A stretch of 64,000 nt of DNA from Microcoleus vaginatus WJT46-NPBG5 (GTDB lineage: Bacteria; Cyanobacteriota; Cyanobacteriia; Cyanobacteriales; Oscillatoriaceae), in the NCBI GenBank assembly GCA_019359355.1, contig JAHHHM010000003.1, positions 248,001-312,000 on the forward strand. The letters are read 5' to 3'. Below the pieces are notes generated by a model. The model had not been told where the DNA came from. It did no database searches and worked only from the letters and a program-made list of their open reading frames with translations. Positions within the stretch are counted from its first letter, which is position 1. Each line of letters begins with the position of its first letter. Of this stretch, positions 1-64,000 are shown one piece after another. The position numbers were made by a program, and so were the translations under genes.

Positions 1-525
1 TGTCGTGCGAATCATCGCGCCATCTCGGACTTCTATGCCATAACCTTCGTTACCACCTTTGCCTGTACCCGTCAGCCGGATATCGCCATCGACGGCGCTG
101 ATTAAAGAGCCACTATCCCCGAGATCGATACCTACACCAGCTTGGGGTTCATTACTGCCGCCAGTGCCTTCCAGGGTGATACTCCCAGATCCTGCGGCTC
201 GTACCGTTGCGCCACTAAATAGGATGATGCCGGTGCCGCCTGTGGCATTGGCAGAAGCGGTGCCACTCAGGCTAATATTGCCAGTGCCAGTTGTTTCGAC
301 GATGCCGCTACTGCTACTGTCAGGATCAGATCGGTGCAGAATAATGCCGTGGTTATCATTGCCGTTTCCTGTGCTAGTGCCGGTTAGAGAAATATTACCG
401 GCTCCTGTGGTGCGAATGGTTGCACCGTCTCGAACATCTATGCCATAACCGTCAGTGGCTCCTGTCCCTGTACCCGTCAGGCTGATATCGCCATCTACGG
501 AACTGATCAGGGAGTTATCGGTATG
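1..525. repeat. 405-bp period internal repeat in the adhesin gene
   Basis: Positions 1 to about 120 are closely similar to about 406-525. An offset of 405 bases equals 135 codons, so the frame is kept. At protein level the repeat contains the GYGI(E/D)VRDGA segment followed by IRTT and a downstream GNISLTGT stretch. The first copy runs off the window, so the number of copies is unknown. Confidence 0.7.
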
Positions 526-3500
526 AGCAATCCCGCTGCCTATCAGGGTTATCGTTCCCGCGTCGCTTGTCTGTAGCTGGCTACTGCGAAGGTTAATGCC
601 CTCGTTATCAGTGCCCGTGTTTGCGCTGGTGCCGGTGAGTGCAATATTCCCGCCGCCGGCATCAATAGTGCTATTGAAAATACCCACTCCCTCACCGGAG
701 TCAATATTGCTTTTGCCGCTGCCGGTGAGATTGCCGCCGTTTGTATTAATTAAGGCATTGCTGATAGAAAGTGTGCCGTCACCTGTGCCGTCGGCATCTG
801 CTATTAAATCGACATTTCCATTGGTGGTGATATCGGCGTTGACTGTAATATTGCTGCCGGCAATGGCATTTAAGGCAGGAGCGCTGAGAGTAAAACTATT
901 GGTGCTAATTGTACCGGCTCCTACTGGTGAGCGCAAAATTAGCGGATCGTTAAAACTTACATTACCCCCAAAAGAAATGGCACCGCTGCTGTTATCTCCT
1001 CCCATGGTAATGGCACTAAAACCATCTTGTAAAATACCAAGTTCTAGAGCGCTTATATCTAAAGTATTTATGTCATCACTACCAGCCCCACCAATCCTAA
1101 TTGCTTGAGCGGAGGTAAAAGGCTGTAATGTCAGTGTGCCTTGACCGGCTACTGAAGTCCCGTTAAAGTTAATTTCGTTAGCGGCGAGGCTAATATTACC
1201 CGTGCCGACTGAACCATTTGAGTTGATATTACCGACATTCAACGCATTGCCGGCATTGATGAAAATATCCCCTCCGCTGCCTGAACCAATCGTCTCAGAA
1301 CTGACATTGGTAACGCTAATATTATTGGCAGCAGAAATTGTAATTGCTCCGCCATCAATTCCCTGAGTTATGGCTTCGAGGCTTCCTGTACTCACTGAAC
1401 CACTGCTACTATTAATGTTGATATTGCCGGCACTAGCTGTCTGAGAATTAGAACTAACAAATCCCGTCGTAATATTGCCATCGGCTAACACCTCGATCAG
1501 CCCCCCATTTCCGCTAGATGCATCTGCCTTAACATCAAAAGTGGTAGTAATGTTGCCGGCACTACTGTTGAGCGCAATTGTGCCGGCATTACCCGAATCG
1601 CTGGAACTTGTGTTTAAGCTGCTGACTGTGATGCCGGTGGGTGCTGTGAGTGCAATTTCTCCCCCATTATTGGGCGATTGACTGTCAAGGGTTGCTGAGT
1701 TGGCACTAATACTGTTGTTACTATTAAAAGAAATATTACCGCCGGCTGAGGTGAATGAAACGGAAGGAACCGCAATACCAATGCTGGTGCTGCTGGTGCC
1801 GGTGAGGTTAATATTGCCGCCGCCTGATGAAAGAGAAACCGAAGAATTGATCAAGATACCTTCACGGCTATTGCTCGTGCCGGTGAGGTTAATACTTCCT
1901 CCTTCCGTGATAATTGGATTGTTAATAGTGATGCCGGCAAAATTATCACCCCGCCCATTCATCGTGAGATTTCCCCCTCCTGTAATGATGGGTGCATTAA
2001 TTTGAATTCTGCCGAAGCCACTATTATCACTGTTGGCATTTAATACCAAATTCAGTGAGTCGCCGTCGGGAATACTGTCTGATATTTGCTGATTAATAAA
2101 GATATTATTATGTGCATTTAGGGTAAGGGTTTTTTCAGTATCTATCCCGTTATAATCTAAGGGCGTACTTAAAGTAATATTGCCCTGTTGCAAAATAGAT
2201 AACTCTGCTGTTCCGGTAGACACGGTGACATCACCAGACAGTAAGGCATTATAAATTAAGCCAATTTCAATTCGCGCAGTATTGCTTGTGGTTGTAAACG
2301 TGTTGGGGGGCGCACCGGCACTCGTAGGTGTAATATTAGAATTCCCACTGCCATCGGCAACGATCTCAATATTATTCGGATCAATAAGCCAAGTTCCTCC
2401 CAAGCCGGCTGGTGCTGCAATATTAGGCGTTGTTGTAATATCTAGAAATTGGCGACTGCTCGTTTCTACAAACCCACCATTCCCAGCATTTTTTCCACCC
2501 TGAACACTAAGATTTCCATAAATGCGGGTTGCTTCCTCTGACCAAACAATAACACGACCGCCATTCCCATTTGTTAAAGCATCTGCATTAATCGTTGAAT
2601 CTGAACTAATAAACGTAAAACCGGCATTGGGAACGGTTCCTAACCCTTTATAATCTCCACCAATTCGTACATTTCCACCGCCGTTGCTGCCAGAGGCATT
2701 GATGCCGACATTAAATAGCCCAACTTTATTGCCAAAAAGGTTGACTTCTCCCCCACTTCCTCCTGCTACCGCAGACACATCAATATTGCCGGCTGTAATT
2801 GTCGTTCCGCTGTCTGTGGGAATCGTAATGCCAGAACCAGCTAACTGTAGCGTGCCATCTGAGTTAACTGTTAATTCTGTTGCATGATCGATGTTTCCAC
2901 CTGTGAGTAATTCGGGTAAAGATGGAATCGGCAATCTCCAATTTTCTGCTAAAGATGCGGTGCCGGCGTTTACAATCGATTGAACCTCTAAACTTAATAA
3001 ATGTCCCGCTTGAGAAAGGCGAACAACGTTTTCTCCGGGGATTGCCGCGAGGGTAATTGTGCCTGCCGGTGCGCTTAAGTTTCCGGTATTAATCACTGTG
3101 CCACCTAAGAAGGTGATATTTTCCCCCTGGGAAACGCTCAAGCTGCCAAAATTGACGATCCCTCCCGGATTATTCATCGGAAAGGCAAAGGCGCTGGGCG
3201 TCCCGACTAAAGCCGTATAATCATTCACGCCTGAAGCGTTAAACCAAAGCAATCTAAATCCAATTCCGCCGGCAGTCGTCGCCGTGAAAGAAGCCGGCAC
3301 GTTTAAACTGGAATTTGGGCCAAATACAATGCCGGCTGGATTCATTAAAAATAAGTTGGAATTGCCGCCGGTTACTTGAATTAATCCATTGATATAGGAG
3401 GCGTTACCGCCGGTGATCCGCCCTAAAATATTTTGAATTTGCGGATTTGAAACGAAATTAGCAATCTCACCCGAATTCAAGCCAAAGCGCTCAAAGCTAT

Positions 3501-3729
3501 GGAATAGATTCGCCTTATCCTGCGAGAGCTGTCCCCCTGTGATGTTAATTTGGTTGTTGTTTGGAGTCGTTGTTGTGTTGGTTCCGTCGGTTGTCGGTTT
3601 AATCGATTGTGCCATCAACGTGGATGGCAACAGTACAAAAGACAAAGTGAATACAACAACACAACCGGAAAATCCTTGAATTCCTATTGATTTATACCGT
3701 TTAGGGGTTGACTTATTTAAAAATTTCAT
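1..3729 (-). CDS. Two-partner-secretion filamentous haemagglutinin-like adhesin (C-terminus outside window)
   Basis: The frame opens with ATG at 3729 and in my reading stays open to the window edge, giving 1243 residues. Residues 1-45 are a signal peptide with a hydrophobic core ending in LMAQS. Residues 55-170 match the haemagglutination-activity (TPS) domain, including FHSFERFGLNSGE, NILGRITGG and LFLMNPAGIVFGPNSS. This domain is known to be recognised by an outer-membrane TpsB pore. The rest is Gly/Asn/Ser/Thr-rich with recurring GNISLTGT and GGNI segments, as expected of a right-handed beta-helix stalk. It should be a secreted surface adhesin. No TpsB gene lies in the window. The final domain is unseen, so CHAT, CRISP or other C-terminal modules cannot be judged. 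Confidence 0.9.
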   Translation of the reverse strand, partial: MKFLNKSTPKRYKSIGIQGFSGCVVVFTLSFVLLPSTLMAQSIKPTTDGTNTTTTPNNNQINITGGQLSQDKANLFHSFERFGLNSGEIANFVSNPQIQNILGRITGGNASYINGLIQVTGGNSNLFLMNPAGIVFGPNSSLNVPASFTATTAGGIGFRLLWFNASGVNDYTALVGTPSAFAFPMNNPGGIVNFGSLSVSQGENITFLGGTVINTGNLSAPAGTITLAAIPGENVVRLSQAGHLLSLEVQSIVNAGTASLAENWRLPIPSLPELLTGGNIDHATELTVNSDGTLQLAGSGITIPTDSGTTITAGNIDVSAVAGGSGGEVNLFGNKVGLFNVGINASGSNGGGNVRIGGDYKGLGTVPNAGFTFISSDSTINADALTNGNGGRVIVWSEEATRIYGNLSVQGGKNAGNGGFVETSSRQFLDITTTPNIAAPAGLGGTWLIDPNNIEIVADGSGNSNITPTSAGAPPNTFTTTSNTARIEIGLIYNALLSGDVTVSTGTAELSILQQGNITLSTPLDYNGIDTEKTLTLNAHNNIFINQQISDSIPDGDSLNLVLNANSDNSGFGRIQINAPIITGGGNLTMNGRGDNFAGITINNPIITEGGSINLTGTSNSREGILINSSVSLSSGGGNINLTGTSSTSIGIAVPSVSFTSAGGNISFNSNNSISANSATLDSQSPNNGGEIALTAPTGITVSSLNTSSSDSGNAGTIALNSSAGNITTTFDVKADASSGNGGLIEVLADGNITTGFVSSNSQTASAGNININSSSGSVSTGSLEAITQGIDGGAITISAANNISVTNVSSETIGSGSGGDIFINAGNALNVGNINSNGSVGTGNISLAANEINFNGTSVAGQGTLTLQPFTSAQAIRIGGAGSDDINTLDISALELGILQDGFSAITMGGDNSSGAISFGGNVSFNDPLILRSPVGAGTISTNSFTLSAPALNAIAGSNITVNADITTNGNVDLIADADGTGDGTLSISNALINTNGGNLTGSGKSNIDSGEGVGIFNSTIDAGGGNIALTGTSANTGTDNEGINLRSSQLQTSDAGTITLIGSGIAHTDNSLISSVDGDISLTGTGTGATDGYGIDVRDGATIRTTGAGNISLTGTSTGNGNDNHGIILHRSDPDSSSSGIVETTGTGNISLSGTASANATGGTGIILFSGATVRAAGSGSITLEGTGGSNEPQAGVGIDLGDSGSLISAVDGDIRLTGTGKGGNEGYGIEVRDGAMIRTT

Positions 3730-4004
3730 GTTGTTGAGTAACGCTTGCTCTTACAGCATAGCTTCGCGATCAAGGGTCTGTTAAGAGGTTATGGCTGTGT
3801 TTGCTTTAAACAACCAAACTTTAACGATTTTTAATAATTACTTGTTCAAAGGAAAATTTCATAGGGTGTGTTCCCGAAACGTGAAACTCACCCTAGCGAT
3901 TAACTACAGTTCAACGTGCAGAACTACTAAACTTGTTGTCATCAGCCTATGGCAAAGAACGTTGATATCACCTTGACAAAACTAGGGATGAACAATAGAA
4001 ATTA

Positions 4005-5006
4005 CTAGTCGATCAGCAGCACAATCTTGCCAGTCATGGAACCCGTTTCTTGCAGTCGATGAGCTGCTACAGCTTCTTGTAAAGGGAAAGTTTTACCAAG
4101 GTGAATTTTGAGTCGGCTCTCATCAATCATGACAGCACATTGTTGCAGAATCTTTGCTTGATCTTCCTGGGCTTTCACCAAGCCCTGCCACATAGGTGTG
4201 AGCATCAATTCTAAACTAATTCGCAAGTTCCGCAGCCGAGCGATTTTCAAATTTCCATCTTCAGGTGCTGGCTCTAAAATAGTGACAAGATCGCCATAAA
4301 CTCGCACCGCTGGACAACTTTTATAAAAAGTTTCTCCGCCGACAGTGTCGAAAACAATATCCGCGCCTTCTCCCTTCGTCCAGTCTAAAGTGGCTTGAAC
4401 AAAGTCGGTTTGTTTGTACAAAATCGCTAAATCAGCACCCAGTTTCCGGACAAACTCAGCCTTTTCTTCATCACCTACCGTGGTACAAACCACAGCACCT
4501 TGCAATTTTGCCAGTTGAATTGCCACATGACCCACCCCACCGGCACCGGCATGAATTAATACTTTTTGGCCGGCTTGCAGACGTGCGCGATCATACAACG
4601 CTTCCCAAGCCGTCAAGAGAACGAGAGGCGCTGCGGCAGCTTCAGCAAAGCTCAATAAAGTGGGTTTTTTGGCTGCAAAGCGCTCATCAATAACAGCATA
4701 TTCCGCATAGTTGCCGATAGGGCCACCAAGTCCGCCATTGCAGAAATAGACTTCATCGCCAGTGTTAAACTTACTAACTGCACTGCCAATTGCTTCCACA
4801 ATGCCGGCACCATCACACCCCAACACAGCCGGTGTTTTGTCTGGGTAAAAAGTCCCCCCTTTACGAAGTTTGGTATCGATGGGGTTAACCCCGGCTGCTT
4901 TTAACCGCACTAAAATTTCTGTATCTTTTTCAATATTCGGTTGTGGAATATCTTGTAATTGCAGGACTTCTGGATCGCCGACTGCGGTCATCACCACTGC
5001 TTTCAT
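4005..5006 (-). CDS. Zinc-free NADPH:quinone oxidoreductase (MDR superfamily)
   Basis: This 333-residue protein has the medium-chain dehydrogenase/reductase layout. An N-terminal GroES-like domain (MKAVVMTAVGDPEVL; AAGVNPIDTKLRKG) is followed by a Rossmann domain with the nucleotide motif HAGAGGVGHVAIQLAK at about residues 151-166. The structural and catalytic zinc ligands of alcohol dehydrogenases are absent, which fits the quinone oxidoreductase branch using NADPH. Length is normal for the family. The start is supported by AAGGA about 9 bases upstream of the ATG. It is a single gene, probably monocistronic. The substrate cannot be told from sequence; zeta-crystallin-like quinones or enones are likely. 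Confidence 0.88.
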   Translation of the reverse strand: MKAVVMTAVGDPEVLQLQDIPQPNIEKDTEILVRLKAAGVNPIDTKLRKGGTFYPDKTPAVLGCDGAGIVEAIGSAVSKFNTGDEVYFCNGGLGGPIGNYAEYAVIDERFAAKKPTLLSFAEAAAAPLVLLTAWEALYDRARLQAGQKVLIHAGAGGVGHVAIQLAKLQGAVVCTTVGDEEKAEFVRKLGADLAILYKQTDFVQATLDWTKGEGADIVFDTVGGETFYKSCPAVRVYGDLVTILEPAPEDGNLKIARLRNLRISLELMLTPMWQGLVKAQEDQAKILQQCAVMIDESRLKIHLGKTFPLQEAVAAHRLQETGSMTGKIVLLID

Positions 5007-5225
5007 AATTGCATTCCTTATTTAACTGCTTTGCTCGATCAGCTAGATCCTACCTCACTCTAATTGAATCCGAGCCAACAGCACCCTACCAATAACCCAC
5101 TTTAAAAATTACCAACTTCCTTAGGTCAAAATTTCTCGACAGTAAGCCTAATCATTTCTTAATAATAAGCAGCCCAACCTTAAAATTTCTAAAAACACAA
5201 AATATTACCCTCCCAACCCATAACT

Positions 5226-5313
5226 CATCTGTGTTTATCTGTGGACGCAGGTGGAACTTGAATGACAAGCGCAGCATATTCCAGCTTCACCTGCGGAATC
5301 TGTGGTTAAAAAC
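5226..5313. repeat. Degenerate dispersed CACAGAT-type repeat carrying an inserted palindrome
   Basis: The outer parts CATCTGTGTTTATCTGTG (5226-5243) and AATCTGTGGTTAAAA read as the complement of a cyanobacterial dispersed repeat related to the copies at 10145 and 42130. Between them lies about 52 bases bounded by CGCAGGTG and CACCTGCG, an imperfect hairpin. This is the only structure I see in the 341-base gap 5007-5347. Confidence 0.5.
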
Positions 5314-5347
5314 TATTAAAAAAAACTTTAATAAAACATTGCGCTAC

Positions 5348-6055
5348 CTAATCCCGCCACAAAGCAATCCCACCTAATAAACCACTAATATTCGGCACAA
5401 TTTTGACATTCGCCGGCAACTCAAGCGAGACTTTTTTCGCCTCGCCGCCGCCAATATAAAGGCAATCATAATTAAACAAACGCCCAAGGGTGCCCATCGC
5501 TTTTTCCAAGCGCCGGTTCCACCGTTTTTGACCGACATGATCCAACGCCGCACGCCCTAACTGTTGTTCGTAGGTTTCCCCTTTGCGAAACGGATGATGT
5601 CCCATTTCTAAATTCGGCACTAATTTACCATTCACAAAGAGTGCAGAACCAAAGCCGGTGCCCAAAGTCACAACCAGTTCAACACCCTTGCCGGCAATTG
5701 CCCCCATTCCCTGCATATCCGCATCATTCGCCACCCGCACCGGCTTGCCTAAGCGTTCTTGTAGTGCTGCCGCTAGGTCAAATTCCGCCCAATCTGGGTC
5801 TAAATTTACCGCCGTATAGGTGACGCCATTTCGTACCACACCGGGAAATCCCACGGAGACGCGCTCAAATTCACCCTGTCCACTGGCTAATTGAGTGATC
5901 GCCGCGAGTACCGCATCCGGTTTAGGAGGTTGCGGGGTCTCCGTCCGAATGCGTTCCGTCAGCGGTTCGCCGACTTCATTTAAGACAATTACTTTAATGC
6001 CACTGCCGCCAATGTCAACGGCTAGGGTGCGGGCTGATCCAGTTGTTTCAACCAT
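5348..6055 (-). CDS. ROK-family sugar kinase, polyphosphate glucokinase-like
   Basis: The protein has 235 residues. The N-terminal phosphate-binding loop is LAVDIGGSGIKVIVLNE, a second ATPase motif is VTLGTGFGSALF, and a late glycine motif YIGGGEAKK closes the fold. The segment EMGHHPFRKGETYEQQLG replaces the usual ExGH zinc-type ROK motif and resembles polyphosphate-dependent glucokinases, which make glucose 6-phosphate from polyphosphate or ATP. It is shorter than most ROK kinases (about 300 residues) and probably cytosolic. It lies 87 bases downstream of the E2 gene on the same strand, so the two may be cotranscribed. The family is secure; the phosphoryl donor is inferred. Confidence 0.82.
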   Translation of the reverse strand: MVETTGSARTLAVDIGGSGIKVIVLNEVGEPLTERIRTETPQPPKPDAVLAAITQLASGQGEFERVSVGFPGVVRNGVTYTAVNLDPDWAEFDLAAALQERLGKPVRVANDADMQGMGAIAGKGVELVVTLGTGFGSALFVNGKLVPNLEMGHHPFRKGETYEQQLGRAALDHVGQKRWNRRLEKAMGTLGRLFNYDCLYIGGGEAKKVSLELPANVKIVPNISGLLGGIALWRD

Positions 6056-6142
6056 TTTGGGAAAAAGGCTATGTGGTTGATGATAATTGCAGATCCCCTA
6101 ACCCTCTTAACAGGAGGCGCAGGGGATCTCACGAAAGTCTTC

Positions 6143-7447
6143 CTACAGGGTCAGTGATTGAGTATTTGTTTCAATCAATTTTGCCAAATCCTGCAAGAAT
6201 GCCGCAGCATCGGCACCATATATGATCCGGTGGTCACAGGTGATATTCACCGTCATTTGCCGGCGTACACCCATCATGCCATCTTCAGTCGCTACCACTT
6301 GAGGCCGCGCCCCGCCAATTGCCAAAATAGAACCTTGTCCAGGCGGCAAAATCGCATCGAAGCTATCCACCCCGTACATTCCCAGATTTGACAAAGTGAA
6401 GGTGCCCGTAGTGTACTCCGCCGGCTGTAATTGCTTCGCTCTGGAGCGCTCCACTAAATCCTTCCAGCTGCGAGACAGAGAATAGATATCAACTTGATCG
6501 GCATTTTGCAACACCGGCGTGATCAAGCCGCCGCCTTCCATTGCCACCGCTACCGCAATATTAATTCCGGAGTTATGCTGAATTCCCGCATCTGTGTATG
6601 TGGCATTTAGCAGCGGGTGCTTTTGCAATGTCACTGCCACAGCTTTTGCCAGCAGCGCTGTCATGGTAACGCCTTTGGACTTGATTTGCTTGTAAAGCTT
6701 ATCTAAATTGTCCGTGGTAATCGTGTAGCCCACACGGAACACCGGCACTTGCAAACTCGCGACCATATTCCGCACCACTGCATTTTGCAGGGTGTTGAAG
6801 GGCACCACTTGGCCCGGTGCGACAGATACCGGCGCGGCGGGGGTTGCCGGCTTCATTTGGGGTGCTGGGGCCGGGGCCGGTGTCGGTGTCGGGGGTGTCA
6901 TTCCTGGCGTTGCCGTGGTTCCAGTCGGCTGTTTCGCCTTGCCGGCAGCCGCTTCCACATCCTCAGCCACAATTCGGCCATGTGGGCCACTTCCGTGCAG
7001 GGACTTCAAATCAACGCTAAGTTCCTTTGCCAGCTTCTTAGCGCGAGGTGAGGCAATGCTGCGTCCATTTTGCCGGCTGGTGCTTGCCTGAGTAATGGCC
7101 GGTGCTTCAACTTTGGACACAGTTGCCGCTGCCGGTTCAGGAGTTGCACTTTTTGCTGCCGGCTGACTTTTGCCAGCGGCTTGCTGCTTGGCGGTTTCAA
7201 TTTCTGCTTCTGTTTCAGCCACCAAAGCAATCGCAGCGCCAACCGGAGCGGTGTCGCCGGCAGATACGATGATCGTGGCTAGATACCCTTCATAGAAGGA
7301 TTCCACATCCATATCTGCCTTGTCAGACTCGACCACCACCACCGTTTCACCTTTTTCGATTTTGTCCCCTGGAGATTTTTCCCAAGAGACAATTTTGCCT
7401 TCGGTCATGGTGGAACTGAGGGCCGGCATGAAAACTTCGTGAATCAT
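6143..7447 (-). CDS. pdhC: Pyruvate dehydrogenase complex E2, dihydrolipoamide acetyltransferase
   Basis: The product has 434 residues and transfers the acetyl group from lipoate to CoA in the pyruvate dehydrogenase complex. A lipoyl domain occupies residues 1-75, with the lipoylated lysine K43 in ESDKADMDVES. An Ala/Pro-rich hinge follows. The E3/E1-binding domain is at about 130-166 (ASPRAKKLAKELSVDLKSL, GRIVAEDV), then a second Pro/Ala/Thr linker, then the catalytic acyltransferase domain ending in CDHRIIYGADAAAF with active-site His near 406. The Tyr in place of the more common Asp after HRII matches what I recall of cyanobacterial E2 proteins. ATG at 7447 has an AAGGAGG-like element just upstream. 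Confidence 0.95.
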   Translation of the reverse strand: MIHEVFMPALSSTMTEGKIVSWEKSPGDKIEKGETVVVVESDKADMDVESFYEGYLATIIVSAGDTAPVGAAIALVAETEAEIETAKQQAAGKSQPAAKSATPEPAAATVSKVEAPAITQASTSRQNGRSIASPRAKKLAKELSVDLKSLHGSGPHGRIVAEDVEAAAGKAKQPTGTTATPGMTPPTPTPAPAPAPQMKPATPAAPVSVAPGQVVPFNTLQNAVVRNMVASLQVPVFRVGYTITTDNLDKLYKQIKSKGVTMTALLAKAVAVTLQKHPLLNATYTDAGIQHNSGINIAVAVAMEGGGLITPVLQNADQVDIYSLSRSWKDLVERSRAKQLQPAEYTTGTFTLSNLGMYGVDSFDAILPPGQGSILAIGGARPQVVATEDGMMGVRRQMTVNITCDHRIIYGADAAAFLQDLAKLIETNTQSLTL

Positions 7448-7579
7448 AAGGAGGCGATCTGAATCGACATTTAAAACGACAGCAGGACAAGATTGAATTG
7501 TACCCTGTTTAGGGGCTAGGGAGAAGAGAGAGGGCGAGATTGGGACAAGGGGTTAGGGATTTAGAACTCAGCACTCAGA

Positions 7580-8032
7580 CTAGAGATCGCCGCGAATTTC
7601 CTCTACCACACCATCGCGCAGCAGAATTTCAACTTGCATTTTGTGAATCAAGTTGTCACCGCGCTCTATGCGGAAAAAGCTTTCAATCTGACCCTGATTG
7701 ACCTCTTGTTCAAGTTCTAACTGCTGCACTTGTTGCAACTGTTGCAAAATTTGATTTTTTTGCTCTAGTAGCTCACTTTTCTTTTGATTGACCTGCCCTT
7801 GAATATTTTCAATTTGTTGCATGACTTGAGGGCCGGGGGGCTGCAAGCTTTGCCTCTGAATTTCCGAAATCATCCGCTGCCCTTGCATTTCTAGCTGTTG
7901 CAACTGACTGTCTAGTTGGTTGATTTGGGCTTGGAGCTGCTGTTGCGCTTCTTCTTTCCACCGCGAGGTGACGATAGCTTTAACAGTAATAGCGCGTTTC
8001 AGTAATAAAGAGTTGGCCGCATCCATAAACAT
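7580..8032 (-). CDS. YlqD family coiled-coil protein
   Basis: This 150-residue protein has a short N-terminal strand region (LLLKRAITVKAIVTSRWK), a long glutamine-rich coiled coil at about residues 28-105 with heptad-like spacing, and a C-terminal domain ending in EILLRDGVVEEIRGDL. This is the architecture of the YlqD family, whose function is unknown. ATG codons at 8032 and 8026 both fit. It starts only 29 bases after the acyl-activating enzyme stop on the same strand, so the two are likely one transcript. Confidence 0.75.
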   Translation of the reverse strand: MFMDAANSLLLKRAITVKAIVTSRWKEEAQQQLQAQINQLDSQLQQLEMQGQRMISEIQRQSLQPPGPQVMQQIENIQGQVNQKKSELLEQKNQILQQLQQVQQLELEQEVNQGQIESFFRIERGDNLIHKMQVEILLRDGVVEEIRGDL

Positions 8033-8061
8033 TGCTCTGGGGAACGCTTAGTATTTCGGGA

Positions 8062-10023
8062 TCAAGAAAACATCCCGTTAATCATATCGCGGTAGTGTTC
8101 CATCACAACGGGTCGCTTAATTTTCAGCGTTTGTGTCATCATGCCGTTTTCCATCGTAAAGGGTTCGGCAATCAGGCGGAAGGGTCCAATCCGGTCGTCT
8201 GGGCGGTATCCGGGCCGGTTTGGCACTTCGCGATTTAATTCTTGGCGGAACAACTCTTGCACCGGCTTAAGGCTCAAATCCAGTGTTTTTTCATCTGCCG
8301 GCAACGAGATATTTTGCTCAATTGCCCATTTTTGCAGTGCGTCCAAGTTCGGCACAATCAAAGCACCTAGCACTTTTTGGTCTTGACCGACTAACATAAT
8401 TTGGTCAATGTAGGGACTGCGAACACAGGCATCTTCAATCGGCTGAGGCTCGATATTTTCTCCATTTGTTAGCACAATGGTATCCTTGGCGCGACCCGTG
8501 AGGACGATATCGTTACCCGGTGTCAGCCAGCCCAAGTCGCCGGTGTCAAACCAGCCGTCTTTGTCAATTGCCTTACTCGTTGCTTGGGGATTTTGAAAAT
8601 AGCCTTGCATGAGTTGCGGCCCTCGCGCCAGAACTAAACCACGTTCACCGGCTGGTAAAACTTGGCGAGTCTCTGGATCGACAATACGAATTTCGGTTGC
8701 TGGAAGAGGCCGGCCTGATGAACCGCGCAAGTTATGCCAAGGACGCCGTGCAGTTAAAACCGGCGTGGTTTCCGTCAAACCGTAACCCACCAGCAGTTGC
8801 ACTCCCACAATCTCAAAAAAGTTTTCTAAGTGCATTGCCAGGGAACCGCCTCCACAGATGGCGTACTTCATCCGGCCTCCTGTGGCTTGCCGGATCTTGC
8901 CGTAAACCAGCCGGTCTGCAAAGGTATGGAAGGGCCAAAAAGCGGCAGTTTTGATTCCAGCTAGTAACTTTTCAGGAAAGGAGGGCGGGTGAGGTTCTAG
9001 GCGCAATTCTTGCAGAGTGCGGCGAGATTTGATGTAATTTTGACTGAGATTCAGCAAGTTTTTCACCAATTTCTGCTTGTTCGCCGGCTGCTCACGAAAC
9101 TGTTTCTGAATCGCTTCATAAATCGATTCCCACAGACGAGGGACGGCGATTAAGTATTGCGGTTTGTATTGTTTTAAGTCTTGTTTAACGTGGCGAATGC
9201 TGGTGTAAATCTGGGTGCAACCTTGGGAGAGGAGGAAGTATTCTCCAATTCGCCCGAAGCTGTGCCAAGTGGGGAGAATCGTCAGGGCGCAGTCGCCCAT
9301 GTGCGCTTGGAGCGCCACCCCAAGGGTACTAATTTGATGCAGGAAGTTTGCATGGGTGAGGGTGACGCCTTTGGGTTTGCCGGTGGTGCCGGAGGTGTAG
9401 AGAAGGGTGGCTAGAGTGTCGCGTTTTGGCATAGCCAGCCGCAGCGTTTGGTTGGCTGCTTCTGCCATCAGTTGGCTGTAGTTGACAATTTTCAGGGTTT
9501 CTGATTCGGGGGGTTGTTCATCTGAGAGTAAAACAACCCACTGCACCGGCAACTCATCTAGCTGGGGGCGCAGTTTTTTCAGTGTGGCGAGGTTTTCTAC
9601 AACTAAGCCGGTGCTGCCACTATTTTCTAAGATATACAGCAGTTCATCCCGGTCTGCTTGAGAGGATCTCACGGCATCCGCGCCGCCGGCTGTCATAATA
9701 CCTTGATCAGCGATGAACCATCGGGGACTGTTATCAGAAAACAGGGCGACACGGGGGGGAACTCCGTCAATTGCTGGAGGTAAGCCTAATGACTGGATGC
9801 CGCCAGCAAACTGTTGAATTTGATCGGCTAGCTGCGTATAGGTAAGCTTGACTTCTGGTTTGCTGTGCGGGTCCCACAAGGCGAGTGTCTGGCTGAAGCG
9901 AGAACGCGCTAGGGGCCAAATTTCTGGCAGAGACTGCACAGAATTGTATTCTGCCATGTCGGCAATGTTGGCGCGTTCTCGCTCAGTCATGTAGGAATAA
10001 AGGTCGGTGGCGGGGGGATTCAT
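8062..10023 (-). CDS. AMP-dependent long-chain fatty acid--CoA/ACP ligase
   Basis: The product has 653 residues of the adenylate-forming superfamily. The P-loop YTSGTTGKPKGVTLTHANF lies near residue 210, the A5 motif GYGLTETTPVLTAR near 420, and the A8 hinge GWFDTGDLG plus LTGRAKDTIVLTNGENIEPQPIE near 500-525. These show a full long-chain acyl-activating enzyme. Cyanobacteria use such an enzyme (Aas) to recycle free fatty acids by loading them on acyl carrier protein, and that role is the likely one here. It is near the length of known Aas proteins. The YlqD gene follows 29 bases downstream. Confidence 0.88.
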   Translation of the reverse strand: MNPPATDLYSYMTERERANIADMAEYNSVQSLPEIWPLARSRFSQTLALWDPHSKPEVKLTYTQLADQIQQFAGGIQSLGLPPAIDGVPPRVALFSDNSPRWFIADQGIMTAGGADAVRSSQADRDELLYILENSGSTGLVVENLATLKKLRPQLDELPVQWVVLLSDEQPPESETLKIVNYSQLMAEAANQTLRLAMPKRDTLATLLYTSGTTGKPKGVTLTHANFLHQISTLGVALQAHMGDCALTILPTWHSFGRIGEYFLLSQGCTQIYTSIRHVKQDLKQYKPQYLIAVPRLWESIYEAIQKQFREQPANKQKLVKNLLNLSQNYIKSRRTLQELRLEPHPPSFPEKLLAGIKTAAFWPFHTFADRLVYGKIRQATGGRMKYAICGGGSLAMHLENFFEIVGVQLLVGYGLTETTPVLTARRPWHNLRGSSGRPLPATEIRIVDPETRQVLPAGERGLVLARGPQLMQGYFQNPQATSKAIDKDGWFDTGDLGWLTPGNDIVLTGRAKDTIVLTNGENIEPQPIEDACVRSPYIDQIMLVGQDQKVLGALIVPNLDALQKWAIEQNISLPADEKTLDLSLKPVQELFRQELNREVPNRPGYRPDDRIGPFRLIAEPFTMENGMMTQTLKIKRPVVMEHYRDMINGMFS

Positions 10024-10144
10024 GGCTTTAATTTTGGGTTTTAGTGCGTAAGTTTAGTATCTGAGGGGATTTGACGGGCTGTGGCAATTTTATGACAGTT
10101 GTTGAAGTTGCATTCGGCTTGCTTTTGGTTGATTTTTTGGTTTT

Positions 10145-10176
10145 TTAACCGCAGATGCACGCAGATAAACGCAGAT
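10145..10176 (+). repeat. Dispersed GCAGAT repeat, copy 1
   Basis: About 30 bases beginning AACCGCAGATGCACGCAG and ending ACGCAGAT are identical to the stretch at 42131-42161. The copy sits in the gap between recQ and the acyl-activating enzyme gene. Confidence 0.75.
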
Positions 10177-10210
10177 AAGGTTGAGGGTTGGATGCAGTGG
10201 TTGTTGGGTT

Positions 10211-12460
10211 TTAGGGTTGCTTTTCTTGCTCTGTGAGGGCTTTTTGTCCGTTTCGCACCCATGCGCCGACTAGCCGAATTTCTCCATAACTGTAGGTTTC
10301 TTCCAGATATTCATAAACGGGTTTGAGGGCGTGGGTTCCGACGGCTTCAATGGCTTGCAAGATTCTCTGCCGATCTGGTAATGGCACGATCTGGTTTAAA
10401 TCTACCGGCTGATTCATTTCTATCAGTTCAGCTAGATGATTGGTGATGGTGGTGGGTTTGAGGTTACGCTGTTTGGCAATTGCTTCGACGCTTAAACCTT
10501 GCCGGTGCAATTCCAGGGTTTGCATTTGGGTGTAGGAGGGAAGGTTGGCTGAATCTGGGGGGGTTTGTTTGAGGGTTGCCGATTCTGCTGAGGTGTTGTT
10601 ATTAAGACTCGCCCGTGGGCTGATGCCGTGTTCTTGGCAGTAAGCTTGGATTTCGGCGATGAAGCGCTGCCCGTATTGAGCGAGTTTGTAATCTCCGACG
10701 CCGGAAATTTGGCTAAATTCTTCGGGAGTTAGGGGTCTTTGCTGGGCCATCAATCGCAGGGTGGAATCGGCAAATACCATGTAAGGCGGGAGGGATTGCT
10801 CGTTGGCAAGTTGTTTGCGGAGTGATCGCAACCGGCCCACTAGCATTTCTATTTCTGCTGAGTGGCGATCTCTGTCTGTCTCCGTGCTGGCTGCCGGCAC
10901 GCTGGGAACGGCGATTGAAACTGAGCGTTGTTTTCGCAAAACTTCCCAACTGCGTTCGTTGAGTTTTAGGACTTGATAACCGTCTGTGGTTTCGTCTAGC
11001 AAACCTTGATGGATAAGTGATCGCCCTAATAATTTCCAATCATCGGCAGTTTTATCAAGACCAATGCCATAGGTTGAGAGTTCATGATGTTTGTACTGTA
11101 AGATTTTCTCTTTTTTGGAGCCGCGCAGTACGTCGATAATATAAGTCATGCCGAAGCGTTCTTTGCAACGGGCAACGCAGGAAAGAAATTTTTGGGCTTC
11201 AATTGTCCAGTCTTGGATGGGTTTGGGCTGCCGGCAGTTGTCGCAGGTGTCGCAGTTGCCGGCAAATTCTTCGCCAAAGTAACTCAGTTGGATGGTGCGC
11301 CGGCAGTCTGTGCCTTCGGCATAATCGATCATGCGGCGCAGTTGTTGGTGGGCGATGCGCTGTTCTTGAGGGTCGGGTTTTTGATCGATGAAGTGTTCGA
11401 TGCTTTTTTTATCGCCATAGCTGAAGAACAGGATACAGCGTGCCGGCTCTCCATCTCGCCCTGCCCGTCCCGATTCTTGATAATAGCTTTCTAAGTTGCG
11501 GGGCAAGTCGTTATGGATAACACAGCGCACATCGGGTTTATTGATGCCCATGCCAAAGGCGATGGTTGCTACCATAACTTGCACATCATCGCGAATGAAG
11601 CGAGTTTGATTGATGCTGCGCTGTTCGTCGCTCATACCGGCATGATAAGGCAGGGCGGATATTTTATCTTGTTGCAATTTAAAAGCAAGTTCATCGACTT
11701 TGCGCCGGCTGAGGCAATAGATAATGCTACTACCACCGGCTTGTTTGATGAGTTGCAGGAGTTCTCTATAAGATTGCTTGTTTTTGGGGCGAACTTCGTA
11801 GTAAAGATTAGGCCGGTTAAAGCTGGCAATATGAATACAAGGTTCCTGTAATGCCAGTTGCTGAATAATATCTTGGCGTACCCGAGTGGTGGCGGTGGCG
11901 GTTAGCGCCATGATCGGGATGTCTGGGTAGCGCCGGCGCAAGTGTTGCATTTGCCGGTATTCTGGGCGGAAGTCGTGTCCCCACTCGGAGACACAATGGG
12001 CTTCATCGATGGCAAAAGCACAGACACCCAGCAAGGATCGCACTTGCTCTAAGAAAGGTAAAAATCGGTCTGCTAACAGCCGTTCTGGGGCGACGTAGAG
12101 CAGTTTAATGTTGCCGGCAAGGATGGCTTCTTCACGCGCCCGGACTTCTTGCCAGTTAAGGGTACTGTTGAGAAAGGTTGCGCCAATACCATTATTTTGT
12201 AGCGCTTCGACTTGATCTTGCATTAAGGCGATCAGCGGCGATACCACCACTGTGACGCCGGGTTTTAGGAGTGCCGGCAACTGAAAGCACAGGGATTTTC
12301 CGCCGCCGGTGGGCATGATGATCAGCGAATCCCGGTGGGCTAAGGCATCCTCTACAATCTGCCGCTGTCCGGGACGGAAGCTGTCATAGCCAAAAAAATG
12401 TTTAAGTGCTTGTTCTAAAGACAAGGGCTGGGTTGCCGGTAACGGGATTTTTGCTGACAT
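10211..12460 (-). CDS. recQ: ATP-dependent DNA helicase RecQ
   Basis: The protein has 749 residues and unwinds DNA 3'-5' in repair and recombination. An N-terminal zone FGYDSFRPGQRQIV precedes Walker A IMPTGGGKS, the DEAH box AIDEAHCVSEWGHDFRPEY, motif III LTATAT, and motif VI YYQESGRAGRDG. A zinc-binding region follows with C-R-R and CDTCDNC, then the RQC winged helix. An HRDC domain (LRSLRKQLANEQ, ISGVGDYKLAQYG) lies at about 530-610. A further roughly 100-residue helix-turn-helix tail (LSVEAIAKQRNLKPTTITNH) extends it beyond the E. coli enzyme, as in many cyanobacterial and Bacillus RecQ proteins. Confidence 0.95.
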   Translation of the reverse strand: MSAKIPLPATQPLSLEQALKHFFGYDSFRPGQRQIVEDALAHRDSLIIMPTGGGKSLCFQLPALLKPGVTVVVSPLIALMQDQVEALQNNGIGATFLNSTLNWQEVRAREEAILAGNIKLLYVAPERLLADRFLPFLEQVRSLLGVCAFAIDEAHCVSEWGHDFRPEYRQMQHLRRRYPDIPIMALTATATTRVRQDIIQQLALQEPCIHIASFNRPNLYYEVRPKNKQSYRELLQLIKQAGGSSIIYCLSRRKVDELAFKLQQDKISALPYHAGMSDEQRSINQTRFIRDDVQVMVATIAFGMGINKPDVRCVIHNDLPRNLESYYQESGRAGRDGEPARCILFFSYGDKKSIEHFIDQKPDPQEQRIAHQQLRRMIDYAEGTDCRRTIQLSYFGEEFAGNCDTCDNCRQPKPIQDWTIEAQKFLSCVARCKERFGMTYIIDVLRGSKKEKILQYKHHELSTYGIGLDKTADDWKLLGRSLIHQGLLDETTDGYQVLKLNERSWEVLRKQRSVSIAVPSVPAASTETDRDRHSAEIEMLVGRLRSLRKQLANEQSLPPYMVFADSTLRLMAQQRPLTPEEFSQISGVGDYKLAQYGQRFIAEIQAYCQEHGISPRASLNNNTSAESATLKQTPPDSANLPSYTQMQTLELHRQGLSVEAIAKQRNLKPTTITNHLAELIEMNQPVDLNQIVPLPDRQRILQAIEAVGTHALKPVYEYLEETYSYGEIRLVGAWVRNGQKALTEQEKQP

Positions 12461-12728
12461 TGCCCTCAGTGTGTCATGTACCTCTCACTTATTTTATGGG
12501 TTGAGGGTGCCGGTGTCTGTTCCCGACAGTCGAGCAGTTCATTAATTCTTTAAAGATTTGTCCAATCAAGCTGCCGGTATAAATTCCTGTCGCTACCGGC
12601 TGTCTGCGTTCGATTTTACTTGAACTTGCTGTTCTCACTATTGGAATTTTGCGTAAAGAGGGATACACGTATCCGGTTATTTGCCGGTTGTGAAGAAATT
12701 TGTATGAGTACAGAATTTCGCATCTAGC

Positions 12729-12742
12729 GACCTTAAAAGGTC
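12729..12742. promoter_or_regulatory. Perfect 14-bp palindrome upstream of a doubtful small ORF
   Basis: GACCTTAAAAGGTC is a perfect inverted repeat 16 bases before the ATG at 12758. It could be an operator or chance. The surrounding gap from 12461 holds nothing else that I recognise. Confidence 0.25.
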
Positions 12743-12757
12743 TTGTGAGGACAGGAA

Positions 12758-13033
12758 ATGGTTATTCCCTTATGGTTGCATCCGACATACAATCCCCGTA
12801 ACCACCGGCTTTGTTTAATCAAGCCTGAAACTTCTCAAATTCACGAGTTGGCTACGAGTTCGCTTTCGGTGGTGACATCGGCTGCTGTGGGTGCGACTGT
12901 TGAGGTCGTTGTTGATAGCAGCTTTGTTTGTCCCATCACAGCCCAGAGTTTGCCGGAGTGCGCCTGCATGAAATCATCTCTCAAACTTCATGACTTTTGT
13001 GTTTTCTGTCCCGCAGCGCGGTTATCAAGCTAG
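12758..13033 (+). CDS. Possible small protein, unrecognised
   Basis: A 91-codon frame opens with ATG preceded by a plausible ribosome-binding site (GAGGACAGGAA). The product has seven Cys/His-containing spots, including CACMKSS and DFCVFCP, and no family I recognise. It fills an otherwise empty gap between divergent recQ and the DUF427 gene. It may be non-coding; the only positive evidence is the ribosome-binding site and the open frame. Confidence 0.25.
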   Translation: MVIPLWLHPTYNPRNHRLCLIKPETSQIHELATSSLSVVTSAAVGATVEVVVDSSFVCPITAQSLPECACMKSSLKLHDFCVFCPAARLSS

Positions 13034-13248
13034 TTGTAATTTGAGAAACTCTGTTTCTTGGAGTTATGCCCGATATTCGTGTGAGAAAATTCTTTTTTGA
13101 AATTACCAGATCCTTGCCGCAGTAGGAGCCGGCTGCGAATGGCAATTCCTCCTAAACTCAACATTTTTGCCTTTAAATTGCGAGGGGAGTTTACTGTACC
13201 GAGATGCTCAGGCACAATGTTGGTAAGCAGTTTTTAGTGGAGTCTCTT

Positions 13249-13530
13249 ATGCCAAAAGCAGTGTGGAACGGTACTGTGATAGCCGAAAGCGATCAAGGTC
13301 AAGTGGTGGAAGGCAATTATTATTTTCCGCCGGATGCGATTAAGCAGCAGTATTTCAAGGAAAGTAACACCCACACCACCTGTCCTTGGAAAGGGGTTGC
13401 GAGTTATTACAGCATTGAAGTTGAGGGTCAAGTTAATAAGGATGCGGCTTGGTACTATCCGCAGACAAAGGATGCAGCGAAGAACATTGAAGGATATATC
13501 GCATTTTGGAGAGGCGTGAAGGTTGAATAA
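13249..13530 (+). CDS. DUF427 family protein
   Basis: The product has 93 residues from the ATG at 13249, which has GGAG seven to eight bases upstream. An earlier in-frame start at 13204 lacks a ribosome-binding site. Features of the DUF427 family are visible: MPKAVWNGTVIAES at the start, a central YYFPPDAI segment, CPWKGVASYYS, AAWYYPQTKDAA, and a terminal YIAFWRGVKVE. The family adopts a small beta-rich fold and its biochemical role is not established. The gene ends just before a strong terminator, so it is probably monocistronic. Confidence 0.88.
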   Translation: MPKAVWNGTVIAESDQGQVVEGNYYFPPDAIKQQYFKESNTHTTCPWKGVASYYSIEVEGQVNKDAAWYYPQTKDAAKNIEGYIAFWRGVKVE

Positions 13531-13551
13531 AGGGTAAATTTTCTCTTTTTT

Positions 13552-13583
13552 AGAGGCGGTATATATACCGCCTCTGCTTTTTT
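13552..13583. terminator. Rho-independent terminator (bidirectional position)
   Basis: A perfect 24-base inverted repeat (AGAGGCGGTATA and its complement, 13552-13575) is followed by GCTTTTTTC. It lies between the DUF427 gene and a convergent gene. A T-rich run also precedes the hairpin, so it could serve both strands. Confidence 0.85.
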
Positions 13584-13589
13584 CATTGA

Positions 13590-15026
13590 CTACTTATTCA
13601 CGACTTCTTTATGCCGGCGCTGTTGGATGAGCCAGCGAGCTATTAACCCAGCTAAAATGCCGAGAAAAGCACTCATGAGCAGGGATGTAATGAAGGGATG
13701 AAGCGTGCGAGAGGTAAACGGTGGGTGAATCGGGTTTTCTGGCGTTAGGTGAGTGGTACTGCTGGAAACAACCACGGCTGTCCCGATGCCGGCTCCTAAC
13801 CATTTGATGGTGTCTTGCCGGCAGATTGCTCGCTCGGCTTGTTCAATTTCTACCATGCCTCTAATCGCACTGAGGACTTTTTCTAATAAGCCCGATCCAT
13901 GCTCAAAATAGCCCAAATCTGCTTGAATTTCTTCTTGTAAGTATAAACAGTTCTTTCGACTAAAGATTTCTAGAAAAACTAAATTGTCTGATTGCAGCTT
14001 TGCTTGAATTTTAGCGAGTTTTTCTTCATAACACTGGGCATTCATTTTAATCATGTGCCGGCATTGGTCTAAATCTCGCAGTAATCTAGAATATTCCAAT
14101 GCTGCCTTGGGAATTTTTTTTAAGACTCTTTTATATTTAAATAGTTCTTTACTATTTAAATCATTTCCCTCTTCTAAACTTCCTATCTTGTCTACTTCAT
14201 CTTCTATGGCTTTGTACGCATCATAAATATTTCTATAAACATTACGACTATTGAGATAAGATTGAACAATTTTGCTTCTATAATAAAATAAATCCATTAA
14301 TTCTTGATAGCATTTACCAAATTTTGTTTCGGTTACTGTATGGCAAAACAACCAAACTAAAATATGCTGGTGAGGTGGGCGCTGGTTTATAATGCCGTAT
14401 TCAAAAATAGCACTACCAAAAAGTAACCCATCCCGATTAAAATTAGGGCGGTGTAAAGGATCGGGAATGAAATCCTCAACACATTGATCTGCAAGTTCTC
14501 TTAAAAACTGTTTATCTTGATAATTTTGTCCCTCTGTTAACCAAGCTGTAATCAGCAGTGTTTGGCCCAGAGATGACTCGATAAATTCTGGCAGTAAGCA
14601 ACTATCTGGATTGAACTTACTCAGAATCGAAAGGTCTACAGATTCAGTTTTCTTGCCATTTTCTCGATCAGGCCGGCGCAGATTGAGCCAAAGCGCGTAA
14701 CTGTCGTGAGTTTGTAGTGGATAAGCAAAACCGACTATTTTGACAACTTGATGGTCGTTTAAAAGCAACTGACCATTAAACGGCAGAGAAACTTTGTTGT
14801 CTTTAATTTCTGTATCTTTGAGTAAATCAACACGCGGACTATCTGAAAATTTTTGCTGATCTAATTTTTGTGTCAGCTTGAGGTCTTCAATTTTGAGTTT
14901 TTCAAAGATTTGATCGCATTTTCTCCACAACTGGTTATCAGACTGTTTCCCAGTAGAGTCCCCATAGCCGTTGCGGAGATGAAATGCAAACAGGTGGATG
15001 TTAGGCGCGTAGACTTTATGATTCAT
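13590..15026 (-). CDS. Conserved-looking hypothetical protein with C-terminal membrane segments
   Basis: This 478-residue protein belongs to no family I can name. The N-terminal 200 residues are mixed alpha/beta and begin MNHKVYAPNIHLFAFHLRNG. The middle (about 240-400) is strongly helical and charged, with predicted coiled-coil character (YKRVLKKIPKAALEYSRLL, CYEEKLAKIQAKLQSD). Two hydrophobic segments near the end (WLGAGIGTAVVVSS and LLMSAFLGILAGLIARWLI) indicate C-terminal anchoring, with a basic tail RRHKEVVNK. The layout, a large soluble head tethered by its C-terminus, resembles sensor or effector proteins, but no catalytic motif is visible. It is convergent with the DUF427 gene, with the shared terminator between them. 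Confidence 0.7.
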   Translation of the reverse strand: MNHKVYAPNIHLFAFHLRNGYGDSTGKQSDNQLWRKCDQIFEKLKIEDLKLTQKLDQQKFSDSPRVDLLKDTEIKDNKVSLPFNGQLLLNDHQVVKIVGFAYPLQTHDSYALWLNLRRPDRENGKKTESVDLSILSKFNPDSCLLPEFIESSLGQTLLITAWLTEGQNYQDKQFLRELADQCVEDFIPDPLHRPNFNRDGLLFGSAIFEYGIINQRPPHQHILVWLFCHTVTETKFGKCYQELMDLFYYRSKIVQSYLNSRNVYRNIYDAYKAIEDEVDKIGSLEEGNDLNSKELFKYKRVLKKIPKAALEYSRLLRDLDQCRHMIKMNAQCYEEKLAKIQAKLQSDNLVFLEIFSRKNCLYLQEEIQADLGYFEHGSGLLEKVLSAIRGMVEIEQAERAICRQDTIKWLGAGIGTAVVVSSSTTHLTPENPIHPPFTSRTLHPFITSLLMSAFLGILAGLIARWLIQQRRHKEVVNK

Positions 15027-15456
15027 GGCTTAGAAGTTTGGACGGTGAGTCATTAATCCTGTCTTTAACTGCCTTGGGTAGGATAAAACAAAGATTTTTT
15101 TAATTAGCGATTCTTCGGCTAGGGTGTCCGTAGGGACTGTGGTATTTTCTATATGATAGCTAGCGAAACCGGCATTGCTAAGCTGCCAGTCATTTTTGCA
15201 TTAATCAAGAATAGTAACAGCAGCAAGGCAGTTATTGTATTATTGAAAAATTTCGGGTTGACACATTCCTTGTGTCGCTGGGCAAACTTCAATATTAATC
15301 CAGATTGATTTACAGGGAAACCAACAAGAGAGAAAAGCGAAAAAGTGACACCGGCAGCTCATGTTCCATTTCTGTAAGGGCCGTTGGTGAACGGTGGGAA
15401 GAGGGGCCGGCACACAGCCAGCGCCCTTCGGTTTCATTTTGGCATTTTGAAACCTG
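15027..15456. other. Gap without recognisable features
   Basis: About 430 bases lie between recR and the membrane-anchored unknown. Short frames occur on both strands but none has a ribosome-binding site or a recognisable product. I see no RNA gene or repeat. Confidence 0.5.
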
Positions 15457-16047
15457 TTATAACTCCCGTCGGCCTTCTAACGCCCGCGCCAGTGTCATCT
15501 CATCCGCATATTCTAGATCGGCACCCATTGGTAAGCCAAAGGCGATGCGCGTCACCTTTGTGAAAAGCTTAAGCGACCGGCCCACATAAAGTGTCGTCGT
15601 CTCTCCTTCCACACTGGGACTAATGGCCAGAATGACTTCCTTAATCTGTTGTCCACTCACCCGTTGCACGAGGGGTTGAATGCTCAGTTGCTCTGGGCCA
15701 ATTCCATCCATCGGGGAAATGACTCCGCCTAAAACGTGATACTTTCCGCGATACTCTCGCGTTTTTTCTAAAGCAATCACGTCGCGGGAGTCGGCAACCA
15801 CGCAGATCGTCTCGTTGTCTCTGGTGGGGTTGCGGCAAATTTCGCACACCGGCTCTGCTGAGAGGTGAAAACACACTTGACACAACCCGACTTGTTGTTT
15901 GGCCTCAATTAAAGCTTGGGCCAGCGCTTGGATTTCGGTGTCTGGTCGCTTGAGGATATGCAACGCTAAGCGCTGCGCGGTCTTCGGGCCAATTCCGGGT
16001 AACCGTTGCAGCTGCTCAATCAGACGAGCTAAAGGACGTGTGTAAAC
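15457..16047 (-). CDS. recR: Recombination mediator RecR with a non-standard start
   Basis: RecR acts with RecO/RecF to load RecA at gaps. The frame encodes the conserved N-terminal helix-hairpin-helix ([28 protein letters not shown]), the zinc finger [18 protein letters not shown], and the Toprim segment [18 protein letters not shown] followed by [11 protein letters not shown]. Total length is 196 residues, normal for the family. AAGGAGG stands 6 bases before a GTT codon at 16047, exactly where homologues begin. No ATG, GTG or TTG occurs in frame between the upstream stop and this point. The first standard start is a TTG at 15963, which would delete the hairpin-helix. Confidence 0.85.
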
Positions 16048-16204
16048 TTTGAGCCTCCTTCGGTGGCTGTAAATCTCTATTACTATGATGACATTTCGAG
16101 GGAAGTTGCAACTAAGTAATAACTTAAAATTATCTATCAGGAAGTATTGGAGATGGGCCGGCAGCCTGGGATTAGGGGATTTTAGGGTTAGGAACTATGA
16201 TCAA

Positions 16205-17893
16205 TTAGTTTAAACAAGGTTTGGTTTGAAAACCTGTATTTCCGCTGACTTCAACATGACAGGATGCTTCGATTGCCCCTGTGTTATTTCCAGTATTATT
16301 TTTGATGGCGTTCCCGCTTCCGCCTGCGCTAGCTTTTACTAAAATTCCTCCCTTGACTGTGTTATTTTCAATTCGCACGTTTTCCATTGAATTAGATTGT
16401 TTATTGGTATCTGCTACAACATAAATAGATGCAGTGTTTGTGACATTATCAAATAAGTTGTTTTCAGTAATCTTGATATTACGAATTAAAGGAACTTTAT
16501 AAAAACCAATGTAAGAATTCCCCTGGTTTTTAGTAATGGTTGCTCCATTAACTTGAGTTCCCCCGCAGCATTCTTGAACTAAAATTCCTTCGCCATCAAC
16601 GCTGAGGTATTTAGAATCCATGATTCGATGCCGGTAAACTTGATAGTTATTTCCTTCTAGGCGAACATTCCAACCAGACCAATCAATTGCACGGTTTTCT
16701 AAGGTGACTGAACCTTGTGGTTCTTTAATGCCGGTGGGATCTGTCCACCATTGTTTATCTGCACTATCTTGAATTTGATTATCTTGAATGATTAAACCCT
16801 CACCAGACGCTTGAATTCCCACCCTCATGGTGTGGTAAACCCAGTTATCCCGAATAACAACTCCTTTGCGAAATAATCCTGGCTCGGTTTGCGGATTGCC
16901 GGCAAGGCTATATCCCCCGGCTTTAGAGCGATTTACTACAATTCCGTAATGATTGCCGTAGTGAAAGGGAACTTTATTACCTTCGGAATAAGTGATAATA
17001 TTGTTGCCTTTAAGGAGTCTAACTTTATAGCCTGGTTGATCGTAATTATCGGTCATCGCATCGTTAATCCGATTATTGGCAACTAAAACATTTTCAACAG
17101 CATTTATTTTTAAATTCGCAGCAAAGCGATGGCTGTATCGCATCCAGGGTTCTTGAAAAGAAGTATTGGGAATATTGGGATCTGGATCGGCAACGTTATT
17201 GTTACGAATGCCAAAGATGATAATATTTTTGTTTTTGCCGCTATTCGTATCTCCCTCCCAATAAATGCCGGCACGATTAATATCAATATTGACAAGACCA
17301 ATATTACTATCTTGATTAGGTGAAGCCGTTAGGATTTTTTTAAAAGCTGTCTGATTGGGAGTTCCGTTTCCTGATAACTTTGGCTCGTATTTGGGAAAGA
17401 CAAATTTTGTCGGGAGAGCATAAGAACCGGCTTTGGCATCTTGAACCGAAGGATTTGCTCCGCGAATCACAACCCCATTTTTTAGAGAAATACTATCTGT
17501 AAAATTATAAGTGCCTGCAGGAAAGTAAACCACCCCACCACCTGCGGTTGAGGCGGCATCTCGCGCGGCATTAAATCGCTTGATGGAAGAACCGTTAAAA
17601 TCTTTTATGTTATAAACGCAATTCCACTTAATTTGATTTGTCCAAGGATAAGTGGAATTGCCGTAACGAGCGGTAATTGGGTTATCTGTGGGGATGCCGG
17701 TGGCACGACTGCACGTAGATGAAGAGTTGGCAGTGGGTGCGGGGGTTTCGAATTGGGGAATTTCTAAGGCTGTCAGATAATTGTAGGCAACCGAAAGACT
17801 ATAAATTCCACCAAAAAAACTAAAGAATAAGGCAAAAACTAAAAAAACTTTCCAGAACTTTTTAAAACGCCGGTTCGCAGGTTTTCGGCTCAT
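16205..17893 (-). CDS. Membrane-anchored right-handed beta-helix (pectate lyase-like) protein
   Basis: The protein has 562 residues. A basic start (MSRKPANRRFKKFWK) leads into a hydrophobic segment at about 16-37, a signal anchor or uncleaved signal peptide. After a short linker, residues 85-560 contain a pectate-lyase-3 type entry (AAGGGVVYFPAGTYNFTDSI, LKNGVVIRGANPS) and many NN-rich turns (VLVANNRINDAM, VVIRDNWVYH, LIIQDNQIQDS, IKITENNLFDN, VRIENNTVKGG). These mark successive coils of a parallel beta-helix. It is probably extracytoplasmic and carbohydrate-acting or binding. The catalytic residues and substrate cannot be assigned. It stands alone between recR and the Mo-nitro_C gene. Confidence 0.8.
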   Translation of the reverse strand: MSRKPANRRFKKFWKVFLVFALFFSFFGGIYSLSVAYNYLTALEIPQFETPAPTANSSSTCSRATGIPTDNPITARYGNSTYPWTNQIKWNCVYNIKDFNGSSIKRFNAARDAASTAGGGVVYFPAGTYNFTDSISLKNGVVIRGANPSVQDAKAGSYALPTKFVFPKYEPKLSGNGTPNQTAFKKILTASPNQDSNIGLVNIDINRAGIYWEGDTNSGKNKNIIIFGIRNNNVADPDPNIPNTSFQEPWMRYSHRFAANLKINAVENVLVANNRINDAMTDNYDQPGYKVRLLKGNNIITYSEGNKVPFHYGNHYGIVVNRSKAGGYSLAGNPQTEPGLFRKGVVIRDNWVYHTMRVGIQASGEGLIIQDNQIQDSADKQWWTDPTGIKEPQGSVTLENRAIDWSGWNVRLEGNNYQVYRHRIMDSKYLSVDGEGILVQECCGGTQVNGATITKNQGNSYIGFYKVPLIRNIKITENNLFDNVTNTASIYVVADTNKQSNSMENVRIENNTVKGGILVKASAGGSGNAIKNNTGNNTGAIEASCHVEVSGNTGFQTKPCLN

Positions 17894-18176
17894 CCGCGAT
17901 CTCCCTCAAGGGTAATGATCTCTCCTGTGCCACAGTATCATGTGGTTGCAGAACCTTTAGCCTCCTGAAGGAGACAATGTTGGGGAATATAACGCCGGCA
18001 TCAACGCTTTTGTCTCTAATAAAAAGAGTGGAGCGAAATTGACTTTTTCGGGTTGACGCGGAGGAAGTGTTAAAACGGTGCAGTGAATTAGCCTTAAATG
18101 CTAGCTAACCATTGGTTGTGTGAGGAAGCTGAGAGTTGGTGGGTTGCCGGCAATCACCGCTTTAATCAGTGGAAGA

Positions 18177-18554
18177 TTAGCAGTAGCGAGTGACATCTTC
18201 ACCGCATTTATCTGCTAGGTAGCAAAGTGCACGGAAACGCAGCCCCACGACTTCTTCGTATAGGGGGTTAAGCTTGCACATGGGGGGAATGTGAAACAGG
18301 GTGCGCCCAAACACTTTGATGTCGCGCTCAAACGGACATTGAGCGGGAATCATTTGGCAAAGCCGGTGGGCTAATTCGCGGTTTTGAACTTGTACTTCAT
18401 CGAGCCACTGCCGCAAGGGTTGGAGTGGATCGAAGCCGGGTTTTTGAGAAGGATAATTCGCTGTTGTTGCTGCACTCATAGGGGTTTCCGGTTTGGCAAT
18501 CCATACCCAGCTTGCAATGGTGATTGTCCGTATGGTAGTGTGGGATACATTCAT
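18177..18554 (-). CDS. Mo-dependent nitrogenase C-terminal family (Mo-nitro_C) protein
   Basis: The product has 125 residues from ATG at 18554, which is preceded by AGAGGA at good spacing; an internal ATG at 18479 has a poorer site. The conserved body PLRQWLDEVQVQNRELAHRLCQ, IPAQCPFERDI, GRTLFHIPPMCKLNPLYEE and FRALCYLADKCGED matches the cyanobacterial Mo-nitro_C family. Despite its name this family is widespread outside nif clusters. Its conserved cysteines suggest metal or redox chemistry. No nif gene is in the window. The first 25 residues are poorly conserved in character. Confidence 0.82.
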   Translation of the reverse strand: MNVSHTTIRTITIASWVWIAKPETPMSAATTANYPSQKPGFDPLQPLRQWLDEVQVQNRELAHRLCQMIPAQCPFERDIKVFGRTLFHIPPMCKLNPLYEEVVGLRFRALCYLADKCGEDVTRYC

Positions 18555-18800
18555 GTTTTTTTCCTCTGTTGGCAGACGTTGTAGGCACGCCTCTGCCGAT
18601 TTTCTACAAGACCTCAGCTAGTTTTCCCGGATTTGTGCAGCCATTAACAGGCGAGTTGGAATAATGAGCCGGCACAGAAATCCTGAACTAGAGCTGAGCG
18701 TTTGGGATGCTGTTGCATTCCTCTGTTATTCTGCCCAAAAAGTGAAGACTTTATAAAGGATTAACATCACTAAGTTAAATATTTGTTCTCACCGCCATAA

Positions 18801-18814
18801 GTGATCGGTATCAC
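18801..18814. promoter_or_regulatory. CRP-like palindrome GTGA-N6-TCAC
   Basis: GTGATCGGTATCAC has the half-sites and spacing of a CRP-family site. It lies about 250 bases upstream of the Mo-nitro_C start, in the 522-base gap 18555-19076, which otherwise holds no gene that I can support. Confidence 0.3.
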
Positions 18815-19076
18815 TGGTGGCCGCTTTATGTGCTTTCACCGGCTCAATTCGGTCGCTCATCCCAGGTTATGAGTCAAAGAGTGCCGGCATCCACTAACGC
18901 AACCGGCTAGACGGAAGGTAAATCTTTAGTAAGTTCTGGCAGCCGGCACAAAGTGGCAAGAGCATCGAGAGAGGGTTTGGCTGATTCTATTGCAGAAAAA
19001 AATAACTGAACCGAAAAAAATTGAAAAACTCGCTGCGCTCGCTAAGAAAAGGGTAAAAGAGTAAGAGAGAAAAGGG

Positions 19077-20828
19077 TTAAATAGTCGTTGCGGGAACGAG
19101 TGCCACCCGAAAACCGAAGAAGTCGTCCCTGCTGTCCGGCTCGTCCCTGTTACGATTCGCACTACGGCAGCTCCTGGGGTTGCTGACCCAAGAACCCCCA
19201 CGCCGCAACCGGCGATTGCTGTCTCCGCCACTTTCCCACGCACTGCCATCAGAAGGCGCACCGTTATAATTTTCATGCCAGACATCTTGACACCACTCCA
19301 TAACATTGCCGTGCATATCATACAGCCCGAAGGCATTGGGTGGAAAACTCGCGACATCGGTTGTTTCTTGCCGATTAACGCCTTGTGATCCCCTGGCGTA
19401 AGTGCTGTTGCCAGCATAGTTAGCTAAGTCAGGCGTGATTGTCTCACCAAAGTAAAACGGGGTGGTGGTGCCGGCGCGGCAGGCGTATTCCCACTCTGCC
19501 TCGCTGGGTAAGCGGTAGCAGCGTCCCATTTTTAGCGAGAGTTTCTGGCAAAATGCAACGGCATCATTCCAAGATACTTGTTCCACCGGGCTGTTATTTC
19601 CTTTAAATTTAGCCGGGTTATTGCCCATTACGGCTTGCCACTGTGCTTGAGTAATGGGATATTTGCCTAAGAAAAACGGCTGTACCCTTACCCGATGCTG
19701 CGGACTTTCACTGCTATCTCGCTTTTCTTCCCAATTTGGGGAACCCATGAGAAATGTGCCGCCCGGAATTGACACCATTTCCAAAATTACATTGTTACCA
19801 AGTTTTTCTGTAAAAACTTCTGCTTGTCCCTGCTGACAACTAACAATTTGTCTCTTAGCATCAACGGTAACAGTTGTAAATTGAAAAGGGGAAGTTGGAA
19901 GGGCGGGTGCTGCAATCACTGTAGTCTGTTGAGATGGGAAAGAAGGATTGGGAAGCACCGGCGCTGATATTACTGTACTCTGTTGAGATGGGGCTGTTGG
20001 CAACGTAGATACTGGCAGAGAATTGAGCGTTTGCAATACTTCTGCTGCATTTGCATAGCGGTGCGTAAAGTGATCTCGCACCATTTTGCTTAAAATCTCT
20101 GCTAAAGCATCGCTCACAGATGCGTGATTTTTCCAAATCACTTCACCGTCATTATCTTCTTCGAGCAAATCAGGCTCGATGCCAGTCAAAGCAAAAATGA
20201 CTGTCTTTCCCAGTGCGTAAATATCGCTGCTTGGTTTTGGCTTGCCCATTGCTTGTTCACTGGGCATAAAACCAAGCGTTCCAATAGAAACCGTGCGGCT
20301 CGTTTGTCTTGATAAAATTGTCTTCTGGGTGCCAATCTCCTTAACTGCCCCAAAGTCAATTAGCATCAACTTGCCATCTTTTCGCCGCATAATATTCTGG
20401 GGTTTAATATCTCGATGGATGATATTGTTCTGATGAACATAGGCCAGAATTTCTAAAGTTTCCTGCAACAATTTAATCGCATAAGTTTCGCTTAACTTTT
20501 TGCCCGGACTCAATTCTTTGCTTAAGTCATGCCCTTCGATAAATTCCTGAATGAGATAAAATTCTTGATTTTCTTCAAAATAGGCAAATAGTTTGGGAAG
20601 GCGCTCATGGTTTTGCGCCAGTTTATATAAAATTTCCGCTTCTTTTTGAAATAAACGTTGAATATCAGGGTTGATCGCTTCGGGTTGCAGCCGCTTGACG
20701 ACACATTTAGGCTTCGGGGTGACGGGAATATCTAAATCATTTGCCAAATAAGTTTCCCCAAATCCCCCGCTTCCTAGGAGTTTGACAATTTTGTAGCGAT
20801 TTCGCAGGATTTTACCGGCAACGAGCAT
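19077..20828 (-). CDS. Serine/threonine kinase fused to an FGE-sulfatase domain; likely DGR target protein
   Basis: The product has 583 residues from ATG at 20828 (CGGAG nine bases upstream). A frame extension to 20903 would run into a mobile repeat and is rejected. Residues 10-275 form a Hanks kinase: GSGGFGETY loop, K45, E63, HRDIKPQN at 138-145, DFG at 158-160. A Ser/Thr/Pro/Gln linker of about 65 residues follows. The C-terminal FGE-sulfatase domain (about 350-578) shows MVSIPGGTFLMGSP, RLPSEAEWEYACRAG, NVMEWCQD, RRGGSW and a final FGFRVAL. This fold is the standard C-type-lectin scaffold of diversity-generating retroelement targets, and its last 40 residues bear that codon signature. It is probably a receptor-like signalling protein. 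Confidence 0.92.
   Translation of the reverse strand: MLVAGKILRNRYKIVKLLGSGGFGETYLANDLDIPVTPKPKCVVKRLQPEAINPDIQRLFQKEAEILYKLAQNHERLPKLFAYFEENQEFYLIQEFIEGHDLSKELSPGKKLSETYAIKLLQETLEILAYVHQNNIIHRDIKPQNIMRRKDGKLMLIDFGAVKEIGTQKTILSRQTSRTVSIGTLGFMPSEQAMGKPKPSSDIYALGKTVIFALTGIEPDLLEEDNDGEVIWKNHASVSDALAEILSKMVRDHFTHRYANAAEVLQTLNSLPVSTLPTAPSQQSTVISAPVLPNPSFPSQQTTVIAAPALPTSPFQFTTVTVDAKRQIVSCQQGQAEVFTEKLGNNVILEMVSIPGGTFLMGSPNWEEKRDSSESPQHRVRVQPFFLGKYPITQAQWQAVMGNNPAKFKGNNSPVEQVSWNDAVAFCQKLSLKMGRCYRLPSEAEWEYACRAGTTTPFYFGETITPDLANYAGNSTYARGSQGVNRQETTDVASFPPNAFGLYDMHGNVMEWCQDVWHENYNGAPSDGSAWESGGDSNRRLRRGGSWVSNPRSCRSANRNRDEPDSRDDFFGFRVALVPATTI
19081..19215 (-). other. Candidate DGR variable region
   Basis: On the minus strand the invariant frame GGTTCTTGG, TGCCGTAGTGCGAATCGT and GGTTTTCGGGTGGCA is interrupted by clustered codons such as GTC, AGC, GAC and TTC. 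Nearly all keep C in the third position and are reachable from AAC by changing only adenines. This is the footprint of adenine-specific mutagenic retrohoming. No template repeat or reverse transcriptase lies in the window. Confidence 0.7.
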
Positions 20829-20896
20829 AGTCTGTACTCCGGGCAGTGGCAATTTATTAATTTTCGCACAATAGCCCTGGCTCCCACATCGCACTG

Positions 20897-21003
20897 GGTG
20901 CATCTCACTTTAGCAAAAATATCAGGAGTGGGAGCATCTTGCTCCCTAAAATCAGAAGCGGGCAAGATGCCCGCACTACAGATTTCCAAAAATGGGATGC
21001 GCC
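20897..21003. mobile_element. MITE-like palindromic element, copy 1
   Basis: The 107-bp element has ends GGTGCATCTC and GGGATGCGCC. Inside are two perfect hairpins, GGGAGCATCTTGCTCCC (20930-20946) and GCGGGCAAGATGCCCGC (20958-20974), whose centres are mutually complementary. It aligns over its whole length with the copy at 31491. It sits between the RNase J gene and the kinase start, in the kinase leader or promoter. Confidence 0.75.
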
Positions 21004-21092
21004 GGCATCGCACACGCGCCGGCAATATAGCATCACATATAAAAAAGAGGGATGGAAATAACTCCACCCCCCTTAACTAAATCACTGTAAAA

Positions 21093-22856
21093 TTACGAGG
21101 CAACTTTAGCAGTTGGCCGCCGGCGTCTGCCGGCAGTTTTCATCGGCGGTTCTTGAGGGGTTTGCATCAAGAACACGAGTAAAGGATTGCTTTGCAATTC
21201 GCGGCGCAGCATTCGTTGCAGTTCGCGCTCAATTTGGACATGAAGGCCGGCCCAATCAACTTCCAGTTCGCCATCATTTGAAGGTTTGGCAAATTCTGTC
21301 CAGCGATCATTCAATAAACCTGCCAGAATTTCGCTGACCCACTGTTGCAAGAGCATTCGCTCAACGGATGATACCACCCCTCGCAGGTGAACTTCCGGTT
21401 GCGCTGTCATCTGACCATTCCAGTCAATCGCAGCGGCAACCGTCACGACGCCGTCTTCCGCAAGCTGCTGACGTTCTTTCAGGACATTGTCTTTCACGAC
21501 ACCAGAACGGGAAGAATCCACCAGTTCCAGCCCAGAGGGCACTTTATCCGCGATCCGCATACTGGTTTCGGTTAATTCAACAACATCTCCGTTGTTGATA
21601 ATCACCATATTCTCAGCAGGGATGCCCATACTCTGAGCAGTTTTGGAGTGCTGGACTAACATCCGGTGCTCACCGTGAACCGGCAAGAAGAATTTCGGAC
21701 GCGTGAGGGCGATCATCAGTTTTTGATCTTCCTGACAGCCATGCCCGGAAACGTGAATGCCTTTATCTCGGCCATAAACCACGTTAGCACCCTGGATCAT
21801 CAGCTTGTCGATGGTATTGACAACGGCGATGGTATTGCCAGGAATGGGGTTGGCGGAGAAGACGACGGTATCGCCTTTGCGGATTTTGATCTGCCGGTGT
21901 TCGCCATGAGCAATACGCGTCATGGCTGACATGGGTTCACCTTGAGAGCCGGTGGTCAAAATTAAGACTCGCTCATCCGGTAGCTGACGAATCGCGTGCA
22001 ACGGCTCGAACAAGTTATCTTCGCACTTGATATAACCTAGATTGCGAGCGTGTGCGATCACATTCAGCATGGATCTGCCCACAACCGATACAATCCGATT
22101 GTGTTTCTTCGCCAGCTCCAAAATCATTTGCAGCCGGTGAACTGAAGAGGCAAAGGTCGTAACAAATAAGCGACCTTGTGCCTGAGAGAAAACCCGATCT
22201 AGATTGGGAAAAACCGAGCGTTCTGACGCCGTAAATCCTGGGGTTTCCGAGTTGGTTGAGTCGCTCATCAGGCACACTACGCCTTTTTCGCCATACTCAG
22301 CCAATCTTTGAAAGTCGAAAAATTCGCCATCAACCGGCGTGTGGTCAACTTTGAAGTCGCCGGTGTGAATGAGAATGCCAACTGGGGTGTGAATGGCGAT
22401 AGTGAAGCTATCTGCAATCGAGTGGGTGTTGCGAATGAATTCAACAAAGAATGAGCTGCCAATTCGCACCATATCGCGCGGCCCAACTTTTCGCAGTTCA
22501 GTGCGGTTGGAAACACCGGCTTCTTCGAGTTTGCCTTCCAGTAAGGCCATCGCTAAGCGCGGCCCGTAAATAACTGGAATATCAAATTGCTTTAAGTGAA
22601 AGGCAATGCCACCGATGTGGTCTTCATGACCGTGGGTAACAATCATGCCTTTGATTTTGTGCCGGTTTTCCCGCACGTAGGTCATATCTGGCAGAACAAT
22701 ATTCACGCCGTGCATGGAGTCGGTGGGGAATGCTAAACCGGCATCCAACAAAATCATTTCGTCGTTGTATTCAAAGACGCACGTATTTTTGCCGATTTCG
22801 TGCAATCCCCCCAGGGGAATAATTCTTAGGGCTGTGGAAGATTCGTTTTGGCTCAT
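21093..22856 (-). CDS. rnj: Ribonuclease J
   Basis: The metallo-beta-lactamase/beta-CASP ribonuclease acts in RNA processing and decay by endo- and 5'-3' exonucleolytic cleavage. The start is taken at ATG 22856 because AAAAGGA lies five bases upstream; a frame extension to 22916 lacks such a site. Visible motifs are LGGLHEIGKN, the metal site THGHEDHIGG, HTGDFKVDHTP, LMSDSTNSETPG, the beta-CASP Ser/Thr-rich ATTGSQGEPMSA-type segment (ILTTGSQGEPMSAM) and VHGEHRML. The roughly 587-residue length and basic C-terminal tail (GRRRRPTAK) are typical for cyanobacteria. dapA and asd lie upstream on the same strand. Confidence 0.95.
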   Translation of the reverse strand: MSQNESSTALRIIPLGGLHEIGKNTCVFEYNDEMILLDAGLAFPTDSMHGVNIVLPDMTYVRENRHKIKGMIVTHGHEDHIGGIAFHLKQFDIPVIYGPRLAMALLEGKLEEAGVSNRTELRKVGPRDMVRIGSSFFVEFIRNTHSIADSFTIAIHTPVGILIHTGDFKVDHTPVDGEFFDFQRLAEYGEKGVVCLMSDSTNSETPGFTASERSVFPNLDRVFSQAQGRLFVTTFASSVHRLQMILELAKKHNRIVSVVGRSMLNVIAHARNLGYIKCEDNLFEPLHAIRQLPDERVLILTTGSQGEPMSAMTRIAHGEHRQIKIRKGDTVVFSANPIPGNTIAVVNTIDKLMIQGANVVYGRDKGIHVSGHGCQEDQKLMIALTRPKFFLPVHGEHRMLVQHSKTAQSMGIPAENMVIINNGDVVELTETSMRIADKVPSGLELVDSSRSGVVKDNVLKERQQLAEDGVVTVAAAIDWNGQMTAQPEVHLRGVVSSVERMLLQQWVSEILAGLLNDRWTEFAKPSNDGELEVDWAGLHVQIERELQRMLRRELQSNPLLVFLMQTPQEPPMKTAGRRRRPTAKVAS

Positions 22857-23055
22857 GGACATCCTTTTGATAGATAATTTGGTTGTTAACAGTTGCAAAT
22901 GAATTGGGCTAATCATTCATTGCTAATTGGCTCTTAATCCGCTTTTTTAGTCATTAGCGATTCGCTATTGACATCTAGCAAATAACAGTTTTCCTGAAAG
23001 ATCAGGGGTAAGGCATCGCCTTCAAAGTATTCAATTTTGCAAAAAACCTGGATCG

Positions 23056-23955
23056 CTACCACACGCTCGTTTGCAGGAGAGATAACTCTTTGAGCACCGC
23101 TGATAAAGTTTGACTGACTTCAGCCGGTGGATCGCAAAGGGGTAAGCGTGTTGAACCCACATCCCAGCCTTGAAGTTTCAGCGCTGTCTTGACTGGAATT
23201 GGATTGGTTGTTGCAAACAGGGCTTTAAATAGGGGGAATAATTGCAGGTGTATTTGAGTTGCCTTGCCGGTTTTGCCAGTTTCAAATGCTTCGATCATTT
23301 CTTGGAGTTGTTCTCCCACCAAATGAGAGGCAACACTGACGACGCCGGCAGCCCCAACCGCCAGCATGGGAAGGGTGAGGGAATCATCTCCAGAGTATAT
23401 CTGGAATTCCTCTGGGGTGGCGTGTCGAACTTGAGTGACTTGATCCAGGTTGCCACTCGCTTCCTTAATCGCCACAATGTTGGGAATTTCAGCTAATTTC
23501 GCAACGGTTTCTGGCAAAAGATTTTGGCCTGTGCGTCCCGGAATGTTGTACAGCATCAACGGTAGGTCGGGCACTGCACCGGCGATCGCTTTGAAATGCT
23601 GATAAAGTCCCTCCTGGGGTGGCTTGTTGTAGTAGGGGACAACCTGCAAAGAACCGTCCAATCCTATTCTAGCGGCTTTTTGGGTCGCTGCAATCGCTTC
23701 TGTAGTGGAATTAGAGCCGGTGCCGGCAATCACTTTTGCTTTGCCGGCGACGGCTTGTTGCACAACCTGAAATAACTGGTATTCTTCGTCCCAGCTTAAT
23801 GTTGGAGACTCGCCGGTTGTCCCGCAAACAACTAAAGCATCTGTCCCATGAGACGCTAAATGCGCTGCTAGTTTCTCAGCGACTGCGTAGTTGACACTCC
23901 CATCTTCTTTGAACGGCGTAATCATTGCCGTCACAACCCGTCCAAAATTTACCAC
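23056..23955 (-). CDS. dapA: 4-hydroxy-tetrahydrodipicolinate synthase
   Basis: The enzyme condenses aspartate semialdehyde with pyruvate, the committed step of lysine and meso-diaminopimelate synthesis. It has 299 residues as a single TIM barrel. Recognisable parts are [40 protein letters not shown], the tyrosine-containing [13 protein letters not shown], the Schiff-base lysine in [10 protein letters not shown], and [21 protein letters not shown]. It lies directly downstream of asd, which makes its substrate, with 124 bases between them. The two are probably cotranscribed, as in other cyanobacteria. Confidence 0.96.
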
Positions 23956-24079
23956 ACGTTTCTACCTAAGTTATTTTTGTATGCTTGTCCTTTGCGGCTG
24001 AGTCCTTTCTCCTTTGTCCGCTTGGAAATGATTGCCGGACTAAGGACTAGGGACAAAAGACGCAATTAGCGATTAACCT

Positions 24080-25126
24080 TTAGCTATTCGCACCGAGCGC
24101 AACTGCCGGTTTTAACAAATTTTTAGCGACCAATAATTCCGCAATTTGTACGGCATTTAAAGCCGCGCCTTTACGAATTTGATCCCCGCTCAGCCACAGT
24201 TCTAAGCCACAAGGATGAGAAATATCCTGACGAATTCTGCCAACTAATACGTCATCCTTGCCTGTCGCTTCAAACGGCATGGGGAAGTAATTCGCCTGCC
24301 AATCTTCTACTAACTCAACCCCTGGAGCTTCTGAGAGGATTTCCCGCGCTTTAGCCACGCTAAACGGTTGGTCAAACTCTAGGTTAATGGCTTCCGAATG
24401 GGCACGCAATACGGGAACCCGCACACACGTCGCACTAACTCGTAATGCCGGCGCACCGAAAATCTTGCGTGTCTCATTTACCATCTTCATCTCTTCCTCA
24501 CAGTATCCCTGATCATTTAGCGGGGAGTTATGCGGGAATAAATTAAAGGCTAGGGGGTAAGGGAAGATTTCTGTTTTGGGTGTTTTTCCATCCAAAATCG
24601 CTTGCGCTTGCGCTTTCATTTCTTCCATCGCCCGCGCACCGGCACCACTTGCCGATTGGTAGGTGGCGGCAACGATGCGCTGCACCGGCGCAACTTTATG
24701 CAAGGGCCAAACTGCCACACTCATTAAAATCGTGGTGCAGTTTGGATTGGCGATAATTCCCCGATGATTGGCTGCCGCTTCTGGATTCACCTCGGGCACG
24801 ACGAGGGGAACTTGCGGGTCCATACGAAACGCGCTGGAGTTATCGATCACCACCGCACCGGCTGCGACTGCTTTATGCGCCCACTGTTTCGAGGTTGAGC
24901 CGCCGGCAGATGCCAGAACGATATCTACATTTTCAAAGGCACCCTCTTCCACAGGTTCCACCGGCAGTTGTTCGCCTTTAAACGGTAAAGTCCGCCCTGC
25001 TGAGCGCGGGGAAGCTAGCAGCTTAAGCTCACTGAGGGGAAAGTTCCGGTTTTCCAGTAATTCCAGCAACTCTGTGCCAACTGCGCCGGTGGCTCCTAAA
25101 ATTGCTACTCGATAAGATTCGGGCAA
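24080..25126 (-). CDS. asd: Aspartate-semialdehyde dehydrogenase
   Basis: The enzyme reduces aspartyl phosphate to aspartate semialdehyde with NADPH, feeding lysine, threonine and methionine synthesis. It has 348 residues. The NADP loop is AILGATGAVGTELLELLE, the catalytic cysteine is in IIANPNCTTI, and SASGAGARAMEEM and RVPVLRAHSEAINLEF carry substrate-binding residues. The ATG at 25126 has an AGGAGG-type site (AATAGGAGGAAAAG) immediately upstream. It is the first gene of a likely asd-dapA transcript running toward RNase J. Confidence 0.96.
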   Translation of the reverse strand: MPESYRVAILGATGAVGTELLELLENRNFPLSELKLLASPRSAGRTLPFKGEQLPVEPVEEGAFENVDIVLASAGGSTSKQWAHKAVAAGAVVIDNSSAFRMDPQVPLVVPEVNPEAAANHRGIIANPNCTTILMSVAVWPLHKVAPVQRIVAATYQSASGAGARAMEEMKAQAQAILDGKTPKTEIFPYPLAFNLFPHNSPLNDQGYCEEEMKMVNETRKIFGAPALRVSATCVRVPVLRAHSEAINLEFDQPFSVAKAREILSEAPGVELVEDWQANYFPMPFEATGKDDVLVGRIRQDISHPCGLELWLSGDQIRKGAALNAVQIAELLVAKNLLKPAVALGANS

Positions 25127-25874
25127 ATTCTTTTCCTCCTATTAACTCATCACAATTGTTTATTAACTTCGCGATCTTGAAACATCAAACATCAGAAAAA
25201 ACTTTATTAAATCTGAAATTTAGCAGTAATTACTTTTGACTTTTCATTAAATTTTATCTGAAAAAGTAAATTTTATTTGGGGATTTTCCTTATCTTTACA
25301 CCCTGCCGATCCAGTCTCCCGGCCAGTGCGCCTTTTATGGGCATTTCAACTAGAATAACCGATTCAAACTGCAACGCTGTTATAAATTTATCTTTAATTA
25401 GCCTATTTTGGAAGCGTGTAGGCCGGCCAAAAGCCCAGGAGCCTAATTAACTGGCTTTCCCATCACGCACTTTAGAAGATGTATTTAGGTTAACAAGCTT
25501 ATCACAGAAATTGTCCCCCAATCTTGATCCGGCTCCTAACTGCACCGCAGCGGCTGAGACAGGCCGGCATCAAGGCACTGGGATCAGCCGCCTTCAAACT
25601 TCCCTCACTGGCAGGCCATAGAATTAAACAAAATACTGCGTTTGGATCGGTTACGATAGAAATTTGAACGGTGATCGCAACCGGAACTTTGGGCTGGAAA
25701 TACCCAGTTAGACCTAGCGGTCTTGTCCGGCCCGATCCCATCACCGGCTGCGAGCTGCTAGGCGATGCTGACCTCCATCGCTGGAGGATCGCCTTTAATG
25801 CACTCTCAGCCGGTGAAGCACCAAGTAAAACCGATCGAGAACCATCACAGCTGTTGTCTGAAACGAACGCGCCC
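25127..25874. other. Long divergent intergenic region upstream of tig and asd
   Basis: About 750 bases separate divergent asd and tig. The left half is AT-rich. The right half (25500-25874) is GC-rich and open in the tig frame, but has no ribosome-binding site or recognisable product and is more likely a long leader. It contains the hairpin listed separately. Confidence 0.5.
25760..25793 (+). promoter_or_regulatory. Stable hairpin in the presumed tig leader
   Basis: AGGCGAT pairs with ATCGCCT and, inside a five-base bulge, CCTCCA pairs with TGGAGG around the loop TCGC. It is followed by TTTAATG. It lies about 80 bases before the tig start and could be an attenuator or processing site. Confidence 0.4.
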
Positions 25875-27320
25875 ATGAAAGTCACCCAGGAAAAGCTTCC
25901 AGCTAGCCAAGTTGGCCTAGAAATCGAAATTCCCCCAGAAATGTCTACAAAGACCTACGAGCGGGTCATTCAAGACCTCAGCCGCACAGCGAATATTCCT
26001 GGGTTTCGCAAAGGCAAGGTTCCGCGCCAGATATTGCTTCAGCGCTTAGGAACCACACGCATCAAAGCCGCTACTTTGGAAGACTTGATTCAAAATGGCC
26101 TGGAAGCAGCCATCAAGCAGGAATCGATTCCAGCGATCGGCAACTATCAACTCCTCACGTCCTTCGAGGAATTGATTACCCAGTTTAAACCCGGAGAGCC
26201 GCTAACCTACAAAGCCACAGTGGATGTAGAGCCGGCGGTGCAGGTGAGTGACTACAAAGGATTGAGCGTACAGGCTGAAGAAGTCAAGCCTGATTCTAGC
26301 CAAGTCGATAAGTTTCTAGAACAGCGCCGAGGCGAACAGGCTACCCTAATTCCGGTAGAAGGGCGACCGGCACAGCAGGGAGATATGGCAGTCGTTGACT
26401 ATAGTGCACGGTTTGCCAGTGACTCTGCGGAGGAAGCCACCGAAGAAGTTCCAGGAGCGCAAGCAACCGACTTTCAAGTGGAATTGGTAGAAGGCAAGTT
26501 TATTCCCGGCTTCATCGAAGGTATCTTTGGCATGAATCTGGGAGAAACCAAAGAAGTCACCGTTAAGTTTCCGGACGATTACACCCGCGAAGACCTGGCC
26601 GGCAGATCTACGATTTTCACCATTACCCTGCAAGACCTCAAAGAAAAAGAACTGCCCCCATTGGATGATGACTTCGCCCAAGAAGTCAGCGAGTTCCAAA
26701 CCTTAGCAGAACTGCGAGAATCGGTCGAGTCCAAATATAAAGAGGATGCCGATAAGGAAACAAAAGCTAACAAAGAGCAAGCCTTGCTCAAGGAGCTTTT
26801 AAATCACGTAGAAATGGAAATTCCGGAAACGCTGATTGAGCGAGAAGTTGAGTACCTGCTCAAGCAAATGGCCATCCAACTCGGAAATTATGGCCTAGAT
26901 GTTAAGCAGCTATATAGTGAAGAAAACCTGCCCCAGATGCGGGAGCGTTCACGTCCGGAAGCGATTGAGCGCATCAAACAGGCTCGTGCTCTGCAAGAAA
27001 TTGCCAAGCTAGAATCAATCGAACCGACAGATGCAGAGATTGATACCCGGATCGAAGAAGTGGTGGCCCAGCTTGCCGGTCAGTCCATTGATCCAGTCAG
27101 GGTGCGCGATTTTGTCCAAGCAGAGCTACAGCGAGAAAAAACCCTCGAATGGCTGGCAGAAAATGCGAACATCGAACTGCTGCCAGAAGGTTCTTTAACG
27201 AAAAAAGATGAGGCCGAACTTGAGGAAGAAGCAACGGCTAAGGCATCAGAGCAAATTCTTGAAGCTGAAGTGACTCAAGTGGATGAGCCGGCTGTATCAT
27301 CTTCTGGAGAGCCAACCTAA
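25875..27320 (+). CDS. tig: Trigger factor, ribosome-associated chaperone/prolyl isomerase
   Basis: Trigger factor binds nascent chains at the ribosome exit. I start it at ATG 25875 (MKVTQEKLPASQVG), giving 481 residues; the frame extends upstream without family similarity. The ribosome-binding signature GFRKGKVPRQIL is at about residues 44-55. The FKBP-like isomerase domain is around 165-245 (GDMAVVDYSARF, FIPGFIEGIFGMNLGETKEV), followed by the helical substrate-binding domain with paired arms. An acidic Glu/Ala-rich tail ends the protein. clpP and clpX follow on the same strand, linking folding to degradation. Confidence 0.95.
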   Translation: MKVTQEKLPASQVGLEIEIPPEMSTKTYERVIQDLSRTANIPGFRKGKVPRQILLQRLGTTRIKAATLEDLIQNGLEAAIKQESIPAIGNYQLLTSFEELITQFKPGEPLTYKATVDVEPAVQVSDYKGLSVQAEEVKPDSSQVDKFLEQRRGEQATLIPVEGRPAQQGDMAVVDYSARFASDSAEEATEEVPGAQATDFQVELVEGKFIPGFIEGIFGMNLGETKEVTVKFPDDYTREDLAGRSTIFTITLQDLKEKELPPLDDDFAQEVSEFQTLAELRESVESKYKEDADKETKANKEQALLKELLNHVEMEIPETLIEREVEYLLKQMAIQLGNYGLDVKQLYSEENLPQMRERSRPEAIERIKQARALQEIAKLESIEPTDAEIDTRIEEVVAQLAGQSIDPVRVRDFVQAELQREKTLEWLAENANIELLPEGSLTKKDEAELEEEATAKASEQILEAEVTQVDEPAVSSSGEPT

Positions 27321-27525
27321 AGCCGGTGATTCCCGGCAAGCTTTGCCCTTAAGCAAGAGCGAGTCGCGGGATTTGTGAGCCATTTGGGCATTTTTCCCGA
27401 AACAAACCGGCAGAGTCCATCTAGCTGCGGCATAATGGTGACAGATACCAGAGGCAGTCGTTGCTGCCATCTGGAAAATTCCCTTAACAGCTAGATGCTA
27501 AATTGCACGCTTTGAGTTAACTCCT

Positions 27526-28209
27526 ATGCTTGTATCTCAGTCCCAAAATGACCCATTTATCAACTTGAGTCGCTTGGAGATTCGCTCCGGCGCAGATGCT
27601 GTCCTCCCTATGGTGGTGGAACAGTCCGGCGTGGGGGAACGGGCGTTTGATATTTACTCACGGCTGCTGCGCGAGAGAATCGTGTTTCTGGGAACGCCAA
27701 TTGACGATGCCGTGGCCGACTCAATTGTGGCGCAGTTGTTGTATCTAGAAGCTGAAGACTCAGAAAAAGATATTCAGATATACATCAACTCTCCGGGTGG
27801 CTCGGTTTATGCCGGCATGGCAATTTACGACACCATGCAACAGATTCGCCCCGATGTGGTGACCATTTGTTTTGGTCAGGCAGCAAGCATGGGGGCGTTT
27901 CTGCTCTGTGGGGGAACCAAGGGCAAACGGATGTCTTTGCCCAGCGCCCGGATCATGATTCACCAACCCCTCGGCGGTGCTCAAGGGCAAGCGATTGATA
28001 TCGAAATTCAAGCCAAAGAAATTCTATATATCAAACGCAATCTCAATGAGTTGCTGGCCATGCACACGGGTCAGCCTGTTGAAAAACTAGAAGTCGATAC
28101 CGAGCGCGACTACTATATGTCGGCTTTTGAGGCCAAAGATTATGGCCTGATTGACCAGGTGGTAACAAAGCAGAGCCTTCCCATCCCCGGAGAGGCTGTT
28201 AGCGCATAG
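27526..28209 (+). CDS. clpP: ATP-dependent Clp protease proteolytic subunit
   Basis: This 227-residue serine peptidase forms the ClpP barrel. The catalytic serine is in [12 protein letters not shown] and the histidine in [15 protein letters not shown]; the aspartate lies in the following helical part. [20 protein letters not shown] and [13 protein letters not shown] are family hallmarks. The N-terminal roughly 30 residues ([20 protein letters not shown]) are longer than in E. coli ClpP and may be trimmed. No clear Shine-Dalgarno element precedes the ATG. clpX starts 15 bases after the stop, so the two are translated from one transcript. Confidence 0.96.
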
Positions 28210-28224
28210 AAATGAGAGGCAGAT

Positions 28225-29565
28225 ATGTCCAAGTATGACTCCCATCTAAAATGTTCCTTTTGTGGCAAGTCTCAGGAGCAAGTCCGCAAGTTGATTGCCG
28301 GTCCGGGAGTCTACATTTGCGATGAATGCGTAGACCTGTGCAATGAAATCTTAGACGAAGAGCTGTTTGATGCCGGCTCTGCGACTCCCCAACCGACCCC
28401 GCGTTCTGAACCGCCTCAGAAGCGGCGAGCTCGTTCTGCGAATTTATCGCTGAATCAAATTCCTAAGCCAAGAGAAATTAAGAAATATCTCGACGAACAC
28501 GTGATTGGCCAAGATGAAGCGAAAAAGGTGCTTTCAGTGGCGGTTTACAACCACTACAAGCGTTTGAGCTTTGCCCAATCCAAAGTTAACGGGAAAGCCG
28601 CGCCTGACGATACGGTGGAGCTGCAAAAGTCTAATATTTTGCTGATGGGTCCCACCGGCTGCGGCAAAACGCTCTTGGCTCAAACCTTAGCAGATATTCT
28701 TGACGTTCCCTTTGCCGTCGCGGATGCCACAACGCTGACAGAAGCAGGGTACGTTGGGGAAGATGTGGAAAATATTCTGCTGCGGCTGCTGCAAGTCGCA
28801 GACTTGGATGTAGAAGAGGCCCAACGCGGGATTATCTACATTGATGAAATCGACAAGATTGCTCGTAAGAGCGAAAATCCCTCAATCACGCGGGATGTCT
28901 CCGGCGAAGGCGTACAGCAAGCACTGCTGAAAATGCTGGAAGGCACCATCGCTAATGTCCCACCCCAAGGAGGACGCAAGCACCCCTATCAAGATTGCAT
29001 TCAGATAGACACAAGCAATATCCTGTTTGTCTGCGGGGGCGCATTTGTGGGGCTGGATAAAGTGGTTGAACAGCGCATCGGGAAAAAATCAATGGGCTTT
29101 GTTCAACCTGGAGAAAGTCAGCCCAAGGAAAAACGCGCAACAGATATTCTCAAACAACTGGAACCCGATGACTTGGTGAAGTTTGGCATGATTCCAGAGT
29201 TCATCGGGCGGGTGCCGATGGTGGCGGTGGTGGAACCGCTGGATGAGGAAGCCCTCATGGCAATCTTGACTCAACCGCGCAATGCCCTCGTGAAGCAGTA
29301 CCAAAAGCTGCTGAAGATGGACAACGTGCAGTTAGAGTTTAAGGCAGAGGCAATTCGGGCGATCGCGCAAGAAGCTTACCGCCGCAAAACCGGCGCACGG
29401 GCGCTGCGGGGCATCGTGGAAGAGTTGATGCTTGATGTGATGTACGAGTTGCCTTCGCGCAAGGATGTATCACGCTGTATGATTACGCGAGAAATGGTAG
29501 AGAAGCGCTCAACAGCGGAACTTTTGGTACATCCCTCTTCGCTGCCTAAGCCAGAATCAGCTTAA
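28225..29565 (+). CDS. clpX: ATP-dependent Clp protease ATPase subunit ClpX
   Basis: The AAA+ unfoldase has 446 residues and feeds substrates to ClpP. An N-terminal C4 zinc domain ([18 protein letters not shown]) is followed by a short Pro-rich spacer, [21 protein letters not shown], Walker [16 protein letters not shown], the pore loop [10 protein letters not shown], Walker [11 protein letters not shown], and the sensor-2 region [13 protein letters not shown]. The ClpP-contacting loop lies around [12 protein letters not shown]. Length and order are standard. RBS GAGAGGCAG lies just before ATG 28225, and the gene is coupled to clpP. Confidence 0.97.
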
Positions 29566-29657
29566 AATGGAGCATTGGGAATAGGGCTAAGGTGAGATTG
29601 CTTCGCTACGCTCTACACTCAATGCTTCATACTTTATTCGCAACAAGCACTTTCAGG

Positions 29658-30512
29658 ATGCCCTACATTCAGGTTCGCGGCGTCGAACATTACTACGAAT
29701 GGGTTAAATCACCGGCAGCTTCAGAAAACAAGCCGGTGATGATTTTTATGCACGGATGGGCCGGCTCGGCTCGTTACTGGGAAACAACGGCAAAGGCACT
29801 CGCTGATGAATTTGATTGCCTGCTTTATGATATGCGCGGGTTTGGGCGTTCCAAGTTGCCGCAGCAGCAGCCTCAGCCGCAGACGCAGGAAGAATTAGAT
29901 TATGAAATGGAAAGCTATGCAGAGGACTTGCTGGGGTTGCTAGATGCTTTGCAGCTACAGCGAGTCTATCTCAACGCTCATTCAATGGGAGCGTCTGTGG
30001 CGACGCTGTTTCTCAACCGCTATCCAGAACGAGTGGAACGAGCGATTCTAACGTGCAGCGGGGTTTTTGAGTACGAAGAAAAGGCATTTAAGGCATTTCA
30101 TAAATTTGGCGGCTATGTGGTCAAATTTCGCCCGAAATGGCTGGTTAACATTCCCTTTGCAGATCGGATGTTTATGGCGCGGTTCCTTCGTCGGAGTATT
30201 GCCGGCAACCTGAGGCGCGCTTTCATGGAAGATTTTCTGGAGGCGGATTATGCGGCGGCGATGGGTACAATTTTCACCTCGGTGAGTGAGAAAGCCTCCC
30301 TGGTAATGCCGCAAGAATTTGCTCAATTGAAAGTGCCAACGCTGCTGGTAGCCGGTGAGTATGACCAAATTATCCCAGCAGAAATGGGCCGGCACGCAGC
30401 CTCACTCAGTGATAAAGTTGAGTTTGCCTTGATTCGAGAAACCGCTCACTTTCCGATGCTTGAAGATCCGGCGACTTATTTAAAGTTGGTGCGAGAGTTT
30501 TTAGTAAGTTAG
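29658..30512 (+). CDS. Alpha/beta-fold hydrolase
   Basis: From ATG 29658 the product has 284 residues; a GTG at 29592 would add 22 residues without family likeness. The fold is shown by the oxyanion strand VMIFMHGWAGSARYW, the nucleophile elbow NAHSMGASVAT with Ser as nucleophile, the late aspartate in LLVAGEYDQIIP, and the histidine in RETAHFPMLEDP. All three triad residues are present. A cap region with LRRSIAGNLRRAF lies between. The substrate is unknown. It follows clpX by about 90 bases and could be read through from the clp operon. Confidence 0.85.
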   Translation: MPYIQVRGVEHYYEWVKSPAASENKPVMIFMHGWAGSARYWETTAKALADEFDCLLYDMRGFGRSKLPQQQPQPQTQEELDYEMESYAEDLLGLLDALQLQRVYLNAHSMGASVATLFLNRYPERVERAILTCSGVFEYEEKAFKAFHKFGGYVVKFRPKWLVNIPFADRMFMARFLRRSIAGNLRRAFMEDFLEADYAAAMGTIFTSVSEKASLVMPQEFAQLKVPTLLVAGEYDQIIPAEMGRHAASLSDKVEFALIRETAHFPMLEDPATYLKLVREFLVS

Positions 30513-30517
30513 GGAAA

Positions 30518-30558
30518 AAAACCGGAACGTAGACAGTGCCGGCTTTTTGGGCAAATGG
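30518..30558 (+). terminator. Possible terminator after the hydrolase gene
   Basis: AAAAAACCGG and CCGGCTTTTT flank a short loop just downstream of the hydrolase stop. The complementary A and T runs around a CCGG stem resemble a bidirectional terminator. The stem is short. Confidence 0.4.
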
Positions 30559-30707
30559 GGTGCCGGTTTGGCAAAATTATTCCCCTCGCGCATCTTTTAC
30601 TGTCAGCTAACTCTGACTTTGATAGTCCAAGATGCCGCTAAAATCAACCCATTAGGGCAGGAGAAACTTGCCCAGTGAGATAAAACATAAACAAAGGGGA
30701 AACACTT

Positions 30708-31445
30708 ATGGGTGCAGACTCATCCCAAGAAATGGATCTGTCAAATTCTAATACTTTTAAAAACTTAGAAGCAGCCTTCGCCGGCGAATCAATGGCGAAT
30801 CGGAAGTATCTATTTTTTGCAGAAGTTGCCCGTCAATTAGGGTTTGGAGAGATATCCAAGTTATTCAAGGAAACAGCAGCGCAAGAAACAGAACACGCGT
30901 TTGCCCACTTTTCTTTGTTGCATCCAGAACTCGCTGTACAAGATCCAGCCGGCTTATCTGATGCCCAAAAGCACGAAATTATGGTTCGCTGTCTTTCCCT
31001 AGCAGTTGAGGGCGAGACGTATGAATACAAGACAATGTATCCGGATTTTGCAGCAGATGCTGAGCGAGATCGCGACAGTGGCGCGGCAGACGAATTTAAA
31101 GCTCAAGCAGCGGAATCTGCAGAGCACGCAAAGATGTTTCGGCAAGCAGCTCAACGTTTTGGCTTGCTCAAACACATAGAGCAATTCCATGCAGAGCGTT
31201 ACACTGAAGCGCTACAAGAATTAGAGGGAGAAAAGCCGGCACCGAGAGTTGTCAGCGACAACCCAGCTACCAGTCGCTGGATCTGCAAAAAGTGCAGCAT
31301 GATTTACGATCCGGCTGTTGGCGATCCAGATTCAGGAATTGCTGCCGGCACACCTTTTGAAGAGATTCCAGAAGATTGGGTTTGCCCGATTTGCGGTGCT
31401 ACTAAAAAGATGTTTGCGCTCATGGAAGAGAAGGCAGCAGCATAA
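30708..31445 (+). CDS. Rubrerythrin
   Basis: This non-haem diiron peroxidase has 245 residues. The N-terminal ferritin-like four-helix domain contains the diiron ligands in FAGESMANRKY, ETAAQETEHA and the repeated AAESAEHAKMF. The C-terminal rubredoxin domain carries the FeS4 site in CKKCSMIYDPAVGDPDSG and CPICGATKK. Rubrerythrins reduce hydrogen peroxide in the cytosol. AAGGGG stands before ATG 30708. The gene appears monocistronic; a MITE-like element lies 46 bases after its stop. Confidence 0.94.
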   Translation: MGADSSQEMDLSNSNTFKNLEAAFAGESMANRKYLFFAEVARQLGFGEISKLFKETAAQETEHAFAHFSLLHPELAVQDPAGLSDAQKHEIMVRCLSLAVEGETYEYKTMYPDFAADAERDRDSGAADEFKAQAAESAEHAKMFRQAAQRFGLLKHIEQFHAERYTEALQELEGEKPAPRVVSDNPATSRWICKKCSMIYDPAVGDPDSGIAAGTPFEEIPEDWVCPICGATKKMFALMEEKAAA

Positions 31446-31490
31446 TTAAAAGGTCAAAAAAACAATTTCTCTTTGTAAGGGGGAATTTTA

Positions 31491-31598
31491 GGTGCATCCC
31501 AGATTTGCAAAGATATTAGTAGTGGGAGCATTTTGCTGCTACAGATGACAGCACGGGCAAGATGCCCCCACTCCAAATTGACAAAAATGGGATGCACC
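31491..31598. mobile_element. MITE-like palindromic element, copy 2
   Basis: This 108-bp relative of the element at 20897 has ends GGTGCATCCC and GGGATGCACC, perfect 10-bp terminal inverted repeats. It keeps the GTGGGAGCAT and GGGCAAGATGCCC arms, though the first hairpin is partly decayed. It lies in the 711-base gap between rubrerythrin and rca, which holds no gene that I can support. Confidence 0.75.
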
Positions 31599-31964
31599 CG
31601 TTATTTTGTCTGCTCTTTCTTCTTTGGTTAGCTGCAACTTTTTAAAATTTAATCGCGTATGAAAAGAAAATAATGCTGTTTTAATAAATAATTAAACTAA
31701 AAAGCAGAAAGTCAAATTGTTAGATTAAAATCATTTTTCCCTAAATAAGCTGTTGAAGAGATCGACATAAAATAGAATTTTATCCCATTTTGTATTAATG
31801 ATTTTATTGCTAAATCCCCCACAAGGGGGAAGGAATTACGTCGTATCCTGTACGTGTAGGTCACTCGCGTTTGTATGAGTTCCATAAGCGCAGATAATAT
31901 CTGAAGTGCTTAATCGCTTATCAAGTAGATTAAGTAAAGCCGAGGCCGGTTATACCTTTCTTTG

Positions 31965-31988
31965 ATAGAGGTTATTGATTGCCTCTAT
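31965..31988 (+). promoter_or_regulatory. Small hairpin upstream of rca
   Basis: ATAGAGG and CCTCTAT form a 7-bp stem about 170 bases before the Rubisco activase start, in an AT-rich region. It may be leader structure; no promoter elements could be fixed. Confidence 0.25.
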
Positions 31989-32156
31989 ACCATTTATTTA
32001 TCCAGACCCTTGAGTTCGCTTTTTTCGTAGCGTCTACCTTCGCGTTTTGCTGCTGTGGGTTGGTATCGGTTATTAAGAAAAATTCTACAAAACTGTCGTT
32101 TTGTCATAAAATCTTAACAATAAGGGAAATCAGAGCGAACGCTAAAAATTAAACCA

Positions 32157-33575
32157 ATGACGTATTACATTTCTCCCCGTTTTTTAGATAAAGTTGCGGT
32201 TCACATCACCAAAAACTTCTTAGACCTTCCGAAAGTACGAGTTCCACTGATTCTCGGCATTCACGGACGCAAGGGAGAGGGCAAAACCTTTCAATGCGAA
32301 CAAATTTTCCAAAGGATGGGCATTGAAGTCATTCATATGTCTGCCGGCGAGTTGGAAAGTCCAGATGCGGGAGATCCATCACGTTTAGTTCGCCTGCGCT
32401 ATCGGGAAGCAGCAGAGTTAATTAAAGTGCGCGGCAAAATGTGCGTACTAATGATTAACGATTTGGATGCCGGTGCGGGGCGGTTTGACTCAACCACGCA
32501 ATACACGGTGAACACACAGATGGTGAACGGCACCCTGATGAACATTGCCGATAACCCCACCAATGTGCAACTCCCTGGCAGTTATGATTCTACGCCTCTA
32601 CACCGTGTCCCCATTCTTGTCACCGGCAACGACTTTTCCACCCTATATGAGCCGTTGATTCGGGATGGCCGGATGGAAAAATTCTACTGGGAACCAGACA
32701 GAGATGACCGAATTGGTATCGTTTCCGGTATTTTTGAGCAAGATGAACTTTCTCGCAAAGACGTTGAAAAACTTGTTGATACATTTCCCAATCAAGCGAT
32801 TGATTTCTACGGTGCGTTGCGGGCGCGGCTTTATGATGAGCAAATCCGAGAATTTATTTACAAAATAGGAATTGAGCGGATTTCCTCGCGTGTAGCAAAT
32901 AGTTCTGAAGGCAAGCCACAATTTCCTAAACCAGATTTCAGTTTGTCTCGCTTAATCGAATTTGGTAATTTGATGAGCCAGGAACAGCAACGGGTGCTGA
33001 AAACAGGGCTGGCAAAAGAATATAATCAAGTCTTGCGCTCAAATAATCAGGCGGCAAATCAACCGCCAAATCAATCGGGAAATCAACCCTCATCTTATCA
33101 ACCGGCAAATCAATCGGGAAATCAACCCTCATCTTATCAACCGCCAAATCAATCGAGAAATCAATCCTCATCTTATCAACCGACAAATCAACTATCATCA
33201 ACCGAAAGGGAAGCCCAAAAGGCAGTTGATCGCAATGAGATAGCAAATGATCCAACTCATGTTGCAGCTTACCAGCAGGTGACCCACACCGGCAACGGTC
33301 ATAATTCGCAACTCAGTACAGAAGTGATGGAACAGCTGCAACAAATTGTGCGGGGTGGCTATCGCCTTGGCATTGAGTATGTGGATCAGCGTCGGTTCCG
33401 GACAAATTCTTGGATAAGTTGTGCTTCAATTCCAGCTAATCAAGAGTCGGAAGCGATTTCAGCATTGGAAGCTTGCTTGCATGAGCATAGTGGGGATTAT
33501 GTGCGGGTAATTGGGATTGAACCGAATAGCAAGCGCCGCGTTGTTGAATCAATTATTCATCGCCCAAAAAGCTAG
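32157..33575 (+). CDS. rca: Rubisco activase with small-subunit-like C-terminal domain
   Basis: The AAA+ protein has 472 residues and removes inhibitory sugar phosphates from Rubisco. Residues 1-290 match the activase core: SPRFLDKVAVHITKNFLD, Walker A GIHGRKGEGKTF, LMINDLDAGAGR, VPILVTGNDFSTLYEPLIRDG and GRMEKFYW. A Gln/Asn/Ser/Pro linker (about 300-350) with a tandem repeat leads to a roughly 90-residue SSUL domain (LSTEVMEQLQQIVRGGYRLG, YVDQRRFRTNSW, YVRVIGIEP). SSUL modules bind Rubisco and place such proteins in carboxysomes. The gene is not next to rbcLS here. A hairpin follows the stop. Confidence 0.95.
   Translation: MTYYISPRFLDKVAVHITKNFLDLPKVRVPLILGIHGRKGEGKTFQCEQIFQRMGIEVIHMSAGELESPDAGDPSRLVRLRYREAAELIKVRGKMCVLMINDLDAGAGRFDSTTQYTVNTQMVNGTLMNIADNPTNVQLPGSYDSTPLHRVPILVTGNDFSTLYEPLIRDGRMEKFYWEPDRDDRIGIVSGIFEQDELSRKDVEKLVDTFPNQAIDFYGALRARLYDEQIREFIYKIGIERISSRVANSSEGKPQFPKPDFSLSRLIEFGNLMSQEQQRVLKTGLAKEYNQVLRSNNQAANQPPNQSGNQPSSYQPANQSGNQPSSYQPPNQSRNQSSSYQPTNQLSSTEREAQKAVDRNEIANDPTHVAAYQQVTHTGNGHNSQLSTEVMEQLQQIVRGGYRLGIEYVDQRRFRTNSWISCASIPANQESEAISALEACLHEHSGDYVRVIGIEPNSKRRVVESIIHRPKS
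33060..33176 (+). repeat. 39-bp tandem repeat (3 units plus partial) in the rca linker
   Basis: Units start at 33060, 33099 and 33138, each encoding 13 residues of the form QP(P/A)NQSGNQPSSY, followed by a decayed fourth unit. Units differ at only a few bases. Copy number can change without frame loss. Confidence 0.9.
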
Positions 33576-33593
33576 TAAAAAGTAAAACGAGTT

Positions 33594-33619
33594 CATTCCC
33601 AGGCGCTTGCCTGGGAATG
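33594..33619. repeat. Perfect 11-bp-stem palindrome downstream of rca
   Basis: CATTCCCAGGC and its exact complement surround the tetraloop GCTT. It lies between convergent rca and the LigT-like gene. It lacks a T-run, and similar CCCAGGC palindromes recur in cyanobacterial genomes. It could still end or stabilise transcripts. Confidence 0.7.
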
Positions 33620-33652
33620 GCTGATGTGAAGCTAAAAGGCGTTATGTCTGCA

Positions 33653-34216
33653 CTAAGAAGCCGGTTGAAATGGAAACTCGCTATGGATATTCCACTGCCT
33701 GCCATCATGAATTAGCAGCGTCAGATTGCCGGCTGTAAACTCAAAATGCAGTTCTCGAGCTTCAAATTCTGGCCAAGCGGCTTTGAAGTTTTGCCGGCTC
33801 AAGTCTCTAAACGCAACCGTCATGTGCGGCGCATAAGGACGCTGTTTTGATTTGGGATCTGTAATACCTAAAGTGGTTTCTAAATGGGTCATTAAGTCGG
33901 CTTGCAAAGTTAGCAAGGCCGGCGTTTTTATAACATTAACGTAGATGACGCGGGGCACAAAGGCACCAAAGCCCAAGAGCGTAATCGGAACAGAAGCGTA
34001 TTTAGTTGCAAATTCACTCAAACACGCCTCCAGCACCGGCACCTCCTCAATCAGCCATTCAAAGGGCGGTTGCAGCGTGATATGGGGCGGAGATTTAAAC
34101 GCAGCGCGACTGCTGTAGTGATCAGCAAAGTATTGCTTGATACCGTTGACTTGGGTTCTAATGTCTTTGGGTGGCAGAAGCGCAATGAAGTAGCGACTTT
34201 TAGACTTGTCCATCAC
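33653..34216 (-). CDS. 2'-5' RNA ligase / cyclic phosphodiesterase family protein
   Basis: The product has 187 residues of the 2H phosphoesterase superfamily. The two defining H-x-T/S-h motifs are PHITLQPPFEW at about 60 and PHMTVAFRDLS at about 140. Both histidines and threonines are intact, so activity on 2',3'-cyclic phosphates or 2'-5' linkages is plausible. The start YFIALLPPKDIR is typical. It is divergent from the YCII gene, with only 27 bases between starts, so the two share a promoter region. Confidence 0.88.
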   Translation of the reverse strand: MMDKSKSRYFIALLPPKDIRTQVNGIKQYFADHYSSRAAFKSPPHITLQPPFEWLIEEVPVLEACLSEFATKYASVPITLLGFGAFVPRVIYVNVIKTPALLTLQADLMTHLETTLGITDPKSKQRPYAPHMTVAFRDLSRQNFKAAWPEFEARELHFEFTAGNLTLLIHDGRQWNIHSEFPFQPAS

Positions 34217-34243
34217 TAATCCCCACTAATCACTACTAATACG

Positions 34244-34510
34244 ATGCCTTGGTTTGTCAAGATTGAGGAAGGAATTGTCGATAAATCTACATTTGACCAG
34301 TATGTGCCGGCGCATAAGGCTTATGTCCGAGACTTAATTGAGAAGGGACATAAGGCACGAACCGGCTACTGGGCGAGGCGTGGCGGCGGAATGCTACTGT
34401 TTGAGGCAGCGTCCAAGGAAGAAGCCCACGCGCTGGTTTCCCAAGATCCCTTGGTGCAAAATGGCTGCGTTAAATATGACATTTACGAATGGTGCGTAGT
34501 CGTAGAGTAA
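34244..34510 (+). CDS. YCII-related domain protein
   Basis: This 88-residue single-domain protein has a ferredoxin-like fold. Family features are MPWFVKIEEGIVDKSTFDQY, PAHKAYVRDLIEKGH, a glycine-rich strand GYWARRGGGMLLFEA, EEAHALVSQDPLVQNG and a terminal YEWCVVVE. A His in the PAHKAYV segment corresponds to the conserved active-site candidate of YciI proteins. The biochemical role is unknown. It ends about 20 bases before the SRP RNA gene. Confidence 0.85.
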   Translation: MPWFVKIEEGIVDKSTFDQYVPAHKAYVRDLIEKGHKARTGYWARRGGGMLLFEAASKEEAHALVSQDPLVQNGCVKYDIYEWCVVVE

Positions 34511-34520
34511 ACAGTTATGT

Positions 34521-34526
34521 TATAGT
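34521..34526 (+). promoter_or_regulatory. -10 element of the SRP RNA gene
   Basis: TATAGT lies about seven bases before the predicted RNA 5' end at 34533, right after the YCII stop. No clear -35 hexamer was identified. Confidence 0.5.
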
Positions 34527-34532
34527 GTTATT

Positions 34533-34626
34533 GGCTCGGACTCATGCGATCGCAACGCCTAAATCTTGTCAGGACCGGAAGGTAGCAGCAACACGGGATG
34601 CTTGTGGTAGGCGTGGACTCCGGGTC
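34533..34626 (+). ncRNA. ffs: Signal recognition particle RNA, small (4.5S) type
   Basis: The conserved Ffh-binding domain is visible as GTCAGGACCGGAAGGTAGCA, with the apical GGAA tetraloop and the asymmetric AGCAGC-side internal loop. The distal arms pair: ACGCCTA with TAGGCGT, and GGCTCGGACTC with GACTCCGGGTC allowing G-U pairs. The length is about 94 bases, without an Alu domain. A HIP1 octamer GCGATCGC lies in the 5' arm near 34547. A T-run directly after the stem serves as terminator. Confidence 0.92.
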
Positions 34627-34639
34627 ACTTTTTTTTTAC
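34627..34639 (+). terminator. T-run ending the SRP RNA gene
   Basis: The closing stem of the RNA is followed by a run of ten T residues, which with the stem makes an intrinsic terminator. Confidence 0.7.
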
Positions 34640-34724
34640 GCCTTGAGTCCAGTGGGCAATCAGCCAGCTTTAACTTTATGCTGGAATCATCAGATACTTG
34701 TGTTCTCAAGGAGCCTCACTAGCA

Positions 34725-35093
34725 ATGGCTGGTTTAGGAGATATTGTTCAAAAGGCTTTTTACCTCGGCGTTGGGCTGGCTTCGTATGCCGGCGAGAGAG
34801 CCGGCAGCACGTTGAGTCAGCTGCGAACTCAAGCTCAAAAGCTTGCAGATGAAATGGTTGAGCGCGGCGAGATGACAGCAGAAGAAGCCCGCAAGTTTGT
34901 TGATGATATGGTGAATAAGGCGCAACAGCAGCCATCCGGCGGAACAGCCACGAAAGAAGGGCCGACTGAGCCAAGACGGATCGAGATCCTCGATGAAGAG
35001 GAACCATCAACATCGGAAACGAAAAAGGCAGATCACCTGCGTGATCAGGTACAAGCTTTGCAGGAAGAGTTGCGCCGGCTACAGCGCGAGTAG
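34725..35093 (+). CDS. Phasin-like small helical protein
   Basis: From ATG 34725 (AAGGAG 11 bases upstream) the product has 122 residues. Residues 1-70 form amphipathic helices, GLGDIVQKAFYLGVGLASYAG then LADEMVERGEMTAEEARKFV, the pattern of polyhydroxyalkanoate-granule/phasin-like proteins. A Gly/Thr/Pro-rich acidic spacer follows, then a short C-terminal coiled coil (LRDQVQALQEELRRLQ). Phasins coat storage granules, but the helical pattern alone does not prove that. A strong hairpin terminator follows. A TTG at 34698 is a less likely start. Confidence 0.72.
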   Translation: MAGLGDIVQKAFYLGVGLASYAGERAGSTLSQLRTQAQKLADEMVERGEMTAEEARKFVDDMVNKAQQQPSGGTATKEGPTEPRRIEILDEEEPSTSETKKADHLRDQVQALQEELRRLQRE

Positions 35094-35204
35094 AATCACA
35101 CAACAGAGTCGGTGGTGTCTTCCTTGGAAGAGATTACAGAGTGTGAAGATGAGTGCAGCAATTCACTCCATATTCCCCAATCAGGGATCACAATGGAGAA
35201 AGAA

Positions 35205-35242
35205 GTGCAGGATTCCCGCTTTGCGGAGTAACCTGCACTTTT
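35205..35242 (+). terminator. Rho-independent terminator after the phasin-like gene
   Basis: GTGCAGG pairs with CCTGCAC, with an inner CCGC/GCGG stem, followed by TTTTATGATGTTTTTT. It separates the phasin-like gene from the next gene. Confidence 0.75.
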
Positions 35243-35274
35243 ATGATGTTTTTTAAGAGCAAGCTTACACGCCA

Positions 35275-35697
35275 ATGGAAGACTGGCAAAAAAGTTTTTT
35301 TGAGATGTTGGAAGAAGCGACTCACGAGGTTGAACAGTTCTTCCTCGAAGTAACTGAAGAGGCAATCGAAGCGGTCGATGCCTTCTTTGAGCTTTCTTTC
35401 GAGCTTTCTGAAGAAATTACAGCACAAGTACAGAATACTTTTGTAAATGAGCTGGATCGGTTTTTAAATGATTTAGTCGAGCCGGTGTTCGATGTTTATT
35501 TGGAACTGGAAGAATTAGATTTTACCGATCAGCCTGATCAGTATGTGCATTATGTGGAACCCACATCGCAGAAACATCCAGCTTGTATGGGTTGCCGCAA
35601 TTATCATGGTCATGTTTACGGGGGAAATTTGTTAGTTTGCGGGATGCACCCCAGCGGTTGGGATGATGCAAATTGTCCGGACTGGGAAACCCATTAA
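35275..35697 (+). CDS. Acidic helical protein with Cys/His-rich C-terminal domain, unknown function
   Basis: The product has 140 residues. Residues 1-85 are extremely acidic amphipathic helix (MEDWQKSFFEMLEEATHEVE onward, with almost no basic residues). The last roughly 45 residues are compact and rich in Cys, His and Trp: HPACMGCRNYHGHVYGGN, LVCGMHPSGW, ANCPDWE. This suggests a metal-binding or Fe-S-like module, with four cysteines and several histidines. I believe such C-terminal domains recur in cyanobacteria, but I know no assigned function. The gene is isolated between two terminators. Confidence 0.72.
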   Translation: MEDWQKSFFEMLEEATHEVEQFFLEVTEEAIEAVDAFFELSFELSEEITAQVQNTFVNELDRFLNDLVEPVFDVYLELEELDFTDQPDQYVHYVEPTSQKHPACMGCRNYHGHVYGGNLLVCGMHPSGWDDANCPDWETH

Positions 35698-35700
35698 AAA

Positions 35701-35750
35701 TGCCGGTGTAGCGATCACGATTTTTTGGATGGCTACACCGGCACTTGTTT
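35701..35750 (+). terminator. Hairpin terminator candidate
   Basis: TGCCGGTGTAGC (35701-35712) and its exact complement at 35732-35743 form a 12-bp stem directly after the preceding stop, followed by CTTGTTT. Confidence 0.6.
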
Positions 35751-35810
35751 AGATGATAGAAGTTAGCCGGTTCGTTAAGGAATGAAGCCGGTTTTATAAT
35801 TTGAGAGTTA

Positions 35811-35845
35811 TAGCGGCTTGCAGTTGGCTGAAAACCGCTATATTT
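35811..35845. repeat. TATAGCGG inverted repeat
   Basis: TATAGCGG and CCGCTATA face each other across an 18-base loop downstream of the peptidoglycan-binding gene on the minus strand. It resembles a common cyanobacterial intergenic palindrome and may also end that gene. Confidence 0.45.
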
Positions 35846-35886
35846 ACAGAACTGAAAACGCAGTTGCTCAATGCGGTTTCCCGAAA

Positions 35887-36381
35887 TTAGCAGTGATAGG
35901 GCGCGTAAATTCGGCTCAAGGCATACCAAGTTGAGCTGCCGGTGATGCCATCAACGGCTAAATTGGCATTTTTTTGGAATGCTCGAAGCCCTCCATCAGT
36001 CCCAGGGCCAAAATCACCGTCAATGGTGGCTTTATAATTACCGGCATCTTTGAGGGCTTGCTGTAAAGTAATCACAGCCTGACCTTTACTGCCTTTTCGC
36101 AACACCGGCATATTAACGGGTGCGCCGGTGTAGAGTGCTTGCCAACTGATATTTCCGACTATGCCATCGGCTTTAAGGAAAACACGGCGCTGATAGGCTT
36201 TAACCGCTTCTAATGTTTTATGTCCGAAGTCGCCATCAGCATTGATGCAGTAACCCCAATGAATCAGCAGCTTTTGCATTTCCTTAACCGCTTCTCCCTT
36301 CGATCCAAAGAGCAGTTGGGGTTTATTCAATTGAGCGGCAGTGGCTTGAGCTTGGATGGGTTGGTTGTCTGTGGTTGGCAT
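35887..36381 (-). CDS. Peptidoglycan-binding (PG_binding_1) repeat protein
   Basis: From ATG 36381 the product has 164 residues; an upstream TTG at 36417 is less likely. Two peptidoglycan-binding repeats are evident, about residues 25-85 (GSKGEAVKEMQKLLIHWGY, DGDFGHKTLEAVKAYQ, KADGIVG) and 95-155 (GSKGQAVITLQQALKDAG, DGDFGPGTDGGLRAFQ, VDGITG). No catalytic domain and no clear signal peptide are visible, so it may act as a cell-wall-binding module alone. Each repeat keeps the G-x2-G-x2-V-x3-Q core. The gene is monocistronic. Confidence 0.88.
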   Translation of the reverse strand: MPTTDNQPIQAQATAAQLNKPQLLFGSKGEAVKEMQKLLIHWGYCINADGDFGHKTLEAVKAYQRRVFLKADGIVGNISWQALYTGAPVNMPVLRKGSKGQAVITLQQALKDAGNYKATIDGDFGPGTDGGLRAFQKNANLAVDGITGSSTWYALSRIYAPYHC

Positions 36382-36906
36382 AATCTTCTGGGTGGAGTGA
36401 ATGTCTACATTTACCAAGGTAAGGGGTCACACCCATCACCACCATCGCCCAATCAGTTCATCCACTAGCAGGCTTTATCAATCGTTCCATCAGTTCACCC
36501 ATTAGGATGAGGGTGATCGGCAGATTGTTGCAGTATTTAACCGCGTATTCCATCTGCTAGGGCAATTCTATATTTCCACAAAATGCGCCGGCAGCTTACA
36601 CTTAAGTAACGTAGAAAACTCGCAGTTTGTTGCGAGTTACTGCACACAGCTTTTTGCCGGCTTTGTTATGAAATGAAGCCGGTTTTACTTTTAGATGGGG
36701 GTTATGGGAGTGCCCGAAGGCTTTCTTGCAAAAGCTTCTATGTTAGGGGAATATCGCCTACCTACCTGCAAAAGCAAGTCATCGTAAAATATTACTCGCG
36801 CAAAAATGTCAGAATGCTTAAGTTTTAGGCGCTTAGTAGCATACAAGAAGAATGCCGGCTTGAAGGTGAAATTATTGAGTTTATTTAAATGAATCCTATT
36901 AATTAA

Positions 36907-37079
36907 ATGCAACCCCGCTATGAAATCACGCTCACGCAAGAAGCATGGGCGTAATTAGAAAATATTGCTAAACAATTTAACGTGTCGGTTTCAGAACTTT
37001 TTGAGCAAGTAGGTGGCAGTAAGCTGCTATTGTTAACCTTGAAGATTTAGAAGATGTTTTGGATGTGCGGTGCGATTAA
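36907..37079 (+). pseudogene. Broken small antitoxin-like gene
   Basis: ATG 36907 opens QPRYEITLTQEAWA, then a TAA stop after 15 codons interrupts ENIAKQFNVSVSELFEQV. A frameshift near 37010-37021 is needed to continue into AAIVNLEDLEDVLDVRCD and a stop at 37079. Joined, the pieces give about 57 residues, the size of a small DNA-binding antitoxin-type protein. It lies just upstream of an intact toxin-antitoxin pair. The family assignment is tentative; the two lesions are directly visible. Confidence 0.55.
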
Positions 37080-37131
37080 AGAGGGTTAAAATGAAGTATA
37101 TCAAAAATTAAACCGCCAAGGCTCGATACCT

Positions 37132-37386
37132 ATGTCATTACAACTTAAAATCGACTATCCAGAATCTCTACCAGACGCTATGCAGAAGTCACGAGAGCAA
37201 TTTGAAGAAGAGGCAAAATGGGCAATGGCAGCCAAACTTTTTGAAATGAAGCAAATTTCTTCTGGTACGGCAGCAGCTTTAGTTGGGACGGATCGAGTTT
37301 CTTTTCTACTCAATTTACATCGCTATAACGTTGTAGTAATTGATTTAACAGAAAAAGAACTTTTATCTGATTTAGAGAATGCCTGA
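37132..37386 (+). CDS. UPF0175 family antitoxin
   Basis: The product has 84 residues with the UPF0175 pattern: an N-terminal strand LQLKIDYPESLPDAM, helix REQFEEEAKWAMAAKLFEM, ISSGTAAALVGTDRVSFLLN (winged-helix-like recognition segment) and RYNVVVIDLTEKEL. Members are usually paired with DUF3368 PIN-type proteins. Its stop overlaps the toxin start by eight bases, indicating translational coupling. It probably represses its own promoter in complex with the toxin. Confidence 0.85.
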   Translation: MSLQLKIDYPESLPDAMQKSREQFEEEAKWAMAAKLFEMKQISSGTAAALVGTDRVSFLLNLHRYNVVVIDLTEKELLSDLENA

Positions 37387-37879
37387 AACTAAAATAATTG
37401 TCATCAACACTGCGCCGCTTATTTCTTTGGTTGCTGCTGTTGGCGATTTGACTTTATTACAATCTTTATACGATCAAGTCTTGGTTCCTTTTGAAGTCTG
37501 TCAAGAAATTCTCGCAGGCGGGAGTAGTAGCTTTGCCGTTGCGGAATTTGAGGCAGCATTTTGGTTACAAAAATGGCAAAATCCTCTCAATATATCCCCT
37601 CTGTTGCTGAATTCCCTGGATCGCGGTGAGGCGGCTGTTATTCAACTGGCTATGAATGAAAATATCACAACTGTCTGTATTGACGAGACAGCCGGCAGGC
37701 GAATTGCAAGATTGAGTGGTCTTTCTTTAACAGGTTCTATTGGTATTTTATTACGCGCCAAACGGGAAGGGTATTTAATCTCGATGAAGGAAGCTATTCA
37801 GCGCATGACTAATAAAGGAATTCGCTTAAGTGAAACTGTGATTAAATTTGCGCTTCAGCAATCGGGTGAAAGTGAGTAA
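37379..37879 (+). CDS. DUF3368 PIN-like toxin
   Basis: The product has 166 residues. The PIN-type acidic and polar residues are present: IVINTAPLISL at the start (an N-T-x-L variant of the usual D-T/S), EVCQEI around 40, LDRGEAAVIQLA near 82, and CIDETAGRRIARLSGL near 104. The conserved GSIGILLRAKREG follows. The first acidic residue seems replaced by Asn, as is common in DUF3368. RNase activity is inferred from the fold. It forms a coupled operon with the UPF0175 gene. Confidence 0.85.
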   Translation: MPETKIIVINTAPLISLVAAVGDLTLLQSLYDQVLVPFEVCQEILAGGSSSFAVAEFEAAFWLQKWQNPLNISPLLLNSLDRGEAAVIQLAMNENITTVCIDETAGRRIARLSGLSLTGSIGILLRAKREGYLISMKEAIQRMTNKGIRLSETVIKFALQQSGESE

Positions 37880-37930
37880 ATTTGAAAGTAGAGACGTTAC
37901 ACCGGCACCGTCTCTACTAACCACTAAAAA

Positions 37931-39937
37931 TTACACCATTGCGTAAACTTTCGCTTCCCAAGGGAAAATTCCTTCTCTGCCGGCCCACTCATTTGGCACC
38001 ATTCGATCTTGGGAAATTTCCTTCCACTGTTTGCCGGCAGGAATTCCGGGCCAATTGAGGACTTTATACTCTGAACCTGGAGGTGTACCGTAATCAGAGA
38101 AATTGGCAACAACAACCACCAATTTATCTGCTTGGTTGCCGCGCTGCCACACAACTACTCGCTTTCCTTCGCTGAAATCAGAATGAATAAAGTGAGTATC
38201 GGCTACTGCTAAGCCGTCATAAGTTGTGCGGAATTTAATCAACCTAGCGACATATTGAAAAATGCGCTGCCGCCAATCTTCTTTCACCCGGCTATAGTTA
38301 ACCGGATCAACTTGTTTGTGATTGCCATGTTCGTTACTAATATCCAAATCTTGCTCATCTGCAAATTCATCGCCGGCAAAAATCATCGGAACTCCCACCG
38401 CCGTTAATAAGCAGGTAAATGCTAACTTAATGCGCGATTCTGTGTCGTGAATTCCGTTGTTTTTTAGCCAGTTAAAAAAGCGTTCATTCCCCATGCCACC
38501 AACATCATGAGAGGTTAGGTAATTAACTGCTTCGTAATCATCGGCAAAGCCTAAAAGCCGGCAGTCAATTAGTTTACGCACACTCCTTTCAAAACTGGAT
38601 TCATCAAAGGCATTTTTGCCTAAAATTACTCGCCGGATAATTTGCTTAAACTTTTCGTTCCACAATCCATCTAGACGATTTTGATGAACGAGCGAGAGAG
38701 GAACGCTTAATTCTTCACCAACTACGAGAAATCGCTCATCGGCTCCATTTTGATTTTGCCAGCGCTCACGCCAGAGTAAACGAGAAAAATCTTTAAATTC
38801 CTCTAAAAAGTCGTAATTTGCAACATTATTTACGCTATCGAGGCGCAAACCATCCACTCGATAATATTGCAACCAGTGGGCGGCGTAGGCTTTCATATAC
38901 TCACGCGCCGGCACAAACCAAGACTTTTTCCCTGTAATCGGGTGATAGCCTTCTATCCAGTAATTGTATTTAAACAAATCTCCCCCAAAACCATCTCGCC
39001 CGCCTTGTTCGGGATCACCGGCACCCCATTTGATATAGAAATCTAAAAAGTTGATGTTGCGGTAAGAATTGTTGAGAGAAAATGCCATCACCGCATCAAC
39101 GAAAAACCGCAACCCGTGTTGATGGCAAGTCTTGATTAGATTGGCTAAATCTGTGGTGGCTGTGGGCACTGTTTGATGATCGGGTAAACCTAAATCGAAA
39201 TCTGCGGCAAAATAGTTGCCGGTGCCATAGCCCCACTCAAGCTGCTGATCGCTGTCTGCCGGGGGAAGCAATTCCAAGGCGTTAACGCCAAGTTCCACAA
39301 GATGAGCGCGGTTAATCAGTTCAGTGAGGGTGGGAAATGTCGGGGGAGTTTGTTCTGGAATTAACAAAGAAAGTACGTCGCGGAAGGTGCCGGTGCCCAC
39401 TGCAATCTCAGCCGTTGAGCCAATCCGCGCCCAGCGAGTCGGCAATTCGTAGATGACGAGTCGATTGTTGGGGGTGAGGGCGGATAAATCGGCATCGCCT
39501 TCCCAGCTAACCGTTTGTCCTTCAGGATCGCAGGGGATTAGCTGTCCATTTTTAAATAGAATCACACTGGCGGCATCAAAACTGGCAATTCCGCCTTTCT
39601 CTGCCGGCACCGGCGCAGGAAAACGCCGATCTACTGTCCAAGCCATCGGATCGGTGCAGTAGAGAACTTGGTAAGCTTCCGAGTAGGGAGCGGTGTCACG
39701 TACTTTGAACCAGTAAAAGTACACTTGTCCGTCTGTTAAACCGCAATCTTGCGCCGGCACTTCCCATAAATCGGAAAATTGTGCGGATTGTTTGAGCGGA
39801 ATTTCTTTAAAATTGTCAAACGTGGGTGACTCGGATGTTTTGAAAGTGCCTATGTAAAGCGCGGGTGTGGGTTCCAATGATCCCGGACGCCACAAGACAA
39901 AGTGCGTGTTTTTCCGATTGAATATATCAATTGACAT
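37931..39937 (-). CDS. GH13 alpha-amylase family glycoside hydrolase
   Basis: The protein has 668 residues. An N-terminal carbohydrate-binding-like region (about 1-180, FVLWRPGSLEPTPALYIG) precedes a TIM barrel. Conserved GH13 regions are RFFVDAVMAFSLN (I), GLRLDSVNN with the nucleophile Asp (II), FLVVGEELS with the acid/base Glu (III) and YLTSHDVGG with the third Asp (IV). Region I lacks the usual NH pair after the DAV. The extra region ELGVNALELLPPAD and the long insert before the barrel suggest a branching or debranching-type enzyme, but specificity cannot be fixed. No signal peptide is seen, so it probably acts on intracellular glycogen. Confidence 0.9.
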   Translation of the reverse strand: MSIDIFNRKNTHFVLWRPGSLEPTPALYIGTFKTSESPTFDNFKEIPLKQSAQFSDLWEVPAQDCGLTDGQVYFYWFKVRDTAPYSEAYQVLYCTDPMAWTVDRRFPAPVPAEKGGIASFDAASVILFKNGQLIPCDPEGQTVSWEGDADLSALTPNNRLVIYELPTRWARIGSTAEIAVGTGTFRDVLSLLIPEQTPPTFPTLTELINRAHLVELGVNALELLPPADSDQQLEWGYGTGNYFAADFDLGLPDHQTVPTATTDLANLIKTCHQHGLRFFVDAVMAFSLNNSYRNINFLDFYIKWGAGDPEQGGRDGFGGDLFKYNYWIEGYHPITGKKSWFVPAREYMKAYAAHWLQYYRVDGLRLDSVNNVANYDFLEEFKDFSRLLWRERWQNQNGADERFLVVGEELSVPLSLVHQNRLDGLWNEKFKQIIRRVILGKNAFDESSFERSVRKLIDCRLLGFADDYEAVNYLTSHDVGGMGNERFFNWLKNNGIHDTESRIKLAFTCLLTAVGVPMIFAGDEFADEQDLDISNEHGNHKQVDPVNYSRVKEDWRQRIFQYVARLIKFRTTYDGLAVADTHFIHSDFSEGKRVVVWQRGNQADKLVVVVANFSDYGTPPGSEYKVLNWPGIPAGKQWKEISQDRMVPNEWAGREGIFPWEAKVYAMV

Positions 39938-40079
39938 GGTAAATACCTTGTGTGAAAAAAGTGACCTGATGGGGTTTTCTGCTAACAGTTGCTGATTTCA
40001 GAAAACAAAATAAATAATTATAGAGTCATAGCAGTATAAACAATATAAAGTCATAACAGTCGCATTCATTCCTTTTGCA

Positions 40080-43000
40080 ATGAGCACTTCTCCCAATCTC
40101 AGTAATCGCTGGCAATTCTGGATCGACCGAGGCGGGACGTTTACCGATATTGTTGCCAAACGCCCCGATGGACAACTGTTGGTTCACAAGCTGCTGTCAG
40201 AAAATCCTGAACGCTATAGCGATGCGCCGGTGCAGGGAATTCGGGAGATTATGGGAATGGGTGCCGGCGAACCGATTCCCTCCGATTGCATTGAAGTCGT
40301 CAAAATGGGCACAACTGTCGCTACAAATGCCCTACTGGAACGTAAAGGGGATCGCACTGTATTACTCATTACAAAAGGCTTTCGGGACGCGCTTCGCATT
40401 GGCTACCAAAACCGGCCTGATATCTTCGCTCTGCACATTGTACTGCCAGAAATGCTCTATGAGCAGGTTATTGAGGTTGAAGAACGCCACAGCGCCCAAG
40501 GTGAAGCCTTAATTCCTTTAGAAGAAGCCGGTGCAGCCGCCGCGTTGCAAGAAGCTTACGATGCCGGCATTCGCAGTTGTGCAATTGTTTTGATGCACGG
40601 CTATCGTTACCCGACTCACGAGCAGCGTCTTGCGGAAATTGCACAAAAAATCGGATTCACTCAAATTTCAGTTTCTCACAAAGTTAGCCCGCTAATGAAG
40701 CTCGTGAGCCGGGGCGATACCACCGTCGTTGATGCCTATTTGTCCCCGATCCTGCGCCGGTATGTGGATCGAGTTGCCGGCGAGTTAGGCAATTCTGTCA
40801 AGCTAATGTTCATGCAATCGAACGGCGGATTGACGGATGCCCAGCAATTTCAGGGCAAAGACAGTATTTTATCAGGGCCGGCAGGCGGCATTGTCGGGGC
40901 AGTGCAGACGAGCAAAATTGCCGGTTTTGACAAAATTATCAGCTTTGACATGGGCGGCACCTCTACCGATGTGGCTCATTATAAGGGTGAATACGAGCGA
41001 GAATTTGAAACGGAAATCGCGGGCGTGCGGCTGCGAAACCCAATGATGGCAATTCATACCGTGGCTGCCGGTGGTGGTTCGGTTCTATTTTTTGACGGTT
41101 CCCGCTATCGGGTTGGCCCAGAATCGGCAGGAGCAAACCCTGGCCCTGCTGCCTACGGCAAAAATGGGCCACTGACGGTAACCGATTGTAATGTGATCAC
41201 CGGCAAAATTCAGCCGGCATTTTTCCCCAAGGTATTTGGCCCAAATGGGGATTTACCGCTGGATGCAGAAATTGTGCGGCAAAAGTTTGCCCAGTTGGCG
41301 CAAGAAATTGAGCAGGCAACGGGTGACAGGCGCACCCCGGAAGAAGTGGCGGCTGGGTTCCTGGCAATTGCTGTAGAAAAAATGGCAAGTGCGATTAAAA
41401 AAATCTCACTTCAGCGCGGCTATGATGTTTCTCAATATACCTTGTGCTGTTTTGGCGGTGCCGGTGGGCAACACGCTTGCTTAATTGCGGATGCATTGGG
41501 GATGAAACAGGTATTTATTCATCCTTACGCGGGGGTGCTTTCGGCTTATGGTATGGGTTTGGCGGATGTGGGGGTGATTCGGGAACGGGCGGTTGAGGCG
41601 GAGTTAAGCCGTGAGTTGGAGGCGGCATTAAAACAAGCATTAGCAGAGTTGGAGGCGGAAGGGAAAGGGGAATTAACCGCAGATGCAGGCAGTCTTAAGC
41701 AGATGGAAACGCTTGAGGTTTTGCAAAAGGTACGTCTGAGATATGAGGGGACAGATTCGGCGCTGATTGTCGATTTTGGCGATATTGCGGGGATGCGGGA
41801 GCAATTTGAGGAGGCACACCGGCAGCGTTATGGGTTTGTTCAACCGGAAAAGGCGCTAATTGTTGAGGCGGTTTCGGTTGAGTTGGTGGAAAAAATGGAA
41901 TCGCCGGCAGAGTTGGTGATTTCGCGGCGCACAGATGCGCTGCCGGTGCCGGTTGCTACGGTGCAGATGTATACTGCCGGCGAGTGGCAGGAGGTGCCGG
42001 TTTTTCAGCGAGAAGATTTACAACCTGGAGATCAAATTATCGGGCCGGCAATTATTATTGAAGCAACGGGTACGAATATTATTGAGCCGGCTTGGCAGGC
42101 AGAATTAACTGAGCGAAATCATTTAATTTTAAACCGCAGATGCACGCAGATAAACGCAGATGAAGAAAGTCGCAGTAATCAGCGTTTATCGGCGGTGGAT
42201 AAAGCAGATCCAGTCATGCTGGAGATTTTTAATAATCTGTTTCGGGCAATTGCAGAACAGATGGGAATTACGCTGCAAAATACGAGTTCCTCTGTCAATA
42301 TTAAAGAACGTCTTGATTTTTCCTGTGCGATATTTGATGGCAAGGGTGAGCTAATTGCGAATGCGCCTCATATTCCGGTACATTTAGGCTCGATGAGTGA
42401 GAGTGTCAAAGCTTTAATTACGGCGCGTGCCGGCACTTTTAAATCTGGAGATGTTTATGTGTCGAATAATCCCTACAACGGCGGCACTCACCTTCCTGAT
42501 ATTACCGTAATTACCCCTGTTTTCTCCCCCGCTTCCTCTCTCCCTCTCTTCTACCTCGCCTCACGCGGACATCATGCGGATATCGGCGGAATTACTCCAG
42601 GTTCAATGCCACCAAGTAGCACCAACGTTGAGCAAGAAGGTGTATTATTTGATAACTTCCTTTTGATAAGTCTAGGAAATTTTCAGGAAAAACAACTTTT
42701 AGAACAGCTCGCTTCTGGAAATTACCCCGCACGAAAGCCGGTTCAAAATCTCGCAGATTTGCAAGCGCAAGTTGCCGCAAACGAGCGAGGCGTACAAGAA
42801 CTACATAAGATGGTTGAGCATTACGGGTTGGAAACTGTACAAGCTTATATGAATTTTGTGCAGGATAATGCTGAGGAATCTGTACGCCGTGCAATTGCAG
42901 TTTTGAAGGATGGGGAATTTACCTATCCGATGGATAATGGCGGTGAGATTAAGGTAAAGATTTCTATTAATAAATCTAGTCGCAGCGCCAAGATAGATTT

Positions 43001-43736
43001 CACCGGCACCTCTGCTCAACTCAACAGTAACTTCAATGCGCCGGCAGCCGTGTGTAAGGCAGCCGTTTTATATGTTTTCCGCACCTTAGTTGAAGATGAT
43101 ATTCCCTTAAATGCCGGTTGTCTTAAACCGTTGGAAATTATTATTCCTGAAGGCTGTATGCTGAATCCGCGTTATCCGGCTGCTGTGGTTGCCGGCAATG
43201 TGGAGACTTCCCAAAATATCACCGATGCTTTGTATTGTGCACTGGGAGTCATGGCAGCATCTCAAGGAACGATGAATAATTTTACCTTTGGCAGCGAACG
43301 CTATCAATATTATGAAACGATTTGCGGCGGATCGGGAGCGGGAAATACGTTTGCCGGCACCGATGCAGTACAAACCCACATGACAAATTCTCGCCTCACC
43401 GATCCAGAGGTTTTAGAATGGCGTTTCCCGGTACTTTTAGAAAGTTTTTCCATTCGTCCCAATAGTGGTGGTAAAGGGCGTTTTTCGGGCGGAAATGGGG
43501 TAATTCGTCGTATCCGGTTTCTGGAACCGATGACGGCTGGAATATTATCAAGTCGTCGGATAATTCCGCCCTATGGGTTAAAGGGTGGAGAGGCCGGTGC
43601 TTTCGGAAAAAATTACGTGAACCGCAATGATGGAAGTGTCGAAGAATTAGGCAGTACAGCAGTTGTTGAAATGAATGCCGGTGATACTTTTATAATAGAA
43701 ACTCCTGGGGGTGGGGGTTTTGGTATTTCCCCTTAA
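40080..43736 (+). CDS. Fused hydantoinase A/B, 5-oxoprolinase-type
   Basis: The product has 1218 residues and probably opens 5-oxoproline to glutamate using ATP, as in the glutathione cycle. HyuA_N ([19 protein letters not shown]) and the hydantoinase A core ([39 protein letters not shown]) fill residues 10-680. HyuB follows from about 715 ([52 protein letters not shown]) and ends [14 protein letters not shown] and ETPGGGGFG. The fused layout is that of 5-oxoprolinases in eukaryotes and many bacteria. The A-B linker includes a dispersed repeat translated as [11 protein letters not shown], which replaces ordinary linker sequence without breaking the frame. Confidence 0.93.
41677..41696 (+). 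repeat. Partial GCAGAT repeat inside the oxoprolinase gene
   Basis: TTAACCGCAGATGCAGGCAG differs at one base from the start of the dispersed repeat at 10145. It encodes LTADAG in a low-conservation loop. The match is short and may be partly chance. Confidence 0.4.
42130..42201 (+). repeat. Dispersed GCAGAT repeat, copy 2, in frame in the oxoprolinase linker
   Basis: The first 30 bases are identical to 10146-10176. The right part, CAGCGTTTATCGGCGGT, is a decayed inverse copy, so the roughly 72-bp unit is palindromic. It is translated between the HyuA and HyuB domains. Confidence 0.75.
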
Positions 43737-43814
43737 TCAGTGAATTAGAATTCTGGATACGCAGGTTTATCTCTTCTCTAATCAGGGTTTGACTATAATG
43801 AGAAAAAGCTCAAA

Positions 43815-44414
43815 ATGCGATTACCCATGAACCCCCAAGTTTTAACGCAGCAACTTAACTCGGAACAGCGGTTTATCTTACGCGGTATTTCATGGCAGCA
43901 GTATAAAACACTGGAAGCAGCTTTAGAATCTATCCCAGGAGTTAGACTCGCTTATTTTCACAACACCCTGGAATTTATGACCATTTCTGAAGAACATGAA
44001 GATATTAAAAGCTTAATTGGAACATTAGTCGAGCTTTTCCTTTTGCAAGTTGGAATGCGTTACTACCGCCGGGGTGGGCAAACTCTTAAAAAAGAACCGG
44101 ATCTGGAATTAATGCCAGATGAAAGTTTTAATTTTGAAAGTAAAAAAGCTATTCCTGCTCTGGCTATTGAAGTGGTAATTACCAGCGGCAATACCGAAAA
44201 ATTAGAAGGTTATAAAATTTTAAATGTCCCTGAAGTTTGGTTTTGGAAAGCAGGAAAATTGAGTATTTACTCCTTGCAAGACGGAGGCTATCAAGAAAAT
44301 CTACAAAGTAAATTATTGCCTAATTTAGATTTAGCCTTGTTAGTTCGCTGTGCAAATATGGCGGATCAGTTTGACGCAATTGCAGAGTTTCGCAATGCAA
44401 TTCAACAGCAATAA
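43815..44414 (+). CDS. Uma2 (DUF820) family PD-(D/E)XK nuclease-like protein
   Basis: The product has 199 residues; ATG 43827 is an alternative start four codons in. The fold is shown by SWQQYKTLEAALESIPGVRLAY, the catalytic acidic patch EPDLELMPDESF at about 94-105, the strand PALAIEVVITSGNTEKLEGY with the E-x-V motif, and VPEVWFWKAGKLSIYSL. These genes are abundant in cyanobacteria and are thought to be restriction-like or transposon-associated nucleases; the role is uncertain. It is convergent with a pentapeptide gene. Confidence 0.88.
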   Translation: MRLPMNPQVLTQQLNSEQRFILRGISWQQYKTLEAALESIPGVRLAYFHNTLEFMTISEEHEDIKSLIGTLVELFLLQVGMRYYRRGGQTLKKEPDLELMPDESFNFESKKAIPALAIEVVITSGNTEKLEGYKILNVPEVWFWKAGKLSIYSLQDGGYQENLQSKLLPNLDLALLVRCANMADQFDAIAEFRNAIQQQ

Positions 44415-44501
44415 AATTGGCAGCCAACCACTTCGCCATAAAAAATATGATGACCTCTGCGCTGTGAAGTGTGCCGGCCTCTTCGGAAATACTCAGCAAA
44501 A

Positions 44502-45491
44502 TTAATCGTGAATTGTGCCATCTGGCATTGTTGCGCCGGTTAAAATTGCCTCTTGCCAATCAATTGATTCTAAGTATGCCCCCCGTAGGCTAGCGCCACT
44601 CAAATCTGTCCCACGCATTCCCGCAACATTCAAATTTGCTCCCCACAAATAAGCTTCGCGCAAACTCGCCCAACTCAAATCTGCATTATGTAAACTTGCC
44701 TTATTTAAATTTGCGCCAGTCAAGTCTGCTTCACTTAAATTTGCCTCACTTAAATCTGCTTTACTCAAGTTTGCTTCACATAAATCGGCTTTTGTGAGAG
44801 AAGCTTTATGCAAATTTGCGGCGTGTAAGTTTGTGCGAGACAAAAGTGTCACACGTAACTGAGCTGAACTTAAATTTGCCGCAGATAAATTCGCTCCGCT
44901 GAGATTCGCGCCACTCAGTTTTGTGTCACTTAAATTTACCCCATCCAAATCTACTCCATTCAAATTGACGCCATTAAGATAAGCGCCCCTTAAATTCACT
45001 CCATTTAATGACACACCCCGCAACTGAGCGCCACTTAATCTCGCTCCACTCAGGTTTGCCCAATTTAAATTCGCTTCCTTTAAATTGGCAGAACGCAAAT
45101 TAATTCCTCGTAAGTCTGCGCCACATAAATTGATGCCATGCAAGTTAGACAAGCTCAAGTTAACTCCCGAAAGAATTGCCCCACTTAGTTTTGCTTCACT
45201 CAGAAGCGACTTCACTAAATAAGCTCCCTTTAAATTAGCTTTTGTTAAGTCGGCTTCTGTGAGTCTTGCTTCATTTATCTTGGCAAAACTCAAATCTGCC
45301 CGATTTAGAAAAGCACCCGACAAGTTTGCTCCTGTAAGAATTGCCCGACTGAGGTTAGCGGCGGATAAGTACGCCCCTGAAAAGTTGGCTCTTGCTAAGT
45401 TTGCTCTCTCTAAGTTGACCCCAATCAGATTTGCCTCTGTAAAGTCTCTTTCGCCGGCTGCATATCGGCTCAACAATTCTTCAACGTGCAT
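44502..45491 (-). CDS. Pentapeptide-repeat protein A
   Basis: The 329-residue protein is almost entirely made of A(N/D)LXX pentapeptides from residue 20 to 310 (for example ANLSGAFLNRADL, ANLNWANLSGARL), which form a right-handed quadrilateral beta-helix. A 17-residue cap MHVEELLSRYAAGERDF starts it, and the end reads TGATMPDGTIHD. The cap, order and end match the protein encoded at 46278-47282, so the two are paralogues. There is no signal peptide or membrane segment, so it is probably cytosolic. Function is unknown; some relatives mimic DNA. Confidence 0.93.
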   Translation of the reverse strand: MHVEELLSRYAAGERDFTEANLIGVNLERANLARANFSGAYLSAANLSRAILTGANLSGAFLNRADLSFAKINEARLTEADLTKANLKGAYLVKSLLSEAKLSGAILSGVNLSLSNLHGINLCGADLRGINLRSANLKEANLNWANLSGARLSGAQLRGVSLNGVNLRGAYLNGVNLNGVDLDGVNLSDTKLSGANLSGANLSAANLSSAQLRVTLLSRTNLHAANLHKASLTKADLCEANLSKADLSEANLSEADLTGANLNKASLHNADLSWASLREAYLWGANLNVAGMRGTDLSGASLRGAYLESIDWQEAILTGATMPDGTIHD

Positions 45492-45921
45492 ATCATCTGC
45501 CCCTCGGTTTCGCTCAAGTAAAGGACTTTGTTTTTAGTTATCAATTGCCCTAACTAATCGTCCTTAAACTTTAAATATTTGGCTATTCTTGAATCTTAAT
45601 ACTTATAATTATAGGGAAAATTGTATCCAAAAATCTATACCGACACAGATGTTACTAGCGGTTAAATCTATAAAAATTGCGCTAGATTTCTGTAACCGGC
45701 ACAAAGAAAGTGAGGGCCACCCTATCTGTGCCGGCACCTCACCTGAGTCTTAAAATCCCAGTTTTTTGGCAGTGACTAATTTTGTTGCCGGCACCAAACA
45801 ACCGCAAAAAGGGGGATTCTCAGCCAGAAACTTATAAATCGGCAATCTGTAATTCGACCGATTTCTCTGACTTTATCTCCAAATATAATGTGGGAGAAAA
45901 ACATTGAACAGGAGAAAACCC
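45492..45921. other. Gap without recognisable features
   Basis: About 430 AT-rich bases lie between the divergent pentapeptide gene A and the HVA1 gene, which presumably hold both promoters. No conserved element or RNA was recognised. Confidence 0.5.
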
Positions 45922-46137
45922 TTGACAGAGGAATTCAAAAAAGGCGACCGCGTTGAGTGGAAAACCTCACAAGGCAAAACAACCGGCCAGGTAAAGAAAA
46001 AGCTCACCTCACCCACAGATATTAAAGGGCATCACGTCGCCGCCTCAAAAGAAAATCCAGAGTACCTCGTTGAGAGCGAAAAAACCGGCAAAGAAGCCGC
46101 CCACAAACCTGACGCCCTTGAAAAGGTAGAAGAGTAA
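45922..46137 (+). CDS. Hypervirulence-associated (HVA1/DUF2945) TUDOR-like protein
   Basis: The start is taken at TTG 45922, which has CAGGAGA eight bases upstream, giving 72 residues. The domain shows FKKGDRVEWKTSQGKTTGQV, a SH3-like barrel start, and PEYLVESEKTGKEAAHKP, as in the DUF2945/HVA1 family. Members bind unknown partners and are common in bacteria. It precedes the convergent pentapeptide gene B. Confidence 0.8.
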   Translation: MTEEFKKGDRVEWKTSQGKTTGQVKKKLTSPTDIKGHHVAASKENPEYLVESEKTGKEAAHKPDALEKVEE

Positions 46138-46277
46138 TCCCAGCGCCATGAATAAAAATGGTAGATCCGTCATTGACGAATTTCACCAAGTTGTCAACAT
46201 GACGCTCTCTGAGGACTGTTGGAATCCAAACTTTAACTTTAGACAGTCCAAGTTTCACCGTTTGCAGAAAGCGCTCG

Positions 46278-47282
46278 CTAAGCGCAAAGCCGGCCATCCG
46301 GCATCACCACTCCATCAAAGATCGCATTGCGCCAGTTTGCGCCGGTAATTGCCGCATCCCGTAGGCTAGCTCCCCGGAGGTCTGCCCCCTCAAAGTTAGC
46401 CCCATCCAGCTCTGCACCCCAGAGGTACGCACCCTGTAGGTTGGCCCCGGTTAAATCGGCCCCAGCAAGGTTGGCCAAGTTTAAGTTGGCCCCGCTCAAG
46501 TCTGCATTCCTTAAGTCTGCTTCCCGTAAATCAGTTTTCATCAAATTGGCCCCATTGAAGTGACCGCCTTTGAGGATACTCTGATGCAAGTCTGCCTGTT
46601 TGAGATTGCCGTTTTCAAAGCTAACTAAGCGCAATTGAGCGCCGGTTAAATCGGCACCGGCAACGTTCACTCCGCTTAATTTGGCTCCGTTGAGTTTGAC
46701 CTCACTCATCTCAAGTCCGCTGAAATTGACGCCTTCAAGATTAAGTCCATTCAGAAATGCTCGACTCAGTTTAACTCCATTGAGCTGTGCCCCTTTCAGG
46801 GAGGCTCCGCTCAATCTCGCGCCACTGAGGTTTGCCCAGTTCAGGTTTGCGCCGGCTAGATTAGCTGAGCGCAGGTTAATGCCATTGAGGTTCGCTCCAC
46901 ACAGGTTAACTCCCGGCAAATTAGCGCGATAAAGACTAACCCAGCTGAGGATGGCTCCACTGAGTTTAGCGCCTGTGAGATCCACGTTAGCGAGTTGCGC
47001 CCCTCTAAGATCAGCTTTTGTCAGGTCTGCTTCTATGAGGTTGCTTCCCTTCAGCTTGATAAAACTCATATCGGCCCCGTACAAGAAGGCTCCATTTAAT
47101 TCAGTTTCAAGCAGGGAGGAGCGACTTAAATCGGTTCTTGCCAGAGAGGCTTCTTTTAGATTTGCGCCGGATAGGTTGACGCTTGCCAGTGTGGCTCCAA
47201 TTAAGTTGGCCTCTGCTAAGTTGGCTCCCTTAAAATCTCTCTCGCCAGCAGTGTAACGCTTAATCAGTTCATATTCATTCAT
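46278..47282 (-). CDS. Pentapeptide-repeat protein B
   Basis: The product has 334 residues. The cap MNEYELIKRYTAGERDF is followed by uninterrupted pentapeptides such as ANLIGATLASVNLSGANL and ending GVVMPDGRLCA. Large blocks align with pentapeptide protein A, including GVNLCGANLNGINLRSANL versus GINLCGADLRGINLRSANL and NLNWANLSGARLSGA in both, in the same order. The pair therefore arose by duplication and diverged. It should form a long beta-helix rod; no partner is evident. Confidence 0.93.
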   Translation of the reverse strand: MNEYELIKRYTAGERDFKGANLAEANLIGATLASVNLSGANLKEASLARTDLSRSSLLETELNGAFLYGADMSFIKLKGSNLIEADLTKADLRGAQLANVDLTGAKLSGAILSWVSLYRANLPGVNLCGANLNGINLRSANLAGANLNWANLSGARLSGASLKGAQLNGVKLSRAFLNGLNLEGVNFSGLEMSEVKLNGAKLSGVNVAGADLTGAQLRLVSFENGNLKQADLHQSILKGGHFNGANLMKTDLREADLRNADLSGANLNLANLAGADLTGANLQGAYLWGAELDGANFEGADLRGASLRDAAITGANWRNAIFDGVVMPDGRLCA

Positions 47283-47641
47283 ATTTTCTCTCTCCTAGGT
47301 GATGCCGGTAAGCCTCTTCAAAGGCTATAGTTCCCAGATACTTAGCAGGGATCGCAATTAAAACGTCAACAAATATAACAAGTTCAAGGCGATGCCTTAA
47401 GGCCGGCTGGAGCGGGTCTCTCTTCCATCTGTGGCGATGGCTGATGCCGGCGGTAAAAAGTTTCTGTTTATATTTATTCATAACAAAACGAGTCCTAAGA
47501 TCTAGTCAATAGACCTCAGAACTCGCGTTTCTACCATATTTAAGTTGGAGACGCTAGATTTTTAATCCCTCTTTTTACAGAAGGTTTGAGTTCCTGTAAA
47601 CGTTCAGCGACTCAAACAGTACCAACTCAGTTAGAGGAGTG

Positions 47642-48793
47642 TTAGAGCGCGCTCCGAACTATCTCTAGAAAGCGCCGCCCGTAAGCTGCTACTCGTTCTT
47701 TATTCTCTTGTTTCGCGATATTTTCCCTGTCTAAATCTGGGCCTGGTTTAAAAGTAGACCAAGCAAGAGATATCAGGTCTGCGAGTTGTTCAGCATTACC
47801 GCGCTCAAAAAAGTGAGAATAGGGAGGATTTTGCTCAATGTGCACCGGAAAATCAGAAATCAACATGGGTTTTCCGAGGGTTCGAGAGTCTTCTACCACC
47901 GTACTCCACCCTTCAAATAAAGAAGGTTGAATGACTGCTAGACTTCTCCGCATCAGTTGAATTTGATCGATGCGAGGAATCAGCCCTAATGTGCGAAATT
48001 GATCGTTAAGGTCTAATTCTTTGATACGGGCGAGGAGTTGGTTAGAATATTCAGGATTGCGACGATCTTGTAGGCTGCCGGTGCAAGCAACAATTGGCTT
48101 AATTCCTTGTTGTTTAAGTAAGCCTAAAGCTTCAATAATTACGGTATGATCTTTGTGTTTCCAAAACTGATTGCTCACCAAAAAGAATTGATCCGGCAGT
48201 TCGTATTTTGCTTGGATTTGTTTGGGATCTCCCTGAAGCCATTCTGGTTCTAAGAAACTCGCAAAGGTCATTACTGCACTGCGGGAAGCAGCGTCTGGAT
48301 AAAGATGCTTGAAGTCATTCTGCGCCATCTGACTGCTGAGGATGACAACAGGAGCGACTTCAGCCATTTTTTTATGCTTGATATCGCGATCTGCAATTTC
48401 TTCTGGGGAAAAAAGGTGGGGGAGATGATAGTGCTGAAAGTCAGGAATCCAAGCGCCCCAGCGATAGGGAGCACGTGCGCCGGCAAGTTCTGGGTAGACA
48501 AAATCAACCTTTTGGGGGTTGAGCATCTGTAGCGGAATGAAGGAAAAGCGCTCAGCTAAACCTTTACAAATTTTAAGGTATCGCCGGTCAAAAACATTTC
48601 TGGCATAAATTTGGTCAACGTAAGGACGCATCGGCTCAGCTAATTCTAAGTTAGATGAGTAAACGCCTACGCTCAATTTAATTTGGTCTTTTTCCTCTTT
48701 TGGTAAACTGGCAATTGCGCGAGCTAAATTTTGAATGTAGAGCGCTCCTCCTATCCACCCAGAGTCACCCAACATATTTAAACAAATGTGCAT
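47642..48793 (-). CDS. Glycosyltransferase family 1 (GT-B)
   Basis: From ATG 48793 (AGGGGGAATT just upstream) the product has 383 residues; an earlier in-frame start at 48826 is less supported. The N-terminal domain begins MHICLNMLGDSGWIGGALYI. The GT-B C-terminal domain has FFLVSNQFWKHKDHTVIIEA, IKPIVACTGSLQDRRNPEY, FRTLGLIPRIDQIQLMRR and the E-x7-E-like PSLFEGWSTVVEDSRTLGKP. It transfers a sugar from a nucleotide donor, probably in exopolysaccharide assembly, given the neighbours. Confidence 0.9.
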   Translation of the reverse strand: MHICLNMLGDSGWIGGALYIQNLARAIASLPKEEKDQIKLSVGVYSSNLELAEPMRPYVDQIYARNVFDRRYLKICKGLAERFSFIPLQMLNPQKVDFVYPELAGARAPYRWGAWIPDFQHYHLPHLFSPEEIADRDIKHKKMAEVAPVVILSSQMAQNDFKHLYPDAASRSAVMTFASFLEPEWLQGDPKQIQAKYELPDQFFLVSNQFWKHKDHTVIIEALGLLKQQGIKPIVACTGSLQDRRNPEYSNQLLARIKELDLNDQFRTLGLIPRIDQIQLMRRSLAVIQPSLFEGWSTVVEDSRTLGKPMLISDFPVHIEQNPPYSHFFERGNAEQLADLISLAWSTFKPGPDLDRENIAKQENKERVAAYGRRFLEIVRSAL

Positions 48794-48912
48794 AATTCCC
48801 CCTTTTAATCCTACTTTTTCAGTCACAACAAATTAATTGGAACTACCCAAATTTAAACTTCCTAAAAAGCTCATTAATTTGGGCAGATAGTTTAGTGATT
48901 ACAGTGTAAATC

Positions 48913-49827
48913 CTACAAGTTGACTAAGGTTTTTATTCCTTCATCAAGACTGATTGTCGGCTCCCAGCCGGTTAGGGACTTTAACTTAGAAATGTCTGCA
49001 AGCAAATGCATTCTTTCCACTTTTCTGACTCGAGCCGGTTCTACCTCAATTAAAATTTCTTCTCCAATTTGGCGCTCAAAAGCTTTAACAACATCGACAA
49101 CTGAATACTCAATGCCCCTACCCAAATTGAAAATGTCAATTTCTTTAGCAAAATTTTCTAACAGTAAAATTACTGCTTTTGCCATATCATACGTGTGGAT
49201 AAAATCTCTTTTCGGTTCCAAGTTTCCTAACTTAATCTTTCTGAGTCCTGAATTAATTTGCTGTTGAATTTCAGGAATTAAGTGGGGGTTTGTTTCATTA
49301 GGGCCGAAAGCATTGAAGAAGCGACAAATGATCGTAGGAACAGAGGTCTGCAAATAAAACTCATTCATTAAATGTTCGCCAACGAGCTTCGACAATCCAT
49401 AAATATCCATCGGTTGCAGCGGTTGGGTTTCCGGTATCGCATGGTCGCAGATCGGATAAACTGCTGCCGTAGAAGCAAAAAATATCTTTTCTAAGTTTTT
49501 AAGTTCTTTCGCCGCCTTTAAAATATTGATCGTTCCTTTGGTGTTGACATTGCTAGATTCAAAAGGATTTTGGTTGCAGTAAGGGATAAAGTGGATAGCT
49601 GCAAGATGTATAATCCAAGCGGGCTCGATTTCAAGAATAGTCTTTCTGACTTCTTCTGCGTTTAAGATATCCAAATTATAAAAATTGGTATCTGGAACTT
49701 TGATGAAGTCTCGATTTCCAAAAGATAAATTGTCAATTACAGAGATTTCATAGCTCAGTTTTTGCAGTTCAGAAATTAGAGCAGAGCCAATAAAACCTGC
49801 TCCTCCAGTCACTAAAACTTTCTTCAT
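48913..49827 (-). CDS. NAD-dependent epimerase/dehydratase (UDP-glucose 4-epimerase-like)
   Basis: This 304-residue extended SDR protein has the NAD loop VLVTGGAGFIGSALI, a catalytic serine region FFASTAAVYP, and the YGLSKLVGE tyrosine-lysine pair. ICRFFNAFGPNETNPHLIPE and RDFIHTYDMAKA are typical of nucleotide-sugar epimerases. It probably makes an activated sugar for the surrounding polysaccharide genes. It starts 8 bases after the methyltransferase stop, so the two are in one operon. Confidence 0.9.
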   Translation of the reverse strand: MKKVLVTGGAGFIGSALISELQKLSYEISVIDNLSFGNRDFIKVPDTNFYNLDILNAEEVRKTILEIEPAWIIHLAAIHFIPYCNQNPFESSNVNTKGTINILKAAKELKNLEKIFFASTAAVYPICDHAIPETQPLQPMDIYGLSKLVGEHLMNEFYLQTSVPTIICRFFNAFGPNETNPHLIPEIQQQINSGLRKIKLGNLEPKRDFIHTYDMAKAVILLLENFAKEIDIFNLGRGIEYSVVDVVKAFERQIGEEILIEVEPARVRKVERMHLLADISKLKSLTGWEPTISLDEGIKTLVNL

Positions 49828-49835
49828 TTGCTTGC

Positions 49836-50690
49836 TTAGTTTTGGGGTTTAACAGCGACGAATGTGTAAAGACGACCAGGTGAGTGATCTCGCCAGGTGC
49901 GAAACCGATTAACTAAAGCGATAAAGCTGTCTTGCGAAGCTAACGCCTTAGCAACAGATCTACCGGCATATTTCTGCAAGAGAGCAGCAATTCTTTCTTG
50001 ATTCTTCCCTTTTGTTGTTGGGAAATAATTAATCACCGACTCTTGAGGGCCATAAACATTTTTAATGGTGAAGCCGGCATCGATCATAGCCTGACGATAC
50101 TGTTTAAGCAAAAATGCATTTTCTCCGCCATAGAGTGCATGAAGCGGATGCGAGGTAAGAAAAGCATCTAAATCTTCTGACTTAGAAATTACGTGTTCCC
50201 GCGTGGCAATCAGCACCCCACCCGGACGTAAAACTCTAGCGAGTTCTCGACATAATTGATTGAGATCCGCTGCGTGGTGCAAAACCTGACGACCGTGGAC
50301 AATATCGAAACTTGCATTTTCAAACGGTAATTTTTCCCCAAAAGATTCCACAACATTAATGGGAAGATTGGCTTCTTGAGAAAGTTGTTTGATTGCGCCG
50401 GCTCCCACAATATTACTCGGATCAGGCTCTAAGGCTGTTACCGCACACCCTGCACTGGCAAAGGCATAACTGGCAATTCCATTGCCGGCTCCCAGATCCA
50501 GAACTTTCCCTGGTATCCAAGTTGACAAAAGTTCACAAACAGCTAGCCATTCCTCACTGTCAGCAAACCGCTTAGCGGCTCCTATTAAAGGCTGATCGTA
50601 ATAACAAGCCTTGATCAATTCTTCTTGACCAGGCTGAGACTTCAACCATTGAACTGCCTCTTCCCAAGTTAAAGCTTTTTCATTCATCAT
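49836..50690 (-). CDS. Class I SAM-dependent methyltransferase
   Basis: The product has 284 residues. The SAM-binding motif I is GKVLDLGAGNGIASYAFASAG at about 73-94, followed by VTALEPDPSNIVGAG, ENASFDIVHGRQVLHHAAD (motifs post-I and II), and LARVLRPGGVLIATREHVI. The N-terminal extension and the C-terminal part suggest a small-molecule or sugar methyltransferase. It lies in the polysaccharide locus, upstream of the epimerase and probably cotranscribed with it. Confidence 0.9.
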   Translation of the reverse strand: MMNEKALTWEEAVQWLKSQPGQEELIKACYYDQPLIGAAKRFADSEEWLAVCELLSTWIPGKVLDLGAGNGIASYAFASAGCAVTALEPDPSNIVGAGAIKQLSQEANLPINVVESFGEKLPFENASFDIVHGRQVLHHAADLNQLCRELARVLRPGGVLIATREHVISKSEDLDAFLTSHPLHALYGGENAFLLKQYRQAMIDAGFTIKNVYGPQESVINYFPTTKGKNQERIAALLQKYAGRSVAKALASQDSFIALVNRFRTWRDHSPGRLYTFVAVKPQN

Positions 50691-51169
50691 TTAACTTCCT
50701 TGGACTAAAACGGACATAGGTTTGATTTTTCTGAACTTAGTATGTCTAGGCAACATTTTGGATAAATTGAGAACCAAATATGATAATAGCACCTTCACTT
50801 CTTCTTGCCAGTTTGGCAGATGAAATCAAACTCGCGCTTTTGCGCTTTAAGGAAGTGCCAAGTTGCTAACCAAAATAAAGCTAAACACTAGAATGTCAGG
50901 GTCTCATATCTTCCTGGGGATTTTGCTTCAGAGTCTTCATATTTATTTACAGAGAACCGGACTTTCTCACAACATACGTGCCATCTATGAGCAGCTCAGT
51001 CATTCAGCGCGTTGCCTCAAAAATTCTTTTCCTATGCTAACCTCTGACACAGCGAAGCGCCACATCGAGCAGATGCCGGCTAAATAATTTAGACAGCTTC
51101 AGTAGAGCCGGTGAACCCCAATAGAACCCTGTTATCTCTCAAACCTGTTTGAGGACACTCTCAAAAAAA
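50691..51169. other. Gap inside the polysaccharide locus
   Basis: About 480 bases lie between the methyltransferase and glycosyltransferase genes. A 74-codon plus-strand frame at 50863-51087 has no ribosome-binding site or recognisable product. I see no conserved element. Confidence 0.45.
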
Positions 51170-52096
51170 TTAAACCTTTAAGGCTTTCTTAATTCTTCTC
51201 TTAACCCGTTTGATTACGCTCGGAGCGTAATCATAACAAACATTTTGAGTGACTCGATCAGCCGACCAATTGCGAATAACCCCGCTTGGATGTTTTAGAG
51301 GAAAACTCATCGCTTCAACCGACATATTAGCAGTTTGACTGTTGGGGTTAGCAGTATGAGTTGCGTCTTCACCAAAGCCAATGTTTGAAACTAAATTTTC
51401 CTTAGGAGTGATACTCAGGGCATTTTGAACCCAACAGGCATATGTCCATCTAAAGCCCCAATTATTCACTGTATTATCATAAGAAACTTGAAACGCACTT
51501 TTCCAAGCGTTAACGGCTTCAGTCTCTATAAGCATATCTTTTAGGAAATCTCCCTCTCGAAGTTGTGGCCACAGCTTCATTTCAATATCATAATATTGCC
51601 ATGCCCTTCGCCAGGTCGCCCATCCCCAGATGTGGGGATAACGAGAAAAATAGTAGCTATCGTCAGTCACTTTATTACCAAATTGATAACTCGTTCCACT
51701 GACGCACATGATTCGCTTATCATCTCGATATTTTTCGAGTAGCTCATCACAAAAGCGGAAGAATGTCGGGTGAGGCAAGCAGTCATCTTCCAAAATAATT
51801 GCTTCTTCAACTGTGTCAAAAACCCAATCTAATCCGCTAGAAACTCGATCTTTACACCCTAAATTGATGTCAGAATAATTTGTCAGAACTTGACAGTTCC
51901 AATCAACGCGGTCAATAATTGCACGCGCGGCAGCGCACTTTGCTGCTTCACCGGCTTTGTCAGGACGAGGGCCATCAGAAATCACCAAAAGCTTTGACGG
52001 TTGTGCTTGGCGAATGGCCTCAAACACCTTTTCAGTGGTATCAGGCCGATTGAATATAATCAAGGCAATCGGAGTTTTTACTTGCCAATCAGCCAT
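51170..52096 (-). CDS. Glycosyltransferase family 2-like (GT-A)
   Basis: The product has 308 residues. The N-terminus PIALIIFNRPDTTEKVFEAI and LLVISDGPRP, followed by the DxD-like EEAIILEDDCLPHPTFFRFC, mark a GT-A fold transferase. The central part has the unusual Trp-rich segment YPHIWGWATWRRAWQYYD, seen in a family often annotated as hemolytic-protein or glycosyltransferase A-type. The basic C-terminus (KRVKRRIKKALK) may touch the membrane. It probably builds the polysaccharide repeat unit. Confidence 0.83.
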   Translation of the reverse strand: MADWQVKTPIALIIFNRPDTTEKVFEAIRQAQPSKLLVISDGPRPDKAGEAAKCAAARAIIDRVDWNCQVLTNYSDINLGCKDRVSSGLDWVFDTVEEAIILEDDCLPHPTFFRFCDELLEKYRDDKRIMCVSGTSYQFGNKVTDDSYYFSRYPHIWGWATWRRAWQYYDIEMKLWPQLREGDFLKDMLIETEAVNAWKSAFQVSYDNTVNNWGFRWTYACWVQNALSITPKENLVSNIGFGEDATHTANPNSQTANMSVEAMSFPLKHPSGVIRNWSADRVTQNVCYDYAPSVIKRVKRRIKKALKV

Positions 52097-52249
52097 TTAA
52101 AATTCTCCATTATTCTTTCAGTGTTGCTACTTTTATTCTGTGGCTAAGCCCCCAGAAACTTGCGGCTCAGATTTAAGCTAGATAAAGGTAAAAATCTTAT
52201 TTATAACCTGTTATTTATTATCTAGCTGCTCTATTTAAAACCTCGATTT

Positions 52250-53602
52250 CTAGAACTTTGACTTTATATTAAACAAATCTTTTGGATTTTTAATAAAGTC
52301 AATTAAAAAAAGTGCTCTAGTCTGCCTTATAAATATTACCCGTGTTTTTGGATAAAAAGCATTCGCTCCATAAGCTGCAAATGCTTGGGCAATTACCGTA
52401 GCAATGCCGGCACCCAACCCTCCATAGGTAGGAATTAACAGAAAATTGAAGAATACATTAACCACTGCCCCAACAGCCGTTGTTGAAGCTGAAAACCTAA
52501 TTAAACCTTCTGTAATTAACCAAGGACCTCGTGCTAGGCCCAAGGAGACAAATAATCCAGCCCAAACAAGAACTGCTAACGGTAAAGACGCCTCAGCATA
52601 CTCTTCTCCAGCAAGAATCTTTATAATGTATCCCGATAAAAAAGTTATAGGAATCGCTGCGCTGTAAGATACCACCGCCATTAAATTTAAAAGCTTTTGT
52701 ACTCGGTCATAATATAATTCTTCACTAACTTCCTTAGCTTTAACGATGGATGGGAAAACAGATTGAATAATTGCACCCGGAATAAAGTACCACATTTCTG
52801 AAATTTTTACTGCAATCGAATAATCTCCCACCTCGCCTATGCTTCTCATTTGCCCCAACATTACCTGATCAATTCGCATATAAATCATAATGACGAAACC
52901 CGATAAAATCAGCGGCCAGCTATCTTTTAGTAATTCCTTAGCCCGCCTAAAACTGAATCGCCATGCCTTTAATAAATGCCCTCTCCATTGATAGGTAATC
53001 CCCAAAGCTATTGCTGACAAGATTTTTTCTGCTGTCAGCGCCCATGAAAAGCCAATCAGCGGTGCTCGCATTTGAATCAAGGTAATTTTGACCGCGTTGA
53101 TGATCACATAAGCTGAATTCGTAGACCAAACAGTATATTTAGATTGAACTTGCGATTGAAACCAAAAATCGATCACATCAAAGCATAGAAAAACCGTTCC
53201 TGTTGCGGCAGCTGCTACTAACGAAAAGGTTCTGTTATCTGTAGGGTTTAAAAATCCCAGCGTTCCTAGTGTTAAAAATAATGTGAGCAAACCTCCTAGG
53301 AGTTTGAGAACAAAGGCAGTTCCGAGGGTTTCTTCTTTACAAGATGGGTCACGAGCGAGGTCGCGGACTACGATTTGACCTAATCCGAGTGTGGCAATTG
53401 GACTAAACAGCCCGACAAAGGCAATTGCATAATTGAGGAGGCCATATTCCTCTTTGCCTAAGTAACGCGCGACCCAAAACCCTACTACTAGACCTAGGCC
53501 CATTTGTAAGAATTTTTCTGCAAACAACCAAGCTGTGTTTGCAATAACTTTACGCAAACCTGGACTGAGCTTTTTAGTGAACGCCGTGAGCTTGTTTAAC
53601 AT
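52250..53602 (-). CDS. Oligosaccharide flippase (MATE/MVF family)
   Basis: The membrane protein has 450 residues and about 12 hydrophobic segments. The opening KVIANTAWLFAEKFLQMGLGL, the GYLNYAIAFVGLFSPIATLG segment and the RDLARDP cytoplasmic loop are typical of Wzx-type lipid-linked oligosaccharide flippases. It should move undecaprenyl-linked repeat units across the plasma membrane for assembly by the adjacent polymerase. It is 130 bases downstream of the ligase-family gene on the same strand. Confidence 0.92.
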   Translation of the reverse strand: MLNKLTAFTKKLSPGLRKVIANTAWLFAEKFLQMGLGLVVGFWVARYLGKEEYGLLNYAIAFVGLFSPIATLGLGQIVVRDLARDPSCKEETLGTAFVLKLLGGLLTLFLTLGTLGFLNPTDNRTFSLVAAAATGTVFLCFDVIDFWFQSQVQSKYTVWSTNSAYVIINAVKITLIQMRAPLIGFSWALTAEKILSAIALGITYQWRGHLLKAWRFSFRRAKELLKDSWPLILSGFVIMIYMRIDQVMLGQMRSIGEVGDYSIAVKISEMWYFIPGAIIQSVFPSIVKAKEVSEELYYDRVQKLLNLMAVVSYSAAIPITFLSGYIIKILAGEEYAEASLPLAVLVWAGLFVSLGLARGPWLITEGLIRFSASTTAVGAVVNVFFNFLLIPTYGGLGAGIATVIAQAFAAYGANAFYPKTRVIFIRQTRALFLIDFIKNPKDLFNIKSKF

Positions 53603-53732
53603 TAGAAGTTTTCAACTTGTTTCAAAAAAGATAATTGTTGAGGACTAGATAAGCCGGCAGCCTAGTGATATGGCCACCGCTCTAACTTTCCATGATTTGC
53701 CGGCACCCACCCGCTCTTAATAGATGCCTTGA

Positions 53733-55130
53733 TTATAGCGAAGCCGGTTCCCTAATTCCGTGACTTTCTCTCTGGGGTTTTGTGTTTGTATCTAAAGTTA
53801 ACCGAACGGTTAATACTATATACCAAAACCAAACACTGGTTACTCCAAAAAGACCTGTTTCTGTAAGGTTTGTCATAATCGTATAGGTCAAGAATACAAG
53901 GGGTAATCCTGCTTCTGGTAATTTAGTTCGAGTTAGATATGTAACCGCTTTAGCAAGATTATTAAAGAACGAAAGAATAAATAAACCCAATCCCACCCAT
54001 CCTAATTGTAAGGCGAGGTCTAAAAAGCCATTATGAGAGTGGGGCGGCTTAAATTGTGTTTTAGCCACAATGATGTCACCGCCTGGATCTGCTAGCCCTC
54101 GCCAAGGTTGCCAAAAGCTCGCAGATCCATAGCCTAGCAAGGGACGCTGGTTAATTTTGTCGATGATCTGCGGCCAGAATTCTGTACGTCCGGTCAGTGT
54201 CAGATCCTTGCCTAAACCCCCTACAACAATTGACTCCAGGTTGTCTGAAATAAAAACAACCAAGATTGTGCTGACAATCATAAAAAGCACAACTGAAATA
54301 AAAGCCCACTGCACCGGCAGCTTTTTTACAAAGTTGAGGTAAAACCACAAGCTTAATAGCACAAGTATTAAAACTTTACTGGCTCCACTATTAGCATTTT
54401 GCAAAGAAAAAAGTGCAAGCAAAATAACTACAGCAGACAGGCGACGCTGTTTCGGCGAGTAAATAGCGTATAAAAACCACAATACGGCAGTTAAAGCCAT
54501 GAAGAAGGCAAACTGGTTTGGATGTCCTAAAATGCCGCTCCAACCCTTGAGATGCCTTCCAATTGAAGGTCTAAATTGGGCATAGTAAATGCTGAATATC
54601 ACTCCGAAGAAGCTAATCCAGCGAAACAACCGATAAAGTTCTGTCCAGCTATATTGCTTGCCGACATAAACCGCAATAGCCGATGCTGCTAAATAAGCCA
54701 AGCTTGCTTTTATTGCTATGTCAGGAGTATCTGACCAAAAGCCAGATAAACTGACCATTAAAAGAAAAAGACTTATAAAAGGAGCTTTAATAAGAATAAT
54801 GATGATAACATTTATGACATCTTTCAGGGTGTAGCGTAGCCTGGAAGACAGAAGAAAAAGCGTAATAAAATAAATTGCGATCTGAGCTGTAATTGTTACA
54901 GCCGTTGTATTGTAATTATACATTACAGATGGATGCAGCTTACTGAAAGGACTGATACTAGCCCCTGTAGCTCCTGATATTGTAAAAAGAAATAGGCCGG
55001 CAAAAATTTTTTCAGCCTTGGCTGCAAGCTTGCTATTTTTAGCGAATGCATTGTAAAACAATAAAATATAACAGATTCCTAAAGCAATGATGATTGCCAA
55101 TAAAAAAGGCTCTTTAACAATGTCTTTCAT
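53733..55130 (-). CDS. O-antigen ligase/polymerase family protein
   Basis: The product has 465 residues with about 11 membrane segments. The periplasmic loop contains RPLLGYGSASFWQPWRGLAD and PPHSHNGFLDLALQLGWVGLG, the hallmark of WaaL/Wzy-type O-antigen polymerases and ligases (conserved Arg/His/Asn). In context it probably polymerises the exopolysaccharide. The gene is the first of the minus-strand set and diverges from the Wza-like gene across 355 bases. Confidence 0.9.
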   Translation of the reverse strand: MKDIVKEPFLLAIIIALGICYILLFYNAFAKNSKLAAKAEKIFAGLFLFTISGATGASISPFSKLHPSVMYNYNTTAVTITAQIAIYFITLFLLSSRLRYTLKDVINVIIIILIKAPFISLFLLMVSLSGFWSDTPDIAIKASLAYLAASAIAVYVGKQYSWTELYRLFRWISFFGVIFSIYYAQFRPSIGRHLKGWSGILGHPNQFAFFMALTAVLWFLYAIYSPKQRRLSAVVILLALFSLQNANSGASKVLILVLLSLWFYLNFVKKLPVQWAFISVVLFMIVSTILVVFISDNLESIVVGGLGKDLTLTGRTEFWPQIIDKINQRPLLGYGSASFWQPWRGLADPGGDIIVAKTQFKPPHSHNGFLDLALQLGWVGLGLFILSFFNNLAKAVTYLTRTKLPEAGLPLVFLTYTIMTNLTETGLFGVTSVWFWYIVLTVRLTLDTNTKPQRESHGIREPASL

Positions 55131-55485
55131 GACCTAATATTTGTGAGCTTTTATTAATTTAATAGGGATATTTTAATTTCTTTTTATCTTAATTACAAAA
55201 AAAGTAAATTTATCTTTGACAATTATAAAGATATGGCTGATCGACTCACCCTTTGCTTCGGCGTATCCCGTAAACGGCTTAACCGGCAGTCTTAGGGCTT
55301 TGGCGGCACAGTCGGCCTATAAAAGCGAAGATCTATCTATTTTGGCTCAGACAGCTCTTCAGCGTTACGCCGGCCCAGTGCCCCAGCCAAAAAACTGGAC
55401 TAGAGCCAACCGGCACAGCAGCCACTCTTCAGTTAGTATGCCCTCTAGTTTGGCAGTTTCTACAGAACCCGGTTAAATTTAGAGA
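55131..55485. promoter_or_regulatory. Divergent promoter region of the polysaccharide locus
   Basis: This 355-base region separates the polymerase and Wza-like genes. It is strongly AT-rich on the left (about 55140-55230) and must contain both promoters. An 86-codon frame inside it (55216-55476) lacks coding support. No operator could be identified. Confidence 0.45.
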
Positions 55486-57027
55486 ATGAAGAAAAGAAAG
55501 TTGTGTATGGTCTGTGCGAGTTCTACTAGACCAATAACCCAACTGGTTGCCGGTCTAAGCCTGGTGGCAATGAGCGTGGCTGTTTCTTATCCCGCCAAAG
55601 CCCAACTCCCCCCACTACCGCCCCCACCGGCAGGCTACCCCGCGCAACCGGGCCAAGGATTCCCGCCTCCTCTATTACCCTCTAGCGGCACCGTGCAATC
55701 AACAGCCGCTTATACATTAGGAGGCGGCGACAACATTCGTATTGATATTTTTGAATTGCCTCAATATAGTGGCGAGTACCAGATTCCGGCAGGTGGAGCC
55801 ATACAACTGCCCCTGATTGGCAGTGTATCCGTCGAGGGACTGACCTTAGAAGAAGCCAGTGATGCAATTTCACAAGCTTACGCTCGCGTACTTAAACGTC
55901 CCCTGATTACCTTAAGCCTTCTGGCAACACGTCCTTTAAATATCCTAATATCAGGCGAGGTCAACCGTCCCGGATCGTACCCCCTGGCCCTGACATCGGG
56001 CGCAGGCACCAGACCTTCCGTTCAGTTCCCAACTTTATTGCAGGCGATAGAAAGGGCGCAGGGAGTGACCCTAACCGCTGATATTCAACGCATCCAGCTG
56101 CGCCGGTCAACCGCCAGAGGGCCAGAGCAAGTGCTCATGGTTAATCTCCGAGAATTTTTAGAAACAGGCCGGTTGCCCCAAGACCTCACCTTACGGGACG
56201 GAGACTCGATCTTTGTCCCCACCGCTACCCAAGTTGCGCCCAATGATGTCCGCCAATTATCCACGGCGACCTTTGGCACCCCCATCGACCAACCCCGTAC
56301 TGTTGCAGTGCTCGGCGAGGTCAACCGTCCCGGTAGCTACGTCGTAGTTGGAGGCAACACAGGAACCGAGTTAAGAACTGTAGGACTGCCAAGCGTGACA
56401 CGGGCGATTCAGCTGGCCGGCGGGATCAGACCCCTGGCAGATGTTCGCCGCATTCAGGTACGGCGATTGACAAAAGCTGGGGGAGAACAACTTTTTAATG
56501 TGAATTTGTGGCAACTTTTGCAACAAGGAGATCTATCTCAGGATGCAATTTTGCAAGATGGAGATACGGTTATTATCCCTACAGCTACTGAATTAAGGCC
56601 GGCAGAAGTGTCAGAATTAGCTACAGCTAGCTTTTCTCCTGATAAGATTTTAGTTAGTGTGGTAGGTGAAGTAGGAAGACCAGGGTTTGTAGAAGTTGCG
56701 CCTAACACCACCTTGAATCAAGCGCTCTTGACAGCAGGAGGATTCAACAACAGTCGGGCCTATCGAGAATCGGTTGAACTGATTCGTCTGAATTTTGATG
56801 GCACGGTCTCTCGACGAACAGTGCCCGTTGATTTTGCCCAAGGAATCAATGAACAAACCAATCCCCTGCTCCGCCCCAACGACATTATTGTCGTCAAACG
56901 CTCAGGCATCGCGAGCGTGGCGGACACTGTGAATACTGCGCTAAATCCCGCAGCGAACATTCTTGCACTCGTGAGCATTCCGAACCGATTTTTGGAATTT
57001 CTTACTCTCTTGGGCATTATTAAATAG
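55486..57027 (+). CDS. Wza-like polysaccharide export protein with SLBB domains
   Basis: The product has 513 residues. A signal peptide (about 1-39, ending SYPAKAQ) is followed by a Pro-rich stretch, then the polysaccharide-export domain GGGDNIRIDIFELPQYSGEY and IQLPLIGSVSVEGLTLEEA. Three SLBB-like repeats follow (LISGEVNRPGSYPLAL, VLGEVNRPGSYVVVGG, VVGEVGRPGFVEVAP). It forms the outer-membrane channel for polysaccharide export and works with the kinase encoded 39 bases downstream, so the two are probably one operon. Confidence 0.94.
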   Translation: MKKRKLCMVCASSTRPITQLVAGLSLVAMSVAVSYPAKAQLPPLPPPPAGYPAQPGQGFPPPLLPSSGTVQSTAAYTLGGGDNIRIDIFELPQYSGEYQIPAGGAIQLPLIGSVSVEGLTLEEASDAISQAYARVLKRPLITLSLLATRPLNILISGEVNRPGSYPLALTSGAGTRPSVQFPTLLQAIERAQGVTLTADIQRIQLRRSTARGPEQVLMVNLREFLETGRLPQDLTLRDGDSIFVPTATQVAPNDVRQLSTATFGTPIDQPRTVAVLGEVNRPGSYVVVGGNTGTELRTVGLPSVTRAIQLAGGIRPLADVRRIQVRRLTKAGGEQLFNVNLWQLLQQGDLSQDAILQDGDTVIIPTATELRPAEVSELATASFSPDKILVSVVGEVGRPGFVEVAPNTTLNQALLTAGGFNNSRAYRESVELIRLNFDGTVSRRTVPVDFAQGINEQTNPLLRPNDIIVVKRSGIASVADTVNTALNPAANILALVSIPNRFLEFLTLLGIIK

Positions 57028-57066
57028 AATTGAGCGAATCTTTTTCTGGGGATATCAATAAAAAAG

Positions 57067-59361
57067 ATGGATACAGACTATCATTTTCAGCCGATTTCAT
57101 CTAAGCGTAATGGGCAACCTGCTCAGTCGCTGCCTCAGCTATCAACCAATAGACCGGAAGAGATCGAGCAACAGCCCTTGGATTTGGCTTGGTTGGTTGC
57201 AGTTGTGCGTCGCAGAATATGGGTGATGGCGGGCGTGGCCGTCACACTGGGTGCGCTCTCTGGCGGGCTGCTGATCTGGAAAGCCGAACAAACAATTCCT
57301 GACTTCCAGGGCGGGTTCCGAGTTCTGGCGGAACCGATCACCGCAGAAGGCCGTTTGGCCCGATTATTTTTACAGGCCCAAAGTAACAATTTGGGGGCAG
57401 CCGATCTCAGTAAGATAGGCTCCTCAGTCGAAGACTCGAGTTTGGTCGATTACCAAACTCAAATTCGGGTGTTAAAGAGTCCCGAACTGCTGGCACCTGT
57501 GATTGCCGAGTTACAAAAAGTTTATCCTGACATTAACTTCAGCACCTTATTAGCGAATCTGTGGATTAGCCGGGTCAGTTATGAAAAAGATGGCAAAGAA
57601 GCCGGCACAAAAATTCTAGATATCCGCTACCAAGATAAAGATCCGAAAAAAATTAAGTTTGTCCTGCAAACACTGGCTGATAACTATTTAAATTACAGCG
57701 GGCAAGAGCGTCTTAGCAGCACAAAGCAAGGGATCACATTTATTGATACCCAGTTGCCTGAACTACAACGGCGCGTTGACACTCTTCAAGAACGTCTGCA
57801 ACGGTTGCGCCGGCAGTCTAACCTCAGCCTTCCTGAAGTAACCAGCCGGGGTTTATCAGAGCAAGCAGGGGCGCTAGGGTCGCGGCGAACAGACATCCAA
57901 GCTCAATTGGCTGAATCAAGAGCGCTGTACGCGAATTTGCAAAGACAGTTTGCCGAACAGAAAAGCGCTCAAGTCTTGGGCGTAGATCTAAAAACCTACG
58001 AACCATTAGTTAGACAGCTCCAAGAAGTAGAAAGTCAAATTGCCGTTAATTCAGTCTTATTTCAGGACGATAGCCCGCCTATGCAGTCCTTGAGAGAAAA
58101 GCGAGACAATTTGCGGGTGCTACTACGTCGAGAAGCAGATGCTGCTCTGCAAATGGTTGCTGGTCAAATCCAAGCGCTAGAAGCTCGCCAACAATCGATT
58201 GCCGACAATGAAAATTTATTAAACCAGCAAATTACGCAATTCCCGGCAGTTTTACGTGAATACGCTGATTTACAGCGCGAGTTAGAAGTTGCGACGGATA
58301 GCTTGAAGCTATTTCTATCTAAACGAGAAACGTTGCAGCTTGATGCCGGCCAGCTGGAAGTGCCTTGGCAAATCATTGCGAAGCCAGAGGTTTTTGTGGA
58401 TGAGAGGGGCCGGCCAATGCCGGTGGAAACCTCGCAAACTCGTCGTCAGCTAGCCATCGCAGTGATTCTGAGCCTGTTGCTAGGTATCGGGGTCGGTTTC
58501 CTCGCCGAGGTACTTAACACGGTCTTCCACACACCAGAAGAAGCAAAAGCTGGAACAAAACTGCCGCTACTAGGAGTTATTCCCTTCGCTAAAAGACTCC
58601 AGAAAGTTGCTCCCGTCACCGAAACAGCCGATGTGAGGGGGCGCTCATCCGGTGGTCTTAAGCTTGTACTGGGAAATCCCAGTTCCTCTCAGCATGACAG
58701 CGCTTCTCCAGTTTTGGAAGCTTTCCGCTCCCTCTATACCAATATCCGGTTGCTCAGTCCACATACACCAATTCGCTCTTTTGCCATCGGTTCAGCAATG
58801 CCCGGAGATGGAAAATCGACGGTAGCTGTACATTTGGCCCAGACCGCAGCCGCAATTGGCCAGCGTGTCTTGCTCGTAGATGCGGATCTGCGCCGGCCTC
58901 AACTCCACCAAAAGTTAGGATTGCCCAATGTCCGGGGACTGAGCGATGCCATTGCCACAGACATCGGACTGAATGATGTGATCCAGCGCTCTGGCAGTGT
59001 CTGGGCCGATGAATTGCCTTGGGAGGATAACCTGTTTGTGCTGACGGCAGGACCCTTGCCTGCCGACCCAATCAAACTGCTCTCATCCAAAAAAATGCTC
59101 TACTTAATGGAGCAATTTCAAGCCTTTTTTGATTTGGTCATTTATGACACGCCACCCCTCGTCGGTCTAGCAGACGGGAACATCCTAGCCGCTCATACAG
59201 ACGGCATAGTAATGGTTGTGGGGCTGGATAAGACAGACCGAGCAATGGTGGTCAAAGGATTAGATGGCTTAAAAATTTCTGGTGCTTCTGTTTTAGGAAT
59301 CGTGGCAAATGGGGTTAAAGGGTACACCTCTAGTAGTGATGTTTCCTATCACCGTATGTGA
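57067..59361 (+). CDS. Wzc-like chain-length determinant with tyrosine autokinase
   Basis: The product has 764 residues. The N-terminal Wzz domain (about 30-450) has a membrane segment WVMAGVAVTLGALSGGLLIW and long coiled coils (LQERLQRLRRQSNLSLPEV), ending in a second membrane segment LAIAVILSLLLGIGVGFLAEV. The cytosolic BY-kinase domain carries Walker A SAMPGDGKSTVAVHLAQT, Walker A' LLVDADLRRPQLHQ and Walker B DLVIYDTPPLVG. The C-terminal tail has few tyrosines (KGYTSSSDVSYHRM). It controls polymer length and export with the preceding Wza-like protein. Confidence 0.94.
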   Translation: MDTDYHFQPISSKRNGQPAQSLPQLSTNRPEEIEQQPLDLAWLVAVVRRRIWVMAGVAVTLGALSGGLLIWKAEQTIPDFQGGFRVLAEPITAEGRLARLFLQAQSNNLGAADLSKIGSSVEDSSLVDYQTQIRVLKSPELLAPVIAELQKVYPDINFSTLLANLWISRVSYEKDGKEAGTKILDIRYQDKDPKKIKFVLQTLADNYLNYSGQERLSSTKQGITFIDTQLPELQRRVDTLQERLQRLRRQSNLSLPEVTSRGLSEQAGALGSRRTDIQAQLAESRALYANLQRQFAEQKSAQVLGVDLKTYEPLVRQLQEVESQIAVNSVLFQDDSPPMQSLREKRDNLRVLLRREADAALQMVAGQIQALEARQQSIADNENLLNQQITQFPAVLREYADLQRELEVATDSLKLFLSKRETLQLDAGQLEVPWQIIAKPEVFVDERGRPMPVETSQTRRQLAIAVILSLLLGIGVGFLAEVLNTVFHTPEEAKAGTKLPLLGVIPFAKRLQKVAPVTETADVRGRSSGGLKLVLGNPSSSQHDSASPVLEAFRSLYTNIRLLSPHTPIRSFAIGSAMPGDGKSTVAVHLAQTAAAIGQRVLLVDADLRRPQLHQKLGLPNVRGLSDAIATDIGLNDVIQRSGSVWADELPWEDNLFVLTAGPLPADPIKLLSSKKMLYLMEQFQAFFDLVIYDTPPLVGLADGNILAAHTDGIVMVVGLDKTDRAMVVKGLDGLKISGASVLGIVANGVKGYTSSSDVSYHRM

Positions 59362-59367
59362 AATCAA

Positions 59368-59414
59368 TGGCTGCCATCCCCAGGGTCTTAAAAGTAGTCT
59401 AAGGATGGCAGCCA
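59368..59414 (+). terminator. Hairpin after the Wzc-like gene
   Basis: TGGCTGCCATCC and its exact complement GGATGGCAGCCA form a 12-bp stem around a 23-base loop, starting seven bases after the stop. There is no T-run, so it may stabilise or end the transcript. Confidence 0.6.
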
Positions 59415-59754
59415 AATGACCCAGACGGTTGGCAAAACCAAGCGAATTGTTAAGATATATTCGCCTTTGTCAGTTTTGCGTTGCCACGGCCCCAAAATTT
59501 TCATTCCTGCTGGTGTGTCGCCCCTGGCAATTCCTAAAACTACAGGCTGAAGAGCGGATAAAGGTTATCTAGGGTTTTATTAAGTGAAAAAACCCGTTTC
59601 TCGCAATTGACCAAGCAGCTTTCAGAGGAGAAAAAGGAACTTTTCGGTTAATTTAGGAATCGCTCTTTATATCTACTATCAAAAAGTGGACCACAGCTTT
59701 GAGGACAAAACTCTGGCTGCCGGCCTCTCACCTATAGATAAGTCTCTATAGTTA

Positions 59755-59768
59755 GTGATACAGATCAC
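59755..59768. promoter_or_regulatory. CRP-like palindrome GTGA-N6-TCAC
   Basis: GTGATACAGATCAC matches the CRP-family half-site spacing. It is about 285 bases before the PEP-CTERM gene, in the 692-base gap 59362-60053. Confidence 0.35.
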
Positions 59769-59882
59769 GTTAGTGGTCGAGAAAAACCCATAGGATAGTA
59801 GTGGAAAGTCGGGCAAACGTAAATCTGCTCGGACAGCTCAAACTTTATATTGGCTATAAACATTGTAAAGAATTAACGAAGC

Positions 59883-59909
59883 CCCGCCAAAGTTATAGAC
59901 ATTGGCGGG
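59883..59909 (+). promoter_or_regulatory. Hairpin in the leader of the PEP-CTERM gene
   Basis: CCCGCCAA and TTGGCGGG form an 8-bp stem with an 11-base loop, about 145 bases before the start. It may be leader structure. No T-run follows. Confidence 0.35.
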
Positions 59910-60053
59910 AAATCAGGTTAAGACAGAAGTAATACAGTGTTTATTCAAATTCTGAGCAGCTTGTTGGGTTTCGCTCAGCAAGCGGTCTGAAACTCATATC
60001 TAATAGTAAACAGCCGCTTTTGAGTTTAAATTTGACATTTTAAGGAGAATCTT

Positions 60054-60695
60054 ATGAGTTTCCAAAGACGCTTTGCCACTGTAGTCGCCACGACTGCGCT
60101 TACCGGCCTAATCTGTGTGCCGGTGCAAGCTGCCAACTTGTTTGGCAGTAGCGTCAAGTTTGATAAGGATACCGAGGTGAGCTTTGACTTCTTGGAATCT
60201 CACGGGATATATAAGTCAGACTTTGGCCTACAGCAGGCAGATGGAAGCTTCACTTCCCTGCTTAAAGAAATCCAAAACGCGGATCACACCTCAGGTACAA
60301 CCAAAAATGATTGGTTGGGAACTTGTGGGATTTCCGTTATAAAATGCACCTCAACCTTCACATTTAAGGCCGGCATAGATTACACCTTCGCCCTGCAAAA
60401 CTATGAGAAGGTAAAAATCAACAATGGCTGGGGGTATCACGACACGCCTACTACAACTGTTTCCTCCTCCACGCCACAAGCTGTTGCCTATACGAAACTG
60501 TCTGATACTTCCTACAAACTGGCTTGGGACGATGGATACAGTGGTGATAGAGATACCAACGACTTCATTGTTAAAGCATCTTGGAAAAAAGCCGCCTCTG
60601 TACCAGAACCTGCAGCCTTAGCAGGTTTGGTTCTAGTCGCTGGAACACTGGTAATTTCTCGCAGACGCAAAGGGGTTCTGAGAATTCCGGATTAG
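60054..60695 (+). CDS. PEP-CTERM sorting domain protein
   Basis: The product has 213 residues. A signal peptide (about 1-27, TGLICVPVQAAN) leads into a mature domain with Thr/Ser/Lys-rich strands (FTFKAGIDYTFALQNYEKV) and two cysteines (TCGISVIKCTS) that may form a disulphide. The C-terminus has the motif VPEPAALAGLVLVAGTLVIS followed by RRRKG: the PEP box, a membrane helix and an arginine-rich tail recognised by exosortase. Such proteins are linked to exopolysaccharide production, matching the neighbouring locus. AAGGAGAATCTT gives a strong ribosome-binding site. Confidence 0.93.
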   Translation: MSFQRRFATVVATTALTGLICVPVQAANLFGSSVKFDKDTEVSFDFLESHGIYKSDFGLQQADGSFTSLLKEIQNADHTSGTTKNDWLGTCGISVIKCTSTFTFKAGIDYTFALQNYEKVKINNGWGYHDTPTTTVSSSTPQAVAYTKLSDTSYKLAWDDGYSGDRDTNDFIVKASWKKAASVPEPAALAGLVLVAGTLVISRRRKGVLRIPD

Positions 60696-61035
60696 CAATT
60701 AGCGAGAACCTTCCTAACTAAATATCTCACGAGCATTTTCCAGCAATTAGTTTTATTTTTAAGAAAAAAGTGAGTAAATGTTAACATTGGCAGGCTTAAT
60801 CAGTGCTGTCTTTTATTGTGAAAATTAACGACTGCCAGTTATAACAGACAATTAAAACGAGAGCAAAAGCAAAGCTTTGTATTTCCCCTAAAAGCCTGCT
60901 ACACAATTACCCCAGGAACCGTGCTTGAATTCTTCTTCTAGCATTGCCAGGGGTTGCCCTACCTGTGCGCCTCAGATGAATACGCAGAGCACCTTTGTGC
61001 GCTAGACTGCTACTTTGGGGTGCTACCGCTGGTAT
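60696..61035. other. Gap without recognisable features
   Basis: About 340 bases between the PEP-CTERM and GT39 genes contain AT-rich sequence and no gene, repeat or RNA that I can recognise. Confidence 0.45.
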
Positions 61036-62607
61036 ATGACAAGAAAATTCCGGTTTTTAATCATCGTCCTGCTCATACTAGGAATATTTTTTCGATTTTT
61101 AAATCTAGATCGAAAATTCTACTGGTATGATGAAACCTTTACCTCATTACGCATTTCTGGTTATACAGAAACAGAAGTTGTTCAGCAAGTTGCGAACGGC
61201 GAGTTAATTAGCATCCCAGAATTACACAAATATCAACGCCCCAATTCAGAAAAAGGCGTCATTGATACGATTCAAGGATTAGCGGTGGAAGAACCCCAGC
61301 TGACGCCTCTGTATTTTGTTATGGCACAATTTTGGGCACGGACTTTTGGCCATTCTGTGGCAGTCATCAGAAGTTTATCCGCCTTGATTAGTTTGCTAGT
61401 TTTCCCCGGTATCTACTGGCTTTGCCTAGAACTCTTTAAATCATCACTGGTTGGATCGCTGGCTATGGCGTTGGTAGCCGTTTCTCCCTTCCATGTCCTG
61501 TACGCTCAGGAAGCGCGACCCTATAGTTTGTGGATGGTAACGATCTTACTATCAAGCGCTTCTCTTTTACGAGCGATGCGCCTCAAACAAGCAAGCAGTT
61601 GGGCTATTTATGGAATAGTAGTTGCCTTGGGGCTTTACTCTCATCTTTTGTTAATTTTAGTTATTATAGCGCATGGATTTTATGTAGTTGTTACTGAACG
61701 TTGGCGCTGGAACAAAACGATAACTTCTTTCATGTTGGCTGCATCGGGTGCACTGTTAAGTTTCTTACCCTGGATGGCAGTTGTTATTAATAATTCTACT
61801 GAAGTTCATGATCGAACAAATTGGTCTTACTTAAAAATTACCTGGATGTCTTTATTTAATAACTGGATTATTAATATTGTCAGAGGCTATTTTGATTTTG
61901 GCTTCACTAGCGAGTCTGTTGGCGTATTTTTTATCCCTCTTAGCCTTCTGATATTGATTTTATTAATAATTATTGGATTTTCAATTTATCACTTAAAAAA
62001 TAAAACAAGTAAGAATGCTTTTTTATTTATTTCAACCTTAATATTAATTCCCGGTTTAGCCATAATTATCCCAGATTTAATTGGCGGAGGAGTGCGCTCA
62101 ACCAAGAGCCGGTATTTGATTCCATCTTATCTAGGGATTCGATTAGCAATTACTTATCTTTTGACCAGTCAAATACTCTTCCCTCCAGCCAACAGCCAAC
62201 AACATAAGCTGTGGAAAATTATTACAGTGGTGCTAATATCTAGTGGTATCCTATCTTGCGCCATTAGCTCGCAATCAGATACTTGGTGGAATAAAGAATG
62301 GGGCAGCCAAAACCCACAAATCGCTCGCACCATTAACCGATCCCTTAACCCGCTAGTTATTAGCAACCTTTCTGATGCTAGTATTGGTAATGTATTTTCT
62401 CTTAGCTATCTGCTCGAATCTAAAGCTCAATTTCAATTGGTTGTAAAATCAAATATTCCTGATATTCCTCAGGGGTTTAGCGATATATTTATATATGGCT
62501 TCAAAAAAAAGAATCGAGAAAATCTTACCCAAAACTTAGGGTTAAAATTAGAAACTATATACTCGAATAAAAATGCCGGCATCGGTCTTTGGAAATTAGT
62601 GAAATAA
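61036..62607 (+). CDS. Membrane glycosyltransferase, GT39/ArnT-like
   Basis: From ATG 61036 the product has 523 residues with about 10-12 hydrophobic segments; an upstream TTG at 61015 is less likely. The first periplasmic loop carries the catalytic aspartate-glutamate pair in KFYWYDETFTSLRISGYTE, as in the PMT/ArnT superfamily. HVLYAQEARPYSLWMV contains the conserved EARPY segment. These enzymes transfer sugars from a polyprenyl-phosphate donor. It lies beside the polysaccharide genes but ends alone. Confidence 0.88.
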   Translation: MTRKFRFLIIVLLILGIFFRFLNLDRKFYWYDETFTSLRISGYTETEVVQQVANGELISIPELHKYQRPNSEKGVIDTIQGLAVEEPQLTPLYFVMAQFWARTFGHSVAVIRSLSALISLLVFPGIYWLCLELFKSSLVGSLAMALVAVSPFHVLYAQEARPYSLWMVTILLSSASLLRAMRLKQASSWAIYGIVVALGLYSHLLLILVIIAHGFYVVVTERWRWNKTITSFMLAASGALLSFLPWMAVVINNSTEVHDRTNWSYLKITWMSLFNNWIINIVRGYFDFGFTSESVGVFFIPLSLLILILLIIIGFSIYHLKNKTSKNAFLFISTLILIPGLAIIIPDLIGGGVRSTKSRYLIPSYLGIRLAITYLLTSQILFPPANSQQHKLWKIITVVLISSGILSCAISSQSDTWWNKEWGSQNPQIARTINRSLNPLVISNLSDASIGNVFSLSYLLESKAQFQLVVKSNIPDIPQGFSDIFIYGFKKKNRENLTQNLGLKLETIYSNKNAGIGLWKLVK

Positions 62608-63198
62608 ACCAATTACAATATCAATAATAAAAAAAGTTAACTTTCTTCTAAAAAGAAGAATTACATCTAAATAAACTGGTTAAAAATTAAAGTCAATCTA
62701 AATAATTCCTAAGCAAGCTTTGCTTTAATTGCTTTACTTTTAGTGGTTTCAACAGCTTCTATAAACTTAGCTGAGAAGTTTAGATTTAGCACGAATAAAG
62801 CTTAACTCAGAATAATCAAAGGGAAACAAAGACGACAGCCACAGATTCCTGTCTTTGCTCTTAGTGAGTTTAACTTTCGGCAGCTTGTAGATCACAGCGG
62901 CTCAAATATTGGTTGCTAAGTGAGCCTTTAGCAACTTTAACTCGCGCATCTTTAATTGACAAAGCTTAACTCAAACGACCGCCTATACCTAAAACGTTCA
63001 GGTATAGGCATCAGAAATTTAACTTACTTACCTCAGATTCAAGGACTTAAATCACAAAAACCTAGAATTAAAATCACAAGCAGTTCAGATAGGAATCACA
63101 AATTTAGAGGATTACTGTCACAGTATTAAGACACTTCAATTATCAAAATAGATAGTGACTCTCGCTTTTGTGGGACAGTTTCAAAGAACCCTCTCCAA
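62608..63198. other. Long intergenic region with hairpins
   Basis: About 590 AT-rich bases hold no gene that I can support. Besides the strong hairpin at 62981, a weaker one (CAAAGAC with GTCTTTG around 62827-62857) is present. The region may carry a promoter for the following small gene. Confidence 0.45.
62981..63009. repeat. Perfect 10-bp-stem hairpin
   Basis: GCCTATACCT and AGGTATAGGC enclose a 9-base loop (AAAACGTTC). It has no T-run, lies far from both neighbouring genes, and could be part of a small RNA or a regulatory site. Confidence 0.5.
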
Positions 63199-63255
63199 AT
63201 GGCCCCCATAGATAACCTTACCTATTGCTTGAAAATTACAAATTTTCTAAAAACA

Positions 63256-63456
63256 ATGCAATTTCCTAACTATCTGTACCAAGTCACCCTTGAAGAACTC
63301 TACGGTCAAGTCATGTTCTCTAACATCGTGACTCGTACCGATCGGCAAATGCTAAAAGATGCTTTATTAAAAGAATCTCTCAGCGAAAATGAACACGACA
63401 TCATCAACCGGCTGCTCTATAACGTGCGCCGAGGGTGGGTTAGGCTCGTCGATTAA
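63256..63456 (+). CDS. Small conserved cyanobacterial protein of unknown function
   Basis: ATG 63256 gives 66 residues (MQFPNYLYQVTLEELYGQV onward); an ATG at 63199 would add 19 poorly typical residues. The helical pattern TLEELYGQVMFSNIVTRTDR, KEHDIINRLLYNVRRGWVRLVD-like end and high charge match a family I have seen in many cyanobacteria with no known function. No ribosome-binding site stands out. It is convergent with the stress-domain gene. Confidence 0.7.
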   Translation: MQFPNYLYQVTLEELYGQVMFSNIVTRTDRQMLKDALLKESLSENEHDIINRLLYNVRRGWVRLVD

Positions 63457-63507
63457 ACTCGCCTAACCCCTCAATCGAAACATTCTTACGCCTTTGCGAA
63501 GGTTCAT

Positions 63508-64000
63508 TTAACCACTGACGTTCGTGTTCTTTGGCACTGAATTTAACACGATGCCGGTATTCACTCGCTGCGGCTCTCCAAACATCACGACAGAACAGGT
63601 CAATTGCCTAAGCATTTGAGTCGTTACATCACTGACTGCTAATCCCGCTGCCGTGCGATAGCGCTGCGAACGCCAAACCACTAAATCCACAGACTCAGCA
63701 GCGTTAAGAATTGCTTTCACTACATCTGCGTGGGGTATAACTTGAATATCCAACTCCACCTGACTAAGACTTTCCCATTTAGTAACCAGTACAGACAGTT
63801 GTGACTCAATCCAGGCTTTTTTGCTAGCGGGAGTTCTGCGCTCACATACGTGTAACAACGTAATTTGTCCCTGATTAGCCTCAGCCAAAATTTGAGCAAA
63901 CCGTAACGGTTGCATCGCCCAATCGCTTAAGCTTTCCACCGGCACCAAAATCCGCCGAATTTTTAGTGGCGAATCGAGAAGGCGCGTTACAGCCACTGGA
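63508..64000 (-). CDS. Universal stress protein domain, probably the C-terminus of a cation/proton antiporter (partial)
   Basis: The frame is open to the window end, so the N-terminus is missing. A GTG at 63996 could be a start, but the sequence VTRLLDSPLKIRRILVPVESLS reads as the linker and entry of a USP domain fused behind another module. The domain itself shows ILVPVESLSDWAMQPLRFAQ, ITLLHVCE, DLVVWRSQRYRTAAGLAVSDV and QLTCSVVMFGE. In cyanobacteria this arrangement is common at the end of Na+/H+ antiporters, so I infer that, but the transporter part is not in the window. Confidence 0.75.
   Translation of the reverse strand, partial: PVAVTRLLDSPLKIRRILVPVESLSDWAMQPLRFAQILAEANQGQITLLHVCERRTPASKKAWIESQLSVLVTKWESLSQVELDIQVIPHADVVKAILNAAESVDLVVWRSQRYRTAAGLAVSDVTTQMLRQLTCSVVMFGEPQRVNTGIVLNSVPKNTNVSG

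Follow-up and report, generated by a model that had tools for sequence, protein, structure and literature searches.

The closest described systems are cyanobacterial targets of diversity-generating retroelements (DGRs) in which a C-terminal C-type-lectin (CLec) domain is fused to a Ser/Thr kinase, remote targets included (Vallota-Eastman et al. 2020, PMC7517822; this and the other comparisons with published systems refer to excerpts of the cited papers). In the same paper all3226 is a remote paralog with remnant homology between template repeat (TR) and variable region (VR). Targets in Treponema denticola isolates without a reverse transcriptase (RT) and a TR have been called likely leftovers (PMC4891356). 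Tandem VRs in FGE domains have been described, as has a heavily mutated RT next to distal targets (PMC3521204), and adenine mutation at DGR targets is recorded for cultured Nostoc punctiforme (PMC12691664).

The window is a stretch of 64,000 nucleotides (G000:C28:248001-312000) from the draft genome of Microcoleus vaginatus WJT46-NPBG5, here G000 (6.46 Mb, 44 contigs, 99.63% complete), which is compared with two congeners, G001 and G002 (20 and 30 contigs; one assembly per species), and with G003 and G006 of the sister genus g2. One of its genes resembles the targets of PMC7517822 in the domain pair, the position of the VR and the presence of remote paralogs with no nearby RT; that set comprises 52 genomes with a complete DGR, whereas an RT or template is found in none of the three congeneric genomes here. 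The window gene is probably an orphaned, frozen DGR target. The case of T. denticola is similar in that its VRs differ from known TRs mostly at adenines and an isolate is without RT and TR, and it differs in that other isolates of that species supply the known TRs, whereas here templates occur only in other genera, RT and TR are found in none of three genus members and the downstream cis signals are lost too (PMC4891356). DGR 7 and DGR 3 of Thiohalocapsa PB-PSB1 also have diversified targets with machinery broken or missing in the reference genome, and there long reads gave population variants with intact RT and TR for DGR 7 and intact RT for DGR 3 (PMC10907252). As leftover targets and kinase-CLec targets have already been described, the kind is known, and the present example is one at genus level in which the cis signals have eroded. 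The features of the locus are as follows.

19077 to 20903, minus strand: kinase-FGE target gene, an open reading frame of 608 amino acids encoding a Pkinase and FGE-sulfatase (C-type-lectin-like) fusion
19188 to 19202, minus strand: 5' framework CGT GGN GGT TCT TGG (RGGSW), kept in seven of eight VRs and RGGCW in one
19116 to 19187, minus strand: VR core of 24 codons, between RGGSW and GFR, from the alignment of eight VRs and real templates
19083 to 19115, minus strand: 3' tail GGTTTTCGGGTGGCACTCGTTCCCGC with the IMH-like place at its end, here AACGACT
19046 to 19076, minus strand: pyrimidine-rich tract 3' of the stop codon, like that of complete DGR targets
19029 to 19042, minus strand: GC-rich GCGAGCGCAGCGAG, with no perfect hairpin, where RT-carrying relatives have a GC hairpin

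The product of 19077-20903 gives Pfam matches to Pkinase (4.5e-37) and FGE-sulfatase (2.8e-59), and comparison with paralogs suggests the inner Met of MLVAGK as a possible true start. Searched against PDB sequences, the FGE part matches T. denticola variable protein 1 (2y3c) with an E value of 9.9e-30, the same end being covered; this protein is a DGR target. The C-type-lectin/FGE scaffold with a C-terminal VR is present in the window gene and, as the initial annotation had it, is fused to a kinase with neither RT nor template nearby. Relatives of the kinase-FGE protein were kept at 78 named loci, 15 of them non-cyanobacterial by title, the first listed being from Okeania (60%). The minus strand of 19081-19215 reads ...RRGGSW VSN PRS CRSANRNRDEPDSRDDFF GFRVAL... 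and the protein ends RGGSW-VSNPRSCRSANRNRDEPDSRDDFF-GFRVAL, so that the invariant framework previously described around the variable codons is recovered at both RRGGSW and GFRVAL. Within the 3' tail the six codons GGT..CTC have zero third-position differences among six of the eight VR copies.

Three VRs are found in G000, the window VR and two strong copies, the other six matches having E >= 0.48, and both further copies belong to a single 931-aa kinase, encoded on contig C2, whose FGE domain is present twice in tandem. With three VRs in G001 and two in G002, the genus totals eight VRs, carried by six genes that occupy two syntenic loci across the three species; all eight differ and every reading frame is open. 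Tandem-FGE kinases with one DGR-type VR per FGE domain lie at L011 7404-10199 and L067 9058-11748, both on the minus strand. Their inner VRs are without the GGACT end, and at this locus G002 has a single-FGE version (L069 8087-9877).

Aligned with the template of G113, a genome from another family, 74 of the 80 codons that stand opposite AAC or AAT in the eight VRs of the three congeneric genomes end in C, against 26.9 +/- 4.1 expected for the encoded amino acids on the basis of codon usage (z = 11.4). The window VR has C in all ten of its codons of this type, in agreement with the third-position C noted at the outset, and in its own genome 0/30 AAC-type codons are without their C. The GAG codon that had been singled out as the exception is now explained by the G113 template, which has GAG at that place, other copies in the genus having GTG, GGG or ATG. 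Pairwise differences at codon positions 1, 2 and 3 amount to 305, 248 and 118 per 672 codon comparisons in the VR and to 457, 386 and 1010 per 4200 comparisons upstream of it. Ordinary positive selection on the lectin-like domain, with no retroelement, would not hold third bases at C to this degree in the face of differences at position 1 in 45% and at position 2 in 37% of comparisons, nor does it fit the adenine bias of the differences from the real G113 template; an adenine excess that is weak relative to the sister-genus templates (given below) speaks in its favor, and the explanation is highly improbable.

The eight VRs served to rebuild a query template in which A was typed by judgment wherever they vary, so that it is partly circular, and 291 genomes of the order were searched with it. 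Outside the genus, the seven matches heading the list come from one genome each (G113, G063, G155, G238, G264, G091 and G009) and are situated 37-95 bp away from that genome's DGR RT match; the six that were read (all but G091) are Asn-rich templates. The best real template, that of G113, is 88% identical to the rebuilt query, compared with 79-87% for the source VRs themselves and 83% for the g2 template of G003. In the 3' half, picked after viewing and given with uncorrected p values, the window VR is changed at 7 of 17 adenines and at 0 of 19 other bases of the G113 template (one-sided p = 0.0023), and seven of the eight VRs have p < 0.05. Over all 24 codons 12/28 adenines and 7/44 other bases are changed in the window VR (p = 0.013, also uncorrected); with G113 as the reference the differences are biased towards template adenines. 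The excess is weak relative to the G003 template, with one-sided p < 0.05 in two of eight VRs and the window VR not among them, and reaches p < 0.05 in none of eight VRs relative to the G006 template (two-sided). The sister-genus templates were set aside as the direct template on this ground, and another template lineage is likely because the adenine excess against them is mostly not significant.

The window VR is of DGR origin, as eight VRs differ, NNC codons are in excess and the rebuilt template recovers templates beside DGR RTs, and the earlier proposal of a DGR-type VR closing a kinase/FGE-sulfatase gene is borne out by the same evidence. The missing template does not refute this origin, since templates that match are still present in other genera. 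In the favored explanation a DGR composed of RT, Avd and template RNA would once have copied adenine-mutated cDNA into the 3' ends of kinase-FGE genes, paralogs included, and the rewriting would have set those residues of the FGE/C-type-lectin sensor domain that face the ligand, which the kinase would sense through this domain. RT, Avd and template would since have been lost from G000 and its two congeners, the retrohoming cis signals (the GGACT motif and the downstream hairpin) would be decaying, and the kinase-FGE genes would persist as intact sensor kinases of fixed specificity. We infer past retrohoming in this lineage and present inactivity of the target genes, which suggests that a sensor shaped by hypermutation can outlive its retroelement.

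No template repeat beyond the VRs is found in G000, G001 and G002, the remaining matches being weak (E >= 0.028, scores only). The RT query P0002 is the DGR RT of G016, which is part of a VR-Avd-RT-TR-VR cassette and is 34% identical to BPP-1 brt. All first-look candidates of the three genomes were scored with P0002; G000 has no match at E <= 0.01 and the congeners have only scraps (E 0.0047-0.0096; best 0.0078 in G001 and 0.0047 in G002), and E < 1e-160 was obtained in sister-genus G003 and G006; a repeat search at E <= 1e-8 gave no match in G000, G001 or G002. PF00078 has a single match in G000 and recovers no DGR-type RT there, and RVT_1 matches, counted without RT class, number two in G001 and one in G002. 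The best Avd match in the genus has E 0.45 in a search run without a positive genome, the query being DivGenRetAVD by NCBIfam. A flank protein of the g2 cassette, ParB-like by reading, has no match in the present genus (g1) at E 1e-10; the search had no positive control and carries no weight for an empty syntenic site of the cassette. The reverse transcriptase at G000:C17 (791 aa, L012 5388-7763), which is the sole RVT_1 match of that genome, has RT_UG19 of class DRT as its best PADLOC match and was set aside as a driver.

In the initial annotation the window gene would be a remote target, served by a DGR in another part of the genome, and a genome search for template repeat and RT was called for; neither is found in this assembly, which speaks against present activity there. 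The window gene shares with leftover targets a DGR-type VR, a genome in which RT and TR are not found and a template in relatives. RT, Avd and template are undetected in three genomes that keep kinase loci of DGR shape, so that the VR signature alone is no proof of hypermutability now.

It is unlikely that the targets are still diversified in trans by a DGR outside the assemblies, carried on a plasmid or by a fraction of the population in a hit-and-run manner. RT, Avd and TR are undetected in all three assemblies, and these are drafts (44, 20 and 30 contigs) that may miss a plasmid, which counts against the orphan reading as does the weak adenine excess relative to sister-genus templates. Six cyanobacterial plasmid records have a P0002-type RT, the retention of C in all 30 AAC-type codons of G000 would also fit recent rewriting, and the Thiohalocapsa variants with intact RT and TR or intact RT are a precedent (PMC10907252). 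The plasmids are NZ_AP026076, NC_019429, AP018301, NZ_CP117770, NZ_CP046974 and NZ_CP025929, with DGR-type RTs 66-70% identical to P0002, the match in NZ_CP025929 covering only 64% of the query. A phage-borne source was set aside: identity is 27-37% at the 17 loci on viral contigs and stays under 60% in all 89 phage records, of which 20 rows were listed.

At RT-carrying loci the order is VR, stop codon, pyrimidine tract and often a GC hairpin, and the VR often ends in GGACT opposite GCACT or GTACT of the template. The cassettes of G016 and of g2 (G003 and G006) are alike in their FGE-type targets, the shared framework and a VR end GGACT against GCACT in the template; they differ from the genus loci in the presence of RT, Avd and template, and a GC hairpin stands behind the VR in G016 and, for each g2 cassette, at its first target. 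Cis signals were counted by a single function in 35 terminal VRs at RT-carrying loci and six in the genus, excluding the two inner VRs of the tandem genes. The GC hairpin is present in 0/6 genus VRs compared with 25/35 at RT-carrying loci (Fisher p = 0.0018, the counts being phylogenetically non-independent; shuffled flanks 5%), GGACT in 3/6 compared with 25/35, and the pyrimidine tract in 5/6 compared with 26/35. The window VR ends in AACGACT, an altered GGACT motif, and folding gives no hairpin downstream of it (z 0.60). These losses also argue against diversification in trans.

Other cis observations weigh against the orphan reading. GAGGACT is kept by three of the six terminal VRs (one other in G000 and both in G002), 10/35 VRs at RT loci are also without a hairpin, and RT-negative G078 still has a hairpin behind its VR. 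The downstream stem-loop of BPP-1 is described as helpful and not strictly required (PMC12875486). Since complete cassettes provide a reference for the signals, absence of the hairpin and of GGACT may separate live from dead targets. The proposal that the domain is hypermutable now is not sustained, with template, DGR RT and Avd undetected in three assemblies, the hairpin absent behind all six terminal VRs and the window GGACT altered; what stands of the initial annotation is the DGR-type VR on a kinase-fused FGE scaffold, and what lacks support is the remote, currently hypermutable target.

Both kinase loci are syntenic in the three species with flanks ~90-96% identical. Divergence is 3.7-10.1% in neighbouring genes and 6.5-7.6% among the kinase domains of the C2-type locus, which are 8.9-11.5% apart from the window-type kinases of G000 and G002; the window-locus kinases have little ortholog signal (10.1% from G000 to G002). 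The FGE domain before the VR is 15.0% apart in syntenic pairs and 14.8% in other pairs, FGE and VR distances are essentially uncorrelated in Mantel tests (r 0.12 and -0.09), and A-site states in common amount to 0.379 for orthologous VRs and 0.381 for other pairs. Continuing diversification in trans would account for same-locus VRs of the three species having no more A-site states in common than non-orthologs; however, the whole FGE domain is without ortholog signal, and lost VR memory therefore needs no recent DGR. Dating of the last rewriting through ortholog VRs is undone by this same control, and recent rewriting is indistinguishable from old diversity shuffled with the FGE domain. Because FGE domains are without the ortholog signal that C2-type kinases and neighbouring genes have, shuffling of whole sensor domains is possible.

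The equal distance of syntenic and other FGE pairs is also consistent with a genus that never had the retroelement and acquired its FGE sensor modules, diversified beforehand, through horizontal transfer or recombination. The kinase domain of G001:C16 (L068 5367-7460), at the conserved locus syntenic to the window, is 27-29% diverged from the five others, as if replaced, and the template nearest by identity is in another family rather than in the sister genus, both in line with transferred modules. The near-identical framework and tail of the eight VRs fit one template lineage, and the two loci are syntenic in all three species, both of which speak against such a transfer, and it is judged quite unlikely. 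Rewriting in passing by a mobile, non-resident DGR, for example a plasmid-borne one, or swapping of FGE domains between loci after the loss, is unlikely.

Across the 291 genomes of the order at least 53 have an RT, 77 a VR/TR-like match, 41 both and 36 a VR/TR-like match only, the RT counts being lower bounds because at most six candidates per genome were scored. Of the VR/TR-only genomes 33 of 36 are outside the genus, and 13 were searched again, with no match at E <= 1e-8 in three and matches only 25-31% identical in ten. Among the fetched RT loci 9/12 have the group-II-like QGxxISP motif; L281, L282 and L289 have no motif line, L281 and L289 being the weak RT matches of G008 and G078, one each. 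VR-TR pairs ~400-540 bp apart with no recognised DGR RT occur at L278 (G234), L252 (G078), L259 (G008) and L261 (G054), and no RT match is present in the fetched stretches at these four loci. At the pairs of G234 and G078 the search for Avd gave only a chance-level scrap (E 0.60, in the G078 stretch). The four pairs are apparent cases of RT loss with the template kept, the VR-TR spacing being ~405 bp in G234 (two contigs) and ~457 bp in G078.
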